DNA of 64,000 nt from Achromobacter xylosoxidans (GTDB lineage Bacteria > Pseudomonadota > Gammaproteobacteria > Burkholderiales > Burkholderiaceae_B). The notes below the pieces were generated by a model. The model did not search any database. It saw nothing but the letters and a program-made list of their open reading frames with translations, and was not told the origin of the DNA. The translations under genes were made by a program, and so were the position numbers. Where the stretch lies: positions 4,712,001 to 4,776,000 of the forward strand of contig NZ_CP061008.1 of the NCBI RefSeq assembly GCF_014490035.1. Reading direction: 5' to 3'. Below, one piece after another: positions 1 through 64,000 of this stretch. Each line of letters opens with the position of its first letter. The stretch's first letter is position 1.

Positions 1-1874
1 CGGCCGATCACCACGGGCTGGTCTTCCAGGCTGGGCACGTAGCGCTGACCAGCCAGCAACGCCTTGATGACACGATGCGTCAGCAGGTCGGGATAGCGGC
101 GGATGGGCGAGGTGAAGTGGCTGTAGCCGGGATAGGACAGGCCGAAGTGGCCCATGTTGTCGGGGCTGTAGACCGCCTGCTGCATGGAGCGCAGGCACAT
201 CGTCTGCAATAGCTGGTAGTCGGGGCGTCCGCGCACCGAATCCAGGAAATCGCCGTAATCCTTGGCCGTGGGCGTCTCGCCGCCGCCCAGCGACAGGCCC
301 ATGGTGCGCAGGAACTCGCGCAGCGATTGCAGGCGCTCGGGCGTGGGGCCTTCGTGGATGCGGTACAGGCCGGGATGCTTGCTGCGGGCCATGAAGTCTG
401 CCGCGCAGGTATTGGCGGCCAGCATGCACTCTTCAATCAGCTTGTGGGCATCGTTGCGCACCGACGGCACGATCTGTTCGATGCGGCCGAGCTCGTTGCA
501 GACGATCTTGGTTTCGACCGTGTCGAAGTCGATGGCGCCGCGCTTCTTGCGCCCTTGCGCCAGCAGTTGAAAGAGTTCGTACAGGTGCTGGACCTGGGGC
601 ATGACGCTGCGCATGGCGTGCGCGGCCGGACCGCCGGGCTGCTGCAGGGCGGCCCAGATGTTCGTATAGGTGGTGCGCGCATGCGAGTGCATGACCGCGT
701 TATAGAACTGGTAGGCGGTGACGGTGCCGGCCTTGGCGCCGCTGGCCGGAATGACCATGTCGCAAACCAGCACCAGGCGGTCGACGTCCGGGTTCAGCGA
801 ACACAAGCCGTTGGACAGGGACTCCGGCAGCATCGGGATGACCCGGCGCGGGAAGTACACGCTGGTGCCGCGTTCGATCGCGTCGTCGTCCAGGGCGTCA
901 CCCGGACGCACATAGTGGCTGACGTCGGCGATGGCCACCAGCAGGCGCCAGCCCGGACGCTTGCGCTGACCCGTGCCCAGCTCCACGGGTTCACAGTACA
1001 CCGCGTCGTCGAAGTCACGCGCGTCCTCGCCGTCGATGGTGATGAGCGGCACGTCGCGCAGGTCGACGCGGTCCTTGAGATCGGTCTTCCTGACCACGTC
1101 CGGCAGGCGGGCGGCCTGCTTGAGCGCGGCCTCGGAGAAATCGACCGGTACGTCGAACTTGCGCACCGCGATCTCGATCTCCATGCCGGGATCGTCGATC
1201 TCGCCTAGCACCTCGGCCACACGGCCCAGCGGCTGCGTATGGCGCGTGGGCTGCTCCATGATTTCAACCGCGACCACCTGCCCATGCTGGGCGCCGTTGG
1301 TGTCGCTGGGCGGAATCAGGATGTCATGCTTGATGCGCTGGTCCTCGGGCACGACGATGGACAGGCCATGCTCGTGCAGGAAGCGCCCCACCAGCTTGTT
1401 GGTACGGCGCTCAATGACTTCGACGATGGTGCCTTCCGGCTTGCCGCGGTATTCGCCAGTGGGCTTGACCAGTACGCGGTCGCCATGCAGCACCTTGAGC
1501 ATTTCGCGCGGCGACAGGAACAGGTCCGGGCCGCCGTCATCACGCAGCAGGAAGCCGAAGCCGTCGCGATGCCCCAGCACCTTGCCGGCAACGAAGTCCA
1601 GTTTGGTGGCCAGCAGCAACACGCCCTTGCGGTTGGGCATCAATTGGCCGTCGCGCTCCATGGCGCCCAGGCGGCGCTCAAATCCCACCATCGTCGCGGC
1701 GCGCTCGACGCCCATGCGTTCGGCCAGTTCCACCGGAGACAGCGGCGAGCCTGCGGCGCGCAGCGCTTTCAGGATGGCTTCACGGGACGGGACATCAGGA
1801 TCGAAGTCCGGCGGCGCTTCGGGCAAGGGTGTTGATCTGTTGTTATTCGATTCGTTATTCGATCGTTTTGCCAA
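1..1874 (-). CDS. rnr: Ribonuclease R (3' end outside the window)
   Basis: Processive 3'-5' exoribonuclease of the RNB family that degrades structured RNA. The visible 624 codons contain N-terminal winged-helix and cold-shock-type regions, the RNB catalytic stretch with the acidic cluster DARDFDDAV near residue 280, and the family signature HFTSPIRRYPDL near residue 588. The C-terminal S1 domain and basic tail lie beyond base 1. The start is read as TTG at 1874 (protein begins MAKRSNNESN), preceded by a weak ACGGAAA; no ATG in this frame precedes the conserved region. A downstream TTG at codon 17 is the alternative. The gene is transcribed away from the tRNA-Leu region. Identity is secure; only the exact start is uncertain. 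Confidence 0.95.
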   Translation of the reverse strand, partial: MAKRSNNESNNNRSTPLPEAPPDFDPDVPSREAILKALRAAGSPLSPVELAERMGVERAATMVGFERRLGAMERDGQLMPNRKGVLLLATKLDFVAGKVLGHRDGFGFLLRDDGGPDLFLSPREMLKVLHGDRVLVKPTGEYRGKPEGTIVEVIERRTNKLVGRFLHEHGLSIVVPEDQRIKHDILIPPSDTNGAQHGQVVAVEIMEQPTRHTQPLGRVAEVLGEIDDPGMEIEIAVRKFDVPVDFSEAALKQAARLPDVVRKTDLKDRVDLRDVPLITIDGEDARDFDDAVYCEPVELGTGQRKRPGWRLLVAIADVSHYVRPGDALDDDAIERGTSVYFPRRVIPMLPESLSNGLCSLNPDVDRLVLVCDMVIPASGAKAGTVTAYQFYNAVMHSHARTTYTNIWAALQQPGGPAAHAMRSVMPQVQHLYELFQLLAQGRKKRGAIDFDTVETKIVCNELGRIEQIVPSVRNDAHKLIEECMLAANTCAADFMARSKHPGLYRIHEGPTPERLQSLREFLRTMGLSLGGGETPTAKDYGDFLDSVRGRPDYQLLQTMCLRSMQQAVYSPDNMGHFGLSYPGYSHFTSPIRRYPDLLTHRVIKALLAGQRYVPSLEDQPVVIG

Positions 1875-1896
1875 AGCTAAAATTTCCGTATATAAT
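1869..1896 (+). promoter_or_regulatory. Candidate sigma-70 promoter reading toward tRNA-Leu
   Basis: TTGCCA at 1869-1874 and a perfect TATAAT at 1891-1896 are separated by 16 bp on the plus strand. The -35 hexamer overlaps the rnr start codon on the opposite strand. Transcription would run 220 nt before reaching the first tRNA-Leu. No coding sequence lies between, so this may give a tRNA precursor with a long 5' leader, or a separate small RNA. The element match is direct; activity is inferred. Confidence 0.45.
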
Positions 1897-2117
1897 GCGC
1901 AGCTTCTGTGGTTCGCCCAAGGCTGAACACTGAAGCAGAAAATGGTCAGAAGGGCCGGGAAGTTTAAAACCCAGCCGGGGTTTGAAAAGCAAGTTGCTTA
2001 AAAACCTTATTGTAGAACCAACTGCACTTTGGACGCATGTTTTAGTTAATGTGTTTTAACTGAAGCGATGCAACTAGAGCGGCAGCGTATCACATACTTC
2101 TGACAGTATCTCTCAGT

Positions 2118-2202
2118 GCCCAGGTGGCGGAATTGGTAGACGCGCATGGTTCAGGTCCATGTGCCGCAAGGTGTGGAGGTTCGAGTCCTCTCCTGGGCAC
2201 CA
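2118..2202 (+). tRNA. tRNA-Leu (anticodon CAG), copy 1
   Basis: The 85-nt cloverleaf has acceptor arm GCCCAGG paired with CCTGGGC, a class II long variable arm, anticodon stem CATGG/CCATG and loop TTCAGGT exposing CAG, T-loop TTCGAGT, and an encoded CCA end. It is identical in all 85 positions to the copy at 3087-3171. A strong terminator follows 48 nt downstream. Confidence 0.98.
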
Positions 2203-2250
2203 CGGAATTTCAATCAAGACCATGCAAGCCGGTCTTGATGGCAAAAGCTA

Positions 2251-2286
2251 AAAAGCCCCGGAAATCGCAAGATTTCCGGGGCTTTT
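2251..2286. terminator. Bidirectional rho-independent terminator
   Basis: A perfect 16-bp stem (AAAAGCCCCGGAAATC and its complement) closes a GCAA tetraloop. T-runs flank it on both strands. It ends the first tRNA-Leu transcript on the plus strand and the DTW-domain gene on the minus strand. Confidence 0.92.
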
Positions 2287-2313
2287 GCTTTGCATCGCCC
2301 TACCCTCGTCGCT

Positions 2314-2925
2314 TCAACGCCACGGCACCTTGCGATTCAAATGATGCCGCGCATACAGGTCGGCGCCCATGCCGTCGATCTGACCGTCGATCAAGGCCTC
2401 GAAAGGCTTTAACAACGCATCGAAATTCATCGGCGCCTCAAGCGCATTCAAGGCATGCGTCACAGCCTCTATCGTCGACAGCGCACCTGGCACGTCGGCG
2501 TGGCGAACCCGGTAGCGCGTGGAAAGTCCCGCAGGCAGCATCACGCGCGGCAACGCGGCAAGCCCGGGATTGATATGCAGCAGCTTGCGCGCATGCCCCC
2601 AGGTGCCGTCGGGCACGATCAATCTGATCGGCGCGCCAAGCTCCTGCCCATAACCCGGCGTCAGTACCTCAGCGCCTTCGCCCGGAAACAGCAGGCGCGG
2701 CAGATAGCCCGGCAACGCCCAATCGTCTTCCGAAAAATATTCGCCGACGACGCGGCGCGCGCCATCCAGGCCCAGCACAGCCAGCCTCGCGGTGTTCAAG
2801 GCATGGCGCGCCTCGCTCGGATGCTGCAGCACCACCACTTGGGTGCGGCAGGAAAGCGAGGGAATCAGCGCGCACAGGCAGTGCGATAGAGGACGCAGGC
2901 AACGCGTGCAGAGGGTACGGGACAT
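2314..2925 (-). CDS. tapT: DTW-domain tRNA-uridine aminocarboxypropyltransferase
   Basis: The 203-residue protein belongs to the DTW/TapT family, which transfers the 3-amino-3-carboxypropyl group of SAM to a tRNA uridine (acp3U). Visible features are an N-terminal zinc-type Cys cluster (C6, C9, C16, C18), HPSE at 35-38, and the family hallmark DGTW at 106-109. The gene sits alone between two identical tRNA-Leu genes and reads opposite to them. The ATG at 2925 gives the full zinc motif and a normal family length. The ribosome-binding site is weak (GGGGCG-like). The family call is firm; the exact modified position is taken from E. coli TapT. Confidence 0.88.
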   Translation of the reverse strand: MSRTLCTRCLRPLSHCLCALIPSLSCRTQVVVLQHPSEARHALNTARLAVLGLDGARRVVGEYFSEDDWALPGYLPRLLFPGEGAEVLTPGYGQELGAPIRLIVPDGTWGHARKLLHINPGLAALPRVMLPAGLSTRYRVRHADVPGALSTIEAVTHALNALEAPMNFDALLKPFEALIDGQIDGMGADLYARHHLNRKVPWR

Positions 2926-2995
2926 GGGGCGACACTATATCGAAAGTTCGAAAGCGGCCCGGCAGCAAAAAAACATGAAAAAAAAGCCACACGAC

Positions 2996-3024
2996 TTGCA
3001 CACTTCAAAAAAAGTGTGCATAAT
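2996..3024 (+). promoter_or_regulatory. Promoter of tRNA-Leu copy 2 with embedded dyad
   Basis: TTGCAC (2996-3001), a 17-bp spacer and CATAAT (3019-3024) form a good sigma-70 promoter about 60 bp upstream of the second tRNA-Leu. The spacer carries inverted repeats GCACACTT (2998-3005) and AAGTGTGC (3012-3019) that overlap both hexamers. This could be an operator, or simply a feature of the core promoter. Confidence 0.6.
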
Positions 3025-3086
3025 CTCATTCCTCTGCTGCTGAACAAGAAACAACGCGAAAGCGAAGCGACAAGTAAAGCATCAGC

Positions 3087-3171
3087 GCCCAGGTGGCGGA
3101 ATTGGTAGACGCGCATGGTTCAGGTCCATGTGCCGCAAGGTGTGGAGGTTCGAGTCCTCTCCTGGGCACCA
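3087..3171 (+). tRNA. tRNA-Leu (anticodon CAG), copy 2
   Basis: The 85-nt class II tRNA is identical to copy 1 at 2118-2202, including the CAG anticodon and encoded CCA. It has its own promoter and its own terminator, so it is a separate transcription unit rather than part of a tandem precursor. Confidence 0.98.
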
Positions 3172-3205
3172 ATTATTACATCACGAGGTACCTGCGTGAT
3201 GCGCC

Positions 3206-3242
3206 AAAAAAACCCCGAACGCGTAAGCGTCCGGGGTTTTTT
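3206..3242 (+). terminator. Rho-independent terminator after tRNA-Leu copy 2
   Basis: AAAAAACCCCG and ACGC pair with GCGT and CGGGGTTTTTT around a GTAA loop, with one mismatch, followed by a T-rich tract. Its sequence differs from the terminator after copy 1, so the duplicated unit is the tRNA alone. Confidence 0.88.
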
Positions 3243-3326
3243 CTTTGTCCGGCCCTTTTCTTTATCCAGCCTGTTTGATTGCCCGACCCGGCTCACAGGC
3301 AGACGCTTTGAGCCGGGCGGCCCGCC

Positions 3327-3770
3327 TTACTTCAGCACGCGAGTCATGACCACGTGCGGAATACCGGCCTCGACGAATTCCTCGCCTTCCACATTGAAGC
3401 CATGGGCTTGGTAGAAGCCCGCCGCGTGCGTCTGCGCGTGCAGCACCAGCATGCGATGGCCGTCGCCATGCCCCTGTTCGATCAGCGCGTCCAGCAACTG
3501 ACTGCCGACGCCCATGCCACGGGCCTTCTTGTGGACCGCCATGCGGCCGATATGGCCATCGGGCAGAAGCCGGCCCGTGCCCATCGGCGTGCCGTCCGGG
3601 CCGTATGCCACGGCGTGCACCGACACGGCGTCATCGTCGTCCAGCTCGACCTCGGGCGGCACTTTCTGTTCGACGACGAACACTTCGTGGCGCACCGAAT
3701 ACGCGTCGTCGCGCAAACGGTCCCAGGTTCCCAGGGCGATACGCACCGTTGCTTGTTTGTTGGTCGACAT
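3327..3770 (-). CDS. GNAT family N-acetyltransferase (ElaA-like)
   Basis: The 148-residue single-domain protein has the GNAT acetyl-CoA pyrophosphate loop RGMGVG at about residues 84-89 and the conserved strand-turn GFYQAHGF region near the C-terminus. The start is ATG 3770 (MSTNKQ), because GAGGG lies 6 nt upstream; earlier in-frame ATGs lack a good site. The substrate cannot be told from sequence. The gene stands alone, divergent from the EamA transporter. Confidence 0.85.
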   Translation of the reverse strand: MSTNKQATVRIALGTWDRLRDDAYSVRHEVFVVEQKVPPEVELDDDDAVSVHAVAYGPDGTPMGTGRLLPDGHIGRMAVHKKARGMGVGSQLLDALIEQGHGDGHRMLVLHAQTHAAGFYQAHGFNVEGEEFVEAGIPHVVMTRVLK

Positions 3771-3835
3771 GTCCATCCCTCGCGTGCAGCAAATGAATAA
3801 AAGAATCCTAAACCCCATTTTGGCAGGGATGAACA

Positions 3836-4783
3836 ATGGCCAAAAGGGGGTACGATCGCGGCTTGCCCACGTCGTCCATGTTCCCCCACATGCCGCCTGC
3901 CGCTCCCCCCGCCTGGTTGAAAGCCGCGCCCGCGCTCTTCCTGCTTCTCTGGTCCAGCGGTTTCGTCGTGCTCAAAGTGGGCCTGGCCTATGCCGACCCC
4001 ATGACGTTCCTGGCGCTGCGCTACGCCTGCGTGGTGCTGATACTTGCGCCCTTCATGCTGTTCCTGCGCCCGCCGCTGCCGCGCGGCGCCAGTGCCTGGG
4101 GCCACCTGGCGATGGTCGGGCTGCTGTTGCAGGCAGGCTACTTCTGCTTTACCTACCTTTCGCTCAAACAGGGGATGTCGGCCGGCGCCCTGGCGCTGAT
4201 CACGTCGCTGCAACCCATCCTGATCGGCCTGCTGGCGCCGGTGATTGCGCACGAGAAGGTCGATGCCCGCCGTTGGGCAGGCTTGGGGCTGGGGGTATCG
4301 GGCGCGGCGCTCGTGATCATCGCCAAGGCCTCGATCGACGTGATCTCTCCGCTGGGCCTGGCGTTCGCCATCAGCGCCCTGCTCTGCATCACCGGCGGCA
4401 CGCTGTATGAAAAGCGCTTTGGCGTGCAGACGCATCCCGTCACCTCGAACATGGTGCAGTACGCGGTCGGCCTGATCGCCACCGCGCCGCTGGCGTTCTG
4501 GCTGGAGCCGATGCACATCGAATGGACCGGGCCCCTGCTGGGTTCGCTGGCTTACCTGGTCGTGGGCAATTCACTGGTGGCGATCACCTTGCTGCTGACC
4601 ATGATCCGCTACGGCGAGGCCTCGCGCGTGTCGGCGCTGTTCTTCCTGGTGCCGCCTTGCACCGCCATCATTGCGCTGATCATCCTGGGCGAAGCCATTC
4701 CCGCGCTGGCCTGGCCGGGCATGGCGCTGGCGGCGCTCGGCATCCTGCTGGTGACGCGCACGGCGCGCACCGCCGCCAAGTAG
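3836..4783 (+). CDS. EamA/DMT family permease
   Basis: The 315-residue inner-membrane protein has about ten hydrophobic segments arranged as two EamA repeats, typical of drug/metabolite transporters that export amino acids or related metabolites. The start at 3836 has AGGGA 7 nt upstream. An ATG at 3878 (MFPHMPP) would begin just before the first helix and is a possible alternative. The next gene follows after 27 bp on the same strand, so co-transcription is likely. The substrate is unknown. Confidence 0.85.
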   Translation: MAKRGYDRGLPTSSMFPHMPPAAPPAWLKAAPALFLLLWSSGFVVLKVGLAYADPMTFLALRYACVVLILAPFMLFLRPPLPRGASAWGHLAMVGLLLQAGYFCFTYLSLKQGMSAGALALITSLQPILIGLLAPVIAHEKVDARRWAGLGLGVSGAALVIIAKASIDVISPLGLAFAISALLCITGGTLYEKRFGVQTHPVTSNMVQYAVGLIATAPLAFWLEPMHIEWTGPLLGSLAYLVVGNSLVAITLLLTMIRYGEASRVSALFFLVPPCTAIIALIILGEAIPALAWPGMALAALGILLVTRTARTAAK

Positions 4784-4810
4784 AATGAGCGCCCCACCAG
4801 ATCCCTGCCC

Positions 4811-5755
4811 ATGAACGCTGTCGTTACCTCCGCCCTGCCGGTCTTCGCGCTGATCCTGACCGGCTGGCTAGCCGCCCGTTGGCGCATCCTGGGCGCCGGC
4901 GCCACCGACGCGCTGAACCGCTATGTCGTCTATTTGTCGCTGCCCGCGCTGCTGTTCCGCGCCATGACGCAGGTGGACCTGACGCACATGGCGCACTGGG
5001 GTTTCGTGGGCGCCTTCGCGGGTGGCATCGCCGTCACGTTCCTGGCCTCGTTTCTCGGCGCGCGCCGCACGCAGCGCGCGCTGACCGACCGTGGCATCCA
5101 GGGCCTGGCCGCGTCCTATGCCAACGCGGGCTACATGGGCATTCCGCTGTGCCTGGCGCTGTTGGGCCCTGACAGCATGGCGCCCGCCACATTCACCACC
5201 CTGCTCACCGCCAGCGTGCTGTTCGGCTTCGCCATCGCCTTGATCGAGTTCGACCGCCAGCAGACGCCCAACCTGTCCTTGACCCTGTTCAAGGTCGGCC
5301 GCGCGCTGCTGCGCAACCCGCTGCTGGCGGCGCCGCTGCTGGGCCTGGCCTGGGCTTTCACCGGCCTCGCGCTGCCGGAGGGCGTGGACCGCTACGTAGC
5401 CTTGCTGGGCGCGTCCGCCAGTCCCTGCGCCCTGGTCACGATCGGCCTGTTCCTGGCGCAGACGGAGACGTCCAGCTCGGGGCCCGGCGTCATGCGCCTG
5501 GTCGCCGGCAAGCTGCTGCTGCAGCCCGCCGTCACGGCAGTGCTGGCGTTCTACGTCTTCGCCATGCCGCCAGTGTGGGCCTGGACCGCCGTGCTGATGA
5601 GCGCGCTGCCCATCGGCACCGGCCCTTTCATGCTGGCCCAGATGTACGGCCGCGACGCCCGCGTGACCTCGCGCGCCATCCTGGTTTCCACCGTCGCATC
5701 GGTGCTGACCGTCAGCCTGCTGGTCGCCTGGATCAGCGCACACCCGATCTCCTGA
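4811..5755 (+). CDS. AEC family transporter (auxin efflux carrier type)
   Basis: The 314-residue membrane protein has ten predicted helices in the AEC arrangement (N-terminal FALILTGWLAARW, a central polar loop after RQQTPNLS, then a second helix bundle). Bacterial members carry malonate, malate or other organic acids, so the plant name is only historical. It is the middle gene of a close three-permease run. Confidence 0.85.
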   Translation: MNAVVTSALPVFALILTGWLAARWRILGAGATDALNRYVVYLSLPALLFRAMTQVDLTHMAHWGFVGAFAGGIAVTFLASFLGARRTQRALTDRGIQGLAASYANAGYMGIPLCLALLGPDSMAPATFTTLLTASVLFGFAIALIEFDRQQTPNLSLTLFKVGRALLRNPLLAAPLLGLAWAFTGLALPEGVDRYVALLGASASPCALVTIGLFLAQTETSSSGPGVMRLVAGKLLLQPAVTAVLAFYVFAMPPVWAWTAVLMSALPIGTGPFMLAQMYGRDARVTSRAILVSTVASVLTVSLLVAWISAHPIS

Positions 5756-5767
5756 TTGCTCTTCATC

Positions 5768-7048
5768 ATGTTGCTCGCCGTCGCCATCTTCGTACTCACC
5801 ATCACGCTGGTCATCTGGCAGCCCAGGGGCCTGTCGATCGGCTGGAGCGCCGTGCTGGGCGCGGCGCTTGCCCTGGCCACGGGCGTGGTCCACCTGGCCG
5901 ACATCGCGGATGTCTGGCGCATTGTCTGGAACGCGACCGCCACCTTCATCGCCATCATCGTCACCAGCCTGATCCTGGACGAGGCCGGCTTTTTCGAATG
6001 GTCCGCGCTGCACGTGGCGCGCTGGGGCGGCGGCCGCGGCCGGCTGCTGTTCGTATTGATCGTGCTGCTGGGCGCCGCCGTGTCCGCCCTGTTCGCCAAC
6101 GACGGCGCGGCGCTGATCCTTACGCCCATCGTCATGGAAATGCTGGTGGCGCTGGGCTTCGGCCCCGGCGCATCGCTGGCCTTCGTGATGGCTGCGGGCT
6201 TCATCGCGGACACGGGCAGCATCGCGCTGATCGTATCCAACCTGGTCAACATCGTGTCGGCCGACTTCTTCAATATCGGCTTCGGCGAGTACGCATCGGT
6301 AATGCTGCCGGTGAACCTGATGGCCGTGGCGTCCACGCTGGGGGTGCTGCTGCTGTTTTTCCACCGCAGCATTCCGCCGCGCTACGACGTGAGCCAGTTG
6401 CCCGCGCCCGCGTCCGCCATCCGCGACCTGACCACCTTCCGCGCCGGCTGGGTCGTGCTGACCCTGCTGCTGGCGGGCTTTTTCATCCTGGAACCCATGG
6501 GCATCCCGGTCAGCGCCATCGCCGCCGTCGGCGCGCTGGGCCTGCTGCTGATCGCGGGACGGCAGCACATCGTCGGCACGCGCCGCATCATGCGCGAGGC
6601 GCCCTGGCACATCGTGGTGTTCTCGCTGGGCATGTACCTGGTGGTGTATGGCCTGCGCAACGCCGGCCTGACCGCGCACCTGGCGCAAGTGCTGGACCGC
6701 TGCGCGGAATACGGCGTCTGGGGCGCGGCGATGGGCACGGGCCTCATCACCGCCTTCCTGTCGTCCATCATGAACAACCTGCCTACCGTGCTGGTGGGCG
6801 CGCTGTCGATCGCGGACACCAGCGCCACGGGAGCCGTGAAGGACGCAATGATCTACGCCAACATCATCGGCAGCGATCTGGGTCCCAAGATCACGCCTAT
6901 CGGCAGCCTGGCCACGCTGCTGTGGCTGCACGTGCTGGCGCGCAAGGGTCTGCGCATCACTTGGGGCTACTACTTCAAGGTCGGCATCGTGCTGACCTTG
7001 CCGGTGCTGCTGCTGACGCTGGCCGCGCTGGCTTGGCGCCTGCAGTAA
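5768..7048 (+). CDS. arsB: Arsenite efflux permease ArsB
   Basis: The 426-residue, roughly twelve-helix pump extrudes arsenite or antimonite using the proton gradient. The sequence is close to E. coli ArsB as I recall it, with matching blocks such as [49 protein letters not shown] and [16 protein letters not shown]. The start is ATG 5768 ([11 protein letters not shown]), matching the family start. An in-frame TTG at 5756, right after the upstream stop, would add four residues. No arsR, arsC or arsH is adjacent, which is unusual. Identification is strong; regulation by arsenic is not visible here. Confidence 0.93.
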
Positions 7049-7052
7049 ACTT

Positions 7053-7080
7053 CTATATAGCTTTTAGTTATATAAAAGGC
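7053..7080. promoter_or_regulatory. AT-rich dyad upstream of the YeeE/YedE gene
   Basis: CTATATAG (7053-7060) and TTATATAA (7068-7075) are two palindromic AT-rich boxes in an otherwise GC-rich gap of 143 bp before the thiosulfate-type channel. They could be a binding site for a sulfur regulator such as CysB, or an UP or -10 element. The base composition and symmetry are seen; the regulator is a guess. Confidence 0.35.
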
Positions 7081-7191
7081 ATTAATCGGTGTTTTGATCC
7101 AGCCGTCCACCGCTTTAGACTTCCAACCATCACACGGGTGCCTGCGCGCGCCCGTTTTGCTTTCTTACGTATCAAGTTCCGGGACTCGCCC

Positions 7192-8418
7192 ATGAGCACC
7201 AACGCCTCGACTCTCCCCCTGCCTTCCTCGGCCCTGCCGCCCATCCAGATCAACCGCAAGCCGCTCTGGATCGCCCTGCTGCTGGTGCTGGCGGGCGCCC
7301 TGTACCTGCATGAGACCGTCAGCTGGCGCCAGGGCGCGCTGTGGATCGTCGGCGCCCTGCTGGGCGTGACCCTGTACCACGCCTCCTTCGGCTTCACGCA
7401 GGCCTGGCGCGTGTTCGTGTCCGACCGCCGCGGCGCGGGGCTGCGCGCGCAGATGCTGATGCTGGCCGCGGGCGTGCTGCTGTTCTTCCCCTTCCTGGCG
7501 GCCGGCACGCTGTTTGGCCAACCCGTCAGCGGCTTCGTGTCGCCCCCGGGAGTCTCAGTCCTGCTGGGCGCCTTCCTGTTCGGCATCGGCATGCAACTGG
7601 GCGGCGGCTGCGCCTCGGGTACGCTGTTCGCGGTCGGCGGCGGCAACACCCGCATGGTGGTCACGCTGCTGTTCTTCATCATCGGCTCGGTCATTGCGAC
7701 CGCCAACTTCGGCTGGTGGTCGAGCCTGCCGGCGCTGGCGCCGACCTCGCTGATCAAGACCTGGGGCCTGGCGCCCGCGCTGGCCATCAACCTGGCCGTG
7801 TTCGCGCTGATCGCGTGGGCGGCCACGGCGCTGGAGAAGCGCCGCCACGGCCATGTGATCTCGTTCGCCTCGCGCACCGCGCGCCCGGCCTCCCTGCTGC
7901 AAGGCCCCTGGCCGCTGATCTGGGGCGGCGTGGCGCTGGTCGCGCTGAACTTCGCCACGCTGGCGCTGGCTGGCCGCCCCTGGGGCATCACGTCCGCCTT
8001 CGCGCTGTGGGGCGCCAAGACCCTCGACGCCTTGGGCGGCGACGTGGCCACCTGGGCCTACTGGGCCAAGCAGCCCTCGCTGGCCGCGCCGCTGCGCCAG
8101 GACGTCACCACCGTCATGGACATCGGCCTGATGCTGGGCGCGCTGGCCGCGGCCAGCGCCGCCGGCAAGTTCGCGCCCATCTGGAAGGTGCCGGCCCGCT
8201 CGCTGGCCGGCGCCGTCATCGGCGGCCTGCTGCTGGGCTATGGTTCGCGCCTGGCCTTCGGCTGCAATATCGGCGCCTACTTCAGCGGCATCCTGTCGGG
8301 CAGCCTGCATGCCTGGCTGTGGCTGCCGGCCGCCTTCGCCGGCAGCGCCCTGGGTGTGCGCCTGCGCCCCGCCTTCGGCCTCGCCGTCGAAAAGACCCCG
8401 GCGGCGTCCAGCTGCTGA
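7192..8418 (+). CDS. YeeE/YedE family thiosulfate-type transporter
   Basis: The 408-residue inner-membrane protein of the YeeE/YedE (TsuA) family moves thiosulfate or other sulfur species. It carries the two family signatures around functional cysteines: GGGCASGTLF with C140 and FGCNIGAYFSG with C358, each in one half of an internally repeated fold. A hydrophilic N-terminus of about 22 residues precedes the first helix. The start ATG 7192 follows a GGGACTCGCCC stretch. No TusA-like gene is adjacent. The substrate is inferred from characterised TsuA proteins. Confidence 0.88.
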   Translation: MSTNASTLPLPSSALPPIQINRKPLWIALLLVLAGALYLHETVSWRQGALWIVGALLGVTLYHASFGFTQAWRVFVSDRRGAGLRAQMLMLAAGVLLFFPFLAAGTLFGQPVSGFVSPPGVSVLLGAFLFGIGMQLGGGCASGTLFAVGGGNTRMVVTLLFFIIGSVIATANFGWWSSLPALAPTSLIKTWGLAPALAINLAVFALIAWAATALEKRRHGHVISFASRTARPASLLQGPWPLIWGGVALVALNFATLALAGRPWGITSAFALWGAKTLDALGGDVATWAYWAKQPSLAAPLRQDVTTVMDIGLMLGALAAASAAGKFAPIWKVPARSLAGAVIGGLLLGYGSRLAFGCNIGAYFSGILSGSLHAWLWLPAAFAGSALGVRLRPAFGLAVEKTPAASSC

Positions 8419-8430
8419 GAAACAGTATTC

Positions 8431-8465
8431 CAGGGCTGTCCGCTGGCACGGCGGGACAGCTCCTG
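8431..8465 (+). other. GC-rich stem-loop after the YeeE/YedE gene
   Basis: CAGGGCTGTCCGC pairs with GCGGGACAGCTCCTG across a short loop with minor mismatches. There is no T-run, so it is a processing or attenuating stem rather than a clear terminator. It precedes the glutamate-synthase-like gene. Confidence 0.4.
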
Positions 8466-8502
8466 GTGTATGGTTGCTCCATCCCGAAATACGGAGATGG
8501 AC

Positions 8503-10173
8503 ATGAGCTGGATTTTCGGCCGCTACACGGCCTTTTTACTGACCCTGATCGGCGCCGCAGTTACCGCCGCCCTGGCCGCGACCAGCTCGCCCGGTTGGCT
8601 TTGGCTGGCCGTGCCGCTGACACTGCTGGCCGCGCTGGGCGTCTATGACCTGGCGCAAACGCGCCACGCCATCCGCCGCAACTATCCGGTCCTGGGCAAT
8701 CTGCGCTTCCTGTTCGAATTCATCCGGCCCGAGATCCGCCAATACTTCCTGGAAGACGACACGCAGGCCGCGCCGTTCTCGCGCGCGCAGCGCTCCATCG
8801 TCTACCAGCGCGCCAAGCGCGAGATCGACAAGCGTCCCTTTGGCACCCAGGAAGACGTCTACGGCGACCGCTACGAATGGATCAACCATTCCATGTCGCC
8901 CTCGCAAATCCCCGACACCGACTTCCGCGTCACGGTGGGTGGCCCCGAGTGCAAGCAGCCCTACTCCATGTCCGCGTTCAACGTGTCGGCCATGAGCTTT
9001 GGCGCCTTGTCGGCCAATGCCATCCTGGCCCTGAACGAAGGCGCGCGCCAGGGCGACTTCGCGCACGACACCGGTGAAGGCGGCATCAGCCGCTACCACC
9101 GCCAGCCGGGCGGCAGCCTGGTCTGGAACATCGGCTCGGGCTACTTCGGTTGCCGCGACGAACACGGCGCGTTCTCCGAAGAGGCTTTCGTCAAGAATGC
9201 CTGTACGCCGCAGGTCAAGATGATCGAGATCAAGCTGTCGCAGGGCGCCAAGCCCGGCCATGGCGGCATCCTGCCCGCCGGCAAGGTGACGCCGGAGATC
9301 GCCGAAGCGCGCGGCGTCGTGGCCTGGCAGGACTGCAATTCGCCGGCCACCCATTCCGCCTTCGATACGCCCATCGGCCTGATGAAGTTCGTGGCGCGCC
9401 TGCGCGAACTGTCCGGCGGCAAGCCGGTGGGCTTCAAGTTCTGCGTGGGCCACCCGTGGGAGTGGTTCGCCATCGTCAAGGCCATGCTGGAAACCGGCAT
9501 CACGCCGGATTTCATCGTGGTGGACGGGGCCGAAGGCGGCACCGGCGCCGCGCCCGTGGAGTTCGTCGACCACGTCGGCACGCCGCTGCGCGAAGCGCTG
9601 CGCCTGGTCCACAACACGCTGATCGGCGTGAACCTGCGCGACCGCATCAAGCTGGGCGCATCCGGCAAGATCATCACCGCTTTCGATATGGCCCGTGTCA
9701 TGGCCATGGGCGCGGACTGGTGCAACGCCGCGCGCGGCTTCATGTTCGCCATCGGCTGCATCCAGGCGCAAGCCTGCCACACCGGCAAATGCCCCACCGG
9801 CGTCACCACGCAGGACCCGCTGCGCCAGCGCGCGCTGGTGGTGCCGGACAAGGCGCAGCGCGTGGCCAACTTCCACCGCAACACGCTGCATGCGCTGGCG
9901 GAACTGCTGGCCGCGGCCGGCCTGACCCACCCCGGCCAACTGCGCCCGCACCATATCGCACGCCGCATCTCCTCCAGCGAAATCCGGCTGCTGTCGGCGC
10001 TGTTCCCGGAACTCGCGCCGGGCGAACTGCTGCGCGGCGAATTCCGCCATCAGGTATTCCGCGCGGGCTGGGCCATGGCCCAGGCCAGTTCGTTCCAGCC
10101 GACCCACGACATCACCACCGCATTGGCGCAAGAGCATGCCGCCCATGCCGCGCCGGCCGCCGCGCAAGTCTGA
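8503..10173 (+). CDS. Membrane-anchored FMN-binding glutamate synthase family protein
   Basis: The 556-residue protein resembles the FMN/3Fe-4S domain of glutamate synthase (GltB central and C-terminal half) but lacks the N-terminal glutaminase domain and the GltB C-terminal beta-helix. Two hydrophobic segments lie in the first 45 residues. Signatures are MSFGALSANAILALNEGA, KPGHGGILPAGKV, DGAEGGTGAAP, and the cluster cysteines C419, C425 and C430, with the family's exact spacing. The start is ATG 8503, with GGAG 6 nt upstream. Stand-alone members of this family have no settled substrate, so glutamate synthesis is not proven. Confidence 0.85.
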   Translation: MSWIFGRYTAFLLTLIGAAVTAALAATSSPGWLWLAVPLTLLAALGVYDLAQTRHAIRRNYPVLGNLRFLFEFIRPEIRQYFLEDDTQAAPFSRAQRSIVYQRAKREIDKRPFGTQEDVYGDRYEWINHSMSPSQIPDTDFRVTVGGPECKQPYSMSAFNVSAMSFGALSANAILALNEGARQGDFAHDTGEGGISRYHRQPGGSLVWNIGSGYFGCRDEHGAFSEEAFVKNACTPQVKMIEIKLSQGAKPGHGGILPAGKVTPEIAEARGVVAWQDCNSPATHSAFDTPIGLMKFVARLRELSGGKPVGFKFCVGHPWEWFAIVKAMLETGITPDFIVVDGAEGGTGAAPVEFVDHVGTPLREALRLVHNTLIGVNLRDRIKLGASGKIITAFDMARVMAMGADWCNAARGFMFAIGCIQAQACHTGKCPTGVTTQDPLRQRALVVPDKAQRVANFHRNTLHALAELLAAAGLTHPGQLRPHHIARRISSSEIRLLSALFPELAPGELLRGEFRHQVFRAGWAMAQASSFQPTHDITTALAQEHAAHAAPAAAQV

Positions 10174-10191
10174 TCCGGCTGCCGCCGGGCG

Positions 10192-11652
10192 CTACAGCCA
10201 GCGCTCGAACATGCGCGAGAAGAACTCCATCGAACGGTCACCCACGCCCCTGGCTTGCCAGGCCTCGGGCGTGATCCGCACCGAATCGGCGACGTCGCGC
10301 TGGAACAGCGCCTCCATTTCGGCCGCGAATTCAGGCCCCAGCACCACGGCATTGATTTCGTAGTTCAGCGCAAAGCTGCGCCAATCCAGGTTGCTGGACC
10401 CCACCGTGGACCACACGCCGTCCACCACCGCGGTCTTGGCATGCAAGAGCGCATCGCGCCGCTCGTAGATTTTCACGCCGGCCTTGAGCAGGTCCGTATA
10501 GTGCGAACGTCCCGCATGGAACACTAGCGACGAGTCGCTGAAGCCGGGCAGCACCAGCGCCACGTCGACGCCACGCCGGGCCGCGTCCGTCAGGACTTCG
10601 ATGAAGGCGGGATCCGGCACGAAGTACGCCATGGTGATATGGATGTATTCCTGTGCGCTTTCAAACGCCGACATCAGCGTCAGGTAGACGGTGTAGCCAT
10701 CGCTGCGGTCCGGCTGATTGGCCAGTATCCGCACCGTCGTTGCACCCAGGGGCGGCGCCACCTGCGAATCGCCCCCCTTGATCGGCTCCTCGGACTGGGA
10801 TTCCCAACCCGCGCGGATGACCTGCTCCAGTTGGGCCACGGCAGGCCCTTCGATGCGCAGATGCGTGTCGCGCCAGGGCGCCACCCGGGCGTCGGCGGCC
10901 GCTGGCGCGTCCGCCTTGCCTGCACTGCCTCCGCTACCCGATCCCGAGTTCGGGGAAGACTCGTAGACGCTGCTGACGTTGATGCCGCCCAGGTAGCCGA
11001 CCTTGCCGTCCACGACCAGCACCTTGCGATGGTTGCGCTGGTTCGGCGACCAGCCCGCGCGGCCGCTCGCCGGGTTGACCGGATTGAAGATCGCCACCTG
11101 TACGCCCGCATCGCGCAGGCGCTGGAACAAGGCATCGGGCGTCTTGATCGTGCCGACCGCGTCGACCATCAAGGACACTTCGGCGCCGCGATTGCGCGCC
11201 GCGATCAGGGCTTCGGCAAAGCGCGAACCTTCGGCATCGTCATCGAAGATATAGGTTTCCATGTGCACGTACCGGCGAGCCTGCGCGATGGAATGCAGCA
11301 TGGCGCGGTAGGTGCTGGGGCCGTCCGCCAGGAGCCGGACACGGTTGCCGGCAACCAGCGGCGCACCGCTGACTGCTCGCTCGACGGCAAGGTGACGCGC
11401 GAGAAAGTCGCCCTTGGGAGTCCGCGGGTCCGCGGCGATGCCCTGCCCGCGGCGATAGCTGTCCGAGGCCGCGTCGGAAGACAGGCTGGCCTGCGATGCG
11501 CGCGCGCGGCGCTCCTGCGAATCAGGAACACTGGCGCAGGCCGCAAGCCAGACCGCACACGCCAGCGGCAGCAGCAACCGGTGTGCGCGGGCCATCCACG
11601 CCCGCCAATCCCGCCGCAGTCCCGACCGGCGCGCAGCCCCGGACGGCTTCAT
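10192..11652 (-). CDS. PLD-family lipoprotein (cardiolipin synthase-like)
   Basis: The 486-residue protein has two HKD catalytic motifs: HRKVLVVDG near residue 205 and HAKTAVVDG near residue 402, each followed by the usual Gly and Ser-Asn/Asp context. The N-terminus has a hydrophobic segment and a lipobox LAAC with C39, so it is probably a lipoprotein, unlike classical ClsA with two transmembrane helices. It may condense phosphatidylglycerol or hydrolyse phosphodiesters in the envelope. The start could be residue 20 (MARAHR) instead of 11652. A DUF883 gene lies 11 bp upstream and is probably in the same operon. Confidence 0.85.
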   Translation of the reverse strand: MKPSGAARRSGLRRDWRAWMARAHRLLLPLACAVWLAACASVPDSQERRARASQASLSSDAASDSYRRGQGIAADPRTPKGDFLARHLAVERAVSGAPLVAGNRVRLLADGPSTYRAMLHSIAQARRYVHMETYIFDDDAEGSRFAEALIAARNRGAEVSLMVDAVGTIKTPDALFQRLRDAGVQVAIFNPVNPASGRAGWSPNQRNHRKVLVVDGKVGYLGGINVSSVYESSPNSGSGSGGSAGKADAPAAADARVAPWRDTHLRIEGPAVAQLEQVIRAGWESQSEEPIKGGDSQVAPPLGATTVRILANQPDRSDGYTVYLTLMSAFESAQEYIHITMAYFVPDPAFIEVLTDAARRGVDVALVLPGFSDSSLVFHAGRSHYTDLLKAGVKIYERRDALLHAKTAVVDGVWSTVGSSNLDWRSFALNYEINAVVLGPEFAAEMEALFQRDVADSVRITPEAWQARGVGDRSMEFFSRMFERWL

Positions 11653-11663
11653 GGCGTCAGGGC

Positions 11664-11999
11664 TTAGCGGCGGCCGCCCGAGGCCAGGAGGCAGCCTAGC
11701 AAGGCGCCCACCAGCGCCGCCACGCCCACCGACTTCCAGGCATGTTCATGCACGTACTCGTCAGCATAGGCGGTTGCGCGGCGCGCGCGTTCCCGCGCCG
11801 CGCCCTCCCAATCGCCGGCGGACTCGCGCGCGTCGGCCAATTGGCGCCTCAGGCGCGCGCGCGCCGATTCGATCTCGGACCCCGTATACGACGCCGTCGA
11901 GCGCAACAGGTCTTCCGTGCCGGCGAGCAGCTCGTGGAAGCTGTCGCTGACGCGCTCACGGTGCAGGGCCATTTCGGCGCGTTGGTGCTTTCGGTTCAT
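11664..11999 (-). CDS. DUF883 / ElaB-YqjD family membrane protein
   Basis: The 111-residue protein has an N-terminal amphipathic, charged helical region of about 80 residues and one C-terminal transmembrane helix (VGVAALVGALLGCLLA), ending SGGRR. This is the standard layout of the DUF883 family, whose E. coli members YqjD and ElaB are tail-anchored, bind ribosomes and are stress induced. The start is ATG 11999, preceded by AAAGGAGCGACC. It is the first gene of a likely two-gene unit with the PLD lipoprotein. Confidence 0.88.
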   Translation of the reverse strand: MNRKHQRAEMALHRERVSDSFHELLAGTEDLLRSTASYTGSEIESARARLRRQLADARESAGDWEGAARERARRATAYADEYVHEHAWKSVGVAALVGALLGCLLASGGRR

Positions 12000-12264
12000 G
12001 GTCGCTCCTTTGTAGTTGTTGGGCCTCGCGGAGTCGGGCCGCCTGACGCAACGCAGCACGCTCGGTACCCGAAGCGCGCCGCGCATTGAAGAGTCCCATT
12101 GTGACCATCAACGGCCGCGGCCGCCAGAGCTTTGGCAACCAGCCGTAAACCGATATTTCAACGCAAGCAAAGGTATCGGCAGCGCGCGCACCGCAGGCCG
12201 GCGCCGGAGCTTGCATGCCGTCTTTCAAATTCGTAAAAATCCATTGCATTCAGCGGCTTGGCGC

Positions 12265-12295
12265 TTGACACCGGCCCCGCCCTGACCGCCACAAT
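12265..12295 (+). promoter_or_regulatory. Candidate promoter of egtD
   Basis: A perfect TTGACA (12265-12270) is followed after 19 bp by CACAAT (12290-12295). This leaves a 5' leader of about 120 nt before egtD. The spacer is longer than optimal. The rest of the 423-bp gap (12000-12422) between the divergent DUF883 and egtD genes shows no convincing gene. Confidence 0.4.
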
Positions 12296-12422
12296 AGACT
12301 TTTGCAATGCGCCAGAACCGCCTGGTCTGAGCCTCCCAACGCCGCGCCTCCCGACCGCCCGCCGCCCCATCCTGGGCGCACCCGCGGCGGGCAGTCCCGG
12401 CGACAGAAAAGGAACAGGACGC

Positions 12423-13400
12423 ATGGTTTCGCCTTCCGCACTGTTTGCCCCCGCCGCGCCGAAATTCATCGCGCAAGCGCCGCAGCCTCCCAGCGCCGAG
12501 CAGCTTGAACTGCACGAAGGCTTGCTGGCGCGCCACGCGCACATCGATCCCAAGTTCCTCTATGACGCGCTGGGCTCGGCGCTCTTTACCGCGATCACAC
12601 AGCTCCCGGAGTATTACCCGACGCGCTGCGAGTCGGAGATCTTCCAGCGCCATGGCGCCGACATTGCGCGCCACGTCGGACCGGTGCTCTCCATGATCGA
12701 CCTGGGCGCGGGCGATTGCGTCAAGGCCGAACGCCTGTTCCCCAGCCTGCGCCCGCGCCATTACGTGCCCATCGACATTTCGGCCGACTACCTGCAAGCC
12801 GCGGTGCGCCGCCTGCAGCTGTCCTACCCCGACCTGCAGATCACCGCCATCGGCCAGGACTTCACGCACGCGTTGGCCCTGCCCGCCAGCATTCCGGCCG
12901 AACAGCGGCTGTTCTTCTATCCCGGTTCCAGCATCGGCAATCTCAGCCCCGCGGACGCGCACGCCATGCTGCGGCGCATCCGCGAGCAATGCGCGGGCGG
13001 CGGCTTGCTGGTCGGGGTGGACCGCGTCAAGCCCAAACAAGTACTGGAGCCCGCCTACGACGACGCGCTGCACCTGACCGCGGCCTTCAACCTGAACCTG
13101 CTGCGGCACGTGAACAGCGTGCTGGACGCCGATTTCGACGTGGACGACTGGCGCCACGTGGCGCTGTTCAACAGCGCCGACTCGCGCATCGAAATGCATC
13201 TGGAAGCGCTGCGCGCGGTGCGCGTGGCGTGGCCGGGCGGCGCGCGCGCGTTCAGCGCCGGCGAACGCATCCACACTGAAAACTCCTACAAGTTCACTCC
13301 CCAAGCCTTCGCCGACCTGCTGCAGAGCGCCGGCTACCGCGACGTCGCGCACTGGTCGGATTCCCGCGGCTGGTTCTCGATTTTCAGCGCCCGCGCGTAA
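12423..13400 (+). CDS. egtD: L-histidine N-alpha-methyltransferase EgtD
   Basis: The SAM-dependent enzyme trimethylates histidine to hercynine, the first step of ergothioneine synthesis. Its 325 residues match the family length. Visible motifs are SALFTAITQLPEYYPTRCE, MIDLGAGDCVKAERL (SAM-binding glycine-rich loop), FYPGSSIGNL and the C-terminal HTENSYKF. The start is ATG 12423 with AGGAACAGGACGC upstream; an in-frame extension to 12258 lacks homology. egtB follows 35 bp downstream. Confidence 0.94.
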   Translation: MVSPSALFAPAAPKFIAQAPQPPSAEQLELHEGLLARHAHIDPKFLYDALGSALFTAITQLPEYYPTRCESEIFQRHGADIARHVGPVLSMIDLGAGDCVKAERLFPSLRPRHYVPIDISADYLQAAVRRLQLSYPDLQITAIGQDFTHALALPASIPAEQRLFFYPGSSIGNLSPADAHAMLRRIREQCAGGGLLVGVDRVKPKQVLEPAYDDALHLTAAFNLNLLRHVNSVLDADFDVDDWRHVALFNSADSRIEMHLEALRAVRVAWPGGARAFSAGERIHTENSYKFTPQAFADLLQSAGYRDVAHWSDSRGWFSIFSARA

Positions 13401-13435
13401 AGCGGGCCTGCCCTCAACGCCACTGGAGGATCGCC

Positions 13436-14752
<1,317 letters not shown>

Positions 14753-14783
14753 AGCCTTTCTTTGAAATTTGACCGAGGATCGC

Positions 14784-14813
14784 TTGCATGCGTCAAAAAT
14801 TTCGTGCTAGAAT
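14784..14813 (+). promoter_or_regulatory. Promoter of tRNA-Met
   Basis: TTGCAT (14784-14789), an 18-bp spacer and TAGAAT (14808-14813) precede the tRNA by about 65 bp. The AT-rich spacer stands out from the surrounding GC-rich genes. Confidence 0.55.
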
Positions 14814-14877
14814 TTCGTTCTTCGTTGATCACTGATTGCGACACGGATGTGACGCAAACCCAGAGGTTGATCGAAAT

Positions 14878-14954
14878 GGCGCATTAGCTCAGCCGGTTAG
14901 AGCGACGGAATCATAATCCGCAGGTCCCCTGTTCGAATCAGGGATGCGCCACCA
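14878..14954 (+). tRNA. tRNA-Met (anticodon CAT)
   Basis: The 77-nt cloverleaf has acceptor GGCGCAT/ATGCGCC, D-arm GCTC/GAGC, anticodon loop ATCATAA with CAT, T-arm CCCTG/CAGGG with TTCGAAT, and encoded CCA. The anticodon stem has one A-C mismatch at its base. The initiator-type C1-A72 mismatch is absent, so it is an elongator Met. A tRNA-Ile2 with lysidine at C34 is the main alternative and cannot be fully excluded by eye. Confidence 0.93.
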
Positions 14955-14961
14955 GGAATTC

Positions 14962-14995
14962 AAAGGGCGCCCACACAAGTGGGCGCCCTTTTTGT
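14962..14995 (+). terminator. Rho-independent terminator after tRNA-Met
   Basis: A perfect 13-bp stem (AAAGGGCGCCCAC) closes an ACAA loop and is followed by a T-rich tract. It separates the tRNA from the downstream methyltransferase gene, which therefore needs its own promoter. Confidence 0.9.
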
Positions 14996-15054
14996 TTTTG
15001 CATCGGAACTCTAGTCGCAGGAAGCCTGTCTCACGACGCGGTATCGCCGCCGGC

Positions 15055-15765
15055 ATGGGGACCATACAGCCTCACTTGCCATCGCACAGCCGCCACCCCG
15101 AGCAACCTCCCAGGAGCGATCAAATTCCCTTGCGCCGACTTATCCGTAGAGCAAAAAAGAGGCTATTTCATTGGTCGCCAGAACTGGCCGCACGTTGCGG
15201 TTTTGATTTCCGGCTGAAGGCGCCGAATCGCAGTTTCCTGGAACAGCAGATATTCGGCTACCTGAACCAATCGGCTGCCCAGGCCAGCAGCCCCATGCAG
15301 TGCCTGTTCGTCGGCATGCATGAATACACCTGGCACTACCCTCGCTTGCTGAAGATGGATTTCCATTCGCTGGACATGGATCCCGAACAAGCCGTCTACG
15401 GCCCAGCCGGCAGACACACCATCGGAAGCGCAACCAACATGTCGGCGTTCTACCCCGAAGCCTCGTTCGACGTCGTGGTGGCCAATGGCTTGATCGGCTG
15501 GGGCCTCAACGAGCGAGCCGATTTCGAACGCCTGATGGAGCAATGCCATCGCGTGCTCAAGCCTGGCGGGCTTTTGATCCTGGGCTACAACGATACGCCC
15601 GAACACGCCCCCTTCGAGGTGGACATCGCATGGCGGGATCTGTTTGCCCCCATGGCGCCGGCCATCCCGGGAGTCACGCAAGCGCGCCATGCCATGAACG
15701 ACAGCTACGCGCACGTGTTCATCTTCGGCGAGAAGCGTCCGGATCCGGCGCGGGCCGCTGCCTGA
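15055..15765 (+). CDS. Class I SAM-dependent methyltransferase
   Basis: About 236 residues, with a divergent motif I (CLFVGMHEYTWHY), the acidic motif LDMDPEQ, FDVVVANGLIGWG, and the typical HRVLKPGGLLILGYND. The substrate is unknown. The frame stays open back into the tRNA-Met gene, so the start is uncertain. ATG 15055 is the only reasonable ATG before the domain but has no clear ribosome-binding site. A TTG at 15130 has AGGAG 12 nt upstream. Base composition is slightly less GC-rich than the neighbours. It lies just downstream of a tRNA, a common insertion point, but no integrase or repeat is present. Confidence 0.7.
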   Translation: MGTIQPHLPSHSRHPEQPPRSDQIPLRRLIRRAKKRLFHWSPELAARCGFDFRLKAPNRSFLEQQIFGYLNQSAAQASSPMQCLFVGMHEYTWHYPRLLKMDFHSLDMDPEQAVYGPAGRHTIGSATNMSAFYPEASFDVVVANGLIGWGLNERADFERLMEQCHRVLKPGGLLILGYNDTPEHAPFEVDIAWRDLFAPMAPAIPGVTQARHAMNDSYAHVFIFGEKRPDPARAAA

Positions 15766-15793
15766 CGGGAGCGGCCCGGCGGCTGCCTTCCAG

Positions 15794-16705
15794 TCAAGGC
15801 AGCCGCACCGCGTCGCGCCGCCGGCCGCCCCAGGTCGCCGCCAGACTGGCCACGAAGGCGCCGATCAGCATCGAGGCGAAGCCCCACAGCGCGAACGCGG
15901 CCGCGGCCTTGCGCGCCTGGTCTGCGGCCTCCTTGGCCTTTTGCCGGGCGTCGTCGGCGGCCTGCTTCATGTTCTGCACGGCCTGCTCGACGCGGCGCTG
16001 CGCCGCCGCCGGCTCCATGCCGGTCTGCGCCGCCACGACTTTCACGACATAGTCGCGGTCCTCGCCCGTCATCGAGCCGCGCGCCGCGCTCATCGCCATG
16101 ATGCGGCCCACCTCCACTCTCGCGCCGTTGCGGTCGGCGCCGGCATCGGGCCGCTCCGAGCGCAGCAAGGCGTCCGAGAAGTAGCCCTGCATCTGCGCCA
16201 TTCCGTCACTGCCGCCCGCGGCGGCTGCCGCGGCCGTCGCAGCCGTGCCGGCCCCTGCCGCGACAGAAGCTCCCGCCTTCGCCACGCCCGAAACCAAGGT
16301 CGCGATGGAAGCGCCCAGCAGCACCGCGCTTACGACCGCGCTCAACGCCCACACCAGAAAACCGTGCGCCGTGTCGCGGAAGTAAACCTCGTCCGAGTGC
16401 ACGTCGACCCATTTGGTGCGCAGCCGCCCCGCGACGTAGCCGCCGATGCCATAGGCGACGATCTGCGTGGCCAACATCCACACGATGAGGCCGATGCCTA
16501 TCGCGGGCGCGGTTGCGCCCTCGCCGCTCCAGGGCGAAACCGAAAGAAAGCCCAGCCCGGTGCCGCCAGCGAACAACGCCAGCGAAAGGGCCGCGGCGAT
16601 GACCGCCCCCGCGATCACCGCGGCCCAGGAGACGGCGGAGATGGCAGATTCCCTCGGCGGCACGCCGCCGGGATAGGGCTGGCTCAATGAAGTTGCGTTT
16701 TCCAT
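15794..16705 (-). CDS. Hypothetical multi-pass membrane protein
   Basis: The 303-residue protein has three hydrophobic segments in the first 135 residues, with Gly/Ala-rich small-residue packing (AVIAGAVIAAALSLALFAGG). A long Ala-rich, heptad-like helical region follows (MKQAADDARQKAKEAADQA near residue 250), then a last helix before WGGRRRD. I recognise no named family. The last 70 residues could form a coiled coil. It is probably the first gene of a minus-strand group of small envelope proteins downstream; the reverse-strand gap to the next gene is only about 70 bp. Confidence 0.7.
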   Translation of the reverse strand: MENATSLSQPYPGGVPPRESAISAVSWAAVIAGAVIAAALSLALFAGGTGLGFLSVSPWSGEGATAPAIGIGLIVWMLATQIVAYGIGGYVAGRLRTKWVDVHSDEVYFRDTAHGFLVWALSAVVSAVLLGASIATLVSGVAKAGASVAAGAGTAATAAAAAAGGSDGMAQMQGYFSDALLRSERPDAGADRNGARVEVGRIMAMSAARGSMTGEDRDYVVKVVAAQTGMEPAAAQRRVEQAVQNMKQAADDARQKAKEAADQARKAAAAFALWGFASMLIGAFVASLAATWGGRRRDAVRLP

Positions 16706-16776
16706 GGATCTGTTCCTTGTTCACGGTTCATCGCGGCGGCGCGGATACGCGCTGCCGCGGCGGAAAGCCTCGCGGG

Positions 16777-16851
16777 TCAATGCCAGAAAAGCGCCAGCAG
16801 GATGATGATGGGAATGGGCACGCCCAATAGCCAAAGCAAGATGGAACGCAT
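16777..16851 (-). CDS. 24-residue membrane microprotein
   Basis: The tiny ORF starts MRSILLWLLGVP and is almost entirely hydrophobic (PIPIIILLALFWH at the end), so a single transmembrane segment is likely. The start ATG 16851 has a near-consensus GGAGG 5 nt upstream, and the ORF ends in TGA. It sits between two other minus-strand genes. I have seen similar short proteins with a GVPIPIIILLALF core in other proteobacteria, but I know of no function. The strong ribosome-binding site is the best support. Confidence 0.65.
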   Translation of the reverse strand: MRSILLWLLGVPIPIIILLALFWH

Positions 16852-16892
16852 AAAGCCTCCTTGGATGATGTCCTGCGCGTTGCTCGCAACGC

Positions 16893-17084
16893 TCAGGCCA
16901 GGTCGATGGTGCCGGGCGCGCGCGGATTCGGCGGCGGCTGCACGGGATCGATGACGTCGGGATCGCTGCGTGGCCGCGTCGGATCGAGCGGCGGGTCGTC
17001 CGGCGGCGGATTATTGGGAAAGGCGGGATCGTCGGGCGCGGGCGGGTCGCCCCCACCGGGTTCGCGATGCATGGATTGGGACAT
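16893..17084 (-). CDS. Small proline/aspartate-rich protein
   Basis: The 63-residue protein has about one-third Pro and many Asp residues (for example DDPAFPNNPPPDDPPLDP), so it is almost certainly disordered. There is no signal peptide or helix. CAGGAGAACGCC directly precedes ATG 17084, supporting translation. The function is unknown. Confidence 0.6.
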   Translation of the reverse strand: MSQSMHREPGGGDPPAPDDPAFPNNPPPDDPPLDPTRPRSDPDVIDPVQPPPNPRAPGTIDLA

Positions 17085-17165
17085 GGCGTTCTCCTGAAGC
17101 GGCGCCTGGCGCGCCGCCCAGCCCCATCAGCAAACCGCATTCCCGGCTTGTGGCCCCTGAACGAA

Positions 17166-17189
17166 AAAAGCCCTCTTCGCGAGGGCTTT
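17166..17189 (-). terminator. Rho-independent terminator (minus strand)
   Basis: AAAGCCCTC pairs with GAGGGCTTT over a 5-nt loop, with six T residues on the minus strand. It lies 23 bp past the stop of the gene at 17212-17460 and ends that transcript. Confidence 0.8.
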
Positions 17190-17211
17190 CATGCATGCGC
17201 AGCCAGCAGGG

Positions 17212-17460
17212 TCAGGATTTGCTCTTGCCGTCCCTGGCCGGTTCGGCGGCTTTCTGGCCGCCGCCGCCAAGAAATTCGACGACAGCAGCCTTGCCCGCGG
17301 CGGAGGCTTCGTCCTGGCTGGCATAACGCCTGGGCGAATAATTGGTGCTGCGCACATTGCCGGTTTCGGGATCGAACAAGGTGATGATCCAGGCGAATTC
17401 TCCCGGCATCAGTTGCCTGACTTGCAACGTGGCGCGCGTGCCTGGGCGCAGTTGCGGCAT
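17212..17460 (-). CDS. Small hypothetical protein
   Basis: The 82-residue soluble protein begins MPQLRPGTRATLQV and has a Gly-rich turn (EFLGGGGQKA) and a basic tail (DGKSKS). The centre (WIITLFDPETGNVRSTNYSP) looks like a small beta fold. The start is ATG 17460, with AAAGG about 9 nt upstream; the longer frame has no ribosome-binding site. The family is unknown. A terminator follows immediately. Confidence 0.65.
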   Translation of the reverse strand: MPQLRPGTRATLQVRQLMPGEFAWIITLFDPETGNVRSTNYSPRRYASQDEASAAGKAAVVEFLGGGGQKAAEPARDGKSKS

Positions 17461-17722
17461 GGGACGGCCTTTAACGTGACTCGACGCCGCCATCGTAGCG
17501 CAAGACGCGCCGGCGCAACCCCGGTGCTGGCGACACGGCCATGAATGCTGCGACCGCACATGAATTCATGCTGCAGACCCCGCAGCAAAAACGCCACAAA
17601 CCGCGCGTCGCGTCAGGAAAACCCTAGGGCCTGTTGCGCCAATACAGGCGCACAATCAATACAAACATCTAGACCGCTCAGCGGCAGCCGCATCCCTTTA
17701 ATCAGGCGAGGACGGAGACAAC

Positions 17723-17914
17723 ATGACTTATGTAGCAGTGGTTATCAGCTGTTTGATGGTTGTGGGTATCGTCGCGTTGGTGATTCAAACGGTTCAAAGC
17801 GCAGGGTCCGAACCCTGGCTGAGAATCTCGGCGGCGATCACCAGTTCCTTGTTCGCTTCACTCTTGTTGATTCCGCTCGGATACGCGGTCGCGCAGACCG
17901 TGCTGATCGAATAA
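17723..17914 (+). CDS. Small two-helix membrane protein
   Basis: The 63-residue protein has two transmembrane segments (AVVISCLMVVGIVALVI and SLFASLLLIPLGYAVAQ) joined by a short polar loop. ACGGAG lies 8 nt before ATG 17723. The 262 bp upstream holds no gene, and no named family is recognised. Confidence 0.68.
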   Translation: MTYVAVVISCLMVVGIVALVIQTVQSAGSEPWLRISAAITSSLFASLLLIPLGYAVAQTVLIE

Positions 17915-17943
17915 TTCCATCATTGCAACGCATGCGCCTGGGG

Positions 17944-18852
17944 CTACGCGCCCCGGGCGGCTTTGCCGCGCGTTGCGGCCCAACACAGCAGCGACCCGGC
18001 GGTCACCATGGCCACGCCCTGCCAGAATGATGCGTTCAGACGGGTCGACAGCCACACGGCAGCAAAGAACGTCGAAAACACCGGCGTGAAGTAGGACGCC
18101 GTGGCCAGCAAGGTCAGGTTGCCTTTGAGTATCCCTACGTTCCACAGCGCGTAGCCCGCCGCCATGGCGCCGCCGGTCACCAGCAGCTCCAGCGTGGCGG
18201 GCCAGGAGAAGGCCAGCGCAGGCTCGGCGCCCGACAGGTACTTGATCCACAGGGCAAGCGCGGTCAGCATGAAGAACAAGGCAACGCCATTCTTGCCATC
18301 GGCGAATCGCGTCGTGACGTTGCAATAGACGGCCCAGATCACGGCGCCGCTGAAGGCCAGCCCATAACTGAGGGGATTGCTGGACACGTTGGCGAGGGTG
18401 CGCTCCCAGGAAAGCCCGCCGGATCCGCCCAGGACCCAGACGATGCCGGCAAGCGACAGCAGTATGCCGGGCACCACCCACGCGTTGGCGCGCTGGCCAT
18501 TGATGAGCATGGCCAGAATCACGGTAAAGCAAGGCCAGAGATAGTTGACGATGCCCAGCTCGATCGCCTGGCCACGGTTGGCAGCGAATCCCAGGGAAAG
18601 CGACAGGCAGATCTCGTAGGCAACGAACAGCAGGCTGCCGACGATGAGATAGGAACGCGGAAAGGTCCGCAGCTTCGGAAAGCCCAGCAGCAGCACCAGG
18701 AACGCCGAACCCGCCGTGTAAATGAGCGCGGCGCCGCCGACCGGCCCGAAGCTTTCGCTGACACTGCGGATCAGGCCAACCACGGTGCCCCACAGCAGCA
18801 CCGCCAGCAAGCCCAGTGAAGTCGCCGTGTTCCGGCTCAGGGAGAGTTGCAT
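17944..18852 (-). CDS. DMT family exporter, YddG-like
   Basis: The 302-residue inner-membrane protein has ten hydrophobic segments and two EamA repeats. Its overall pattern (LLWGTVVGLIRSVSE near the start, NYLWPCFTVILAML, AGYALWNVGILKGNL) resembles YddG, the aromatic amino acid exporter. The start is set at ATG 18852 (MQLSLSR); a TTG 33 bases upstream is the other option. It converges with the small membrane gene at 17723. Confidence 0.78.
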   Translation of the reverse strand: MQLSLSRNTATSLGLLAVLLWGTVVGLIRSVSESFGPVGGAALIYTAGSAFLVLLLGFPKLRTFPRSYLIVGSLLFVAYEICLSLSLGFAANRGQAIELGIVNYLWPCFTVILAMLINGQRANAWVVPGILLSLAGIVWVLGGSGGLSWERTLANVSSNPLSYGLAFSGAVIWAVYCNVTTRFADGKNGVALFFMLTALALWIKYLSGAEPALAFSWPATLELLVTGGAMAAGYALWNVGILKGNLTLLATASYFTPVFSTFFAAVWLSTRLNASFWQGVAMVTAGSLLCWAATRGKAARGA

Positions 18853-19003
18853 TACCGATTCCGATTGCCCGTCTTGGGGCGTCAAGCCGGGCAGTTTAGC
18901 GAAAACCCAAACGCTCCGCGGGCGGCCCCCGCCTTACGGCGGAGCCGGCCTCCCCAGCCCGGAATGACCGCCAGAACAATGCAGAAGAAGGAGCAAGCGT
19001 CGC

Positions 19004-19276
19004 ATGACCATATCCACACGCAGATTGAGCGACGTGCTGGCCAGCACGGAATCGGGCCGGCTCTACCGGATTGAGGTGTTCTTGCGGGCGGAAGAGCCGG
19101 GAGCGGCTGCGTTGCAGGCTGACGCGGCCCGGCCTGACGCGGCCCGGCCTAACGCGGCCCGCTACATACACCGCACCACCGAGGGGGAGCTGGTGTTGCC
19201 GCTGGACCGGAACCGGTACAGGCTGAAATCGGGCGAAGTCCTGACCGCCCTGGCGCCGCCGCTCTCCGACCTCTGA
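19004..19276 (+). CDS. Hypothetical protein with DAARP repeat
   Basis: The 90-residue soluble protein starts MTISTRRLSDVL. Residues 40-53 are an in-frame tandem repeat (DAARP, DAARP, NAAR) encoded by 15-bp DNA repeats. The flanking regions look like a small beta-rich domain (SGRLYRIEVFLRAEE and RNRYRLKSGEVLTAL). AGGAG lies 10 nt before the ATG. No family is recognised. The repeat number may vary between strains. Confidence 0.6.
   Translation: MTISTRRLSDVLASTESGRLYRIEVFLRAEEPGAAALQADAARPDAARPNAARYIHRTTEGELVLPLDRNRYRLKSGEVLTALAPPLSDL
19121..19161 (+). repeat. 15-bp tandem repeat, 2.7 copies
   Basis: GACGCGGCCCGGCCT occurs at 19121-19135 and 19136-19150, then a partial copy (AACGCGGCCCG) to 19161. 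It lies in frame within the gene at 19004-19276, so changes in copy number keep the reading frame. Confidence 0.9.
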
Positions 19277-19287
19277 GGCTGGCGGAG

Positions 19288-20928
19288 CTACTGATCCGCC
19301 TCCACCCGCCGCTTGCCCTGGCCCTTGGCCTTGTAGAGCGCTCTGTCCGCGCGCTCCAGCAATTCGCGCACGGTGACGCCGGATTGCGGATACACGGCTA
19401 TGCCCACGCTGGCGGATACGGCGACACTGACGTCGGGATACGGCAGGGACAGGTTTTCGACCAGCGCCTGCGCGACATGCCCGGCGTTTTCCTTGTCCGC
19501 GCCCAGCAGCAACACCGCGAATTCGTCGCCTCCAAGCCGCGCCGCCACGTCGGACACGCGGATCGCATCGGCCATGCGCTCCGCCGCTTCCTGCAGCACC
19601 GCATCGCCGGCCGCATGGCCATGCAGGTCGTTGACCGCCTTGAAGCCGTCCAGATCGATCGCCAGGATGGCGAAGGATTCGCCGCTGCGCTGCGCCACCG
19701 CCACCTCGCGCAGCACCAATTCGTTGAACAGCACGCGGTTGCACAGCCCGGTCAGCGGATCGTAGTGCGCCAGGTGCTGGGCATGCGTCAGCATGCGCGA
19801 GGCCTGCACCAGGGCGCCGCCCACTTCCGCAACCTCCTTGACGCGCGTGCCCGGCACCATCACCGCATGCCCTTTGCCCAGCGCCAGCGCCGGCGCGACC
19901 AGGCTCTGCACGGACGAGGTCAGGCGCTGGGCCAGCCGCAAGGCCAGCAGCAAGCCCAGCCCGAAGGCCAGTAAGGTGCCCAGGGCGATCCAGGCGATGG
20001 AGCGGTAGAGGTCCGTGGTCAGCAGGCTCATCGGCGCGCCGGCGGCGACCGTCCAGCCAGATAACGACGAGCGGCTGAAAGCGGTGTAGACCGGCGTGCC
20101 TTCCTTGGTAATGGTTTCCAGCGAACCCTCGCTTTCCTGCTGCACCGCCCGCGCCAGTTCGGGAACGGCCTTCTGGCCCACGAATTTCGAGGTATCGCGC
20201 GTGCGCGCCAGTATCGTGCCGCTGTCGTCCAGCACGGCGGCCACCCAGCCGTCCGGCAAGGCGCGCCTGCCCAGCAGATTGCCAATGCGCTCAGGCAAGA
20301 TGCCGACGTTCAGGCTGTAGGCGACCTCGCCGTTGCGCAGCACCGGCACGCCCAGCGCAATCAGCGGAGCTTGATTGACCCTGCTGGTGAACAGCCCCGT
20401 CAACACCGCAGTCCGTGTCTGGAAAACGTGGGCCAGCTCGGCGGAGGCACCCGTCGGCGGCAAGGCGTTGCCGAACGGAACAGACGTGTTGATCAATTGA
20501 CGGCCATCCTTGTCGGTCAGGACATAGCTGTCGATGATCTGGAAACGCACGGACTCGCGCGCCCGCCTATGAAAACCGGCCAGGTCGCCGGCGACGAGAT
20601 CCGGCGACGACGCCAGCATCTGCAAGCCAGCCTCGACGCCGGTGAGTTCGCGGTCGAGAATCGCGGTGAGATTGCGCGCCAGGAATATCGTGTCGCGGAA
20701 GATCCGCTCTTTCTGGATGACGTAGCTTTCGTAGACCGCCACGGACGCCATGACCAGCGCGGGCGTAATACAGGCGAACACAAGCGTGAGCAGGCCCGTG
20801 CGCATGGAATAACGGCGCGGCCGACGCGCCCGCGCGACGGCCAGGCTCTCGCCGTCAGCCACGGGAACCTCGCCTTGCGACGTCCGCAAACGTCGCCCTG
20901 CCGACCGAAACCACACCTCTGGACCCAT
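19288..20928 (-). CDS. Membrane-bound diguanylate cyclase (GGDEF)
   Basis: The 546-residue protein synthesises cyclic di-GMP. It has an N-terminal helix (LLTLVFACITPALVMASV), a periplasmic Cache-type sensor region of about 250 residues, a second helix (IAWIALGTLLAFGLGLLLAL), a HAMP-like linker and a C-terminal GGDEF domain. The active-site motif GGDEF begins at about residue 466, and the product-inhibition site RVSD has the canonical spacing before it, so both activity and feedback control look intact. No EAL domain is present. The start is ATG 20928 after GGGAGGCGC; a GTG 30 bases upstream is possible. Confidence 0.9.
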   Translation of the reverse strand: MGPEVWFRSAGRRLRTSQGEVPVADGESLAVARARRPRRYSMRTGLLTLVFACITPALVMASVAVYESYVIQKERIFRDTIFLARNLTAILDRELTGVEAGLQMLASSPDLVAGDLAGFHRRARESVRFQIIDSYVLTDKDGRQLINTSVPFGNALPPTGASAELAHVFQTRTAVLTGLFTSRVNQAPLIALGVPVLRNGEVAYSLNVGILPERIGNLLGRRALPDGWVAAVLDDSGTILARTRDTSKFVGQKAVPELARAVQQESEGSLETITKEGTPVYTAFSRSSLSGWTVAAGAPMSLLTTDLYRSIAWIALGTLLAFGLGLLLALRLAQRLTSSVQSLVAPALALGKGHAVMVPGTRVKEVAEVGGALVQASRMLTHAQHLAHYDPLTGLCNRVLFNELVLREVAVAQRSGESFAILAIDLDGFKAVNDLHGHAAGDAVLQEAAERMADAIRVSDVAARLGGDEFAVLLLGADKENAGHVAQALVENLSLPYPDVSVAVSASVGIAVYPQSGVTVRELLERADRALYKAKGQGKRRVEADQ

Positions 20929-21105
20929 GCGCCTCCCGATACGCTCCGCCCGGCCCACGAGCAGAGGACGAACGAACGCCAGAAATTATTGCAGAAGTTC
21001 GCAATCGCACAATCCGCGCCATGGGAATCCCCTCGCCGCGTCGAGACGGATGTGGCTTAAAGGGCGCGTCCCCAATTTATTCCGGAGACGCGGCGCCTGG
21101 TTCGT

Positions 21106-21327
21106 CTACTGGTCTTCCAGGTCCGGGGTGCCGGTGAACTGGGTCTTGAGCAGCGTCAGCGCCCCTTTTTCGGCCAGCGCCTCATTGGGAAACACATGCT
21201 TGGTGTCTTCCAGCACCGGGAATCCGAAGACCCGCACCCGGGCGTGATAGCCGTCGGGCGTCTCGGCGAATTCGATGTCGAAGTTGCGTTCTTCGATCCA
21301 GCCCGATCGATGCAGTTTCCATTCCAT
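21106..21327 (-). CDS. Small hypothetical protein
   Basis: The 73-residue soluble protein begins MEWKLHRSGWIEERNF, with alternating beta-like strands (YHARVRVFGFPVLED) and an acidic C-terminus. CGGGAG is about 10 nt upstream of the ATG. No family is recognised. It sits alone between the diguanylate cyclase and the AI-2E type permease. Confidence 0.6.
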   Translation of the reverse strand: MEWKLHRSGWIEERNFDIEFAETPDGYHARVRVFGFPVLEDTKHVFPNEALAEKGALTLLKTQFTGTPDLEDQ

Positions 21328-21444
21328 ATCCGACGCGCTCCCGAATAGTCGAGGTTGATACGACAGGCCGGCCCCGATGGAAGCCGGCCTGCTACACCAT
21401 ACACCCGTCTTGGGACGGACGGACTGACGGCCGATCCGCCGCGC

Positions 21445-22536
21445 CTACTTTCGGGCGCTTGGCTTGTCTGCGGCGGCGTCCGCGTATCCCTCCACCGGCG
21501 GCGCAAACAAGTCCCAGCTGGCCATGAACAGCGCGGCGATCAGCGGGCCGATCACGAAGCCGTTCAGGCCGAACAAAGCCATGCCCCCCAGCGTGGAGAT
21601 CAGCACCACATAGTCCGGCATCTTGGTGTCCTTGCCGACCAGAATGGGGCGCAGCACGTTGTCCACCATGCCGATGACCAGCACGCCGAAAGCGATCAGC
21701 ACGACGCCCTTGATCGTGGCGCCGGTCAACAGGAAGTAGATCGCGACCGGCGCCCAGATCAACCCCGCGCCGATCGCGGGCAGCAAGGACAGAAAACCCA
21801 TGATCACGCCCCACAGCAGCGCGCCCTGGATAGACAGGATCGAGAAGATGATGCCGCCCAGCGCGCCCTGCGCCGCGGCCACTGCGACGTTGCCCTTGAC
21901 GGTGGCGCGCACCACGGTGGTGAACTTGCGCAGCAGATGCTGCTTGTGCGTGTCGCTCAGCGGCATGGCGCGCTTGAGCCGCGCCGATAGCTGCGGGCCG
22001 TCGCGCAACAGGAAGAACAGCAGGTACAGCATGATGCCGAAGCTGATCACGAACTGGAACGTGTCCTGCCCGATGTTCAAGGCCTGCGTCGCCAGGAACT
22101 GGCTGGCCTGCATGGCGCCCGCGCTGAGCTTTTCCTGCAGGCTCGGTATGTCGGCCAGGTCGAAGCGCGCCAGCAGATCATGCACCGACGGCGGCAGCGC
22201 CGCCATGGCCTGCTGGAAATAGTCGCCGAAGTTGATCTGCCCGGACTTGACGCTCTGATAGAGGTTCGCGCCTTCGCGCACCAGCGATCCGCTGATGACG
22301 ATGAGCGGCAGGATCACCAGCAGCAGCACCAGCAGCAAAGTGATCAGCGCGGCCAGGTTGCGCCGTCCGCCGATGCGCGCCACCAGCCGGCGCTGCAGCG
22401 GCGCAAAGATGATGGCAAGGACCGCGCCCCAGAAAACAGCGCCGTAGAACGGCCACAACAACCAGCCGAATGCGATGGTGACCACCACCAGCAGGAGCAG
22501 AAAGGTTCTGTAGTGCACGCTGGAAGATTGGCTCAT
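21445..22536 (-). CDS. AI-2E family transporter (PerM/YdiK-like)
   Basis: The 363-residue inner-membrane protein has the family layout: two helices, a cytoplasmic and periplasmic segment rich in helices (residues 75-150), then six helices with the late motifs GVLVIGMVDNVLRPILVG and GGMALFGLNGFVIGPL. Characterised relatives export AI-2 or act as Na+/H+ antiporters, so the substrate here is open. The start is ATG 22536, with GGGA 8 nt upstream. Confidence 0.87.
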   Translation of the reverse strand: MSQSSSVHYRTFLLLLVVVTIAFGWLLWPFYGAVFWGAVLAIIFAPLQRRLVARIGGRRNLAALITLLLVLLLVILPLIVISGSLVREGANLYQSVKSGQINFGDYFQQAMAALPPSVHDLLARFDLADIPSLQEKLSAGAMQASQFLATQALNIGQDTFQFVISFGIMLYLLFFLLRDGPQLSARLKRAMPLSDTHKQHLLRKFTTVVRATVKGNVAVAAAQGALGGIIFSILSIQGALLWGVIMGFLSLLPAIGAGLIWAPVAIYFLLTGATIKGVVLIAFGVLVIGMVDNVLRPILVGKDTKMPDYVVLISTLGGMALFGLNGFVIGPLIAALFMASWDLFAPPVEGYADAAADKPSARK

Positions 22537-22590
22537 ATTACGTCCCAGGCTCGGCTTGCGCCGCGAGACCCGCATTGTACAAAGCGCCGT

Positions 22591-23304
22591 TCAGCGGGCG
22601 TCCTGCGGCTGTCCGGCGGCCTGACGCAATGCGGCGCGCGCATGCTCCAGAACCTCCGACTGCGCGTTCAACCCCTGCAGGCGCAGGTTCAACTCCTGCT
22701 GCAGCGTGGGCGTGGCGACGCGCGCCTGCCCATCCGCCAGCAGGATGTCCTGCGCATGTGCGGCCACGAAATCCGCCACGCCCAGCGCATCGCGCGCCAC
22801 CGCGTCCATGGCGGCCGCGGCATCGAGCACCTCGGCCGCGGGCGCCGTCACTGCCTCGTCATAGACACCGTCGTAGACGGGCGCCAGATCGGCCGGCAGC
22901 GTCAGCGCCGCACGCGCCTTGTCCGCCCTGGCCTGAGCCCGCTGGACCTCGGCAGCCTGCTCGGCCAGCGTCTTGCGCGCGGCCTCAAGGCGGTCCCGCC
23001 GCTCCACGATCTCGGCCACCGAACGCAGGGTCTCGACTTCCGACGCGTCACGCATGGACGCCGCCGCCTGCGTCAGGATTTCCTGAAAATCGGCGATGAC
23101 CTCGTAGGCATCGGCATAGCCGCCGACGGCCTCCTTTTCCTGCTCGCTCAGGACGCCTATGGGCAGCAGCGACGCGCTGTTCATCCGGCTTTGCAGCAGC
23201 TGGATGAACGCGGCCCGCTCCTGGGGCTCTTTGTTGACGCAGGCCGACAGAAACAGCATCGACGCCATCGCCAGGCCCAGCAGGCAAGCTCGCAGCAATG
23301 CCAT
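22591..23304 (-). CDS. DUF3053 family lipoprotein
   Basis: The 237-residue protein has a clear lipoprotein signal peptide and lipobox LSAC (C22), then an Ala- and charge-rich helical body beginning NKEPQERAAFIQLLQSR. This is the YiaF/DUF3053 pattern. AGGAGG lies 6 nt before ATG 23304; an ATG 6 bases earlier overlaps the ribosome-binding site. The role is unknown. Confidence 0.8.
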   Translation of the reverse strand: MALLRACLLGLAMASMLFLSACVNKEPQERAAFIQLLQSRMNSASLLPIGVLSEQEKEAVGGYADAYEVIADFQEILTQAAASMRDASEVETLRSVAEIVERRDRLEAARKTLAEQAAEVQRAQARADKARAALTLPADLAPVYDGVYDEAVTAPAAEVLDAAAAMDAVARDALGVADFVAAHAQDILLADGQARVATPTLQQELNLRLQGLNAQSEVLEHARAALRQAAGQPQDAR

Positions 23305-23459
23305 GCGCATCCTCCTTGCATGCGGGTTCGCAGAACCGGCGCCGCCCGCGAACTGGGCGGCCGCCCTCCGGCAGATTATCCCGAAGGCGCTTTCCGACGC
23401 TGCCGGCGGGCGGATTTTGTTGCTATCGAAGCGTGTTGACACAGGGTGCGCCGCCCGCA

Positions 23460-23975
23460 TCATGGCTCCAGGGGATACGCCATGGCGCAACGGCGCGCGG
23501 GGTCAAAACCCATGGCCGCCTCATGGCTCAAGCGCTCGCGCAACCCGGGCGGGAGCTCCCCTGCCGCGATATCGACGAAACCTTGCCGCAGGTAAAACGG
23601 CCTGTTCCAAGGCAGTTCGCGGTCGGTGGTCAGCAGCACGAACCGGTAGCGACCGGCACTGCGGGCATGCGTGCATACGGCGGCCAGGAGCGCCCGCCCC
23701 AGGCCGCGCCCCTGCCACGGCAACGCTACCGCCATTTCGGCCAGGTAGAGATCGCCGTCCATGGGCCGCGTCAGCGCAAAGCCCGCGCACTGGCCCTCGC
23801 CTTCCGCGACCCACAGCAGGCCGGCCGCCTGCGCCTGCGCCAGCTCGGCCTGCGGCGCCGTATCGTCGCCGGCGGCCCACGCCATATGCGTGCCCAGGAA
23901 GCGCCGCGCGGCGGAGCGTTCGATATCGGCCAGGCTGGCCAGGTCTGTAGGTCGTGCGAGTCTGATCATAGGCAT
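23460..23975 (-). CDS. GNAT family N-acetyltransferase
   Basis: The 171-residue GNAT protein has the acetyl-CoA loop QGRGLGRAL after the strand DLYLAEMAVALPW, and FYLRQGFVDI near the C-terminus. The substrate is unknown. ATG 23975 and ATG 23969 (MIRLARPTD) are both possible starts; the second matches the usual GNAT opening. The neighbouring conserved gene at 24067 is divergent. Confidence 0.83.
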   Translation of the reverse strand: MPMIRLARPTDLASLADIERSAARRFLGTHMAWAAGDDTAPQAELAQAQAAGLLWVAEGEGQCAGFALTRPMDGDLYLAEMAVALPWQGRGLGRALLAAVCTHARSAGRYRFVLLTTDRELPWNRPFYLRQGFVDIAAGELPPGLRERLSHEAAMGFDPARRCAMAYPLEP

Positions 23976-24066
23976 GGCAGTATGCCTGATGCGGGCCCGG
24001 CGTCCGATCCCATAAAATGGCGTTTTCGGCCATCACGGCCCCGCAATACAGGCCCAGCCCCAAGAC

Positions 24067-24426
24067 ATGACTCAAAACGCCACCTCCGATACCTGGGGCT
24101 TTGCCCATCCCGATTGCCGCGGCGCGGCCGCCCTGCTGTTCTTCATGAACGACCTGGCGCGGGTGATCAACCAGTACCTGAGCCCGGGACAGCTATCCAA
24201 CGAAGCGCTGGCCGATGCGCAAAAGGCGGTCGATGCCTTGCTGGCCCGCTACGTGGACATTCAGGCCGCCCCCGAAGCCTTCGACAACGAGCGCATCGAA
24301 CTCGCCCTGGAAACCGAAAACCAGCCTGACGGCCAGACCAGCGCGCAAGTGGCGCTGCGCATGTCGCCACGCCTGGAAGGCCTCATCATCGAGGCCCAGC
24401 GCCAGGCTCGCCCGGCGACCCATTAA
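24067..24426 (+). CDS. Hypothetical protein
   Basis: The 119-residue soluble, mostly helical, acidic protein begins MTQNATSDTWGFAHPDCRG. It has no signal, motif or transmembrane segment that I can name. Codon use fits the neighbouring genes, supporting a real gene. It ends in TAA before a long stretch without genes. Confidence 0.6.
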   Translation: MTQNATSDTWGFAHPDCRGAAALLFFMNDLARVINQYLSPGQLSNEALADAQKAVDALLARYVDIQAAPEAFDNERIELALETENQPDGQTSAQVALRMSPRLEGLIIEAQRQARPATH

Positions 24427-25093
24427 AGGCCTGGAACGGGGGAGGAGTCTCCCCCCACCACAAAACGCTTGCCAAAAGCATCAACTGCCTGTACTATTGC
24501 TGGTTGAGTTCTGCCGTTTTCGCCAAATTCCATACGAAAAAACGCGGTGATAAACGACGGCGCTGGCACTGAGGCCTGTACATCAGCCCCTCCCCAGACG
24601 CCGAAGCAGACCCTCGAAAATACCCAAGCCCAAGCATCCCGTCCCATTTGCGAAAACCGCAAATCCGGATTGCGGCCTGGAACAAAACGCCTTCACCCAA
24701 CCGCCAGTCCGGCTTGGCAAGAAGCAACAAGACAATCAGCGGCGCCTACAACACGCGCAAGCGACGAATACCGATAACCGCGCCGCAACCAGCAGGGCCT
24801 GTCCGTCCTGCATGACTTCTCGGGCCGCGCATGTCCGCATGCATGCTTTGCGCTTGTTCGCGCATCGCGCAACCCGAAACGACGCTGTCCCGGACTGATG
24901 GACAGCGTCGCGCCGCCAGGCCGTGCGCGCAAAACATGAGAATGCGCAAAAGGACGGCGGCATATATGCGTTAGTGTCACGACACACGCCTGCCCGATTC
25001 AATACGGCTGGCAGCGGCACGCGGCAGGAACGCTGCGCGCCACGTGGCCAGACGCGGCTTTTCCCATAACTAGAAACCAAGAGAACAAACACC
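24427..25093. other. Gene-poor stretch with a 10-bp hairpin
   Basis: No ORF here has convincing codon use, a ribosome-binding site and family features together. The only strong local structure is GACGCTGTCC (24881-24890) paired with GGACAGCGTC (24900-24909) over a 9-nt loop, without a T-run. A second short dyad, GTGTCACGACAC, lies near 24975. The region may hold a small RNA or decayed coding sequence. Confidence 0.5.
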
Positions 25094-25375
25094 ATGAATA
25101 CTCGTTTCACGACCTCGGACCTGATCCGACGCCCGGCGCACACCACGCTGGACAACATGCCGATCCATATCGGCGACATCGTTTACCTGAAGCCCGCAAA
25201 TGGCCCGGAAATCCGCGCCACGGTCATCTACAACGCGCCCATCGATGGCACGACCACCTACACGACCGAAGTCGTGCCCTGCGGCGCACCCGCGCAAAAG
25301 GCCCCCGGCCAGCGCATCCGCTTCCGCCATGAGCACGTGCATCGCATCGAACCGGTGCGCAGCGCCACTCACTGA
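25094..25375 (+). CDS. Hypothetical protein
   Basis: The 93-residue soluble protein begins MNTRFTTSDLIRRPAH. The centre (IHIGDIVYLKPANGPEIRATVIYN) looks like a small beta-barrel of the KOW or SH3 kind, and the C-terminus is His/Arg-rich (HEHVHRIEPVRS). A weak AAGAGAA precedes the ATG. A strong hairpin follows the stop. No family is assigned. Confidence 0.6.
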   Translation: MNTRFTTSDLIRRPAHTTLDNMPIHIGDIVYLKPANGPEIRATVIYNAPIDGTTTYTTEVVPCGAPAQKAPGQRIRFRHEHVHRIEPVRSATH

Positions 25376-25386
25376 AGCAGCAGCCC

Positions 25387-25416
25387 GCCCCGTTGCGCAA
25401 GCAACGGGGCAATTTG
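25387..25416 (+). terminator. Terminator after the gene at 25094
   Basis: A perfect 10-bp stem (GCCCCGTTGC) closes a GCAA tetraloop, followed by the modest tract AATTTGT. It lies 12 bp past the stop codon. Confidence 0.7.
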
Positions 25417-25459
25417 TGCGTGATAAAGTCCCCGGCAATACAGCCCTGGCGATCCCACC

Positions 25460-26152
25460 ATGCAGAACAACCGTCTCGCAGTCCATATCTGGGACCTTCC
25501 CACCCGCCTCTTTCATTGGGCGCTCGTCGTCTGCATCGTCGGCGCGTTCGTCAGCGTGAAGCTGGGCGGCCTGTACATGGACTGGCACGTGCGCTTCGGC
25601 TGTACGGCGTTGGGTCTGATCCTGTTCCGCCTGCTCTGGGGATTCATCGGCCCGCGCTACGCCCGCTTCACGCACTTCGTGCGCGGCCCGGCGGCCGTGG
25701 CCCGCTATCTGAAGGGCGCCGCGGCGCCCGCAGGCCACAACCCGCTGGGTGCGCTGTCGGTGCTGGCGCTGCTGCTGGTCATCGGCTTCCAGGCGGTCAG
25801 CGGCCTGTTCACCACCGACGACATCATGACGCAGGGCCCCTTGTTCGGCCACGTCAGCGAAGCCGTTTCCGCCGCCATGACGTCCTGGCACAAGCTGAAC
25901 GAATGGGTCATCCTGACCCTGGTCGCCCTTCATATTGCAGCTGTGCTCTGGTACGCGCTGGTGCGCCGCAAGCGCCTGGTGCGCGCCATCATCACCGGCA
26001 AGGTCGATGCCAAGGATGTGCCCGCCGGCACGGCCCCCACGCAGGACGGTTTCGCCGTCTGGCTGCGTGCGCTGGTGCTGGGCGCCTGTGTCACGGTCCT
26101 GGTACTGTGGATCCGGTCGCTGGAAGTCGCGGCCGACATGTCTTTTTCCTGA
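25460..26152 (+). CDS. Cytochrome b561 family protein
   Basis: The 230-residue di-heme membrane cytochrome of the b561/Ni-Fe hydrogenase b-subunit type has four or more helices, with histidines at conserved positions: H19 in RLFHWALVV, H43 in MDWHVRFGC, and later ones in SWHKLNEW and ALHIAAVLW. It passes electrons between quinol and a periplasmic partner. Such genes often pair with cytochrome c' or c556; here a cytochrome c' gene lies about 0.9 kb away on the opposite strand. Confidence 0.87.
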   Translation: MQNNRLAVHIWDLPTRLFHWALVVCIVGAFVSVKLGGLYMDWHVRFGCTALGLILFRLLWGFIGPRYARFTHFVRGPAAVARYLKGAAAPAGHNPLGALSVLALLLVIGFQAVSGLFTTDDIMTQGPLFGHVSEAVSAAMTSWHKLNEWVILTLVALHIAAVLWYALVRRKRLVRAIITGKVDAKDVPAGTAPTQDGFAVWLRALVLGACVTVLVLWIRSLEVAADMSFS

Positions 26153-26188
26153 CGGTTCACGCAGCGCGAAGACAGCGCTGCGGCCCGC

Positions 26189-26938
26189 TCAACGCCGCGC
26201 CTCGATCAAGTGCCGCGTCGAATGAGCCACGAACGGCTCTCCCCGACGCATCCGCTCATCCAGCGCCTGCAGGGCATCGCGATACCTCGCCACCGAAAAA
26301 TCGGGCACCCACCACACGCACTTGCGCAGGATCCAGACCACGGCGCCCACGTCATGGAACACCATCTGGCAACGGGCCGCGCGCAAGTCCGTCACGGCAA
26401 GTCCAGCAGCCGCCGCGGCGGCCGCCTCATCCTGCGGATCCCGCAAGCGCCGCTGCGCTGACAAAGGCCCCAGGAAATGCTCGATCAGCTCAAAGGCCGA
26501 AGCCGGCCCCACATGCTGGGCGAAGTAATGCCCACCCGGCTTGAGGACGCGGTGGATTTCCGCCCAGTCCGCGTTCACAGGGTGCCTGGACGTCACGAGT
26601 TCAAACGACGCATCGGCAAACGGCAAGCCCGCGCCCGGCGCTGTCTGCACTAGCCGCAAGCCACGAGCGGCCAGGCGTTCATGCGCTTTCCTGGCATTGG
26701 GCGGCCAGGCTTCGGTCGCGCACATCACCGGCGGAAAGCGGGGCGCCTCGCCCAGCACTTCGCCGCCGCCCGTATCCAGGTCCAGCGCCGACTGCACACT
26801 GGCCAGGCGCTGCGCAAGCAGCCTGGCATAGCCCCACGGCGGACGCTGCTCGGAAGCGCGCCCCGCCAGCCAGCCGAAGCCCCACCCGCCGACATCGGCG
26901 GCTTCGGCCTCTGCCACCAGCTCATCAAAGGATTTCAT
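26189..26938 (-). CDS. Class I SAM-dependent methyltransferase
   Basis: The 249-residue protein has a slightly degenerate SAM loop (ALDLDTGGGEVL), GLPFADASFELVTSRH and the post-motif EIHRVLKPGGHYFAQHVGP. The pattern resembles methyltransferases related to the RlmA/UbiE superfamily, but the substrate is unclear. The start is ATG 26938 with AGGAGAGAAGCG upstream; the longer frame lacks a site. It converges with the cytochrome b561 gene. Confidence 0.8.
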   Translation of the reverse strand: MKSFDELVAEAEAADVGGWGFGWLAGRASEQRPPWGYARLLAQRLASVQSALDLDTGGGEVLGEAPRFPPVMCATEAWPPNARKAHERLAARGLRLVQTAPGAGLPFADASFELVTSRHPVNADWAEIHRVLKPGGHYFAQHVGPASAFELIEHFLGPLSAQRRLRDPQDEAAAAAAAGLAVTDLRAARCQMVFHDVGAVVWILRKCVWWVPDFSVARYRDALQALDERMRRGEPFVAHSTRHLIEARR

Positions 26939-27065
26939 CGCTTCTCTCCTGTGCAAGACCGACGCGCAGTCCCGCGAGGTCACGCCCGGCAAAGCCATAA
27001 AAAAAAGCGCCAACCGTTACGCTGGCGCCTCTTTGCCCACATGCCGCCCGCGGACGGCAGGCGCC

Positions 27066-27524
27066 TTATTTCTTCTTGCGGTACGAGTCGTGGCAGGCCT
27101 TGCAGCTTGCGCCGACGTCGCCAAACGCAGCGCGCAGCTTGTCCAGGTCGCCGGCATCGGCAGCGGCCGACAGCTTGACGATATTGTCCTGGAAGGCCTG
27201 TTGCTTCTGCTTGAAGCCCGCAGCGTCGCTCCAGATTTCCGGACGCGCATCGCCGCCTTCGGTGCCCGCGCCAAAAGCCGTCCACGGCAAGGCCGACAAG
27301 GTCTTCAGCACTTCCACGTTGGCCTTGATCTGCGCGGCGTCATAGGGCTGCTGGCCCTTGACCACTGGCGCCATGCGGCCAAAGTGGGAAGCCATCAGCG
27401 TCAGCGCCGATTGGCGGTACTTGACCGCGTCCTCCGGCTTGGCGAACTGCGCGGACGCGCTCGTCGCCAGCAGGGGCCCAACCGTCATACAGGCCAACGC
27501 GGCAAGCGTGGACAACTTCTTCAT
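27066..27524 (-). CDS. Cytochrome c' (c556-type), periplasmic
   Basis: The 152-residue precursor has a Sec signal peptide (MKKLSTLAALACMTVGPLL, cleavage near ASA/Q) and a four-helix body. A single C-terminal heme site CKACH has cysteines at about 141 and 144 and axial H145. This is the class II cytochrome c layout, with electron-transfer or NO-binding roles. The start is ATG 27524, preceded by GGGAGATTGCA. The gene ends in a Lys-rich tail. Confidence 0.9.
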   Translation of the reverse strand: MKKLSTLAALACMTVGPLLATSASAQFAKPEDAVKYRQSALTLMASHFGRMAPVVKGQQPYDAAQIKANVEVLKTLSALPWTAFGAGTEGGDARPEIWSDAAGFKQKQQAFQDNIVKLSAAADAGDLDKLRAAFGDVGASCKACHDSYRKKK

Positions 27525-27580
27525 TGCAATCTCCCGTAAGGTCAACAGAGGCCGCGCGCCCCGGGCGCGCGGCAAGGCGA

Positions 27581-29068
<1,488 letters not shown>

Positions 29069-29118
29069 TCATGCGGCCTGCTATACTTCGGCCGCTTTCC
29101 GACTCCGCTTGTGACTCC

Positions 29119-29727
29119 ATGAAACTGATCGGCTCGCTTACCAGTCCTTACGTGCGCAAAGTGCGTATCGTCATGGCCGAGAAAAAGCTGGACTACCGGC
29201 TTGAACTCGAAAACGTCTGGTCCGCCGACACGCAGATCCAAACGTACAACCCGCTGGGCAAGGTGCCTTGCCTGGTCATGGAAGATGGCGGCGCCCTCTT
29301 CGATTCGCGCGTCATCGTCGAATACGTCGACACCCTGTCCCCTGTTGCCCGCCTGATTCCTCAGCCGGGGCGTGATCGCGCCGCGGTCAAGTGCTGGGAA
29401 GCCATCGCCGATGGCCTCCTGGACGCCTGCGTGACCATCGTCAAGGAAAACCAGCGCCCCGAGGCTCAGCGCAGCCCCGAATGGATCGAGCGCCAGTATT
29501 CCAAGATCCACGCCAGCCTGGACGCGATGAACAAGAGCCTGGGCGACAACGCCCACTGCATGGGCATCAACTACAGCCTGGCCGACATCGCCGTCGGCTG
29601 CGCGCTGGGCTACTTGGACCTGCGCTTCGCCGCGCTCGACTGGCGCGCCGACCACCAGAACCTGGCCCGCCTGTACGACAAGCTGTCGCAGCGGCAGTCC
29701 TTCATCGATACCGTTCCGGTGGTGTAG
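29119..29727 (+). CDS. Glutathione S-transferase (YibF-like)
   Basis: The 202-residue protein has a thioredoxin-fold N-terminus (MKLIGSLTSPYVRKVRIV, with the Ser/Tyr-type active site near residues 8-10), the cis-Pro region KVPCLVMEDG, the glutathione contact FDSRVIVEYVD and an all-helical C-terminal domain. The closest known pattern is E. coli YibF. The substrate is unknown. It starts at ATG 29119; the extension to 29071 has no support. Confidence 0.88.
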   Translation: MKLIGSLTSPYVRKVRIVMAEKKLDYRLELENVWSADTQIQTYNPLGKVPCLVMEDGGALFDSRVIVEYVDTLSPVARLIPQPGRDRAAVKCWEAIADGLLDACVTIVKENQRPEAQRSPEWIERQYSKIHASLDAMNKSLGDNAHCMGINYSLADIAVGCALGYLDLRFAALDWRADHQNLARLYDKLSQRQSFIDTVPVV

Positions 29728-29803
29728 CCCCCCCGAGGCGCTGCGCGCCTCCCCCCAGGGGGCGCCGCTACGGACCGGCGGAGCCGGATCCGTGCGGCCC
29801 GGC
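29728..29803 (+). repeat. GC-rich dispersed repeat, copy A
   Basis: The 76-bp element begins CCCCCCCGAGGCGCTGCGCG, continues with CCCCCCAGGGGGCGCCGC and ends GCGGAGCCGGATCCGTGCGG. It is a near match to the reverse complement of 55634-55716. It begins at the base after the TAG of the GST gene and may form stem-loops, acting as a 3' processing or termination element. Confidence 0.75.
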
Positions 29804-29814
29804 TTCTGCTTGGC

Positions 29815-29848
29815 TGCGCTTCTGTTTTGCCTGCGCTTCTGTTTTGCC
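29815..29848 (+). repeat. Tandem 17-bp direct repeat
   Basis: TGCGCTTCTGTTTTGCC occurs twice without a gap (29815-29831, 29832-29848), followed by a degenerate third piece. It is noncoding, between the convergent GST and TSUP genes. Confidence 0.85.
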
Positions 29849-29931
29849 TTTGCTTCCGCGCCGCCTTTGCTACCGCATCGGCGGCGCTTCTACGTGGGCT
29901 GCGCTTTTCCATCGGCGCAGCCCTGTCCGGC

Positions 29932-30750
29932 TCAGGCGTTGAACGTCTGCCAGGCCTTGAACAGCATGTACGCGGCCAGCGCGAACAGCAGGCAGGCGAA
30001 CACGCGCTTGAGCGTCTGCACCGGCAGGCGGTGCGCCATGCGCGCGCCCAAGGGCGCCGTCAGCACGCTGGTGCACACCAGCGCGATCAGGGCCGGCCAG
30101 TAGATGTAGCCCAGCATGCCCGGACGCGTTTCGCCCGAGTTCAGGCCCGACACCACATAACCGACGCTATTGGCCAGCGCAATGGGAAAGCCCAGCGCGG
30201 CCGAGGTTGACACCGCGTTGTGCAGGGCCACGTTGCACCAGACCATGAAAGGCACCGACAGGAAGCCGCCGCCCGCGCCCACCAGGCCGGACAAAAAGCC
30301 GATGCCCGCCCCGGCCGTGCTGGTGCCCACCACGCCCGGCATCTGGCGGCTGGGCTTGGGCTTCTTGTTCTGCAGCATGCTCCAGCCGGAATAGCCGACG
30401 AACAGCGCAAAGAACAGCGACAGCCACAGCGTGCTCAGCGCGGCGAAGACCGCGCCGCCCGAAAGCAGGCCGCCGATGATGATGCCCGGGGCCATCGCCC
30501 AGACGATGTTCCATTTGATCGTGCCGCGCTGCTGGTGCGCCCGCACGCTGGAAATGGAGGTGAACAGGATCGAGGTCATCGACGTGGCGATGGCGGCATG
30601 CACCACCAGGTCGGCAGGCATGCCCTTCCACGCGAACAGCATCGTCAGGAAAGGCACCAGCAACATGCCCCCGCCTATGCCCAGCAGGCCCGCGGCGAAA
30701 CCCACCACGCCCCCCAGCACCAGCAGGCAAATCACCATCGTTACATCCAC
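29932..30750 (-). CDS. TSUP family permease (TauE/SafE)
   Basis: The 272-residue inner-membrane protein has the two-repeat TSUP fold: GFAAGLLGIGGGMLLVPFL in the first half and GFLSGLVGAGGGFLSVPFM in the second. Members export sulfite or sulfonates, or import organic anions. The start is GTG 30750 (MDVTMVICLLV), with GAGGAG 6 nt upstream; the longer frame runs through a terminator. The substrate is not determined. Confidence 0.87.
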   Translation of the reverse strand: MDVTMVICLLVLGGVVGFAAGLLGIGGGMLLVPFLTMLFAWKGMPADLVVHAAIATSMTSILFTSISSVRAHQQRGTIKWNIVWAMAPGIIIGGLLSGGAVFAALSTLWLSLFFALFVGYSGWSMLQNKKPKPSRQMPGVVGTSTAGAGIGFLSGLVGAGGGFLSVPFMVWCNVALHNAVSTSAALGFPIALANSVGYVVSGLNSGETRPGMLGYIYWPALIALVCTSVLTAPLGARMAHRLPVQTLKRVFACLLFALAAYMLFKAWQTFNA

Positions 30751-30780
30751 AACTCTCTCCTCTTTCTTCTTGGTAATGAA

Positions 30781-30813
30781 CAAAGCCCCAGGGGCCGCGC
30801 CCCAGGGGCTTTG
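30781..30813 (-). terminator. Terminator after mnmA
   Basis: CAAAGCCCC...GGGG pairs with CCCC...GGGGCTTTG around a GC-rich loop, with one central mismatch. It lies 50 bp past the mnmA stop on the minus strand. The T-run is short. Confidence 0.7.
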
Positions 30814-30862
30814 ATTGAAATCCGCGCACGCCGCGCGGCGGATGCCGGCGCGGCGCCTACAC

Positions 30863-31981
30863 CTACAGGATGATGCCGCCGCCCAGGCAAACCTCGCCAT
30901 CGTAAAGCACGGCGGACTGTCCAGGCGTGACCGCCCACTGCGGTTCGGTAAAGCTCAGGCTGAAGGTGCCGCCGGCGGCGCCTTCCAGGCTGCACGCGGC
31001 ATCGGCCTGGCGGTAGCGCGTCTTGGCGCCATAGGCGCCCGCGGCCGGCGCGTGACCAGCGACCCAGCTCGCGTCCTGCGCCCGCAGCTCGCCCGACAAC
31101 AGCCAGGGGTGGTCATGCCCCTGCACCACGTAGAGCACATTGCGCTCCAGATCCTTGCGCGCCACGTACCAGGCTTCGGCCGTACCGTCCTCGCGCTGGC
31201 GCCCCTTCACCCCGCCCACGCCCAGGCCCTTGCGCTGGCCCAGCGTATAGAACGACAGCCCTTCGTGGCGGCCGACCTTCTGCCCTTCCGGCGTCATGAT
31301 CGGGCCAGGCTCGGTCGGCAGATAGCGGTTCAGGAACTCGCGGAACGGCCGCTCGCCGATGAAGCAGATGCCAGTGGAATCCTTCTTGGCGGCGTTATGC
31401 AGGCCGATCTCGTGCGCAATGCGCCGCACCTCGGTCTTGTGGATCTCACCCAGCGGGAACATGGTGCGCGACAACTGCGCCTGGTTCAGCCGGTGCAGGA
31501 AGTAGCTCTGGTCCTTGGACGCGTCCAGCGCCTTGAGCAGTTGAAACTGCGTGCCGCCCCCCTCGGCCGGCACCTCGCGCACTCGGGCGTAGTGGCCGGT
31601 GGCGATGTGCTCGGCGCCCAGCGCCATGGCGTGGTCCAGAAAGGCCTTGAACTTGATCTCGGCATTGCACAGCACGTCCGGGTTCGGCGTGCGGCCCGCG
31701 GAGTACTCGCGCAGGAACTCCGCGAACACGCGGTCCTTGTATTCGGCGGCGAAATTGACGAACTCGAACTCGACCCCGACCAGATCCGCGACGCTGGCGG
31801 CGTCCAGCAGGTCTTGGCGGGTGGAGCAGTATTCGGAATCGTCGTCGTCTTCCCAGTTCTTCATGAACAGGCCGACGACCTCGTAGCCTTGCTGCTTGAG
31901 CAGCCAGGCGGTGACCGAAGAATCGACCCCGCCGGACATGCCGACGACAACGCGGCCTTTCTTGGTAAGTTTTTGACTCAT
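30863..31981 (-). CDS. mnmA: tRNA-specific 2-thiouridylase MnmA
   Basis: The enzyme adenylates and thiolates U34 of tRNA-Lys, -Glu and -Gln, using sulfur from the Tus relay. The 372-residue protein has the PP-loop SGGVDSS at about residues 16-22, the catalytic Cys contexts [12 protein letters not shown] and [16 protein letters not shown], and the C-terminal beta-barrel starting at [11 protein letters not shown]. The ATG at 31981 gives the normal family length. The LysR gene ends 7 bp upstream on the same strand. Confidence 0.95.
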
Positions 31982-31988
31982 GATGGGA

Positions 31989-32915
31989 CTATTTTAGATC
32001 GGTCCGCGCATCTTCCCGCGGCTGCGGCTCGGCGGCCCGCGACACTTCCATCAGCCAGGTGCGGAAAGCCTGCAGGGTCGGAAGATTGGCCTTCTGCTCC
32101 GGGTAGCACAGGTAGTACCCCATGCGCGCCCGGATCGGCAGCTGGATGGCGACGGCCAGCTTGCCGTCGCGCAGCTCGTCTTCGATCAGGCAGCGCGGAA
32201 TCAGCGCCACGCCGAAGCCAGCCGCGGCGGCCTGCGACAGCAGCGCATACTGGTCAAAGCGCGCGCCTTCCAGGCTGCGCCGGGTATCGCAGCCGGCCTG
32301 CTCGAACCAGTCGCGCCAGCCTTCCAGCGCCGAGGTGTGGTGCAGCAGCGGATAGGCCAGCAGGTCCGCGGGCGCCGCACAGCCGCCCGGGATCAGGCGC
32401 GGGCTGCAGACCGGCAGAATTTCGCGGCCGACGATGTAGTCCGCCCCGCTGCCTGGCCAGATGCCTTCGCCGAAGCGCACGGCGGCGTCCAGTTCAGGGG
32501 TGGAGAAGTCATAGCCCTGGCGGTGAGGCAGGAATTCGACGTGGATATCCGGCCGCAGGCGCATGAAGGCGGTCAGGCGCGGGATCAGCCAGCGCGCGCC
32601 GAAGGTCGGCATACAGGTCAGGTTGAGCGTGCCGCCCTGCCCCTGGTGCGCGATCAGTTCCACGGTGGCGGCTTCGATCTGCCCCAGCCCGGCCTGGATC
32701 TTGGTCAGGTAGCTGCGTCCGGCCTCGGTCAGGACCAGGCCTTGCCTGATCCGCAGGAATAGTTCGATGCCGACGAACTCCTCCAGATGTTTCACCTGCT
32801 TACTGACCGCACCCTGCGTGACACACAATTCCTGGGCCGCGCGCGTGAAGCTGCTATGTCTCGCGGCGACTTCGAACGCCTGGAGATCCGTGAGTGAGGG
32901 ACAGAATCGCCGCAT
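31989..32915 (-). CDS. LysR family transcriptional regulator (GcvA-like)
   Basis: The 308-residue protein has an N-terminal winged helix ([37 protein letters not shown]) typical of the GcvA/AmpR branch, and a periplasmic-binding-like effector domain. The start is ATG 32915 (MRRFCPSL); a TTG five codons earlier is the alternative. It is divergent from the Bug receptor gene 192 bp away, an arrangement often seen for a regulator and its target. The effector is unknown. Confidence 0.88.
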
Positions 32916-33107
32916 GGATGAGGTACGCAAATTGTTTCAGGCCGCGCAGCAAAAACAGCCCGGCTCCGGGCCGCCGCGAAAAAAGGCATGAAAAAAAGTC
33001 ATAGCTTACGGAGAAACTTTCGTTTGCGCAAACCGGACCGCCAGGAAAGAATCGTTGCGTTTGCGTCTGCCTTTGCGCATCCGCTTTCCAATTCATTAGG
33101 GGAATCC

Positions 33108-34097
33108 ATGCAACGCCGTAAAGTAGTACTGGGCCTGTGCGTCGCCGCCGCGACCCTCGCCGCGCCGCTGACCTCGGGTATCGCGCACGCTGAAGACGCG
33201 TATCCGACCAAGCCCATCCGCCTGATCGTTCCCTTCCCGCCCGGTGGCACCACCGACATCGTCGGCCGCCTGTTCGCCGACAAGCTCGGCAAGGAACTGG
33301 GCCAGACCGTCGTGGTGGAAAACCGCGGCGGCGCCGGCGGTTCGATCGGCAGCGCCTTCGTCGCCAGCAGTGCGCCGGACGGCTACACCCTGGGCATCGC
33401 CACCGTGAGCACCCACGGCATCAACCCGGCCATCTACCCGAACCTGCCGTTCGATGGCGAGAAGGACTTCACGCCCGTCTCGAACCTGGCGGCCGTGCCC
33501 AACATCATGACCATCAACCCGAAGGTCCAGGCCAAGAACATCGCCGACTTCATCAAGCTGGCCAAGAGCGAGCCGGGCAAGCTGACCTACGCGTCGGCCG
33601 GCAACGGTTCGGTTTCGCACATGATGGGCGAGCTGTTCAAGATGGCTTCGGGCACCAACCTGATGCACGTGCCGTACCGCGGCGTGGGCCCGGCGCTGAA
33701 CGACGCGCTGGCCGGCCAGGTCGACGTCATGTATGACAACCTGCCCTCCTCGCTGCCGCACGTGCAGTCCGGCCGCCTGATCGCCATGGCCGTGGCCTCG
33801 CCCAAGCGCGTGGCCGCCCTGCCCGACGTGCCCACGTTCGCCGAAGCCGGCCTGCCGGCCGTGAACGACGCGTCCTGGTTCGGCCTGGTGGCTCCCGCCA
33901 AGCTGCCCCAGCCCGTGCTGGACAAGCTGAACGCCGCCGTGCAGAAGGTCAGCGCCGAAGCCGACGTCAAGAGCCGCCTGGAAGCCCTGGGCGCGGCGCC
34001 GGCCGCCAACACTCCGGCCGAATTCGCGGCGCAGATCTCGGCTGAAATCGCCAAGAACAAGCGCATCGCCAAAGAAGCCAACGTGAAGATCGACTAA
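33108..34097 (+). CDS. Bug-family periplasmic solute-binding protein
   Basis: The 329-residue tripartite-tricarboxylate (TctC/Bug) receptor has a Sec signal peptide cleaved near A28 and the family hallmarks YPTKPIRLIVPFPPGGTTDIVGR, VVVENRGGAGGSIG and HVPYRGVGPALNDALAGQVD. AGGGGAATCC precedes ATG 33108. No TctA/TctB membrane genes are adjacent, so it is an orphan receptor, as most Bug genes in Bordetella and Achromobacter are. The ligand is unknown, probably a carboxylate. Confidence 0.92.
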   Translation: MQRRKVVLGLCVAAATLAAPLTSGIAHAEDAYPTKPIRLIVPFPPGGTTDIVGRLFADKLGKELGQTVVVENRGGAGGSIGSAFVASSAPDGYTLGIATVSTHGINPAIYPNLPFDGEKDFTPVSNLAAVPNIMTINPKVQAKNIADFIKLAKSEPGKLTYASAGNGSVSHMMGELFKMASGTNLMHVPYRGVGPALNDALAGQVDVMYDNLPSSLPHVQSGRLIAMAVASPKRVAALPDVPTFAEAGLPAVNDASWFGLVAPAKLPQPVLDKLNAAVQKVSAEADVKSRLEALGAAPAANTPAEFAAQISAEIAKNKRIAKEANVKID

Positions 34098-34106
34098 GCG
34101 GTCTTC

Positions 34107-34138
34107 GGTCCTCGCGCGCCGCCCGGTGCGCGAGGACC
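34107..34138 (+). terminator. GC-rich stem-loop after the Bug gene
   Basis: A perfect 11-bp stem (GGTCCTCGCGC) closes a 10-nt loop 10 bp past the stop. There is no T-run, so it is a weak terminator or a 3' stabilising stem. Confidence 0.5.
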
Positions 34139-34165
34139 TCCGATTAACGAACGCAACACCCCCTT

Positions 34166-35041
34166 ATGCGAATTACCCAACCCCTGTCTTACCGGCTCGA
34201 CCTCCCGCAGCAATATCCTGATTCGGACTCCTCGGCTCCCCTCGTGCTGGACTCCCCGCACAGCGGCACCGCCTACCCCCCCGATTTCGCGGCTGCGGTG
34301 GACTTTGGCGCATTGCGCACCGCCGAGGACACCTGGGTTGACGACCTGTGGGGCGACGCCATCGAAATGGGCGTACCGATGATTGCCGCCGCGTTCCCGC
34401 GCGCCTACATCGACGCCAACCGCTCGCCCGACGAAATCGACGAATTGCTGCTGGACGCCGCCTGGCCCGACGCCATCAACGCCTCGCCCAAGGTCAAGCT
34501 GGGCAAGGGCCTGATCTGGCGCATGCTGGACGACGGCACGCCGCTCTACAACCGCAAGCTGACGGTCGCGGAAGTGCGCCACCGCATCGACGCCTGCTGG
34601 AAGCCCTACCACGCCGCGCTGGGCCAGGTGCTGGACGCCGCCCACAAGAAGTTCGGCAAGGTCTGGCACATCAACTGCCACTCCATGCCCAGCATCGCCG
34701 GCGCCTACGCCACCGACCGCCCGGGCCTGGTGCACCCCGACTTCGTGCTGGGCGACCGCGACGGCAGCACCAGCGACCCGGCCTTCCGCGAATTCATCGC
34801 CGCCTGGCTGCGCGAACGCGGCTACAACGTCACCGTCAACGATCCCTACAAGGGCGTGGAACTGGTGCGCGCCTTCGGCCGCCCCGAAGAAGGCCGCCAC
34901 AGCCTGCAGATCGAGATCAACCGCAAGCTCTACATGGACGAAGTCTCGCTGCGTCCTTCCGAAAACTACGGCCGCCTGAAGGCCGATCTGCGCGAACTCA
35001 CCGCCGCGCTGATCACCTGGACTCGCGCGCAAACGGCTTGA
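34166..35041 (+). CDS. N-formylglutamate amidohydrolase family protein
   Basis: The 291-residue protein of the FGase/HutG-type family hydrolyses N-formylglutamate or related N-acylated amino acids. Conserved features include VLDSPHSGTAYP, a metal-binding HINCHSMPS near residue 172, and QIEINRKLYMDE toward the C-terminus. No hut cluster is nearby, so a histidine-degradation role is uncertain. It lies 68 bp after the Bug gene on the same strand. Confidence 0.82.
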   Translation: MRITQPLSYRLDLPQQYPDSDSSAPLVLDSPHSGTAYPPDFAAAVDFGALRTAEDTWVDDLWGDAIEMGVPMIAAAFPRAYIDANRSPDEIDELLLDAAWPDAINASPKVKLGKGLIWRMLDDGTPLYNRKLTVAEVRHRIDACWKPYHAALGQVLDAAHKKFGKVWHINCHSMPSIAGAYATDRPGLVHPDFVLGDRDGSTSDPAFREFIAAWLRERGYNVTVNDPYKGVELVRAFGRPEEGRHSLQIEINRKLYMDEVSLRPSENYGRLKADLRELTAALITWTRAQTA

Positions 35042-35117
35042 CGCCGGACGTTTGCGCGCAGGTGCCGGCCGGCATCAACGTCAGACCGGCCGGAGCAATT
35101 GGGTTGCAAGACCCCAG

Positions 35118-35145
35118 CCCCATGGTTCGCCATGGGGTTTTTTTT
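35118..35145 (+). terminator. Strong rho-independent terminator
   Basis: CCCCATGG pairs with CCATGGGG around a TTCG loop, followed by eight T residues. It ends the 34166-35041 transcript before the pnt operon. Confidence 0.92.
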
Positions 35146-35272
35146 GGTTTGCCGCCGGGCATTGGCGGTCCTGCGCCCCCCCGTACTCTTCCCCCTCGCT
35201 TCCCAGGGGCGAGACACCTTTCCTTGCACTTTCCCGTGTATAACTGATGCCAACTAATGAGGAGAGGCGTAG

Positions 35273-36391
35273 ATGCACATCGGGATACCAAAAGAAACCC
35301 GAGACGGGGAAACTCGTGTCGCAGCAACACCGGAGACCGTCAAGAAGTACGTAGGCGGGAAACACACCGTCATCGTGGAGCGCGGGGCAGGCACTGCCGC
35401 CCGCTATCTCGACGAAGCCTATGAGGCAGCGGGCGCCACGCTCGGCACCGCCCAGGATGCGCTGGGGGCAGAACTCGTCATGAAGGTGCGCGCGCCTTCT
35501 GCCGCGGAACTGCCCCAGATGAAATCCGGGGCTGTCGTGGTCGGCATGCTGGATCCCTTCGACGCCGAAGGCATCCAGCAGATCGCCGCCGCCGGACTCA
35601 CCGGATTCGCGCTGGAAGCCGCGCCCCGCATCACGCGGGCCCAGAGCCTGGACGTGCTGTCCTCCCAGGCCAACCTGGCCGGCTACAAGGCCGTGCTGCT
35701 GGCGGCGCACCACTACGGCCGCCTCATACCCATGATGATGACTGCCGCGGGCACGCTGAAGGCCGCCCGCGCCGTCGTGCTGGGCACTGGCGTGGCCGGG
35801 CTGCAGGCCATCGCCACCGCCAAGCGGCTGGGCGCGGTGGTCGAAGCCTCGGACGTGCGCCCCGCCGCGCGCGAACAGGTGGAATCGCTGGGCGCCAAGT
35901 TCATCGACGTGCCTTTCGAGACGGACGAAGAACGCGAGATCGCGCAAGGCACGGGCGGCTACGCCCGGCCCATGCCGCCCGCCTGGATGGCGCGGCAGGC
36001 CGCGCTCGTGTCCGAGCGCTGCAAGCAGGCCGACATCGTCGTCACCACGGCGCTGATTCCCGGCCGCCCCGCCCCCACGCTAGTGTCCGCGGAAACCGTC
36101 GCGGCCATGAAGCCGGGTTCGGTGCTGGTGGACCTGGCGGTCGAACGCGGCGGCAATTGCCCGCTGTCCGAGAAAGGCCTGGTGGTGGAAAAGCATGGCG
36201 TGACGATCATCGGGCTGACCAACCTGCCCGGCCTGGTCGCGACCGACGCTTCGGCGCTGTATGCGCGCAACATCCAGGATTTCCTGAAGCTCATCATCAA
36301 TGCGGACGGCGCGCTGGCGATCCAGCGCGACGATGAAATCGTCGCGGCCTGCCTGGTGTGCGAAGGCGGCAACGTGGCGCGGAGGAACTAA
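35273..36391 (+). CDS. pntAA: NAD(P) transhydrogenase subunit alpha part 1
   Basis: The 372-residue NAD(H)-binding domain I of proton-translocating transhydrogenase resembles alanine dehydrogenase in fold. Features are the start MHIGIPKETRDGETRVAATP, the Rossmann motif GTGVAGLQAIATAKRLGA near residue 170 and AGVGQ-like downstream loops. It is split from the membrane part, as in the three-gene arrangement. GAGGAGAGG lies before ATG 35273. First gene of pntAA-pntAB-pntB. Confidence 0.94.
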   Translation: MHIGIPKETRDGETRVAATPETVKKYVGGKHTVIVERGAGTAARYLDEAYEAAGATLGTAQDALGAELVMKVRAPSAAELPQMKSGAVVVGMLDPFDAEGIQQIAAAGLTGFALEAAPRITRAQSLDVLSSQANLAGYKAVLLAAHHYGRLIPMMMTAAGTLKAARAVVLGTGVAGLQAIATAKRLGAVVEASDVRPAAREQVESLGAKFIDVPFETDEEREIAQGTGGYARPMPPAWMARQAALVSERCKQADIVVTTALIPGRPAPTLVSAETVAAMKPGSVLVDLAVERGGNCPLSEKGLVVEKHGVTIIGLTNLPGLVATDASALYARNIQDFLKLIINADGALAIQRDDEIVAACLVCEGGNVARRN

Positions 36392-36395
36392 CAGC

Positions 36396-36713
36396 ATGGA
36401 AGCGATCAACCCCACCCTGATGAATCTCATCATCTTCGTGCTGGCCATCTATGTCGGCTACCACGTCGTGTGGAACGTCACCCCCGCCCTGCACACGCCC
36501 TTGATGGCCGTCACCAATGCCATTTCCGCCATCATCATCGTGGGCGCCATGCTGGCGGCCGCGCTGACCGAAGGCGGGCTGGCGCGCGGCATGGGCGTGT
36601 TCGCCGTGGCGCTGGCCGCGGTCAACGTGTTCGGCGGTTTTCTCGTGACCCGGCGCATGCTGGAAATGTTCAAGAAGAAGGACCGCAAGGCAGGCAAGGA
36701 GGAAGCGAAATGA
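36396..36713 (+). CDS. pntAB: NAD(P) transhydrogenase subunit alpha part 2
   Basis: The 105-residue membrane part of the alpha subunit has three hydrophobic segments and a charged tail (KKKDRKAGKEEAK). The start is ATG 36396 (MEAINPTLM), just after GGAGG at the end of pntAA; the earlier frame is spurious. Its stop codon overlaps the pntB start as ATGA, so the two are translationally coupled. Confidence 0.93.
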   Translation: MEAINPTLMNLIIFVLAIYVGYHVVWNVTPALHTPLMAVTNAISAIIIVGAMLAAALTEGGLARGMGVFAVALAAVNVFGGFLVTRRMLEMFKKKDRKAGKEEAK

Positions 36714-38149
36714 TCTCGCTGAACCTCGTCACCCTGCTGTACCTGATCGCCTCGGTCTGCTTCATCCAGGCGCTCAAGGGCCTGTCGCATCCGACCACGT
36801 CGCGGCTGGGCAATGCGTTCGGCATGGCCGGCATGGCGATCGCCGTGCTGACCACGGCCGCGCTCATCGTCGGGCTGGCGCGCGACGGCGCCGCCACCAT
36901 CGGCCTGGGCTGGGTCGTGTTGGGCCTCTTGGTGGGCGGCTCCATCGGCACGCTGATGGCCAAGCGCGTCGAGATGACCAAGATGCCCGAGCTGGTCGCC
37001 TTCATGCACAGCATGATCGGCCTGGCGGCGGTCGCGATTGCGGTAGCCGTGGTGGCCGAACCGCATGCCTTCGGCATCGTGCCCGTCGGCGTGCCGATTC
37101 CCACCGGCAACCGCTTCGAGCTGTTCATCGGCACCTTCGTCGGCGCCATCACGTTCTCGGGTTCGGTCATCGCCTTCGGCAAACTGTCGGGCAAGTACAA
37201 GTTCCGCCTGTTCCAGGGCGCGCCGGTGGTGTTCTCGGGCCAGCACATGCTGAACCTGGCGCTGGCGCTGCTGATGCTGGCATGCGGCATCTGGTTCATG
37301 CTCACACAGGAATGGACGCCGTTCGTCATCATGACGCTCATCGCCTTCGTGCTGGGCGTCCTGATCATCATCCCGATCGGCGGCGCCGACATGCCGGTGG
37401 TGGTGTCCATGCTGAACAGCTACTCGGGCTGGGCGGCAGCCGGCATCGGCTTCTCGCTGAACAACCCCATGCTGATCATCGCCGGTTCGCTGGTGGGTTC
37501 TTCGGGCGCGATCCTGTCCTACATCATGTGCAAGGCGATGAACCGCTCGTTCTTCAACGTCATCCTGGGCGGCTTCGGCGGCCAGGCCGGCGCGGGCGCC
37601 GCGGCGGGCGATGCGCAGCAGCGCAGCGTCAAGTCGGGCAGCCCCGACGACGCCGCCTTCCTGATGACCAACGCCGAAAGCGTGACCATCGTTCCCGGCT
37701 ACGGCCTGGCGGTGGCGCGCGCGCAGCACGCGCTGAAGGAACTGGCGGAAAAGCTCACCGAGCGCGGCGTGACCGTCAAGTACGCCATCCACCCGGTGGC
37801 GGGACGCATGCCCGGCCACATGAACGTGCTGCTGGCCGAGGCCGAAGTGCCTTACGACCAGGTCTTCGAAATGGAAGACATCAACAGCGAGTTCGGCCAG
37901 ACCGACGTGGTGCTGGTGCTGGGCGCGAACGACGTGGTGAATCCGGCCGCCAAGAACGACCCGAAGTCGCCCATTGCCGGCATGCCCATCCTGGAAGCCT
38001 ACAAGGCCCGCACCGTGATCGTGAACAAGCGGTCCATGGCTTCGGGCTACGCGGGCCTGGACAACGAGCTCTTCTACATGGACCGCACGATGATGGTTTT
38101 CGGCGACGCCAAGAAGGTGCTTGAAGACATGGTCAAGGCCGTGGAGTAA
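36710..38149 (+). CDS. pntB: NAD(P) transhydrogenase subunit beta
   Basis: The 479-residue subunit has about eight membrane helices and a C-terminal NADP(H)-binding domain III (SVTIVPGYGLAVARAQ, HPVAGRMPGHMNVLLAEA, VLVLGANDVVNPAA, NKRSMASGYAGLDNELF). Together with PntAA and PntAB it uses the proton gradient to reduce NADP+ with NADH. The start ATG 36710 overlaps the pntAB stop; GGAGG lies 9 nt upstream. Confidence 0.96.
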   Translation: MISLNLVTLLYLIASVCFIQALKGLSHPTTSRLGNAFGMAGMAIAVLTTAALIVGLARDGAATIGLGWVVLGLLVGGSIGTLMAKRVEMTKMPELVAFMHSMIGLAAVAIAVAVVAEPHAFGIVPVGVPIPTGNRFELFIGTFVGAITFSGSVIAFGKLSGKYKFRLFQGAPVVFSGQHMLNLALALLMLACGIWFMLTQEWTPFVIMTLIAFVLGVLIIIPIGGADMPVVVSMLNSYSGWAAAGIGFSLNNPMLIIAGSLVGSSGAILSYIMCKAMNRSFFNVILGGFGGQAGAGAAAGDAQQRSVKSGSPDDAAFLMTNAESVTIVPGYGLAVARAQHALKELAEKLTERGVTVKYAIHPVAGRMPGHMNVLLAEAEVPYDQVFEMEDINSEFGQTDVVLVLGANDVVNPAAKNDPKSPIAGMPILEAYKARTVIVNKRSMASGYAGLDNELFYMDRTMMVFGDAKKVLEDMVKAVE

Positions 38150-38156
38150 AACGCCC

Positions 38157-38186
38157 GGCGCCGGATGCCGCCTGGCGTCCGGCGCC
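38157..38186. terminator. Bidirectional stem-loop between pntB and glcF
   Basis: GGCGCCGGA pairs with TCCGGCGCC, with an inner GCC/GGC, between the two convergent operons. The stem overlaps the glcF stop codon. No T-run is present, so termination efficiency is uncertain. Confidence 0.5.
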
Positions 38187-39430
38187 TACGCGCCGCGCTG
38201 GCCCGCAGGCTGGCGCAACTGTTCGTCAACCACTTCGATCCAATGCCGCACCGGCGTGTCGGTGCCGCTTTGCAGGTGGCCGATGCAGCCGATGTTGGCG
38301 GACAGGATCACGTCCGGTCCGCCCGCGGCGATCGCGCCCAGCTTGCGGTCGCGCAGTTCCAGCGCGATCTCCGGATTCAACACCGAATAGGCGCCCGCCG
38401 AACCGCAGCACAAGTGCTTGTCGGCGAATGGCTGCAATGCAAAACCCAGATCCGCCAGCAATTGTTCCGACAGCGGCCGCAGGCCTTGCCAATGCTGCAG
38501 CGTGCATGGCGGATGGAAGGCCGCGCGCGTGCCCGCCGGCAGCCGCGAACGCAGTTGCGCCGCATGCGGCGCGACGATCTCGGCCACGTCCTTCACCAGC
38601 GCCACGATGTCCGCAGCCTTTTGCGCGTAGGCCGGATCGTGCCGCAGGTGATGCGCATACTCCTTGACCATGGCGCCGCAGCCGGACGCGTTCATCACAA
38701 TGGCCTCGACCTTGCCATCCTGCAGCAGCGGCCACCAGGCATCAACGTTGGCGCGCATCTGCGCCAGCGCATCGTCCTGCGCGTCCAGGTGGAAACTGGC
38801 CGCACCGCAGCAGCCGGCGCCGGGGGCGATGCGCGCGCCTATGCCCACCGCGTCCAGCACGCGGATGGTGGCCGCATCGATGGTCGGCATCATGGCGGGC
38901 TGCACGCAGCCCGCCAGCATCAGCACCTGGCGCGCATGGCCCGCCACCTGCGGCAGCGGCCCCGCCGCGCGGCGCTCCGGCACCTTGCGCTTGAGCGCCT
39001 CCGGCAGCATGCCGCGCACCGCCTGCCCCAGCCGCATCGCGGGCGCGAACAGCGGCGACAGCATGGTCTTGCGCAACAAGGTGCGTTTGGTCTTGTCGGC
39101 CCAGCTGCGCGGCACGCGCTCTTCGACGATCTTGCGGCCGATATCCACCAGATGGCCGTACTGGACGCCGGACGGGCAAGTGGTCTCGCAATTGCGGCAA
39201 GTCAGGCAGCGGTCCAGGTGCTGCTGCGTGGACTGCGTGGGCTCGGCGCCCTCCAGCACCTGCTTGATCAGATAGATGCGTCCGCGCGGGCTGTCCAGCT
39301 CGTCGCCCAGCACCTGATACGTCGGACAGGTCGCGGTGCAGAAGCCGCAGTGCACGCAACGCCGCAGGATGGCGTCGGCCTCCTTGCCCAGATCGGTATC
39401 GCGTGCCCAGGATGCCAGATTGGTTTGCAT
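38186..39430 (-). CDS. glcF: Glycolate oxidase iron-sulfur subunit
   Basis: The 414-residue subunit holds two [4Fe-4S] sites: C25, C28, C31, C35 in RCVHCGFCTATCP and C75, C78, C81, C85 in RCLTCRNCETTCP. Two CCG-type domains follow (APGAGCCGAASFH and DKHLCCGSAGAYS). It passes electrons from the flavin subunits to the respiratory chain. It is the last gene of glcDEF and begins 6 bp after glcE. Confidence 0.95.
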   Translation of the reverse strand: MQTNLASWARDTDLGKEADAILRRCVHCGFCTATCPTYQVLGDELDSPRGRIYLIKQVLEGAEPTQSTQQHLDRCLTCRNCETTCPSGVQYGHLVDIGRKIVEERVPRSWADKTKRTLLRKTMLSPLFAPAMRLGQAVRGMLPEALKRKVPERRAAGPLPQVAGHARQVLMLAGCVQPAMMPTIDAATIRVLDAVGIGARIAPGAGCCGAASFHLDAQDDALAQMRANVDAWWPLLQDGKVEAIVMNASGCGAMVKEYAHHLRHDPAYAQKAADIVALVKDVAEIVAPHAAQLRSRLPAGTRAAFHPPCTLQHWQGLRPLSEQLLADLGFALQPFADKHLCCGSAGAYSVLNPEIALELRDRKLGAIAAGGPDVILSANIGCIGHLQSGTDTPVRHWIEVVDEQLRQPAGQRGA

Positions 39431-39436
39431 GATGCC

Positions 39437-40543
39437 CTATAGATCCAGGACCAGGCGGCCGGGGTTGAACAGGCCGGCCGGATCGAGCTCTTGTTTGAGG
39501 CGGCGCGTGATCGAAGCGATCCCGGGCGCCAGAGGATGGAATACGCCGTCGGCAGGCGGCTTGCCCTGCCCGGCGCGGAACAGCGTGGCGTGGCCGCCCA
39601 GCCGCTCGGCGGTCTCGCGCAGCGTGGCGGCGTCTTGCTCACCCGACAGCCAGCGCTGGCCTCCCCCCCATTCCAATAAGGTCGGCCCCAGTCCCAACGC
39701 GGCGGCGGTGGGCGGCAACGCCAGGCGCCACAAGGGCCGGCCCGGCGTGAAGAAGGAATGCGTCTGCTCGCGCAGCGACCGCCACCAGGCCTGCGCAGCC
39801 TCGGGCGCCATTGGCGCGCCGCCTATTAGCTGGCGGGCGCTGGCGATCGCGGGCGGCGCGCCCGACAGGCGCACGGCCATCTGGCCTTCGGCGCCCTCAT
39901 CGCCGCCGCTCCAGCTGGTGGCCGAGATCGGCAGGGGCTTGCCGCGCCACAGGGCGAAGCTGGCCAAGGCCTGAGCCTGCGTCGCCGGCAGCGCCAGGGT
40001 GATCTCTTCCATCGGCCGCGGCACGACCTTCAAGGACACTTCGAGTATGGCGCCGAAGATGCCGTGCGAACCGGCCAACAGGCGCGATACGTCATAGCCC
40101 GCCACGTTCTTCATGACCTCGCCGCCGAACGAGAGGATGCGGCCTTCCGAATCCAGCAGTTGCGCGCCCAGGACAAAATCCTTGAGCGCGCCGGCACTCA
40201 TGCGGCGCGGGCCTGACAGCCCCGTGGCGACGCATCCTCCGACCGTGGCGGACGCCGAGAAATGCGGCGGCTCGAAGGCCAGCATCTGCCCGTTCTCGGC
40301 CAGCGCGGCTTCGAGCTCGGCCAGCGGCGTACCCGCGCGCACCGTCACCACCAGCTCCGACGGGTGGTAGCTGACGATGCCGCGATAGGGTGTCATGTCC
40401 AGCAGGCAGTGGCCGTCCTGCGGCGTCACCGGGCGGTAATTGCCATAGAACGCCTTGCTGCCCCCGCCCATCACGAACAGGGGTTTGTGGCCGGCACGGG
40501 CCGTCATGACCTGGTCGCACAATTCCGACAGGACGAAATCCAT
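39437..40543 (-). CDS. glcE: Glycolate oxidase FAD-binding subunit GlcE
   Basis: The 368-residue subunit has the FAD_binding_4 (PCMH) fold: VTVRAGTPLAELEAALAENG, GGCVATGLSGPRRMSAGALKD and NVAGYDVSRLLAGSHG, which interact with the adenine and pyrophosphate of FAD. AGGAC precedes the ATG at 40543. The gene lies 11 bp downstream of glcD and 6 bp upstream of glcF. Confidence 0.93.
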   Translation of the reverse strand: MDFVLSELCDQVMTARAGHKPLFVMGGGSKAFYGNYRPVTPQDGHCLLDMTPYRGIVSYHPSELVVTVRAGTPLAELEAALAENGQMLAFEPPHFSASATVGGCVATGLSGPRRMSAGALKDFVLGAQLLDSEGRILSFGGEVMKNVAGYDVSRLLAGSHGIFGAILEVSLKVVPRPMEEITLALPATQAQALASFALWRGKPLPISATSWSGGDEGAEGQMAVRLSGAPPAIASARQLIGGAPMAPEAAQAWWRSLREQTHSFFTPGRPLWRLALPPTAAALGLGPTLLEWGGGQRWLSGEQDAATLRETAERLGGHATLFRAGQGKPPADGVFHPLAPGIASITRRLKQELDPAGLFNPGRLVLDL

Positions 40544-40554
40544 AAGGACAGGTC

Positions 40555-42054
40555 CTAGAAACGGGCGAGATCGGGGAAGCGCAACTCTCCCGCGTGGACG
40601 TGCATCTTGCCGTATTCGGCGCAGCGGGCCAGCGTAGGGATGACTTTTTCAGGATTGAGCAGGCAGGGCGGATCGAAGGCCCGCTTGACCGCCAGGAACG
40701 CGTCGAGTTCTTCGCGAGAGAATTGCACGCACATTTGATTTATTTTCTCCATACCCACACCGTGCTCTCCAGTCACGGTCCCTCCTACCTGCACGCACAG
40801 CTCGAGTATGGCGGCACCGAATTTCTCGGCGCGCTCCACCTCGTCCGGCTTGTTTGAATCGAACAGGATCAACGGATGCAGGTTGCCGTCGCCTGCGTGA
40901 AAGACGTTGGCGCAGCGCAGGCTGAATTCGTCTTCCATCTGCTCGATGGCGCCCAGCACGCGCGCCAGATGGCGGCGCGGTATCGTGCCGTCCATGCAAT
41001 AGTAATCGGGCGATACGCGCCCCGCGGCCGGGAAGGCATTCTTGCGGCCGGCCCAGAACTTCAGGCGCTCGGCCTCTGACGACGAGACCTGGCAGCGCGT
41101 GGCTCCGGCCTCGCGGAACACGGCCTCCATGCGCGCAATCTCGTGCTCGACCTCTTCGGGCGTGCCGTCCGATTCGCACAGCAGGATGGCTTGCGCGTCC
41201 ATGTCGTAGCCGGCGCGCACAAAGGGTTCGACCATGTGCGTCGCACGACGGTCCATCATCTCCAGACCCGCGGGTATCATGCCGGCCGCGATCACCTGCG
41301 TGACCGCATTGCCCGCCGCTTCCACGCTGGAAAAGCTGGCCATGACGACCTGCGCGCAGGCCGGCTTGGGAATGAGCTTGACCGTCACCTCCGTGACCAC
41401 GCCCAGCATGCCTTCCGAACCGATGAAGACGGACAGCAAATCCAGGCCCGGCGCATCGGGCGCTTCGGAGCCCAGTTCAACCACATCGCCATCGATCGTC
41501 ACAACCCGCACGCGCAGCACGTTGTGCACGGTCAGCCCGTACTTCAGGCAATGCACGCCGCCGGAGTTCTCCGCCACGTTGCCGCCGATGGAACAGGCGA
41601 TCTGGCTGGAAGGATCAGGCGCGTAATACAGCCCGTAGGGCGCGGCCGCCTCCGAGATCGCCAGGTTGCGCACGCCGGGCTGCACGATGGCCGTGGCGCT
41701 GGCCAGGTCGATGTGCTTGATGCGATTGAACTTGGACAAGCCGAGCAACACGCCGCGGCTGTGCGGCATGGCGCCGCCGGACAAGCCGGTGCCGGCGCCG
41801 CGCGCGACGATCGGCGCATTCAGGCGTTTGCAGACGCGCATGACAGCCTGTACCTGCTCTTCCGTTTCGGGCAGGGCGACGACCGCAGGCAGCGCGCGAT
41901 ATAGGGAGAGGCCATCGCACTCGTAGGGGCGCGTATCTTCTTCGCGGAACAACACGCAGTGCGCGGGCAACACGGCCGACAACGCCTCGATGAGCTGCTG
42001 CAAAGAATAAGGCGCCTGCACTTGTGCCAGGCCGGTTTCGACCAATGAATTCAT
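40555..42054 (-). CDS. glcD: Glycolate oxidase subunit GlcD
   Basis: The 499-residue catalytic FAD subunit oxidises glycolate to glyoxylate, with the same length as E. coli GlcD. It has PIVARGAGTGLSGGAMP, SIGGNVAENSGGVHCLKYG, SVFIGSEGMLGVVTEVTV and the late GEHGVGMEKI. The start is ATG 42054 (MNSLVETGL). It is first of the glcDEF set on the minus strand; the upstream paralog at 42259-43668 is cut off by a terminator. Confidence 0.95.
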   Translation of the reverse strand: MNSLVETGLAQVQAPYSLQQLIEALSAVLPAHCVLFREEDTRPYECDGLSLYRALPAVVALPETEEQVQAVMRVCKRLNAPIVARGAGTGLSGGAMPHSRGVLLGLSKFNRIKHIDLASATAIVQPGVRNLAISEAAAPYGLYYAPDPSSQIACSIGGNVAENSGGVHCLKYGLTVHNVLRVRVVTIDGDVVELGSEAPDAPGLDLLSVFIGSEGMLGVVTEVTVKLIPKPACAQVVMASFSSVEAAGNAVTQVIAAGMIPAGLEMMDRRATHMVEPFVRAGYDMDAQAILLCESDGTPEEVEHEIARMEAVFREAGATRCQVSSSEAERLKFWAGRKNAFPAAGRVSPDYYCMDGTIPRRHLARVLGAIEQMEDEFSLRCANVFHAGDGNLHPLILFDSNKPDEVERAEKFGAAILELCVQVGGTVTGEHGVGMEKINQMCVQFSREELDAFLAVKRAFDPPCLLNPEKVIPTLARCAEYGKMHVHAGELRFPDLARF

Positions 42055-42201
42055 GAGCGCAACAATAGCGCGAGCGCCCGCCACTAGCAGACCGGGATTT
42101 ACCCGCATCCGTGCACCTATGGCATGCCAGATAAGTAACCAGCCGTAATCTCTCGCCGCGCAGCGTGGCCGCCCCGCTCGTTCACGCCTGAGGATGGCAA
42201 G

Positions 42202-42229
42202 AAAAAAGCCGACGGCGCGCCGTCGGCTT
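42202..42229 (-). terminator. Rho-independent terminator of the Dld-like gene
   Basis: AAGCCGACGGC pairs with GCCGTCGGCTT over a tiny loop, with six T residues on the minus strand. It lies 30 bp past the 42259 gene and isolates it from glcD. Confidence 0.88.
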
Positions 42230-42258
42230 CGGAAGTCGGCTGCGCTGCCGAAGCAGGC

Positions 42259-43668
42259 TTACCAGGACACGATCTTGCCAGGATTGAGGATGTTGTTCGG
42301 ATCAAACGCGTGCTTCAGGCTGCGCATCAGATCCAGGGCGTCCTCGCCATGCTCTTCAGCCATGAACTGCATCTTGTGCAGGCCCACGCCGTGCTCGCCC
42401 GTGCAGGTGCCGTCGGCGGCGATCGCGCGGCGCACCAGATTGTGGTTGATGGTTTCGGATTCTTCCCATTCCTTGGCGCTGTCCGGATCGAGCAGCATCA
42501 GCACATGGAAGTTGCCGTCGCCCACGTGGCCCACGATCGTGTAGGGGAAGCTGGCGCGGTCCAGTTCCTCGACCGTCTCGCTCACGCAATCGGCCAGGCG
42601 CGAGATCGGCACGCAGACGTCGGTGGTGCTGGCGCGGCAGCCGGGGCGCAGTTGCAGGCCCGCGAAATAGGCATTGTGGCGGGCGGTCCACAGGCGGCTG
42701 CGGTCTTCGGGACGTTCGGCCCATTCGAAATCCATGCCGCCGTGATCGGCCGTGATCGCCTGTACGATCTCGGCCTGCTCCTGCACGCCGGCCGGGCTGC
42801 CGTGGAACTCGAACACCAGCAGCGGCGTTTCGCGCAGCGTCAGCTTGCTGTGCAGGTTCACCGCGCGCACGCTGGCGGCGTCCATGAATTCAACGCGGGC
42901 GATCTGCACGCCCATCTGGATGATTTCGATCACGCTCTGCACCGCCGAATCCAGCGTCGGGAAGTTGCAGACCGCGGCCGACACGGCTTCAGGCTGGGGA
43001 TACAGGCGCACCGTCACTTCGGTGATGATGCCCAGGGTGCCTTCGCTGCCGACGAAGATGCGCGTCAGGTCGTAGCCGGCCGAGGACTTGCGGGCGCGGC
43101 CCGCGGTGCGGACGATGCGTCCATCCGCAGTCACCACGGTCAGCGACATGACGTTCTCGCGCATGGTGCCGTAGCGCACGGCATTGGTGCCGGAAGCGCG
43201 CGTGGCCGCCATGCCCCCCAGGCTGGCGTCGGCGCCCGGATCTATCGGAAAGAACAGGCCGGTATCGCGGATTTCGTCGTTGAGCTGCTTGCGCAGCACG
43301 CCAGCCTGCACGGTGGCGGTCAGGTCCTCGGCGTTGATCGCAAGAATCTTGTTCATCTGCGACAGGTCGAGACTGATGCCGCCCTGGATCGCGAGGATGT
43401 GGCCTTCGAGCGAAGAACCCGCGCCATAAGGGATCAAAGGAACGCGATGCTCGTTGCACAGCTTGGCGATCTCGGCCACTTCCTCGGTCGTGTGCGCGAA
43501 GACCACCGCGTCCGGCGGCATGGCCGGATAGGGAGATTCATCGCGGCCATGATGGTCGCGCATCGCGGCAGATTCGGACAGGCGGTCGCCAAAGCGCGCG
43601 CGCAAAGCATCCAGACAAGCGGCCGGCACCGGACGGCGCAGCGTTTCGGCATGCATGGGGGCATTCAT
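42259..43668 (-). CDS. FAD-linked oxidase (D-lactate dehydrogenase / GlcD-like)
   Basis: The 469-residue protein has the FAD_binding_4 and FAD-oxidase C domains: LIPYGAGSSLEGHI, LGGMAATRASGTNAVRYG, IFVGSEGTLGIITEVTV and GEHGVGLHKMQF. This layout is shared by D-lactate dehydrogenase (cytochrome) and GlcD; the GAGSSLEGH version points to the Dld-type. The substrate (D-lactate or another 2-hydroxy acid) needs biochemistry. It is a paralog of the adjacent glcD, but in its own transcription unit. Confidence 0.85.
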   Translation of the reverse strand: MNAPMHAETLRRPVPAACLDALRARFGDRLSESAAMRDHHGRDESPYPAMPPDAVVFAHTTEEVAEIAKLCNEHRVPLIPYGAGSSLEGHILAIQGGISLDLSQMNKILAINAEDLTATVQAGVLRKQLNDEIRDTGLFFPIDPGADASLGGMAATRASGTNAVRYGTMRENVMSLTVVTADGRIVRTAGRARKSSAGYDLTRIFVGSEGTLGIITEVTVRLYPQPEAVSAAVCNFPTLDSAVQSVIEIIQMGVQIARVEFMDAASVRAVNLHSKLTLRETPLLVFEFHGSPAGVQEQAEIVQAITADHGGMDFEWAERPEDRSRLWTARHNAYFAGLQLRPGCRASTTDVCVPISRLADCVSETVEELDRASFPYTIVGHVGDGNFHVLMLLDPDSAKEWEESETINHNLVRRAIAADGTCTGEHGVGLHKMQFMAEEHGEDALDLMRSLKHAFDPNNILNPGKIVSW

Positions 43669-43775
43669 GATCAGCGTGATCCTGGGTTAGATTGGTTGAT
43701 CCGATTATTCTACGCCGCCGCGCGCGCCGCGCCGCAAACCGCCAGGCGCTAGCGGCCCTCAGTTTTACCAGGGAC

Positions 43776-44849
43776 TTACTTGCCGGTCGTAAGGGCGACC
43801 CGGCGGCGTTCGCGCACCGCATGAGCCAAACGCTCGAGCACGGCGACCGAGGCGTCCCAGTCGATGCAGCCGTCGGTGATGCTCTGGCCGTAGACCAGCG
43901 GCGTGCCAGGCACCATGTCCTGGCGGCCGCCCAGCAGGTGGCTTTCAACCATGACGCCCACCAGGCGGCTGTCGCCCGCTTCCATCTGGCGCGCCACGTC
44001 TTCGATGACCAAGGGCTGGTTCTCGGGCTTCTTGCTGCTGTTGGCGTGGCTGGCGTCGATCATGATGCGCTGCGCCAGACCGGCCTTGGACATGTCCTGG
44101 CAGGCCGCTTCGATGCTGGCCGCATCGTAGTTCGGCGTCTTGCCGCCGCGCAGGATGACGTGGCAGTCCTCGTTGCCGGCCGTCGACACAATTGCGGAAT
44201 GCCCGCCCTTGGTCACCGACAGGAAATGGTGCGGCTGGGAGGCAGCCTTGATCGCATCGACCGCGATCTTCACATTGCCGTCGGTGCCGTTCTTGAACCC
44301 CACCGGACACGACAGTCCCGATGCCAGCTCGCGATGCACCTGGCTTTCCGTCGTCCGAGCCCCGATCGCCCCCCAGGAGACCAGATCCGCGATGTACTGC
44401 GGCGTAATCATGTCCAGGAACTCGCAACCCGCCGGCAGTCCCATGCTGTTGATGTCCAGCAGCAGCTCGCGGGCGACGCGCACGCCCTTGTTGATGTCGA
44501 AGCTGCCGTCCAGATCCGGATCGTTGATCAAACCCTTCCAGCCCACGGTGGTGCGCGGCTTCTCGAAGTACACGCGCATCACGATTTCCAGGTCGGCGCT
44601 CAGCCGGTCGCGCACAGGCTTCAGACGCTTCGCATATTCGATGGCCGCGCGGGTGTCGTGGATGGAGCAAGGACCGATCACGACGATCATCCGGTCATCC
44701 ATGCCGTGCAGGATGCGGTGCATCCCCTGGCGGGCGGCGAACACGGTGTCGGACGCCTCCTTGGTGCAGGCGAACTCGCGCATGACGTGCGCGGGCGGGT
44801 TCAGCTCTTTGATTTCTCGAATGCGAAGGTCGTCGGTATTGTGTGACAC
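43776..44849 (-). CDS. aroG: 3-deoxy-7-phosphoheptulonate synthase (class I DAHP synthase)
   Basis: The enzyme condenses PEP and erythrose-4-phosphate, the first step of the shikimate pathway. The 357-residue class I-alpha protein has VIGPCSIHD, RVYFEKPRTTVGWKG, GARTTESQVHRELASGLSCPVGFKNGT split across the active site, and IMIDASHANSSKKPENQ. The start is GTG 44849, with AGGAG 7 nt upstream. Just upstream on the same strand lie a Phe/Tyr-rich leader ORF and a strong hairpin, suggesting attenuation by aromatic amino acids. Feedback type (Phe, Tyr or Trp) is not decided by sequence. Confidence 0.94.
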   Translation of the reverse strand: MSHNTDDLRIREIKELNPPAHVMREFACTKEASDTVFAARQGMHRILHGMDDRMIVVIGPCSIHDTRAAIEYAKRLKPVRDRLSADLEIVMRVYFEKPRTTVGWKGLINDPDLDGSFDINKGVRVARELLLDINSMGLPAGCEFLDMITPQYIADLVSWGAIGARTTESQVHRELASGLSCPVGFKNGTDGNVKIAVDAIKAASQPHHFLSVTKGGHSAIVSTAGNEDCHVILRGGKTPNYDAASIEAACQDMSKAGLAQRIMIDASHANSSKKPENQPLVIEDVARQMEAGDSRLVGVMVESHLLGGRQDMVPGTPLVYGQSITDGCIDWDASVAVLERLAHAVRERRRVALTTGK

Positions 44850-44914
44850 GGTACTGCTCCTGGGTTGCCCGCCGCGGGGATGTTTCCCGAGATGGTTTCC
44901 TCAACTGGCGGCGC

Positions 44915-44947
44915 AAAAAAAGCCGCCAGTTCGCTGGCGGCTTTTTT
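44915..44947 (-). terminator. Attenuator terminator in the aroG leader (3:4 hairpin)
   Basis: GCCGCCAG pairs with CTGGCGGC around CGAA, flanked by A/T tracts that give a seven-U run on the minus-strand RNA. It lies 65 nt before the aroG start and 21 nt past the leader ORF stop. Its 5' arm (44932-44940) can pair instead with 44991-44999 in the leader, forming an alternative antiterminator. Confidence 0.88.
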
Positions 44948-44967
44948 GGGGGGATTCTTTCCAAACT

Positions 44968-45051
44968 TCAGATTGAGCGCGTCCCTTCCTCCGCCAGCGG
45001 CTTCAGAAAACCATAAAAATAAAAATAAAAGGCGGGGGACGCGAATTTCAT
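44968..45051 (-). CDS. aroG leader peptide, Phe/Tyr-rich
   Basis: The 27-codon ORF starts MKFASPA and continues with FYFYFYGF at residues 8-15, then a neutral tail ending RSI before TGA. The control codons are all TTT or TAT, in a window whose genes prefer TTC and TAC. The run is the only Phe/Tyr-rich stretch of this kind here. The ORF overlaps region 1 and region 2 of the leader RNA fold. The ribosome-binding site is poor, so translation may start on a near-leaderless mRNA. This reads as a transcription-attenuation leader of the pheL type. Confidence 0.72.
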   Translation of the reverse strand: MKFASPAFYFYFYGFLKPLAEEGTRSI

Positions 45052-45059
45052 GGGGATTG

Positions 45060-45088
45060 ACTCTAGCACAAATTTTTCGAGCCGTCAT
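45060..45088 (-). promoter_or_regulatory. Candidate promoter for the aroG leader
   Basis: On the minus strand ATGACG (45088-45083) and TAGAGT (45065-45060) are 17 bp apart, each matching 4 of 6 consensus bases. Start of transcription would be only a few bases before the leader ATG at 45051. The gap between the tldD stop and the leader is 50 bp, so a promoter must lie here or inside tldD. Confidence 0.4.
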
Positions 45089-45101
45089 CCGTGTTTTTGA
45101 G

Positions 45102-46562
45102 TCAGGCGGTGCCGCCGACGGTCAGGCCTTCCATGCGGACCGTGGGCATGCCCACGCCCACGGGCACGCTCTGGCCATCCTTGCCGCACGTACCCACGCC
45201 GGAATCCAGCTGCAGGTCGTTGCCTATCATGGTGACGCGGTTCATGGCGTCCGGACCGTTGCCGATCAGGGTGGCGCCCTTGACCGGATAGGTCACCTTG
45301 CCGTTTTCGATCATGTAGGCTTCGGACGCCGAAAACACGAACTTGCCGTTGGTGATGTCGACCTGGCCACCGCCGAAATTGACCGCGTACAGCCCGCGCT
45401 TGACGGACGACACGATTTCCTCGGCCGGCTTGTCGCCCGCCAGCATGTAGGTGTTGGTCATGCGCGGCATCGGCAGGTGCGCGAACGATTCGCGGCGGCC
45501 GTTGCCGGTGGCGGCGGTCTTCATGAGGCGCGCGTTCAGCGTGTCCTGCATATAGCCGCGCAGGATGCCGTCCTCGATCAGCACGTTGCGCTGGGTGGCA
45601 TTGCCTTCGTCGTCGATGTTGAGCGAGCCGCGGCGATCGGGGATGGTGCCGTCGTCGACCACCGTCACGCCCTTGGAGGCGACGCGCTCGCCGATGCGGC
45701 CCGAGAACACGCTGGACCCCTTGCGGTTGAAGTCGCCTTCCAGCCCGTGGCCGACAGCCTCGTGCAACAGGATGCCGGGCCAGCCCGAACCCAGCACGAC
45801 AGTCATTTCACCGGCCGGCGCGGGGCGCGCTTCCAGGTTCACCATGGCCTCGTGCACCGCGCGCTCGACGTAGCCCTGCAGCATTTCATCCGTGAAATAG
45901 GCCAGGCCCAGGCGGCCGCCGCCGCCCGCGTGACCCATTTCGCGGCGGCCATTGCGCTCGGCGATGACGGTCAGCGACAAGCGCACCAGCGGGCGCACGT
46001 CGGCGGCCAGGCGGCCGTCGCTGCCGGCTACCAACACCACGTCATATTCGGCGCCCAGGCCCGCCATGACCTGAATCACGTGCGGATCGCGGGCGCGCGC
46101 CATGCGCTCCACGCGTTCCAGCAGCGCGACCTTCTCGGGAGCGCTCAAGGTGGCAACCGGATCGATATCGGCATACAGGCTGCGGCCGATCTCGGCTTCG
46201 ACCTGCGCCGCCACCTTTACCTTGCCGGCGCCGCGGCGCGCGATGCCGCGCACCGCGTGCGCAGACGACAACAGCGCTTCGGGCGACAGCGAATCCGAAT
46301 AGGCAAAGGCGGTTTTCTCGCCGCTCACGGCACGTACCCCGACGCCCTGGCTGATCGAGAAACTGCCGGTCTTGACGATGCCCTCTTCCAGGCTCCAGCC
46401 CTCGCTGCGCGTGTACTGGAAATACAGGTCGGCGTAGTCGACCTTGTGAGTGAAGATCTCACCCAGCGCGCGCGCCATGTCCGCCTCGGTCAGGCCCCAG
46501 GGGTCTAGCAGCAGGGATTTGGCGGTGGCGAGGGAAGCAATGGCGGGATCGATGATTTTCAT
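45102..46562 (-). CDS. tldD: Metalloprotease TldD
   Basis: The 486-residue subunit of the TldD/TldE zinc protease processes microcin B17 and CcdA in E. coli. The active-site [11 protein letters not shown] near residue 262, with the downstream Cys and Gly-rich segments ([17 protein letters not shown]), is intact. No tldE (pmbA) gene is in this window. The ATG 46562 gives the full family length. It is transcribed toward the aroG leader but ends 50 bp before it. Confidence 0.93.
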
Positions 46563-47348
46563 GGGGCTCTGTACAGGAGGCGGCGGCGCGCTGGCGCGCG
46601 CTCGCGGTGATACTCGAGATCATATCGTAACGCTGGCGCGGCCTGGTCGTCGGGCCGCGCGCCCCGCCGGGAAACACGCTGGGGCGAAAAATACCACGGG
46701 CATTATTTACGCGTGCGGGCGGGGTCGGAATATTACATACCGGGCTGCACCGACAAGCTCAAACAATGTTCGATGCGCCCCTTTTTTCGGGTGCTCATAG
46801 GACTTTTTCGACCAGCAGGCATACAGGCAAAGGTATTCCCGAGGCGCGCACCAAACTCGTCATACAACTTGACATGAAAATGAAATACGCCAATGAGACC
46901 GCTGGGCGCATAGCACAGAATCCTGTCGGACCATGCCTGGCGAATATCAGACCGCAAGACTATTCATTTGTTCCCGCCGTTGCGTCATCAGACTTCCGCA
47001 AACGCCGCACCCGCGGCAGGTCCGATGCGGGACGTCAGGCCTGGAGCCCCGTATTTGCGCGCTTTGCGAGACAAACCGAACAGATGCAAGGGCATGCGCG
47101 GCTATTCGTCCGCCTCGTGAACCAATACCCCTATTGTTTCAAGTTGTCCCAAATTCGAGAATATCCTTCCCAATACTTGGCTCGTTGCAGGCACTCCCAG
47201 ACCGAAAAACGGTATCGGACTCTTTTGATACAAAGTAATTGCATCAGAAACCAGGAAGTCAAGCCGTAACTTCTGTATTATGCGAAGCACAACAATTACA
47301 CAATAACTTCGCCGGCGATTACAGCAGTTCCATAATCAGGAATAAACC
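46563..47348. other. Long intergenic region upstream of the H-NS-like gene
   Basis: About 785 bp without a convincing gene. The part near 46.7-47.35 kb has more A/T than its neighbours (for example ATTATTTACG and CAATTACACAATAA). The longest frame (46766-47269) has unnatural composition and no good ribosome-binding site. It may serve as an H-NS self-binding region or hold a small RNA. Confidence 0.5.
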
Positions 47349-47735
47349 ATGGCCCGAGAATCCTACGCAGCACTGCAAGCAAAGATCGAAAAGGAAATCA
47401 ACAAGCTACAAAAGAAGGCTGAAGTCCTGCAAACCAAGCGTCGCAAGCCCGTGATCACGCAGATCATCACGTCGATGCGCGAGTACGACATCACGCCTGA
47501 AGAGATCGTCGCAGCCTATGGCGCCGGCAAGCCCGCCCGCGCCGCCGCCGCCGGTGGCCGCCGCAAGGCTGGCCCCGCTGCCCGTCCGGCCAACGCCGCC
47601 AAACGCGCCGTTGCGCCCAAGTACCGCCATCCTCAAACAGGGGAAACGTGGAGCGGCCGTGGCAAGGCTCCCCGCTGGCTCGCCGCGGAAGAAGCCGCAG
47701 GCGCAACCCGCGACAGTTTTCTTATCAAAGAATAA
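47349..47735 (+). CDS. H-NS family histone-like protein (BpH3-type)
   Basis: The 128-residue protein has an N-terminal coiled coil (residues about 4-40, LQAKIEKEINKLQKKAEVLQ), a linker rich in Ala, Arg and Lys, and the C-terminal H-NS DNA-binding motif YRHPQTGETWSGRGKAPRWL near residue 95. It is a nucleoid protein that silences AT-rich DNA. AGGAATAAACC precedes the ATG at 47349. The long upstream region would fit autoregulation. Confidence 0.9.
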   Translation: MARESYAALQAKIEKEINKLQKKAEVLQTKRRKPVITQIITSMREYDITPEEIVAAYGAGKPARAAAAGGRRKAGPAARPANAAKRAVAPKYRHPQTGETWSGRGKAPRWLAAEEAAGATRDSFLIKE

Positions 47736-47757
47736 AAACCTATCCGCCAGTAAGAAA

Positions 47758-47792
47758 AAAATCGGCGCACCATATTGGTGCGCCGATTTTAT
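47758..47792. terminator. Terminator after the H-NS-like gene
   Basis: A perfect 15-bp stem (AAAATCGGCGCACCA) closes a TAT loop, with A/T tracts on both sides. It is suited to ending transcripts from both the H-NS-like gene and the convergent lipoprotein gene. Confidence 0.9.
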
Positions 47793-47823
47793 TTAAAGAC
47801 AGGCCTCAAAAGGCCGCCCGATT

Positions 47824-48462
47824 TCATTGCACCGGGAAGCGGATTTCGCGCTCCGCGCCATTATTCCCGGGAAAATTATCAAATATTGCGCGTACCAGGT
47901 ACGGCATGGTGCGCAGGAAATCGTCGCGCTCGCTCAGTATGAAAGCGCTGGAACGGTATACCTCGGCGCCGCCGCGCTGCGTGTCATAGATATGCAGGGT
48001 GAGGGTATTGCGTTGCACGGCCATGGGTACGTCGACCCATTCCGGGCCCCAGTAGCCATACCCCGCTCCCCACGGCCGCGGGCCGTAGAAACCGCCATAG
48101 CCGTAGCCGCCATAGAAATATGGATCGTATGGACGCTGCACCATTATCTGGGTCTGCGTGGTGCCGTAGTTGAACGACACGTCGAAACGACCCTTTGCGC
48201 CGGGCTTGGCCTCGACCAGGCCGGTCGCGCCTATGCCGGCCCGCACCATGTCCTGATAGGACTGATATTCAAGATTGTTGTTTTGCGAAGCATCGGCAGC
48301 GATGAACTGGTAGGTCTGCCCCTCCACGCCCGCGGGCCATTGCTGAAAGGAAGTGACCCTCGCGGAAACCGTGGGAGCGGCACAACCCGTCAGGGCAAAC
48401 GCCCCCGCCACGGCCAGCAGACCGGCCCAGCGGCGCATATTGAACATGGACAACCTCGACAT
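47824..48462 (-). CDS. DUF4136-type lipoprotein
   Basis: The 212-residue protein has a lipobox LTGC at C27. The body begins APTVSARVTSFQQWP, as in DUF4136 lipoproteins, and contains a Gly/Tyr/Trp-rich segment (YDPYFYGGYGYGGFYGP) near residue 115. GAGGTGTCAA precedes ATG 48462. It probably sits in the outer membrane; the function is unknown. Confidence 0.8.
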   Translation of the reverse strand: MSRLSMFNMRRWAGLLAVAGAFALTGCAAPTVSARVTSFQQWPAGVEGQTYQFIAADASQNNNLEYQSYQDMVRAGIGATGLVEAKPGAKGRFDVSFNYGTTQTQIMVQRPYDPYFYGGYGYGGFYGPRPWGAGYGYWGPEWVDVPMAVQRNTLTLHIYDTQRGGAEVYRSSAFILSERDDFLRTMPYLVRAIFDNFPGNNGAEREIRFPVQ

Positions 48463-48610
48463 TTGACACCTCTGCGGCGCGCGACGGCGCCATGATACTG
48501 ACTTTGACTCAGACCGCTACAAAAAGTTTACGGTACGCCAAACGGCCCAGGGCGGTGCATCATGCCCAGCCACTACAATAGAGCCTTCGTTCATACAGGA
48601 CTGCAATCCC

Positions 48611-51316
48611 ATGCGCACAGACACGCCCGTAACCGTATATCGCAAGGATTACCAGCCCTACCCCTACGACATTCCCGAAGTCGCCCTCGCCTTCGATCTC
48701 GCGCCGGACGCGACCGAAGTGCGCTGCACGATGCAAGTGCAGCGCAAGGCCGGGGCCAGCGCCGACGCCGCCCTGATCCTGGACGGCGAAGACCTGGAGC
48801 TCGTCTCGGTAGGCGTGAATGGCGCGCCCCTGCCCGCCGACCGCTATCGCCTGTCCGAACACAGCCTGGCCCTTTACGGCCTGCCGCCCAGCGCCACGGT
48901 GGAAATCGTCAGCCGCTGCAAACCGTCGGCCAATTCCACGCTGATGGGCCTGTACGTCTCGGGCGGCAACTTCTTCACCCAATGCGAGGCCCAGGGCTTT
49001 CGCCGCATCACGTGGTTCGCCGACCGGCCCGACGTGATGTCGCGCTACCGCGTGACCCTGCGCGCCCAGCCGGAGTATCCGGTGCTGCTTTCCAACGGCA
49101 ACCTGCTGGCCACGCGCCAACTGCCCGACGGCCGCAACGAGGTCGAATGGGAAGATCCCTTCCCCAAGCCCTGCTACCTGTTCGCGCTGGTGGCCGGCAA
49201 GCTCACGCACCGCGAAACCACCGTCAAGACGTCCAGCGGCCGCGACGTGCTGCTGCAGGTCTACAGCGATCCAGGTTCGGAATCCAAGACCGAATGGGCG
49301 CTGGATTCGCTGGTGCGCGCGCTGCGCTGGGACGAAAGCCGCTTCGGCCTGGAGTTGGACCTGGACCGCTTCATGATCGTGGCAGTCCATGACTTCAACA
49401 TGGGCGCGATGGAAAACAAGGGCTTGAACATCTTCAACGCCGCCTACGTGCTGGCGGATGCGGATACTGCCACGGACGCCAACTATGAAGGCATCGAATC
49501 CGTCATCGGACACGAGTACTTCCACAACTGGACCGGCAACCGCGTCACCTGCCGCGACTGGTTCCAGCTGAGCCTGAAGGAAGGCCTGACCGTCTTCCGC
49601 GACCAGGAATTCAGCGCCGACATGATGGCCCACGGCATGGATGCCGCCGAGGCCGCGAGCGCGCGCGCGGTCAAGCGCATCGACGACGTGGTGGCGCTGC
49701 GCGCCGCCCAGTTTCCGGAAGACGCCGGCCCCATGGCCCATCCGATCCGGCCTGAAAGCTACCAGGAGATCGGCAACTTCTACACGGCGACCGTGTACGA
49801 GAAAGGCGCCGAAGTCATCCGCATGCAGCACACCCTGCTGGGCGAGGCGGGCTTTCGCGCCGGCATGGACGAGTACTTCCGCCGCCATGACGGCCAGGCC
49901 GTGACCTGCGACGACTTCGTGGCCGCCATGGAATCCGTCTACGTGCGCCAGCATCCGGACCGCGACCTGTCCGTGTTCCGCCGCTGGTACCGCCAGGCCG
50001 GCACGCCGCGCGTGACCGTCAAGCTCGACCACGACGCCGCAACGCGCCGTTGCACCGTGACGCTCACCCAGGAATGCCCGCCGGTCGGCGTGGAAAAGAA
50101 GGCCGGCGCCGATTACGTGAAGGCCCCCTTCCACATCCCGTTCGCCATCGGCTTGCTGGACCGCGACGGCCGCGCACTGCCGCTGCGCCATGCCGGCGCG
50201 GTCCTGGACACCGCGCTGCTGGAACTGACGCAGCAAAGCCAGCAATGGATATTCGAGGATATCGCCGAGCGTCCTGTGCCGTCGCTATTGCGCGACTTCT
50301 CGGCCCCGGTCATCGTCGACTACGACTGGACCAACGAAGAACTGGCCCTGCTGTCGGCGCACGACGGCAATCCCTTCGCCCGTTGGGAAGCCGGCCAGGA
50401 ATTCGCCACCCGCCAGATCCTGGCGCTGGCCGAGGCCCGCCAGGCCGGCAAGACCCTGCATGCCGACGCCGCCTTCATCGAGACCTGGCGCGCGCTGCTG
50501 ACCGATCCGGCTCTGGACGCCGCCTACCGCGCCCGCGCCCTGGCCCTGCCGTCCGAAAAGACCCTGGCCGAACGCATGCAGCAGGTGGACCCGCCTGCCC
50601 TGGCGGTCGCACGCGACTTCCTGCGTGCCGAACTGGGACGCCAGTTGGCCGCCGAGTTCCGCCTGGCATTCGACGACAACCAGACGCCGGGCGAATACAG
50701 CCCGGCGCCGGTTCCGGCCGGCAAGCGCGCCTTGAAGAACCTGGCGCTCAGCCACCTGATGGCGGCGGGCGAACTCGATGCCCAGCGCCTGGCCGAGCAG
50801 CAGTACGAAAAGGCCGGCAACATGACCGACAGCATGGCGGCGCTGTCCGCGCTGATCAATTTCGGCCAGGGCGACTTCCCGCATAAGGCGCTTGCCGCTT
50901 TCTACGACAAATGGCGCGACAACGCCCTGGTGGTGGACAAGTGGTTCGCCCTGCAGGCCGCGGCCCGCTCGACCACCGTGCAGACCGCGCGCGAGCTGAT
51001 GCAGCACCCCGCATTCACCCTGCGCAACCCGAACCGCGCGCGCTCGCTGATCTTCCAGTTCTGCCTGAACAACGCCCGCGGCATGCATCACCCCGACGGC
51101 ACCGGCTACGCCTTCTGGGCCGAGCAGGTGCTGGCGCTGGACGCCCTCAACCCCGAGATCGCCGCCCGCCTGGCGCGCGCGCTGGACAACTGGGCACGCT
51201 TCGTGCCCGCCCTGCGCACGCCCATGCAGGCCGCCCTGCAGCGGGTGCGCGCCCAGGAAGGCCTGTCGCGCAATGTGCAGGAAATCGTATCCAAGGCTTT
51301 AGAATTCGCAGCATAG
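48611..51316 (+). CDS. pepN: Aminopeptidase N
   Basis: The 901-residue M1 zinc aminopeptidase releases N-terminal amino acids. It carries the exopeptidase motif GAMEN near residue 265 and the zinc site HEYFHNW (residue 301) with the third ligand Glu in LKEGLTVFRDQEFS. The C-terminal helical domain is complete. A near-consensus TACAAT lies at 48574-48579 but its -35 is weak. fbp follows after 9 bp, so the two are probably co-transcribed. Confidence 0.96.
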   Translation: MRTDTPVTVYRKDYQPYPYDIPEVALAFDLAPDATEVRCTMQVQRKAGASADAALILDGEDLELVSVGVNGAPLPADRYRLSEHSLALYGLPPSATVEIVSRCKPSANSTLMGLYVSGGNFFTQCEAQGFRRITWFADRPDVMSRYRVTLRAQPEYPVLLSNGNLLATRQLPDGRNEVEWEDPFPKPCYLFALVAGKLTHRETTVKTSSGRDVLLQVYSDPGSESKTEWALDSLVRALRWDESRFGLELDLDRFMIVAVHDFNMGAMENKGLNIFNAAYVLADADTATDANYEGIESVIGHEYFHNWTGNRVTCRDWFQLSLKEGLTVFRDQEFSADMMAHGMDAAEAASARAVKRIDDVVALRAAQFPEDAGPMAHPIRPESYQEIGNFYTATVYEKGAEVIRMQHTLLGEAGFRAGMDEYFRRHDGQAVTCDDFVAAMESVYVRQHPDRDLSVFRRWYRQAGTPRVTVKLDHDAATRRCTVTLTQECPPVGVEKKAGADYVKAPFHIPFAIGLLDRDGRALPLRHAGAVLDTALLELTQQSQQWIFEDIAERPVPSLLRDFSAPVIVDYDWTNEELALLSAHDGNPFARWEAGQEFATRQILALAEARQAGKTLHADAAFIETWRALLTDPALDAAYRARALALPSEKTLAERMQQVDPPALAVARDFLRAELGRQLAAEFRLAFDDNQTPGEYSPAPVPAGKRALKNLALSHLMAAGELDAQRLAEQQYEKAGNMTDSMAALSALINFGQGDFPHKALAAFYDKWRDNALVVDKWFALQAAARSTTVQTARELMQHPAFTLRNPNRARSLIFQFCLNNARGMHHPDGTGYAFWAEQVLALDALNPEIAARLARALDNWARFVPALRTPMQAALQRVRAQEGLSRNVQEIVSKALEFAA

Positions 51317-51325
51317 GAGGTTCCT

Positions 51326-52348
51326 TTGAAACGTAAAACACTGACCCAATACCTGGTGGAGCAGCAGCGCTCCGCCCAAGCCCTCGCGCCGGAAGTGCGG
51401 CTGCTCATCGAGGTGGTCGCGCGCGCCTGCAAGGCCATCAGCCATGCGGTAAGCAAGGGTGCGCTCGGCGGCGTTCTCGGTAGCCTGGAAAGCGAGAACG
51501 TCCAGGGCGAAGTGCAGAAGAAGCTGGACGTGCTGTCCAACGAAATCCTGCTCGAAGCCAATGAATGGGGCGGCCACCTGGCGGCCATGGCCTCGGAAGA
51601 AATGGAGACCATCCATCTGATCCCGAACCGCTACCCCAAGGGCGAATACCTGCTGCTGTTCGATCCGCTCGATGGCTCCTCGAACATCGACGTCAACGTC
51701 TCCATCGGCACCATCTTCTCCGTGCTGCACGCGCCGCATGACGTGTCGGGCGCGCCCGTGTGCGAGCAGGACTTCCTGCAGCCGGGCGACAAGCAGGTCG
51801 TGGCCGGCTATGCCGTCTACGGTCCGCAGACCATGCTGGTGCTGACCATCGGCAATGGCGTGGTGGGCTTCACGCTGGACCGCGAAATGGGCTCGTGGGT
51901 GCTGACGCACGAGAACATCCGCGTGCCGGAAGACACCAAGGAGTTCGCCATCAACATGTCGAACATGCGCCACTGGGCTGCCCCGGTCAAGCGCTACGTC
52001 GACGACTGCCTGGCAGGCACGACCGGCCCGCTGGGCAAGGACTACAACATGCGCTGGATCGCCTCCATGGTGGCCGATGTGCATCGCATCCTGACCCGCG
52101 GCGGCATCTTCATGTACCCCTGGGACGCCCGCGAACCCGGCAAGGCCGGCAAACTGCGCCTGATGTACGAAGCCAATCCCATGAGCTTCCTGGTCGAACA
52201 GGCCGGCGGCGCCGCGATCAACGGCACGCAGCGCATCATGGAGATCCAGCCCGACAAGCTGCATCAGCGCGTCAGCGTGATCCTGGGCTCGAAGAACGAA
52301 GTCGACCGCGTCGGCCGCTACCACGCCGAAGAAGCAGCCAAGCAGTAA
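51326..52348 (+). CDS. fbp: Fructose-1,6-bisphosphatase class I
   Basis: The gluconeogenic enzyme removes the 1-phosphate of fructose 1,6-bisphosphate. The 340-residue protein has the metal-binding [18 protein letters not shown] near residues 112-128 and a C-terminal substrate region [23 protein letters not shown] lies upstream of the ATG. It directly follows pepN; a strong terminator lies 24 bp past its stop. Confidence 0.96.
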
Positions 52349-52372
52349 CGCTGCAGGCGCCCCGCGCCAACG

Positions 52373-52408
52373 AAAAAGCCCCGGCGCCTTGAGCGGCCGG
52401 GGCTTTTT
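52373..52408 (+). terminator. Rho-independent terminator of pepN-fbp
   Basis: AAAAAGCCCCGGC pairs with GCCGGGGCTTTTT around a short loop and continues into a T tract. Confidence 0.9.
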
Positions 52409-52436
52409 TCATGGGCAAGCCATATCGGAACGGCGA

Positions 52437-52658
52437 TCACTTCACCTGTTCGATGGACTTCACGTCGTCCTTGTTGATCTGGACCTTCTTGCCGTCCTTG
52501 TCGTATTCGTACATGCCCGAATCCTTGTCGTACTGGGGCTTATCCGGCGTCACGGTCGAGCTGCCGTCCCGCTGCTGAATGACCGACGGAGACGAGCATC
52601 CCGCCAGTACTCCGAATCCGGTCACGGCCAGGGCGAGCGTCATGGTCTTCAGTTTCAT
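52437..52658 (-). CDS. YgdI/YgdR-type small lipoprotein
   Basis: The 73-residue precursor has a signal peptide ending at the lipobox LAGC (C21), followed by a small beta domain with repeated YDKDSGMYEYDKDGKKVQI strands, the DUF903 pattern. TTCGGAGAACACG precedes ATG 52658. It is likely attached to the outer membrane; the function is not known. Confidence 0.85.
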   Translation of the reverse strand: MKLKTMTLALAVTGFGVLAGCSSPSVIQQRDGSSTVTPDKPQYDKDSGMYEYDKDGKKVQINKDDVKSIEQVK

Positions 52659-52772
52659 GGGCGTGTTCTCCGAAAGTGAATCGTGAATTCACTGTATCTG
52701 ACACTGTCCCCGCATTCGTGACGGGTTGTGGTCAAAATGCATGCGAAGGTAAAGCTGCTGACCCGCCAAAAT

Positions 52773-52809
52773 GAAAAAAACCCCTCGCAGGCCAAGCCTG
52801 CGAGGGGTT
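52773..52809 (-). terminator. Terminator of hom-thrC
   Basis: AACCCCTCGCAGG pairs with CCTGCGAGGGGTT around CCAAG, with an A-run on the plus strand (Us on the minus-strand RNA). It follows the thrC stop by about 30 bp. Confidence 0.9.
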
Positions 52810-52837
52810 GCACACGCATACAAGACGCAAGCGGCCT

Positions 52838-54247
52838 TTACACCTTGGCGTTCGCCTCGATGAAGCGACGCACGGCGGCCGCGTCGCAATCCATGATTTC
52901 GACGCGTTGCGGCAGGGATTCCAGATCCGCCAGATTGCCCGGGGGCGTGGCCGGACGGCCCAGGGCCTCTTCGATGGTTTCCGAGAACTTCGCCGGCAAG
53001 GCGGTTTCCAGGACCAGCATGGGCACGCCAGGCTCGACGAACTCGCGCGCGACCTTGACGCCATCGGCGGTGTGCGGATCGATCAGCACGCCGGTTTCAT
53101 CGTAGACCGAACGGATCGTCGCCAGGCGGTCTTCGTGCGTGCTTGCGCCCGACACGAAGCCATAGCGCTCCTCGAACTGCGGCTTCAGGGCGGACAGGTC
53201 GAAAGAGCCGTCGCGCGCCATGCCGGCCCACAGTTCCTTGACGCGGGCCGCGTCGCGGCCGACCAGGTCGAACACGAAGCGCTCGAAGTTCGAAGCGCGC
53301 GAAATGTCCATGGACGGGCTGGAGGTGGCGTAGGTCTGCTCGGCGGGACGCGGACGATAGACGCCCGTGCGGAAGAACTCTTCCAGCACGTTGTTCTCGT
53401 TCGTGGCCAGCACCAGGCGGCGAATGGGCAGGCCCATGCTGCGCGCGATGTGGCCGGACAGGATGTTGCCGAAATTGCCCGAAGGCACCGCGAACGACAC
53501 CTGCTCGCCAGCCTTGCTGGTGGCGCGCAGCCAGCCATGGAAGTAGTACACCACCTGGGCGGCGATGCGCGCCCAGTTGATGGAGTTGACCGCGCCCAGA
53601 CGGTACTTGCTCTTGAACTCCAGATCGCCGGCCAGGGCCTTGACGATGTCCTGGGCCTCGTCGAACACGCCGCGCACGGCGATGTTGTGGATGTTCTCGT
53701 CCTGCAGCGAATACATCTGCGCGCGCTGGAAGGCGCTCATGCGGCCATGGGGCGACAGCATGAACACCGCCACGCCCTTCTTGCCGCGCAAGGCGTACTC
53801 CGCCGCCGAACCCGTGTCGCCGGAGGTGGCGCCCACGATGTTCAGGGTGGTGCCGCGCTTGGCCAGCACGTATTCGAAGACCTGGCCCAGGAACTGCATG
53901 GCCATGTCCTTGAAGGCCAGCGTCGGCCCTTCGGACAGGCCCAGCAGCGACAGGCCGCCGTCCAGCGGACGCAGCGGGACGATGTCCTCGCTGTTGAAGG
54001 TCTGCTGGTTGTAGGCCGCGCGCGTCAGGCGGCGCAGGTCATCAGCCGGAATGTCGGTGGCGAACAGCGACAGCACTTCGAATGCCAGGTCGGCATACGG
54101 CAGGCCGCGCCAGGACTCCAGCGTTTCCGCAGAAACCTGGGGCAGTTGCTCCGGCACGGCCAGGCCGCCGTCCGGCGCCAGGCCTTCCAGCAGGATGTCC
54201 GAGAATTGCAGCGGCGTCATGCCGCCGCGGGTGGAGATGTATTTCAT
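52838..54247 (-). CDS. thrC: Threonine synthase
   Basis: The PLP enzyme converts O-phosphohomoserine to threonine. The 469-residue protein has the PLP lysine in PTLAFKDMAMQFLG near residue 112, the phosphate loop ATSGDTGSAAEYALRG and SGNFGNILSGHIARSMG. Its ATG 54247 overlaps the hom stop in ATGA, so translation is coupled. Third gene of alaC-hom-thrC; terminator downstream. Confidence 0.95.
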   Translation of the reverse strand: MKYISTRGGMTPLQFSDILLEGLAPDGGLAVPEQLPQVSAETLESWRGLPYADLAFEVLSLFATDIPADDLRRLTRAAYNQQTFNSEDIVPLRPLDGGLSLLGLSEGPTLAFKDMAMQFLGQVFEYVLAKRGTTLNIVGATSGDTGSAAEYALRGKKGVAVFMLSPHGRMSAFQRAQMYSLQDENIHNIAVRGVFDEAQDIVKALAGDLEFKSKYRLGAVNSINWARIAAQVVYYFHGWLRATSKAGEQVSFAVPSGNFGNILSGHIARSMGLPIRRLVLATNENNVLEEFFRTGVYRPRPAEQTYATSSPSMDISRASNFERFVFDLVGRDAARVKELWAGMARDGSFDLSALKPQFEERYGFVSGASTHEDRLATIRSVYDETGVLIDPHTADGVKVAREFVEPGVPMLVLETALPAKFSETIEEALGRPATPPGNLADLESLPQRVEIMDCDAAAVRRFIEANAKV

Positions 54248-55587
54248 AGCAAATTTTCCACGCGCAGGCGCGTCACTTTCGAGCGCACGAACGGCAGGGC
54301 TTCGATGCGCTCGATCGCCTGATTGACGTTGCCTTCGACTGCTTCATGCGTCAGGAAGATGATGTCGGCGCCGCCGATGTGCGACGGCTGCTGGATCATC
54401 GAACCGATGGAGATGGAGCGGTCGGCCAGGATGCGGGCGATGTCGGCCAGCACGCCCGGCTGGTCGTCCACGCGCAGGCGCAGGTAGTACGAGGTGCTGA
54501 CCTCTTCGATCGGCAGGATCGGCGTGTCGGACATGGCATCCGGCTGGAAGGCCAGGTGCGGCACGCGGTTGCCCGGATCCGCGGTGTGCAGGCGGGTCAC
54601 GTCGACCAGGTCGGCCACCACGGCCGAGGCGGTGGGCTCTTCGCCCGCGCCCTGGCCGTAGTACAGCGTGGGACCGACGGCGTCGCCCTTGACCAGCACG
54701 GCGTTCATCGCGCCTTCGACGTTGGCCAGCAGGCGTTCGGCCGGCACCAGCGCCGGATGCACGCGCAGCTCGATGCCGTCCGGGCGGCGCTTGGTGACGC
54801 CCAGCAGCTTGATGCGATAGCCCAGGCGTTCGGCATGCTCGATGTCCTCGGCGGCTAGCTGCGAAATGCCTTCGATGTAGGCGCGGTCGAACTGGACCGG
54901 CACGCCGAAAGCCAGCGAAGCCAGCAGGGTCAGCTTGTGGGCCGCGTCCACGCCTTCCACGTCGAACGTGGGATCGGCTTCGGCGTAGCCCAGGCGCTGC
55001 GCCTCGGCCAGCACGTCGGCGAACGGCAGGCCGCGCGTACGCATTTCCGACAGGATGAAGTTGGTGGTGCCGTTGATGATGCCGGCCACCCACTGGATGC
55101 GGTTGGCGGTCAGGCCTTCGCGGATCGCCTTGATGATGGGAATGCCGCCGGCGACGGCCGCTTCGAAGGTCACCATCACGCCGCGCTCATGGGCCGCGGC
55201 GAAGATCTCGTTGCCGTGCTTGGCCAGCAGCGCCTTGTTGGCGGTCACGACGTGCTTGCCGTTGGCGATGGCTTCCAGCACCAGCTCGCGCGCCAGCGTG
55301 TCGCCGCCGATCAGTTCGACCACGATGTCGATTTCAGGATCGCGCACCAGCGCGCGCACATCGGTGTCGACCTGGATCGCGTCGCCCACGCGCGCGCGCG
55401 CCTTGGCCACGTCGCGCACCGCGGCGCGGGTCACTTCGATGCGGCGGCCGGCACGGCGCGCAATTTCTTCCGCGTTGCGCGACAGCACCGACCAGGTGCC
55501 TCCGCCAACCACGCCCAGACCGAGCAGGCCGACTTTCATGGGTTTCATCGCGGCGCCTTCTGCGGGCGGCCGTTGGGGGGAATTCAT
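54244..55587 (-). CDS. hom: Homoserine dehydrogenase
   Basis: The enzyme reduces aspartate semialdehyde to homoserine. The 447-residue protein has the NAD(P)-binding KVGLLGLGVVGGGTW, the active-site region ELIGGDTLARELVLEAI and ADPTFDVEGVDAAHKL, and a C-terminal ACT domain (YLRLRVDDQPGVLADIA) for feedback by threonine. The start is ATG 55587 because GGAGAACTGAA precedes it; ATG 55548 (MKPMKVGLL) is also possible, with GAAGG upstream. A four-base ATGA overlap links it to thrC. Confidence 0.94.
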   Translation of the reverse strand: MNSPQRPPAEGAAMKPMKVGLLGLGVVGGGTWSVLSRNAEEIARRAGRRIEVTRAAVRDVAKARARVGDAIQVDTDVRALVRDPEIDIVVELIGGDTLARELVLEAIANGKHVVTANKALLAKHGNEIFAAAHERGVMVTFEAAVAGGIPIIKAIREGLTANRIQWVAGIINGTTNFILSEMRTRGLPFADVLAEAQRLGYAEADPTFDVEGVDAAHKLTLLASLAFGVPVQFDRAYIEGISQLAAEDIEHAERLGYRIKLLGVTKRRPDGIELRVHPALVPAERLLANVEGAMNAVLVKGDAVGPTLYYGQGAGEEPTASAVVADLVDVTRLHTADPGNRVPHLAFQPDAMSDTPILPIEEVSTSYYLRLRVDDQPGVLADIARILADRSISIGSMIQQPSHIGGADIIFLTHEAVEGNVNQAIERIEALPFVRSKVTRLRVENLL

Positions 55588-55633
55588 TTCAGTTCTCCAT
55601 AACTGCTGTACGAGCGACTCCACACTTGGCAGC

Positions 55634-55716
55634 GCCACGCGGGGCCGCGCGGAGCCGGCTTTGCCGGTCCGCTGCGGCGCCCCCTTGAGGGGGAAGCGCG
55701 CAGCGCTTCGGGGGTG
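55634..55716 (-). repeat. GC-rich dispersed repeat, copy B
   Basis: Read on the minus strand, CCCCCGAAGCGCTGCGCGCT and AAGGGGGCGCCGCAGCGG then GGACCGGCAAAGCCGGCT closely match copy A (29728-29803). It begins 4 bp after the TAG stop of the aminotransferase gene, in the same relative orientation as copy A after its gene. Confidence 0.75.
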
Positions 55717-55719
55717 GTC

Positions 55720-56907
55720 CTACCGCAGCAATCCGTCCTTGCGGAACATGTCTTTAATGCCTCGCACCGCTTGCCGGGTGCGCTGCTCGTTTTCGATCAG
55801 GGCGAAGCGCACGTATTCGTCGCCATACTCGCCGAAGCCGATCCCGGGGGACACGGCCACCTTCGCATCCGACAGGACACGCTTGGCAAATTCCAAAGAG
55901 CCCATCGCCCTGTAGGGTTCGGGGATCTGCGCCCAGATGTACATGGACGCCTTGGGAATTTCCACATTCCAACCTGCTTCATGCAAGCCGCGCACGAGCA
56001 CGTCGCGGCGGCTTTGGTACTGCGCCACGATTTCGTTCACGCAGTCTTGCGGACCGTCCAGGGCGGCGATGGACGCCACCTGGATCGGCGTGAACGTGCC
56101 GTAGTCGTGATAGCTCTTGATGCGCGCCAGCGCGTTGACCAGCTCGCGGTTGCCGACCATGTAGCCGATGCGCCAGCCGGCCATGTTGTAGCTCTTGCTC
56201 ATCGTGAAGAACTCGACGGCGACATCGCGCGCGCCAGGCACCTGCATGATGGACGGCGCCACGTAGCCGTCGAAGGTGATGTCGGCGTAGGCCAGGTCGT
56301 GCACCACCAGGATGTCGTGTTCCTTGGCCAGCGCCACCACGCGTTCGAAGAACGACAGGTCCACGCATTGCGCGGTCGGGTTGCTGGGAAAACCCAGCAC
56401 CATCATCTTGGGTTTGGGAATGGACTCGCGCACGGCGCGTTCCAGTTCCTCGAAGAAGTCCACGCCCGGCGTCATGCGCACGGAACGGATGTTGGCGCCG
56501 GCGATGACCGCGCCGTAGATATGGATCGGATAGCTGGGGTTCGGCACCAGCACGGTGTCGCCGCGGTCCAGCGTGGCCAGCATCAGGTGCGCCAGGCCTT
56601 CCTTGGAACCGATGGTGACGATGGCTTCGGAATCCGGATCGAACTCGACCGCGTAGCGGCGCTGGTACCAGTCACAGATCGCCTTGCGCAGGCGCGGGAT
56701 GCCCTTGGACACGGAATAGCCGTGCGTGGTCGGACGCGTCGTCGCTTCCACCATCTTGTCGACGATGTGCTTGGGAGTCGCGCCGTCCGGATTGCCCATC
56801 GACATGTCGATGATGTCTTCGCCACGCCTACGCGCCGCCATCTTGAGCTCGCCGGTAATGTTGAAAACGTACGGGGGCAGACGCTCGATGCGAGAGAACT
56901 TCCTCAT
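55720..56907 (-). CDS. alaC: Alanine transaminase (AlaC-like)
   Basis: The 395-residue class I/II PLP aminotransferase transfers amino groups between alanine and 2-oxoglutarate or similar pairs. It has the PLP Lys in [18 protein letters not shown] and [17 protein letters not shown] early on. The start is ATG 56907 ([15 protein letters not shown]), with AAGGATTCCCATC upstream; the earlier frame is unlikely. It is first of the alaC-hom-thrC set. In this set, alanine or homoserine-branch substrates are plausible, and AlaC is a best-fit name. Confidence 0.86.
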
Positions 56908-57120
56908 GATGGGAATCCTTAGGGGCGATAAAAAGGGCGAAAAAACCAGGGCGCGAATGCGCGAAGGGGAAAAGGGTCCGAAACGCCGCACCGGCATGCG
57001 ATTGCAGTGCAGCAAAACCCTGTAATCTAGCGCAAGGACGCCCGTGCGGCAAATGGCGAAAAAAAGGGGCCGATTTCACGCCCTCTCGAGGGAAATCGCG
57101 TGACAAGGAAGCCCCGTTTT

Positions 57121-57197
57121 GCCGCTGGGCCGCCCCAAGGCAAAACGCGCCCCCGCGGGGGCAGCAAGCGAGCGCAGCGAGTGCGGCGTGGGGGCTC
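57121..57197 (-). repeat. GC-rich repeat, more distant relative C
   Basis: On the minus strand it starts GAGCCCCCACGCCGCACTCG, then GCTTGCTGCCCCCGCGGGGG and CCTTGGGGCGGCCCAGCGGC. It shares the CCCCC...CTGCGC...CCCCC/GGGGGCG organisation of copies A and B but is clearly diverged. It lies in the divergent gap 56908-57268 between alaC and the gene at 57269, which holds no gene. Confidence 0.55.
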
Positions 57198-57268
57198 CTC
57201 TCGTGGATACCCTGCAACATGGCGTCATCCCGATGCGCTATTATCGGGCCATATAGCCGGAGTTTTTA

Positions 57269-57730
57269 TTGAAGCTGCATACCGATCCTGCGACGGCCGC
57301 TCTGAATACCGTCACCGCCTATGGTGATGGCTATATCGAGGTCAACCAGGTACGTTTTTCCTCCTCGGTCGCGTTCGGCCCCGAAGGCGAAGTGACCCAC
57401 TGGCCCGTTGAGTCGCCGGCCGACATCACCCCCACCCTCTTGCGCCAGGCGGCCGGATTGTCCGAGCCCGTCCGCGACCCCATGGCCTTTCTGGACGAAC
57501 CGGAAGCCAGCCCCAGCCGCCCCGCGAATGCGCCGGAAGTGCTGCTGGTGGGCACGGGCGCGCGCCAGCAGTTCCTGCGTCCCGACGTGCTGCGTCCGCT
57601 GCTGGCGATCGGCATCGGGGTCGAGATCATGGACACGCACGCCGCCTCGCGCACCTACAACATCCTGATGGCGGAGGGCCGGCGCGTGGTCGTGGCCCTC
57701 ATCCCCCCCAACGGAGAATCCCAGAAATGA
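57269..57730 (+). CDS. Mth938-like domain protein (DUF498)
   Basis: The 153-residue protein of the DUF498/NDUFAF3-like family has the conserved PEVLLVGTGARQQFLRP and a late GRRVVVALIPP. It starts with TTG 57269, with CCGGAG 7 nt upstream; no ATG is available before the domain. Its stop overlaps the ATG of bcp (ATGA). Function unknown in bacteria, although a eukaryotic relative helps assemble respiratory complex I. Confidence 0.85.
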   Translation: MKLHTDPATAALNTVTAYGDGYIEVNQVRFSSSVAFGPEGEVTHWPVESPADITPTLLRQAAGLSEPVRDPMAFLDEPEASPSRPANAPEVLLVGTGARQQFLRPDVLRPLLAIGIGVEIMDTHAASRTYNILMAEGRRVVVALIPPNGESQK

Positions 57731-58191
57731 CGCCGACCATAGGCAAACCCGCCCCGCTGTTCACCGCCGAAAGCACCATAGGTCCGATCAGCCTGGAGCA
57801 ATGCCAGGGCCGCGCCGTGATCCTGTATTTCTATCCCAAGGACAACACGCCTGGCTGCACCACCGAAAGCCAGGATTTCCGCGACCTGCACGCCGAGTTC
57901 CTGGCGGCCAGCGCGGTGGTCATCGGCATCTCGCGCGACTCGTTGAAGTCGCACGAGAACTTCAAGGCCAAGTACGAGCTTCCCTTCCCCCTCATTTCCG
58001 ACGCCGACGAAACCGTCTGCAATCTGTTCGGCGTCATCAAGCAGAAGAACATGTACGGCAAGCAGGTGCGCGGCATCGAGCGCAGCACCTTCCTGATCGA
58101 TGCCTATGGCGTGCTGGTGCAGGAGTGGCGCGGGGTGAAGGTCCCGGGTCACGCCAAGGAAGTCCTGCAAGCAGCGAAGAGCATCGGTTAG
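57727..58191 (+). CDS. bcp: Thioredoxin-dependent thiol peroxidase (peroxiredoxin Q/BCP)
   Basis: The 154-residue peroxiredoxin has the peroxidatic Cys C44 in YPKDNTPGCTTES. The usual C50 (five residues on) is not present; C98 in DETVCNLFG could act as the resolving Cys, as in another BCP subclass. It reduces peroxides with thioredoxin. It is coupled to the upstream Mth938-like gene by a 4-bp overlap and followed 61 bp later by the PhoH2 gene. Confidence 0.92.
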   Translation: MTPTIGKPAPLFTAESTIGPISLEQCQGRAVILYFYPKDNTPGCTTESQDFRDLHAEFLAASAVVIGISRDSLKSHENFKAKYELPFPLISDADETVCNLFGVIKQKNMYGKQVRGIERSTFLIDAYGVLVQEWRGVKVPGHAKEVLQAAKSIG

Positions 58192-58252
58192 CCGTCAGCA
58201 CAGGTTTTACCCGTCAGGCGCTATAGCCGGCCCACACTGGAGAGTGACAAAT

Positions 58253-59959
58253 ATGCCGCTTCCGAAGTTGCCCACCCGTCCCGCAGCCATCCTGACCTTC
58301 CCCTCGGGCGAATCCGCCCGGGCGCAGGCCCGCAGCACCAAGACCGCCGCTGCGCGGTCCAGTACCCAGGCAGTCCTCGCAGGGGACGACGACAACGAGT
58401 TGCTCGTCCAGCCCGAACTCGAGGGCCTGGCAGCCCCGGCCCGCAAGGCGCAGATCCCGGCGCCCGCCCGCCAGGTGCCGCCGCCGGCCCCCGCGGCCCC
58501 CGCCCCGCGCGCCGAGACGCGCCGCGCCAAGACCGCTCCGGCTCCAACCAAACGCGCCAAGGCGCGCGCCCAGAACGAGCCGCGCAAGCTGTTCGTGCTG
58601 GACACCAACGTACTGCTGCACGACCCCAGTTCGCTGTTCCGCTTCGAAGAGCACGACATCTTCTTGCCGATGATGACGCTCGAAGAGCTGGATCACCAGA
58701 AAAAGGGCATGTCCGAAGTGGCGCGCAACGCGCGCCAGGTCAGCCGTTCGCTGGACGCGCTGGTGCAGGACGCGACCCAGCTGGACGAAGGACTTGAGCT
58801 GACCAAGCTGGGCAACAAGGACGCCACCGGCCGGCTGATGTTCCAGACGACCGCGATCCACAGCACGCTGCCCTCCGACCTGCCCATGGGCAAGGCCGAC
58901 AACCAGATCCTGGGCGTGGTCCGCGCCCTGCAGGAAAAGTACCCGCAACGCGAAGTCGTGCTGGTGTCCAAGGACATCAACATGCGCCTGAAGGCGCGCG
59001 CGCTGGGCATGGCCGCGGAAGACTACTACAACGACCAGGTCATGGAGGACTCGGACCTGATGTATTCGGGCGTGATGCAGCTGCCCGAGGACTTCTGGAA
59101 CAAGCACGGCAAGGATGTCGAATCCTGGCAACAGGGCGGCACCACCTTCTACCGCATCCATGGCCCGCTGTGCTCGCAGTTCGTGGTCAACCAGTTCGTC
59201 TACTTCGAAGGCCAGATGCCGCTGTATGCGCAGGTGCGCGAGGTCAGCGGCAAGATGGCGGTGCTGGCCACGCTGCGCGACTACACCCACGGCAAGAACA
59301 ACGTCTGGGGCATCACCGCGCGCAACCGCGAGCAGAACTTCGCCATGAACCTGCTGATGAATCCGGAATGCGACTTCGTGTCGCTGCTGGGCCAGGCGGG
59401 CACCGGCAAGACGCTGCTGGCGCTGGCCGCGGGCATCACCCAGGTACTGGAAACCAAGCGCTACACCGAAATCATCATGACCCGCGTCACGGTGCCGGTC
59501 GGCGAAGACATCGGTTTCCTGCCGGGTACGGAAGAAGAGAAGATGCTGCCCTGGATGGGCGCCCTGGAAGACAACCTGGACGTCCTTAACATGGGTGAAG
59601 GCGAAGGCAACGGGGACTGGGGCCGCGCCGCCACCATGGACCTGATCCGTTCGCGCATCAAGGTCAAGTCGCTGAACTTCATGCGCGGCCGCACCTTCCT
59701 GAACAAGTACCTGATCATCGACGAGGCGCAGAACCTGACGCCCAAGCAGATGAAGACGCTGGTCACGCGCGCGGGTCCCGGCACCAAGGTGATCTGCCTG
59801 GGCAACATCGCCCAGATCGATACGCCCTACCTGACCGAAGGCAGTTCCGGCCTGACCTTCGTGGTCGACCGCTTCAAGGGCTGGCCGCATTCCGGGCACG
59901 TCACGCTGCAGCGGGGCGAACGTTCGCGCCTGGCCGACTATGCCGGAGATGTGCTGTAG
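58253..59959 (+). CDS. PhoH2-type protein (PIN domain + PhoH ATPase)
   Basis: The 568-residue protein begins with a Pro/Ala-rich disordered stretch (residues about 20-105), then a PIN nuclease domain (RKLFVLDTNVLLHDPSSLF near residue 110), a linker, and a PhoH ATPase with Walker A GQAGTGKTLLAL near residue 382 and Walker B YLIIDEAQNL near residue 482. PhoH2 proteins are RNA helicase-nucleases. The start is ATG 58253 after GGAGAG; a GTG at 58244 overlaps the ribosome-binding site. Confidence 0.9.
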   Translation: MPLPKLPTRPAAILTFPSGESARAQARSTKTAAARSSTQAVLAGDDDNELLVQPELEGLAAPARKAQIPAPARQVPPPAPAAPAPRAETRRAKTAPAPTKRAKARAQNEPRKLFVLDTNVLLHDPSSLFRFEEHDIFLPMMTLEELDHQKKGMSEVARNARQVSRSLDALVQDATQLDEGLELTKLGNKDATGRLMFQTTAIHSTLPSDLPMGKADNQILGVVRALQEKYPQREVVLVSKDINMRLKARALGMAAEDYYNDQVMEDSDLMYSGVMQLPEDFWNKHGKDVESWQQGGTTFYRIHGPLCSQFVVNQFVYFEGQMPLYAQVREVSGKMAVLATLRDYTHGKNNVWGITARNREQNFAMNLLMNPECDFVSLLGQAGTGKTLLALAAGITQVLETKRYTEIIMTRVTVPVGEDIGFLPGTEEEKMLPWMGALEDNLDVLNMGEGEGNGDWGRAATMDLIRSRIKVKSLNFMRGRTFLNKYLIIDEAQNLTPKQMKTLVTRAGPGTKVICLGNIAQIDTPYLTEGSSGLTFVVDRFKGWPHSGHVTLQRGERSRLADYAGDVL

Positions 59960-60008
59960 GCCCAGCCCCTACACTCCATGCCAGCATAGGCTTTTCCCAT
60001 GAACGAAC

Positions 60009-60039
60009 GCCCGATGAACCTTCATCGGGCTTTTTTTTT
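60009..60039 (+). terminator. Rho-independent terminator after the PhoH2 gene
   Basis: GCCCGATGAA pairs with TTCATCGGGC around CC, followed by nine T residues. It ends the 57269-59959 gene group. Confidence 0.93.
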
Positions 60040-60093
60040 GCAGAGGCTCATGAGTTGTTCACGATTGCGTTCGCACAGGAAGCGCGAATGCCC

Positions 60094-61515
60094 CTACATG
60101 AACATGTTGAGCCCCACCAGAAAATTCAAGGCGTTCTTGTCCACGGGCACGAATGACGGGGATCGAATGAAGCTGAGCCCCGTGCTCAGATAGACGCCGG
60201 GATAGAGACGCGCCATGTAGGACAGCATGGCCGCACTGCTCGAATTCGCCGTATCCACGCCCCTTTTCCCGTAGGCGTCCTTCGCGGTATCGCTGAAATC
60301 CGACCAGGTGACCGTGGCCGACAACATGTCATAGGGTCGCGATGGAAACGTGCCTATCGTATATAGCCTGGCTTCCACGAATTTGGTGTACAGATTCTGA
60401 TCCGGGGGAGCCAGGTGCAAGGAAAGGCCGGCGTACCATCCCTGCGCGGAAGATGAGTTGGGCGTCAGCCGCGAAATCTGCTGGTCTCCCGCGGCATAAA
60501 GCGCGTAGTTGTTCGAACTACGCTCGCGGGAATCGAACCTGGCATAGTCGGACGTATTGAATATTCCCCCAATCCGGAACCATCTCGAGGGATTATCGGG
60601 ACTCGCTTGTTGCTTTACTCCGATTTCGTTGATGACCAGCCATCCGCTACCTGGGGTTTTCCACTTCAGCCCATGCTGGTGTTCTGACTCTTCCGCCTCC
60701 GCGCCGTAGGGGCTGGTGCTGCGCTGAATTCCGGTCTTGTTGTAGAAGCCGCCAGATCCGTTGTAGGTCAGATTCACGCCCGGGGTAGCAAAAGGCAGGC
60801 GTGACAGGCCGACCTGAAAGGGAATGATGGAATTCATCCCTTGCGCCCCGACCGCCAAGGAACCGCCAACGTACAAGCCCACGAACTCCAGGGCATTGCT
60901 GAGATAGCCTGCCTTCAACTCCCATTGACGGTTGTTGAAGGTGGTGAAGTACGCCAGCCGGCTCAGCGCGATGTCCGCCGAAGGCCCCTTCGGCGCCCAG
61001 CTCGCGTGACCCGTCACGGCGCTGAAAATCAATTGGCTTTGATCGCTTCCGTGCTGCCCCAGGTCATAAGTCAGGACTAGCTGCTGGGTCTCCGCGAACG
61101 TGGGAACCTGGCCGTTGTACGACTGCTTGCGATGTGTCCGCGGGTTTTCGCCCCTGAGGTCGTAAGCCGCGGAGTTCAAGCTGACGATCTGAAAGCCGAT
61201 CCCGTGCCGCGCCAGATCGGAACGGAATCCGCCGGCGTCACGCAGCACCGTGTCCCGAATCGATGGAATCCGAACCAGCGCGCCCTGCTCCATCAGGCGC
61301 TCAAGAGACGCAAAATCAGACGCAGGCTGCGGCGCGGCGTCCACGGCAGAGGACTCGGATGATGGCCGTAGCTGAGCGACCGTTCCGCGCTCGAGCCCCG
61401 TTCGGGATTCAGAGGCATTGCAGTCCCATGCAATCGCCCCCATGGCCGTAAAGATCGACACAAGCGAGTGCGCCGGCACTTTGACCTGGCGCGAACTGAT
61501 GATCTGGTTTGGCAT
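60094..61515 (-). CDS. OprB-like carbohydrate porin
   Basis: The 473-residue protein resembles OprB porins: a region of charged and polar residues after the leader (residues about 80-115), then repeated beta-strand pairs with aromatic ends (QLVLTYDLGQHGSDQSQLIFSAVTGHASW), and a last strand ending NMFM. The leader (hydrophobic SLVSIFTAMGAIAW) lacks a clean AXA site, so the signal peptide is uncertain. The start is ATG 61515, with AAGGAGG 4 nt upstream. The TetR-like regulator is divergent. Confidence 0.75.
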   Translation of the reverse strand: MPNQIISSRQVKVPAHSLVSIFTAMGAIAWDCNASESRTGLERGTVAQLRPSSESSAVDAAPQPASDFASLERLMEQGALVRIPSIRDTVLRDAGGFRSDLARHGIGFQIVSLNSAAYDLRGENPRTHRKQSYNGQVPTFAETQQLVLTYDLGQHGSDQSQLIFSAVTGHASWAPKGPSADIALSRLAYFTTFNNRQWELKAGYLSNALEFVGLYVGGSLAVGAQGMNSIIPFQVGLSRLPFATPGVNLTYNGSGGFYNKTGIQRSTSPYGAEAEESEHQHGLKWKTPGSGWLVINEIGVKQQASPDNPSRWFRIGGIFNTSDYARFDSRERSSNNYALYAAGDQQISRLTPNSSSAQGWYAGLSLHLAPPDQNLYTKFVEARLYTIGTFPSRPYDMLSATVTWSDFSDTAKDAYGKRGVDTANSSSAAMLSYMARLYPGVYLSTGLSFIRSPSFVPVDKNALNFLVGLNMFM

Positions 61516-61563
61516 GCGGCCTCCTTCAATCCAGGATTTCTCGCTCGTACTCCGCAAAATCCG

Positions 61564-61584
61564 GATTGTTTAGACATAACAATC
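61564..61584. promoter_or_regulatory. Inverted repeat upstream of the porin
   Basis: GATTGTT (61564-61570), a 7-bp spacer and AACAATC (61578-61584) form a perfect 7-bp dyad 49 bp upstream of the porin start. A further dyad TCTCAAT/ATTGAGA lies at 61659-61684. They fit operator sites for a dimeric regulator such as the neighbouring TetR-like protein. Confidence 0.5.
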
Positions 61585-61808
61585 GGGCATGTACGCATTG
61601 GTCATGGTCGATGCAAGAATTCGGGGAGAGGAGGCATCCCGATAAAGCGTCCGCAGCCGTCTCAATAGCCCGGGGCCAATTGAGATATTTCATGCCGACC
61701 GGTTTCGAAAGTTGATCACTGGGCGAACCACCTCCATTCCGTGCAGTCTCTGCTGGTCACGACGTTGTTGGCAGCGTTCGATGCACCCTGCTGATCGGTG
61801 TCTCGCCT

Positions 61809-61848
61809 CTTCAACGCCATATTCCCGGCCGGGAATATGGCGTTGAAG
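61809..61848. promoter_or_regulatory. Perfect 40-bp palindrome
   Basis: The left arm CTTCAACGCCATATTCCCGG (61809-61828) is exactly complementary to 61829-61848, giving two 20-bp arms with no spacer. It lies in the 451-bp gap between the divergent porin and TetR-like gene. The arms are too tightly joined for a terminator loop, and no T-run follows, so a protein-binding operator is more likely than a transcription terminator. The palindrome itself is certain; its role is inference. Confidence 0.85.
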
Positions 61849-61966
61849 TTAGTGTTACGATGAACCCCAGTCAAGCAGGGTTTTCCTCAGGACGCGTCAT
61901 GTTTTCCGCGCACAAGCGGGGCTTGAGGCGGCCTGCTTGTTGACCAAACATCACGCCGAAAAGACG

Positions 61967-62641
61967 ATGAAAAAAGATGTTTTAGGGGAAGTTGAGCGCG
62001 GAAGAGGAGAACGTGCCGGCCTTGATCTGGCCCGGATCTTGCAGGCGGCAAGGCGCATCGGTCACGACAAATTGTCGATGCAGGCGCTTGCGGACGCGCT
62101 CAATGTGGACCGGAAGGCGCTCAACTACCATGTGAAAGATCGCCAGACTCTGCTGGCGCTCGTCGCGAAGGACACACTGACTGCGAGCTTCAGCAGCGCC
62201 GACATCGCGCGCGCGCCCACATGGCAAGACGCATGCAGGACCTACGCGACCCACCTGGTCGACGCAGCCGTCGCCATGGGAAGCTTGGCGGAACACCTGC
62301 GCTTTGACGATTCCGAGTTGATGAGCTGGAACCTGCTGCCGACCGAGGAATTGCTCGAACAGCTGAATCGGGCGGGCTTCAGCGAAGCCGCCTCGGTGCG
62401 CTTGGCCGTGCTGCTTGCCGCCCTCTGCGTTGGCCATGTGAAGGATATTTGGCAAGCCAGGTCGGCGGTTGAGCGCACCAGACCTCGCCAGTTGCAGAAA
62501 TGGCTGGACTCGGTCGATGGAAAGTCTTATTCACGGCTACGCCAGGCCGTCGCGCTGGGAATCGACACCTACGGGCCTGAGCAACTCGATTTCTCACTCA
62601 GGGTTTTTATAGCGGGCGCCGAAGCACACCTTGCTTCTTAG
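61967..62641 (+). CDS. TetR family transcriptional regulator
   Basis: The 224-residue protein has the N-terminal HTH LSMQALADALNVDRKALNYHVKDRQTLL near residues 36-63, followed by a helical C-terminal domain, the TetR layout. The start is ATG 61967 (MKKDVLGEVERG); TTG 61937 is possible. It is divergent from the OprB-like porin, so it probably controls that gene and itself. The ligand is unknown. Confidence 0.8.
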   Translation: MKKDVLGEVERGRGERAGLDLARILQAARRIGHDKLSMQALADALNVDRKALNYHVKDRQTLLALVAKDTLTASFSSADIARAPTWQDACRTYATHLVDAAVAMGSLAEHLRFDDSELMSWNLLPTEELLEQLNRAGFSEAASVRLAVLLAALCVGHVKDIWQARSAVERTRPRQLQKWLDSVDGKSYSRLRQAVALGIDTYGPEQLDFSLRVFIAGAEAHLAS

Positions 62642-62654
62642 CGCCTGAACGTAC

Positions 62655-62693
62655 AAAGGCCTGAGCGGGGCGCGATCCCCGGCTCAGGCCTTC
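62655..62693. terminator. Stem-loop terminator between TetR-like and entericidin genes
   Basis: AAGGCCTGAGC pairs with GCTCAGGCCTT, with an inner GGGG/CCCC, between two convergent genes. The T-run is short, so it is a moderate terminator for both. Confidence 0.7.
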
Positions 62694-62712
62694 TCGAACC
62701 CGCCCCCGGCAA

Positions 62713-62844
62713 TTACTTGTCGGCGGCGTTGGTAATGGCGTTGCCTGCCTTCGACATGTCCTTGCCCATGCCCGCGACGGTGTTGCAACCGGCGAGCACG
62801 AAGCCGAACACGACAAAGGCGGTCAGCACGATCTTGCTGCGCAT
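62713..62844 (-). CDS. Entericidin A/B family lipoprotein
   Basis: The 43-residue precursor has a signal peptide with the lipobox LAGC at C20, then NTVAGMGKDMSKAGNAITN, the standard entericidin body. AGGAGCGCC lies before ATG 62844. Such lipoproteins are small membrane-associated antidote/toxin-like or stress proteins; E. coli EcnA/EcnB are linked to cell lysis. Very short, but the family pattern is unmistakable. Confidence 0.88.
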   Translation of the reverse strand: MRSKIVLTAFVVFGFVLAGCNTVAGMGKDMSKAGNAITNAADK

Positions 62845-62886
62845 GCTGGCGCTCCTGAAGTGGTGAAAACGGATCCGGGGCGTACT

Positions 62887-63582
62887 TTAAACGATCTGGA
62901 CGCGCAGTTCACCCAGGCCTTCGACGCCGCCGGTGATCACGTCGCCTTGCAGCACGGCGCCCACGCCTTCAGGCGTGCCGGTGAAGATGATGTCGCCGGG
63001 TTGCAGCTCGAACAGGCCGGACAGGTAGGAAATGCTTTCCGGAATGTTCCAGAGCATCTGCGAGATGTCGCTGGACTGCTTGCGCTGGCCGTTCACATCC
63101 AGCCAGATGGCGCCCTTTTCCAGGGTGCCGACGACGCTGCGCGGATGGATCGGGCCCAGCGGCGCGGACAGATCGAAGGCCTTGCCGATTTCCCAGGGAC
63201 GGCCCTGCTTCTTCATTTCGCCCTGCAGGTCGCGGCGGGTCATGTCCAGGCCCAGCGCATAGCCCCACACGCAATCATTGGCCTGTTCGACCGGGATGTC
63301 GCGGCCGCCCTTGCCCAGCACCACGACCAGTTCCATTTCGTAGTGCAGGTTGGAGGTCTTGGGCGGATACGGCATCTTGCCGGTTTCGCCGTCGGCCACG
63401 CTCAGCACGGCGTCGGCCGGCTTGCAGAAGAAGAACGGATCCTCGCGGCCGGTGAAGCCCATTTCCTTGGCGTGTTCGGCGTAATTGCGGCCGACGCAAT
63501 AGACGCGGCGCACCGGAAACAGCGCGGCGCTGCCGGCAACGGGAACCGCGACGGGCGGCTGAGGGGGCAATACGTAGTCCAT
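62887..63582 (-). CDS. Fumarylacetoacetate hydrolase family protein
   Basis: The 231-residue single-domain FAH protein binds a divalent metal and hydrolyses or decarboxylates beta-keto-type substrates. Conserved pieces are VYCVGRNYAEHAKEMG, LHYEMELVVVLG (metal Glu), WGYALGLDMTRRDLQ and PGDIIFTGTPEGVGAVLQGD. The start is ATG 63582 (MDYVLPPQ). Members such as FahA, HpcE or oxaloacetate decarboxylases share this fold, so the substrate is unassigned. Confidence 0.88.
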   Translation of the reverse strand: MDYVLPPQPPVAVPVAGSAALFPVRRVYCVGRNYAEHAKEMGFTGREDPFFFCKPADAVLSVADGETGKMPYPPKTSNLHYEMELVVVLGKGGRDIPVEQANDCVWGYALGLDMTRRDLQGEMKKQGRPWEIGKAFDLSAPLGPIHPRSVVGTLEKGAIWLDVNGQRKQSSDISQMLWNIPESISYLSGLFELQPGDIIFTGTPEGVGAVLQGDVITGGVEGLGELRVQIV

Positions 63583-63748
63583 GTTCACTCGACCTATGAA
63601 GAATACGTGGCCGGAATCCGGCAATAGAAAACAGCCAGCCCCGCGAGGCGCCCGCTACCGCGGGCGGCCTTCCCTGCGGGCGGCCAGACGATGAAAAGTC
63701 ATCCGCGAGTTTATCCCTTTCCGGGGGGCTGGGCGCGGTTCGGGCTAT

Positions 63749-64000
63749 TCAGCTGAACGTAGGAATTTCCCCGTCATACACCACCAGGCGCTCGATGAAG
63801 CCGGCCATGTAGGCCTTCATCTCCTGGTGCGCGGGCGAGACCTGGTAGCGGTCATGCGCGGGGCTGTCCGCGAAAGCCGCCACCACGGCATGGGTCAGGC
63901 CATCCGAGCGGCTGGCCTCGTTGGGCCGGAAAGAGTAGCCCGCCACGCCATCGCACTCGGCCAGGATGCGCTGGCAATAGCCCTGGACGCGGTCATGGAA
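63749..64000 (-). CDS. Dabb-domain (stress-responsive) protein, 5' end outside the window
   Basis: The visible 83 codons, open at the right edge, contain the dimeric alpha/beta-barrel (Dabb) features: GVAGYSFRPNEASRSDGLTH with a beta strand and AAFADSPAHDRYQVSPAHQE, the usual His-containing helix region. The beginning of the protein lies beyond base 64000. The ORF continues in frame to the window edge, so it is truncated only by the window. Confidence 0.8.
   Translation of the reverse strand, partial: FHDRVQGYCQRILAECDGVAGYSFRPNEASRSDGLTHAVVAAFADSPAHDRYQVSPAHQEMKAYMAGFIERLVVYDGEIPTFS

Follow-up and report, generated by a model that had tools for sequence, protein, structure and literature searches.

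The aroG gene in the window (the whole 64,000-nucleotide stretch of DNA analysed here) is preceded by a leader that very probably acts as a ribosome-mediated transcription attenuator. A first-pass annotation had proposed this reading, and it is upheld by the comparison with relatives, in which the run of aromatic codons and the two competing helices, 2:3 and 3:4, are conserved and covary. The spacing of these elements and their association with DAHP synthase genes point the same way.

Elements of the aroG leader

On the minus strand the order is tldD (ending at 45102), the leader ORF, the terminator and aroG (starting at 44849). The aroG product scores 584.2 bits against NCBIfam NF006723 (cut-off 568), and its top PDB matches include DAHP synthase chains described as Phe-regulated or Phe-sensitive. 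This enzyme catalyses the opening step of aromatic amino acid synthesis. The features of the locus are as follows.

45060..45068, minus strand: extended −10-like element TGCTAGAGT, ending 8 nt before the leader AUG (from the sequence)
44968..45051, minus strand: leader peptide ORF MKFASPAFYFYFYGFLKPLAEEGTRSI, 27 codons plus TGA (script check)
45031..45043, minus strand: region 1, CGCGTCCC plus CCGCC, pairing with 44985-44978 and 44995-44991
45007..45030, minus strand: putative regulatory codons 8-15, TTT TAT TTT TAT TTT TAT GGT TTT (script check)
44991..44999, minus strand: region 2, CGCTGGCGG (script check, covariation)
44978..44985, minus strand: GGGACGCG, the strand directly after region 2 and partner of region 1 (script check)
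44932..44941, minus strand: region 3, GCCGCCAGCG, the strand common to antiterminator and terminator (script check, covariation)
44922..44929, minus strand: region 4, CTGGCGGC, 3′ arm of the terminator (script check, covariation)
44915..44921, minus strand: U tract of the terminator, seven T (script check)
43776..44849, minus strand: aroG, AroG-type DAHP synthase (NCBIfam NF006723 equivalog), the gene that would be controlled

The script check found the 27-codon ORF at 45051-44968 of the first-pass annotation to be exact, with Phe-Tyr-Phe-Tyr-Phe-Tyr-Gly-Phe at residues 8-15, and its coordinates for regions 1-4 and the U tract to be correct base by base. In region 1, CGCGTCCC (45043-45036) is the exact complement of 44985-44978, and an inner pairing joins CCGCC (45035-45031) to GGCGG (44995-44991). 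Regions 2 (44999-44991) and 3 (44940-44932) are perfect complements over 9 nt, and a GGGA after region 2 can alternatively pair with a TCCC before region 3. The GC-rich terminator consists of GCCGCCAG (44941-44934), a CGAA loop and CTGGCGGC (44929-44922), followed by seven T (44921-44915). As in attenuators of the trp/phe/his class, a short leader ORF carries a run of codons for the product amino acids, an intrinsic 3:4 terminator with a U tract stands before the structural gene, and an alternative 2:3 antiterminator uses strand 3 as well. Single-sequence fold z-scores were modest (−1.5 to −2.8). A consensus scanner reported no terminator at the aroG leader, presumably because its rule extends the stem through A:U pairs and consumes the U tract.

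Averaged over 69 leaders, the strand that closes region 2 (GGCGGAGGAAGGG, 44978-44995 on the minus strand of the window) resembles a Shine-Dalgarno sequence and may slow or hold the ribosome. Its anti-Shine-Dalgarno binding is strong, yet a separate pause role was rejected as not arguable in its own right because the same bases serve helices 1:2 and 2:3.

Distribution of the leader

A detector was built to recognize a U-tailed hairpin, an upstream complement of its 5′ arm and a preceding short ORF with an aromatic cluster. It was applied to the sequence upstream of 151 DAHP synthase relatives: 80 named loci (the best 80 of at least 592), 70 members of the window's family (40 of them hand-picked across genera) and one paralog. 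The element was detected in 121 of these 151 regions: at 58 of the best 80 named loci, at 63 of the 70 family loci and not at the paralog, a second DAHP synthase gene in the window's genome (L082). By comparison, dinucleotide shuffles of the upstream regions gave 2 matches in 755, and tiles of the window gave 3 in 566, two of which were the aroG leader element itself. The third tile (about 24116-24625, minus strand) was a weak match with three aromatic residues in nine (MLLASVLWWGETPPPFQAFNGSPGEPGAGPR). This detection rate is the least biased figure in support of the leader.

Among the named hosts are Bordetella, Burkholderia, Cupriavidus, Janthinobacterium, Xanthomonas, Bradyrhizobium and Mesorhizobium. 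The first-pass annotation had suggested checking relatives for conserved codons. Such conservation is found: the aromatic run and the stems recur, with covariation, both in the window's family and in genomes of the Burkholderia, Oxalobacteraceae, Xanthomonas and Rhizobiales types. A leader ORF could be seen by eye in five regions that the detector missed (L035, L039, L050, L065, L144), and L066 offered just 55 nt of upstream sequence. Two members are doubtful (L113, L143), and in some cases (e.g. L043, L051, L056, L123, L136) the detector's best 2:3 match spans 6 nt and is unlikely to be the real pairing. The element was absent from six of the 70 family regions (L116, L130, L141, L147, L148, L151), three of which belong to genomes of at most 2.0 Mb; in all six, aroG appears close behind the end of a tldD-like gene. 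Some 17 of the best 80 named loci (of at least 592) also lacked the element, as did the Rhodocyclaceae, Ferrovum and Vibrionaceae loci in the detector set.

A covariance model (R1) was built from the elements of relatives and used to search whole genomes. The window's own genome gave one full-length match, the other 23 being partial. Among 299 Pseudomonadota genomes, R1 matched in 73 at E ≤ 0.001 and at full length in 41 at E ≤ 1e-6; every one of these 41 matches lay less than 150 nt upstream of a DAHP synthase match, the distance being 37-142 nt at 30 of the loci. In 150 genomes of the window's order there were matches in 35 at E ≤ 1e-5, 34 of them full-length at E ≤ 1e-6, and all 34 preceded a DAHP synthase gene within 150 nt (nine are shared with the phylum sample). 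At 34 loci checked by coordinates the distance was 27-149 nt. Matches in close kin are expected, since R1 was made from relatives, and all these counts are lower bounds, since the strict filter misses divergent members. At two loci (G433:C1:2636366-2638529 and G542:C1:2562486-2564629) two DAHP synthase genes stand in tandem, with the leader before the first.

Weaker full-length matches in G329 and G163 also preceded DAHP synthase genes. Weak full-length matches in enteric-type genomes (G281, G332, G293, G412, G274, G396) did not; from E. coli gene order, we take these to be the positions of pheL or pheM. A weak full-length match in G232 (29 bits) and a partial one in G416 (1.8e-6) lay on contigs without a DAHP synthase match. 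Membership of the aroG leader in an Rfam family was rejected, as all scores fell below gathering: Phe_leader (RF01859) reached 22.2 of the 55 bits needed and ranked eighth-best in the window's genome, the window itself gave 13 weak matches with none at the gathering score, and six further leader-bearing loci matched no family at that score.

Covariation of the alternative helices

The alignment A1 contained 70 of 72 non-redundant leaders, the doubtful L113 and L143 having been left out by hand (L080 had been dropped earlier for its weak aromatic run). Alignment A2 held a hand-chosen 26 of the 37 non-redundant leaders of the window's family. In A1 the 2:3 helix was paired in 89% of cells and the 3:4 helix in 94%, figures that are inflated because the detector chose rows partly for pairing and aromatic content. 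The first-pass annotation had named covarying 2:3 and 3:4 pairs as the sign to look for in relatives, and for both helices cells with changes on both sides exceeded the shuffles: 13 against a shuffled mean of 3.9 for 2:3, and 37 against 13.3 for 3:4, with 0 of 500 shuffles reaching either value. One of five measures for 2:3 (pairs changed on both sides, 66 of 500) and one for 3:4 (further pair types, 89 of 500) were not clear of the shuffles. At L021 all three strands had changed together. Single-sequence z-scores for 2:3 averaged −2.3, with 46 of 72 leaders below −2.

When region 4 was omitted, RNAalifold found the antiterminator and a short inner helix, which in the window is GGGA/UCCC. This inner helix was specific to cognate strands (0 of 2,000 permutations over 69 rows; 5 of 5,000 and 70 of 5,000 in the two smaller sets, of 34 and 35 leaders), in permutation statistics that, throughout, keep shared ancestry. 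Complementarity of region 1, at the start of the ORF, to the strand around and beyond region 2 (helix 1:2) behaved differently in the two sets: within the window's family it was strong (z of −6.5 and −6.7, 0 of 5,000 permutations), whereas among L001-L080, the best 80 of at least 592 loci, it gave no signal (618 and 4,196 of 5,000 permutations). A single consensus 1:2 hairpin for all lineages was not supported, the single-sequence z averaging −1.0 with 14 of 72 below −2. For the window's family RNAalifold preferred a hairpin formed locally over region 2, in which a single pair had changed on both strands; an outer helix appeared only in an 18-row subset of A2, from which 8 of 26 rows had been removed by choice.

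Position of the aromatic codons and proposed mechanism

Distances were measured on 69 of the 72 leaders. Aromatic codons filled 91-93% of positions in the bins 18-26 nt before the region-2 core, 82-93% across the bins 18-29 nt, 64-82% at 27-35 nt, 25% at 15-17 nt, 71% at 12-14 nt and at most 7% in the four bins 0-11 nt before the core, figures raised by the same choice of rows as those for pairing. This spacing fits stalling with region 2 left free over most of the run, and is marginal for the last aromatic codon, 12-14 nt from the core.

The stop codon in the window lies 21 nt past the region-2 core; it lies 21 or 24 nt past it in 34 of 69 leaders and 6-33 nt past it in 66 of 69. The first-pass annotation had a ribosome at the stop codon covering region 2, a detail that needs revision in part: at this distance the core would stay uncovered and its edge be touched at most, so that a terminating ribosome would sit on the partner strand of region 1, just after region 2. 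Because region 2 would hardly be covered, passage of the ribosome together with the 1:2 helix would have to finish the job.

According to the model, RNA polymerase would start at or just before the leader AUG with a ribosome trailing behind it. A shortage of charged Phe-tRNA or Tyr-tRNA, and in other lineages of Trp-tRNA too, would stall the ribosome within the aromatic run, 12-33 nt ahead of the region-2 core, where it would break 1:2 and, for most of these codons, leave region 2 free. The free region 2 would capture region 3 as it emerges, no 3:4 terminator would form and aroG would be transcribed. With charged tRNAs in good supply, the ribosome would reach the stop codon and occupy the strand after region 2, or alternatively release there and allow 1:2 to re-form; region 3 would then pair with region 4, and transcription would end at the U tract near 44915. 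Termination in vivo, stalling and a response to Phe and Tyr (elsewhere also to Trp), like the start of transcription at the AUG, are predictions from this arrangement of sequence elements.

Amino acids that the leader may read

The first-pass annotation had contrasted the TTT and TAT codons of the leader with a regional preference for TTC and TAC. For Phe the contrast holds against all three genes compared (TTT:TTC of 4:1 in the leader versus 0:7 in aroG, 2:9 in tldD and 3:12 in a glcD-like gene). For Tyr it holds against aroG (TAT:TAC of 3:0 versus 1:4) and is not clear against tldD and the glcD-like gene (7:6 and 4:3). At the 88 loci with a complete aroG gene, TTT:TTC was 287:67 in the leaders versus 97:465 in the aroG genes, and TAT:TAC was 116:99 versus 162:360; 83 of the 88 leaders had more U-ending codons than their own aroG gene.

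In the best nine-residue stretch, the aromatic residues of the 121 leaders were Phe and Tyr in 74, Phe, Trp and Tyr in 44, Phe alone in two and Phe and Trp in one. The run contained Trp in 45 leaders: 8 of the 63 from the window's family and 37 of the 58 from L001-L080, mostly Burkholderia, Xanthomonadales and Rhizobiales.

This composition bears on whether the attenuator is tuned to Phe alone, its Tyr codons causing little or no response. In C. glutamicum, Phe limitation is reported to enhance transcription under the aroR leader and Tyr availability to be without effect (Neshat 2014, as told in PMC11802643), so that Tyr sensing may fail at the aroG leader too; Phe codons also outnumber Tyr codons (354 versus 215) in the 88 leaders. 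We nevertheless regard tuning to Phe alone as unlikely, as Tyr is present in the run of nearly all leaders, and the window's leader alternates F-Y-F-Y at positions that should permit stalling.

Reading of both Phe and Tyr would complement a second element in the window's genome. Upstream of trpE (L228, about 1205-1280 of the reverse complement), a Trp-rich ORF (MNVSIQNQMLGASWRWWRLSSGWR) and a U-tailed hairpin form what appears to be a classic-looking Trp leader, and no such leader was found within 1.5 kb upstream of the pheA match. With Trp apparently read at trpE, the aroG leader would cover Phe and Tyr in a division of labour.

A quick and rough AroG tree with 82 rows, 81 of them labelled, was made without a mixture model; on it, presence of the leader changed seven times. 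The Rhizobiales and Xanthomonadales AroG proteins shared one starred 28-row group with the AroG of the window, which makes shared descent, or transfer of gene and leader together, likelier than many separate origins. It is conceivable, at a little under an even chance, that these leaders form one old attenuator family on the entry enzyme of the pathway in alpha-, beta- and xanthomonad-type Proteobacteria. Such a family would serve as a pathway-wide gauge, reading Phe and Tyr nearly everywhere and Trp where it was added, with a transcript often beginning at the leader start codon and, in the window's family, an extra covarying helix of the 1:2 type.

Predicted origin and extent of the leader transcript

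The best −10 match was found 5-9 nt before the start codon in 40 of 71 non-redundant leaders, compared with 7.5% expected from shuffles; in Burkholderia- and Oxalobacteraceae-type leaders it lay mostly 26-56 nt upstream. The consensus scanner reported no −35/−10 pair and no promoter at the window's site. Transcription probably starts at or next to the leader AUG, and the proximity of the −10 match suggests that hardly any RNA, if any, precedes the AUG in the leader transcript, as is reported for trpL of S. meliloti (PMC10117765).

If transcription ended at the U tract, a short RNA of about 137 nt with a small peptide would be expected, and S. meliloti rnTrpL and peTrpL offer a precedent for action in trans (PMC10117765, PMC7298713). 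That the terminated leader RNA or the peptide of aroG also acts in trans is improbable in our judgement, since the cis parts already explain the conservation and the peptide ends vary between lineages. Least credible by far is that the hairpin merely terminates tldD and the ORF is spurious: tldD ends directly upstream on the same strand and terminators are common at such gene ends, but a −10-like element stands between tldD and the leader ORF, many genera retain the ORF, region 2 and the terminator as a set upstream of aroG, with covariation, and the detection rate against shuffles led us to discard both chance and a tldD terminator alone.

Discussion

The probable attenuator before aroG has its closest precedent in the aroR-aroF attenuator of C. 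glutamicum, and there are further counterparts among leaders of aromatic amino acid genes. E. coli pheL-pheA and pheM-pheST are Phe attenuators (Rfam Phe_leader, RF01859) and likewise have a Phe-rich leader with alternative helices; unlike these, the aroG leaders precede a different gene and carry Tyr and often Trp codons. Attenuation of E. coli aroF is said to have been hypothesised by Camakaris in 1980 (cited in PMC8632094). In six genomes that look enteric (L210, L212-L215 and L217), the detector found no leader before the best DAHP synthase match of each.

The first-pass annotation had set this kind of leader against the control known from E. coli. Before a DAHP synthase gene, it is not unprecedented. 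In C. glutamicum the aroR leader before aroF encodes Phe-Tyr-Phe and was predicted to be an attenuator (PMC4046766), and attenuation there was tested and is reported to respond to Phe and not to Tyr limitation (PMC11802643). Both systems place a Phe/Tyr leader peptide before a DAHP synthase gene; compared by description, the C. glutamicum case belongs to the Actinobacteria and is described as having Phe-Tyr-Phe, whereas the aroG leaders occur in Pseudomonadota and mostly have five to nine aromatic residues in nine.

Other attenuators before proteobacterial DAHP synthase genes have been predicted, namely an upstream RNA element of Shewanella aroF described as an ‘attenuator sensing tyr-tRNA’ (PMC2659441) and, in Merino's list, attenuators before a DAHP synthase-tyrA operon in two Vibrio species (PMC1173090). 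These predictions belong to different members of the gene family, in different lineages, and their descriptions give no leader peptide sequence; at two Vibrionaceae loci from other species (L077, L079) no aroG-type leader preceded the DAHP synthase gene. The predicted element uORFC-13-1 before aroF also combines a Phe-coding uORF with a terminator ahead of a DAHP synthase gene, and its 24 representatives, reported only from Acholeplasma and environmental sequences, have at least one Phe codon (PMC8632094).

The literature consulted held no description of the present aroG leader, although an earlier prediction is possible (Vitreschak 2004, Neshat 2014); the main text of Naville 2010 (PMC2965389) contains neither ‘phospho-2-dehydro’ nor ‘aroma’. 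The aroG leader is thus a widespread and apparently undescribed addition to a known class of attenuators. It would provide a natural sensor of aromatic supply for aromatic-producing strains, and the coexistence of Phe/Tyr and Phe/Tyr/Trp leaders is a natural experiment on the number of amino acids that a single leader can weigh. A further prediction is a short conserved RNA together with a small peptide, which small-protein surveys might otherwise be unable to explain.

Control of DAHP synthase is usually told from E. coli, in which the protein repressors TyrR and TrpR are named for aroF and aroH (PMC11802643). These repressors act on the same enzyme step as the aroG leader; in a large part of the Proteobacteria, that step is seemingly run by an RNA switch read by the ribosome.
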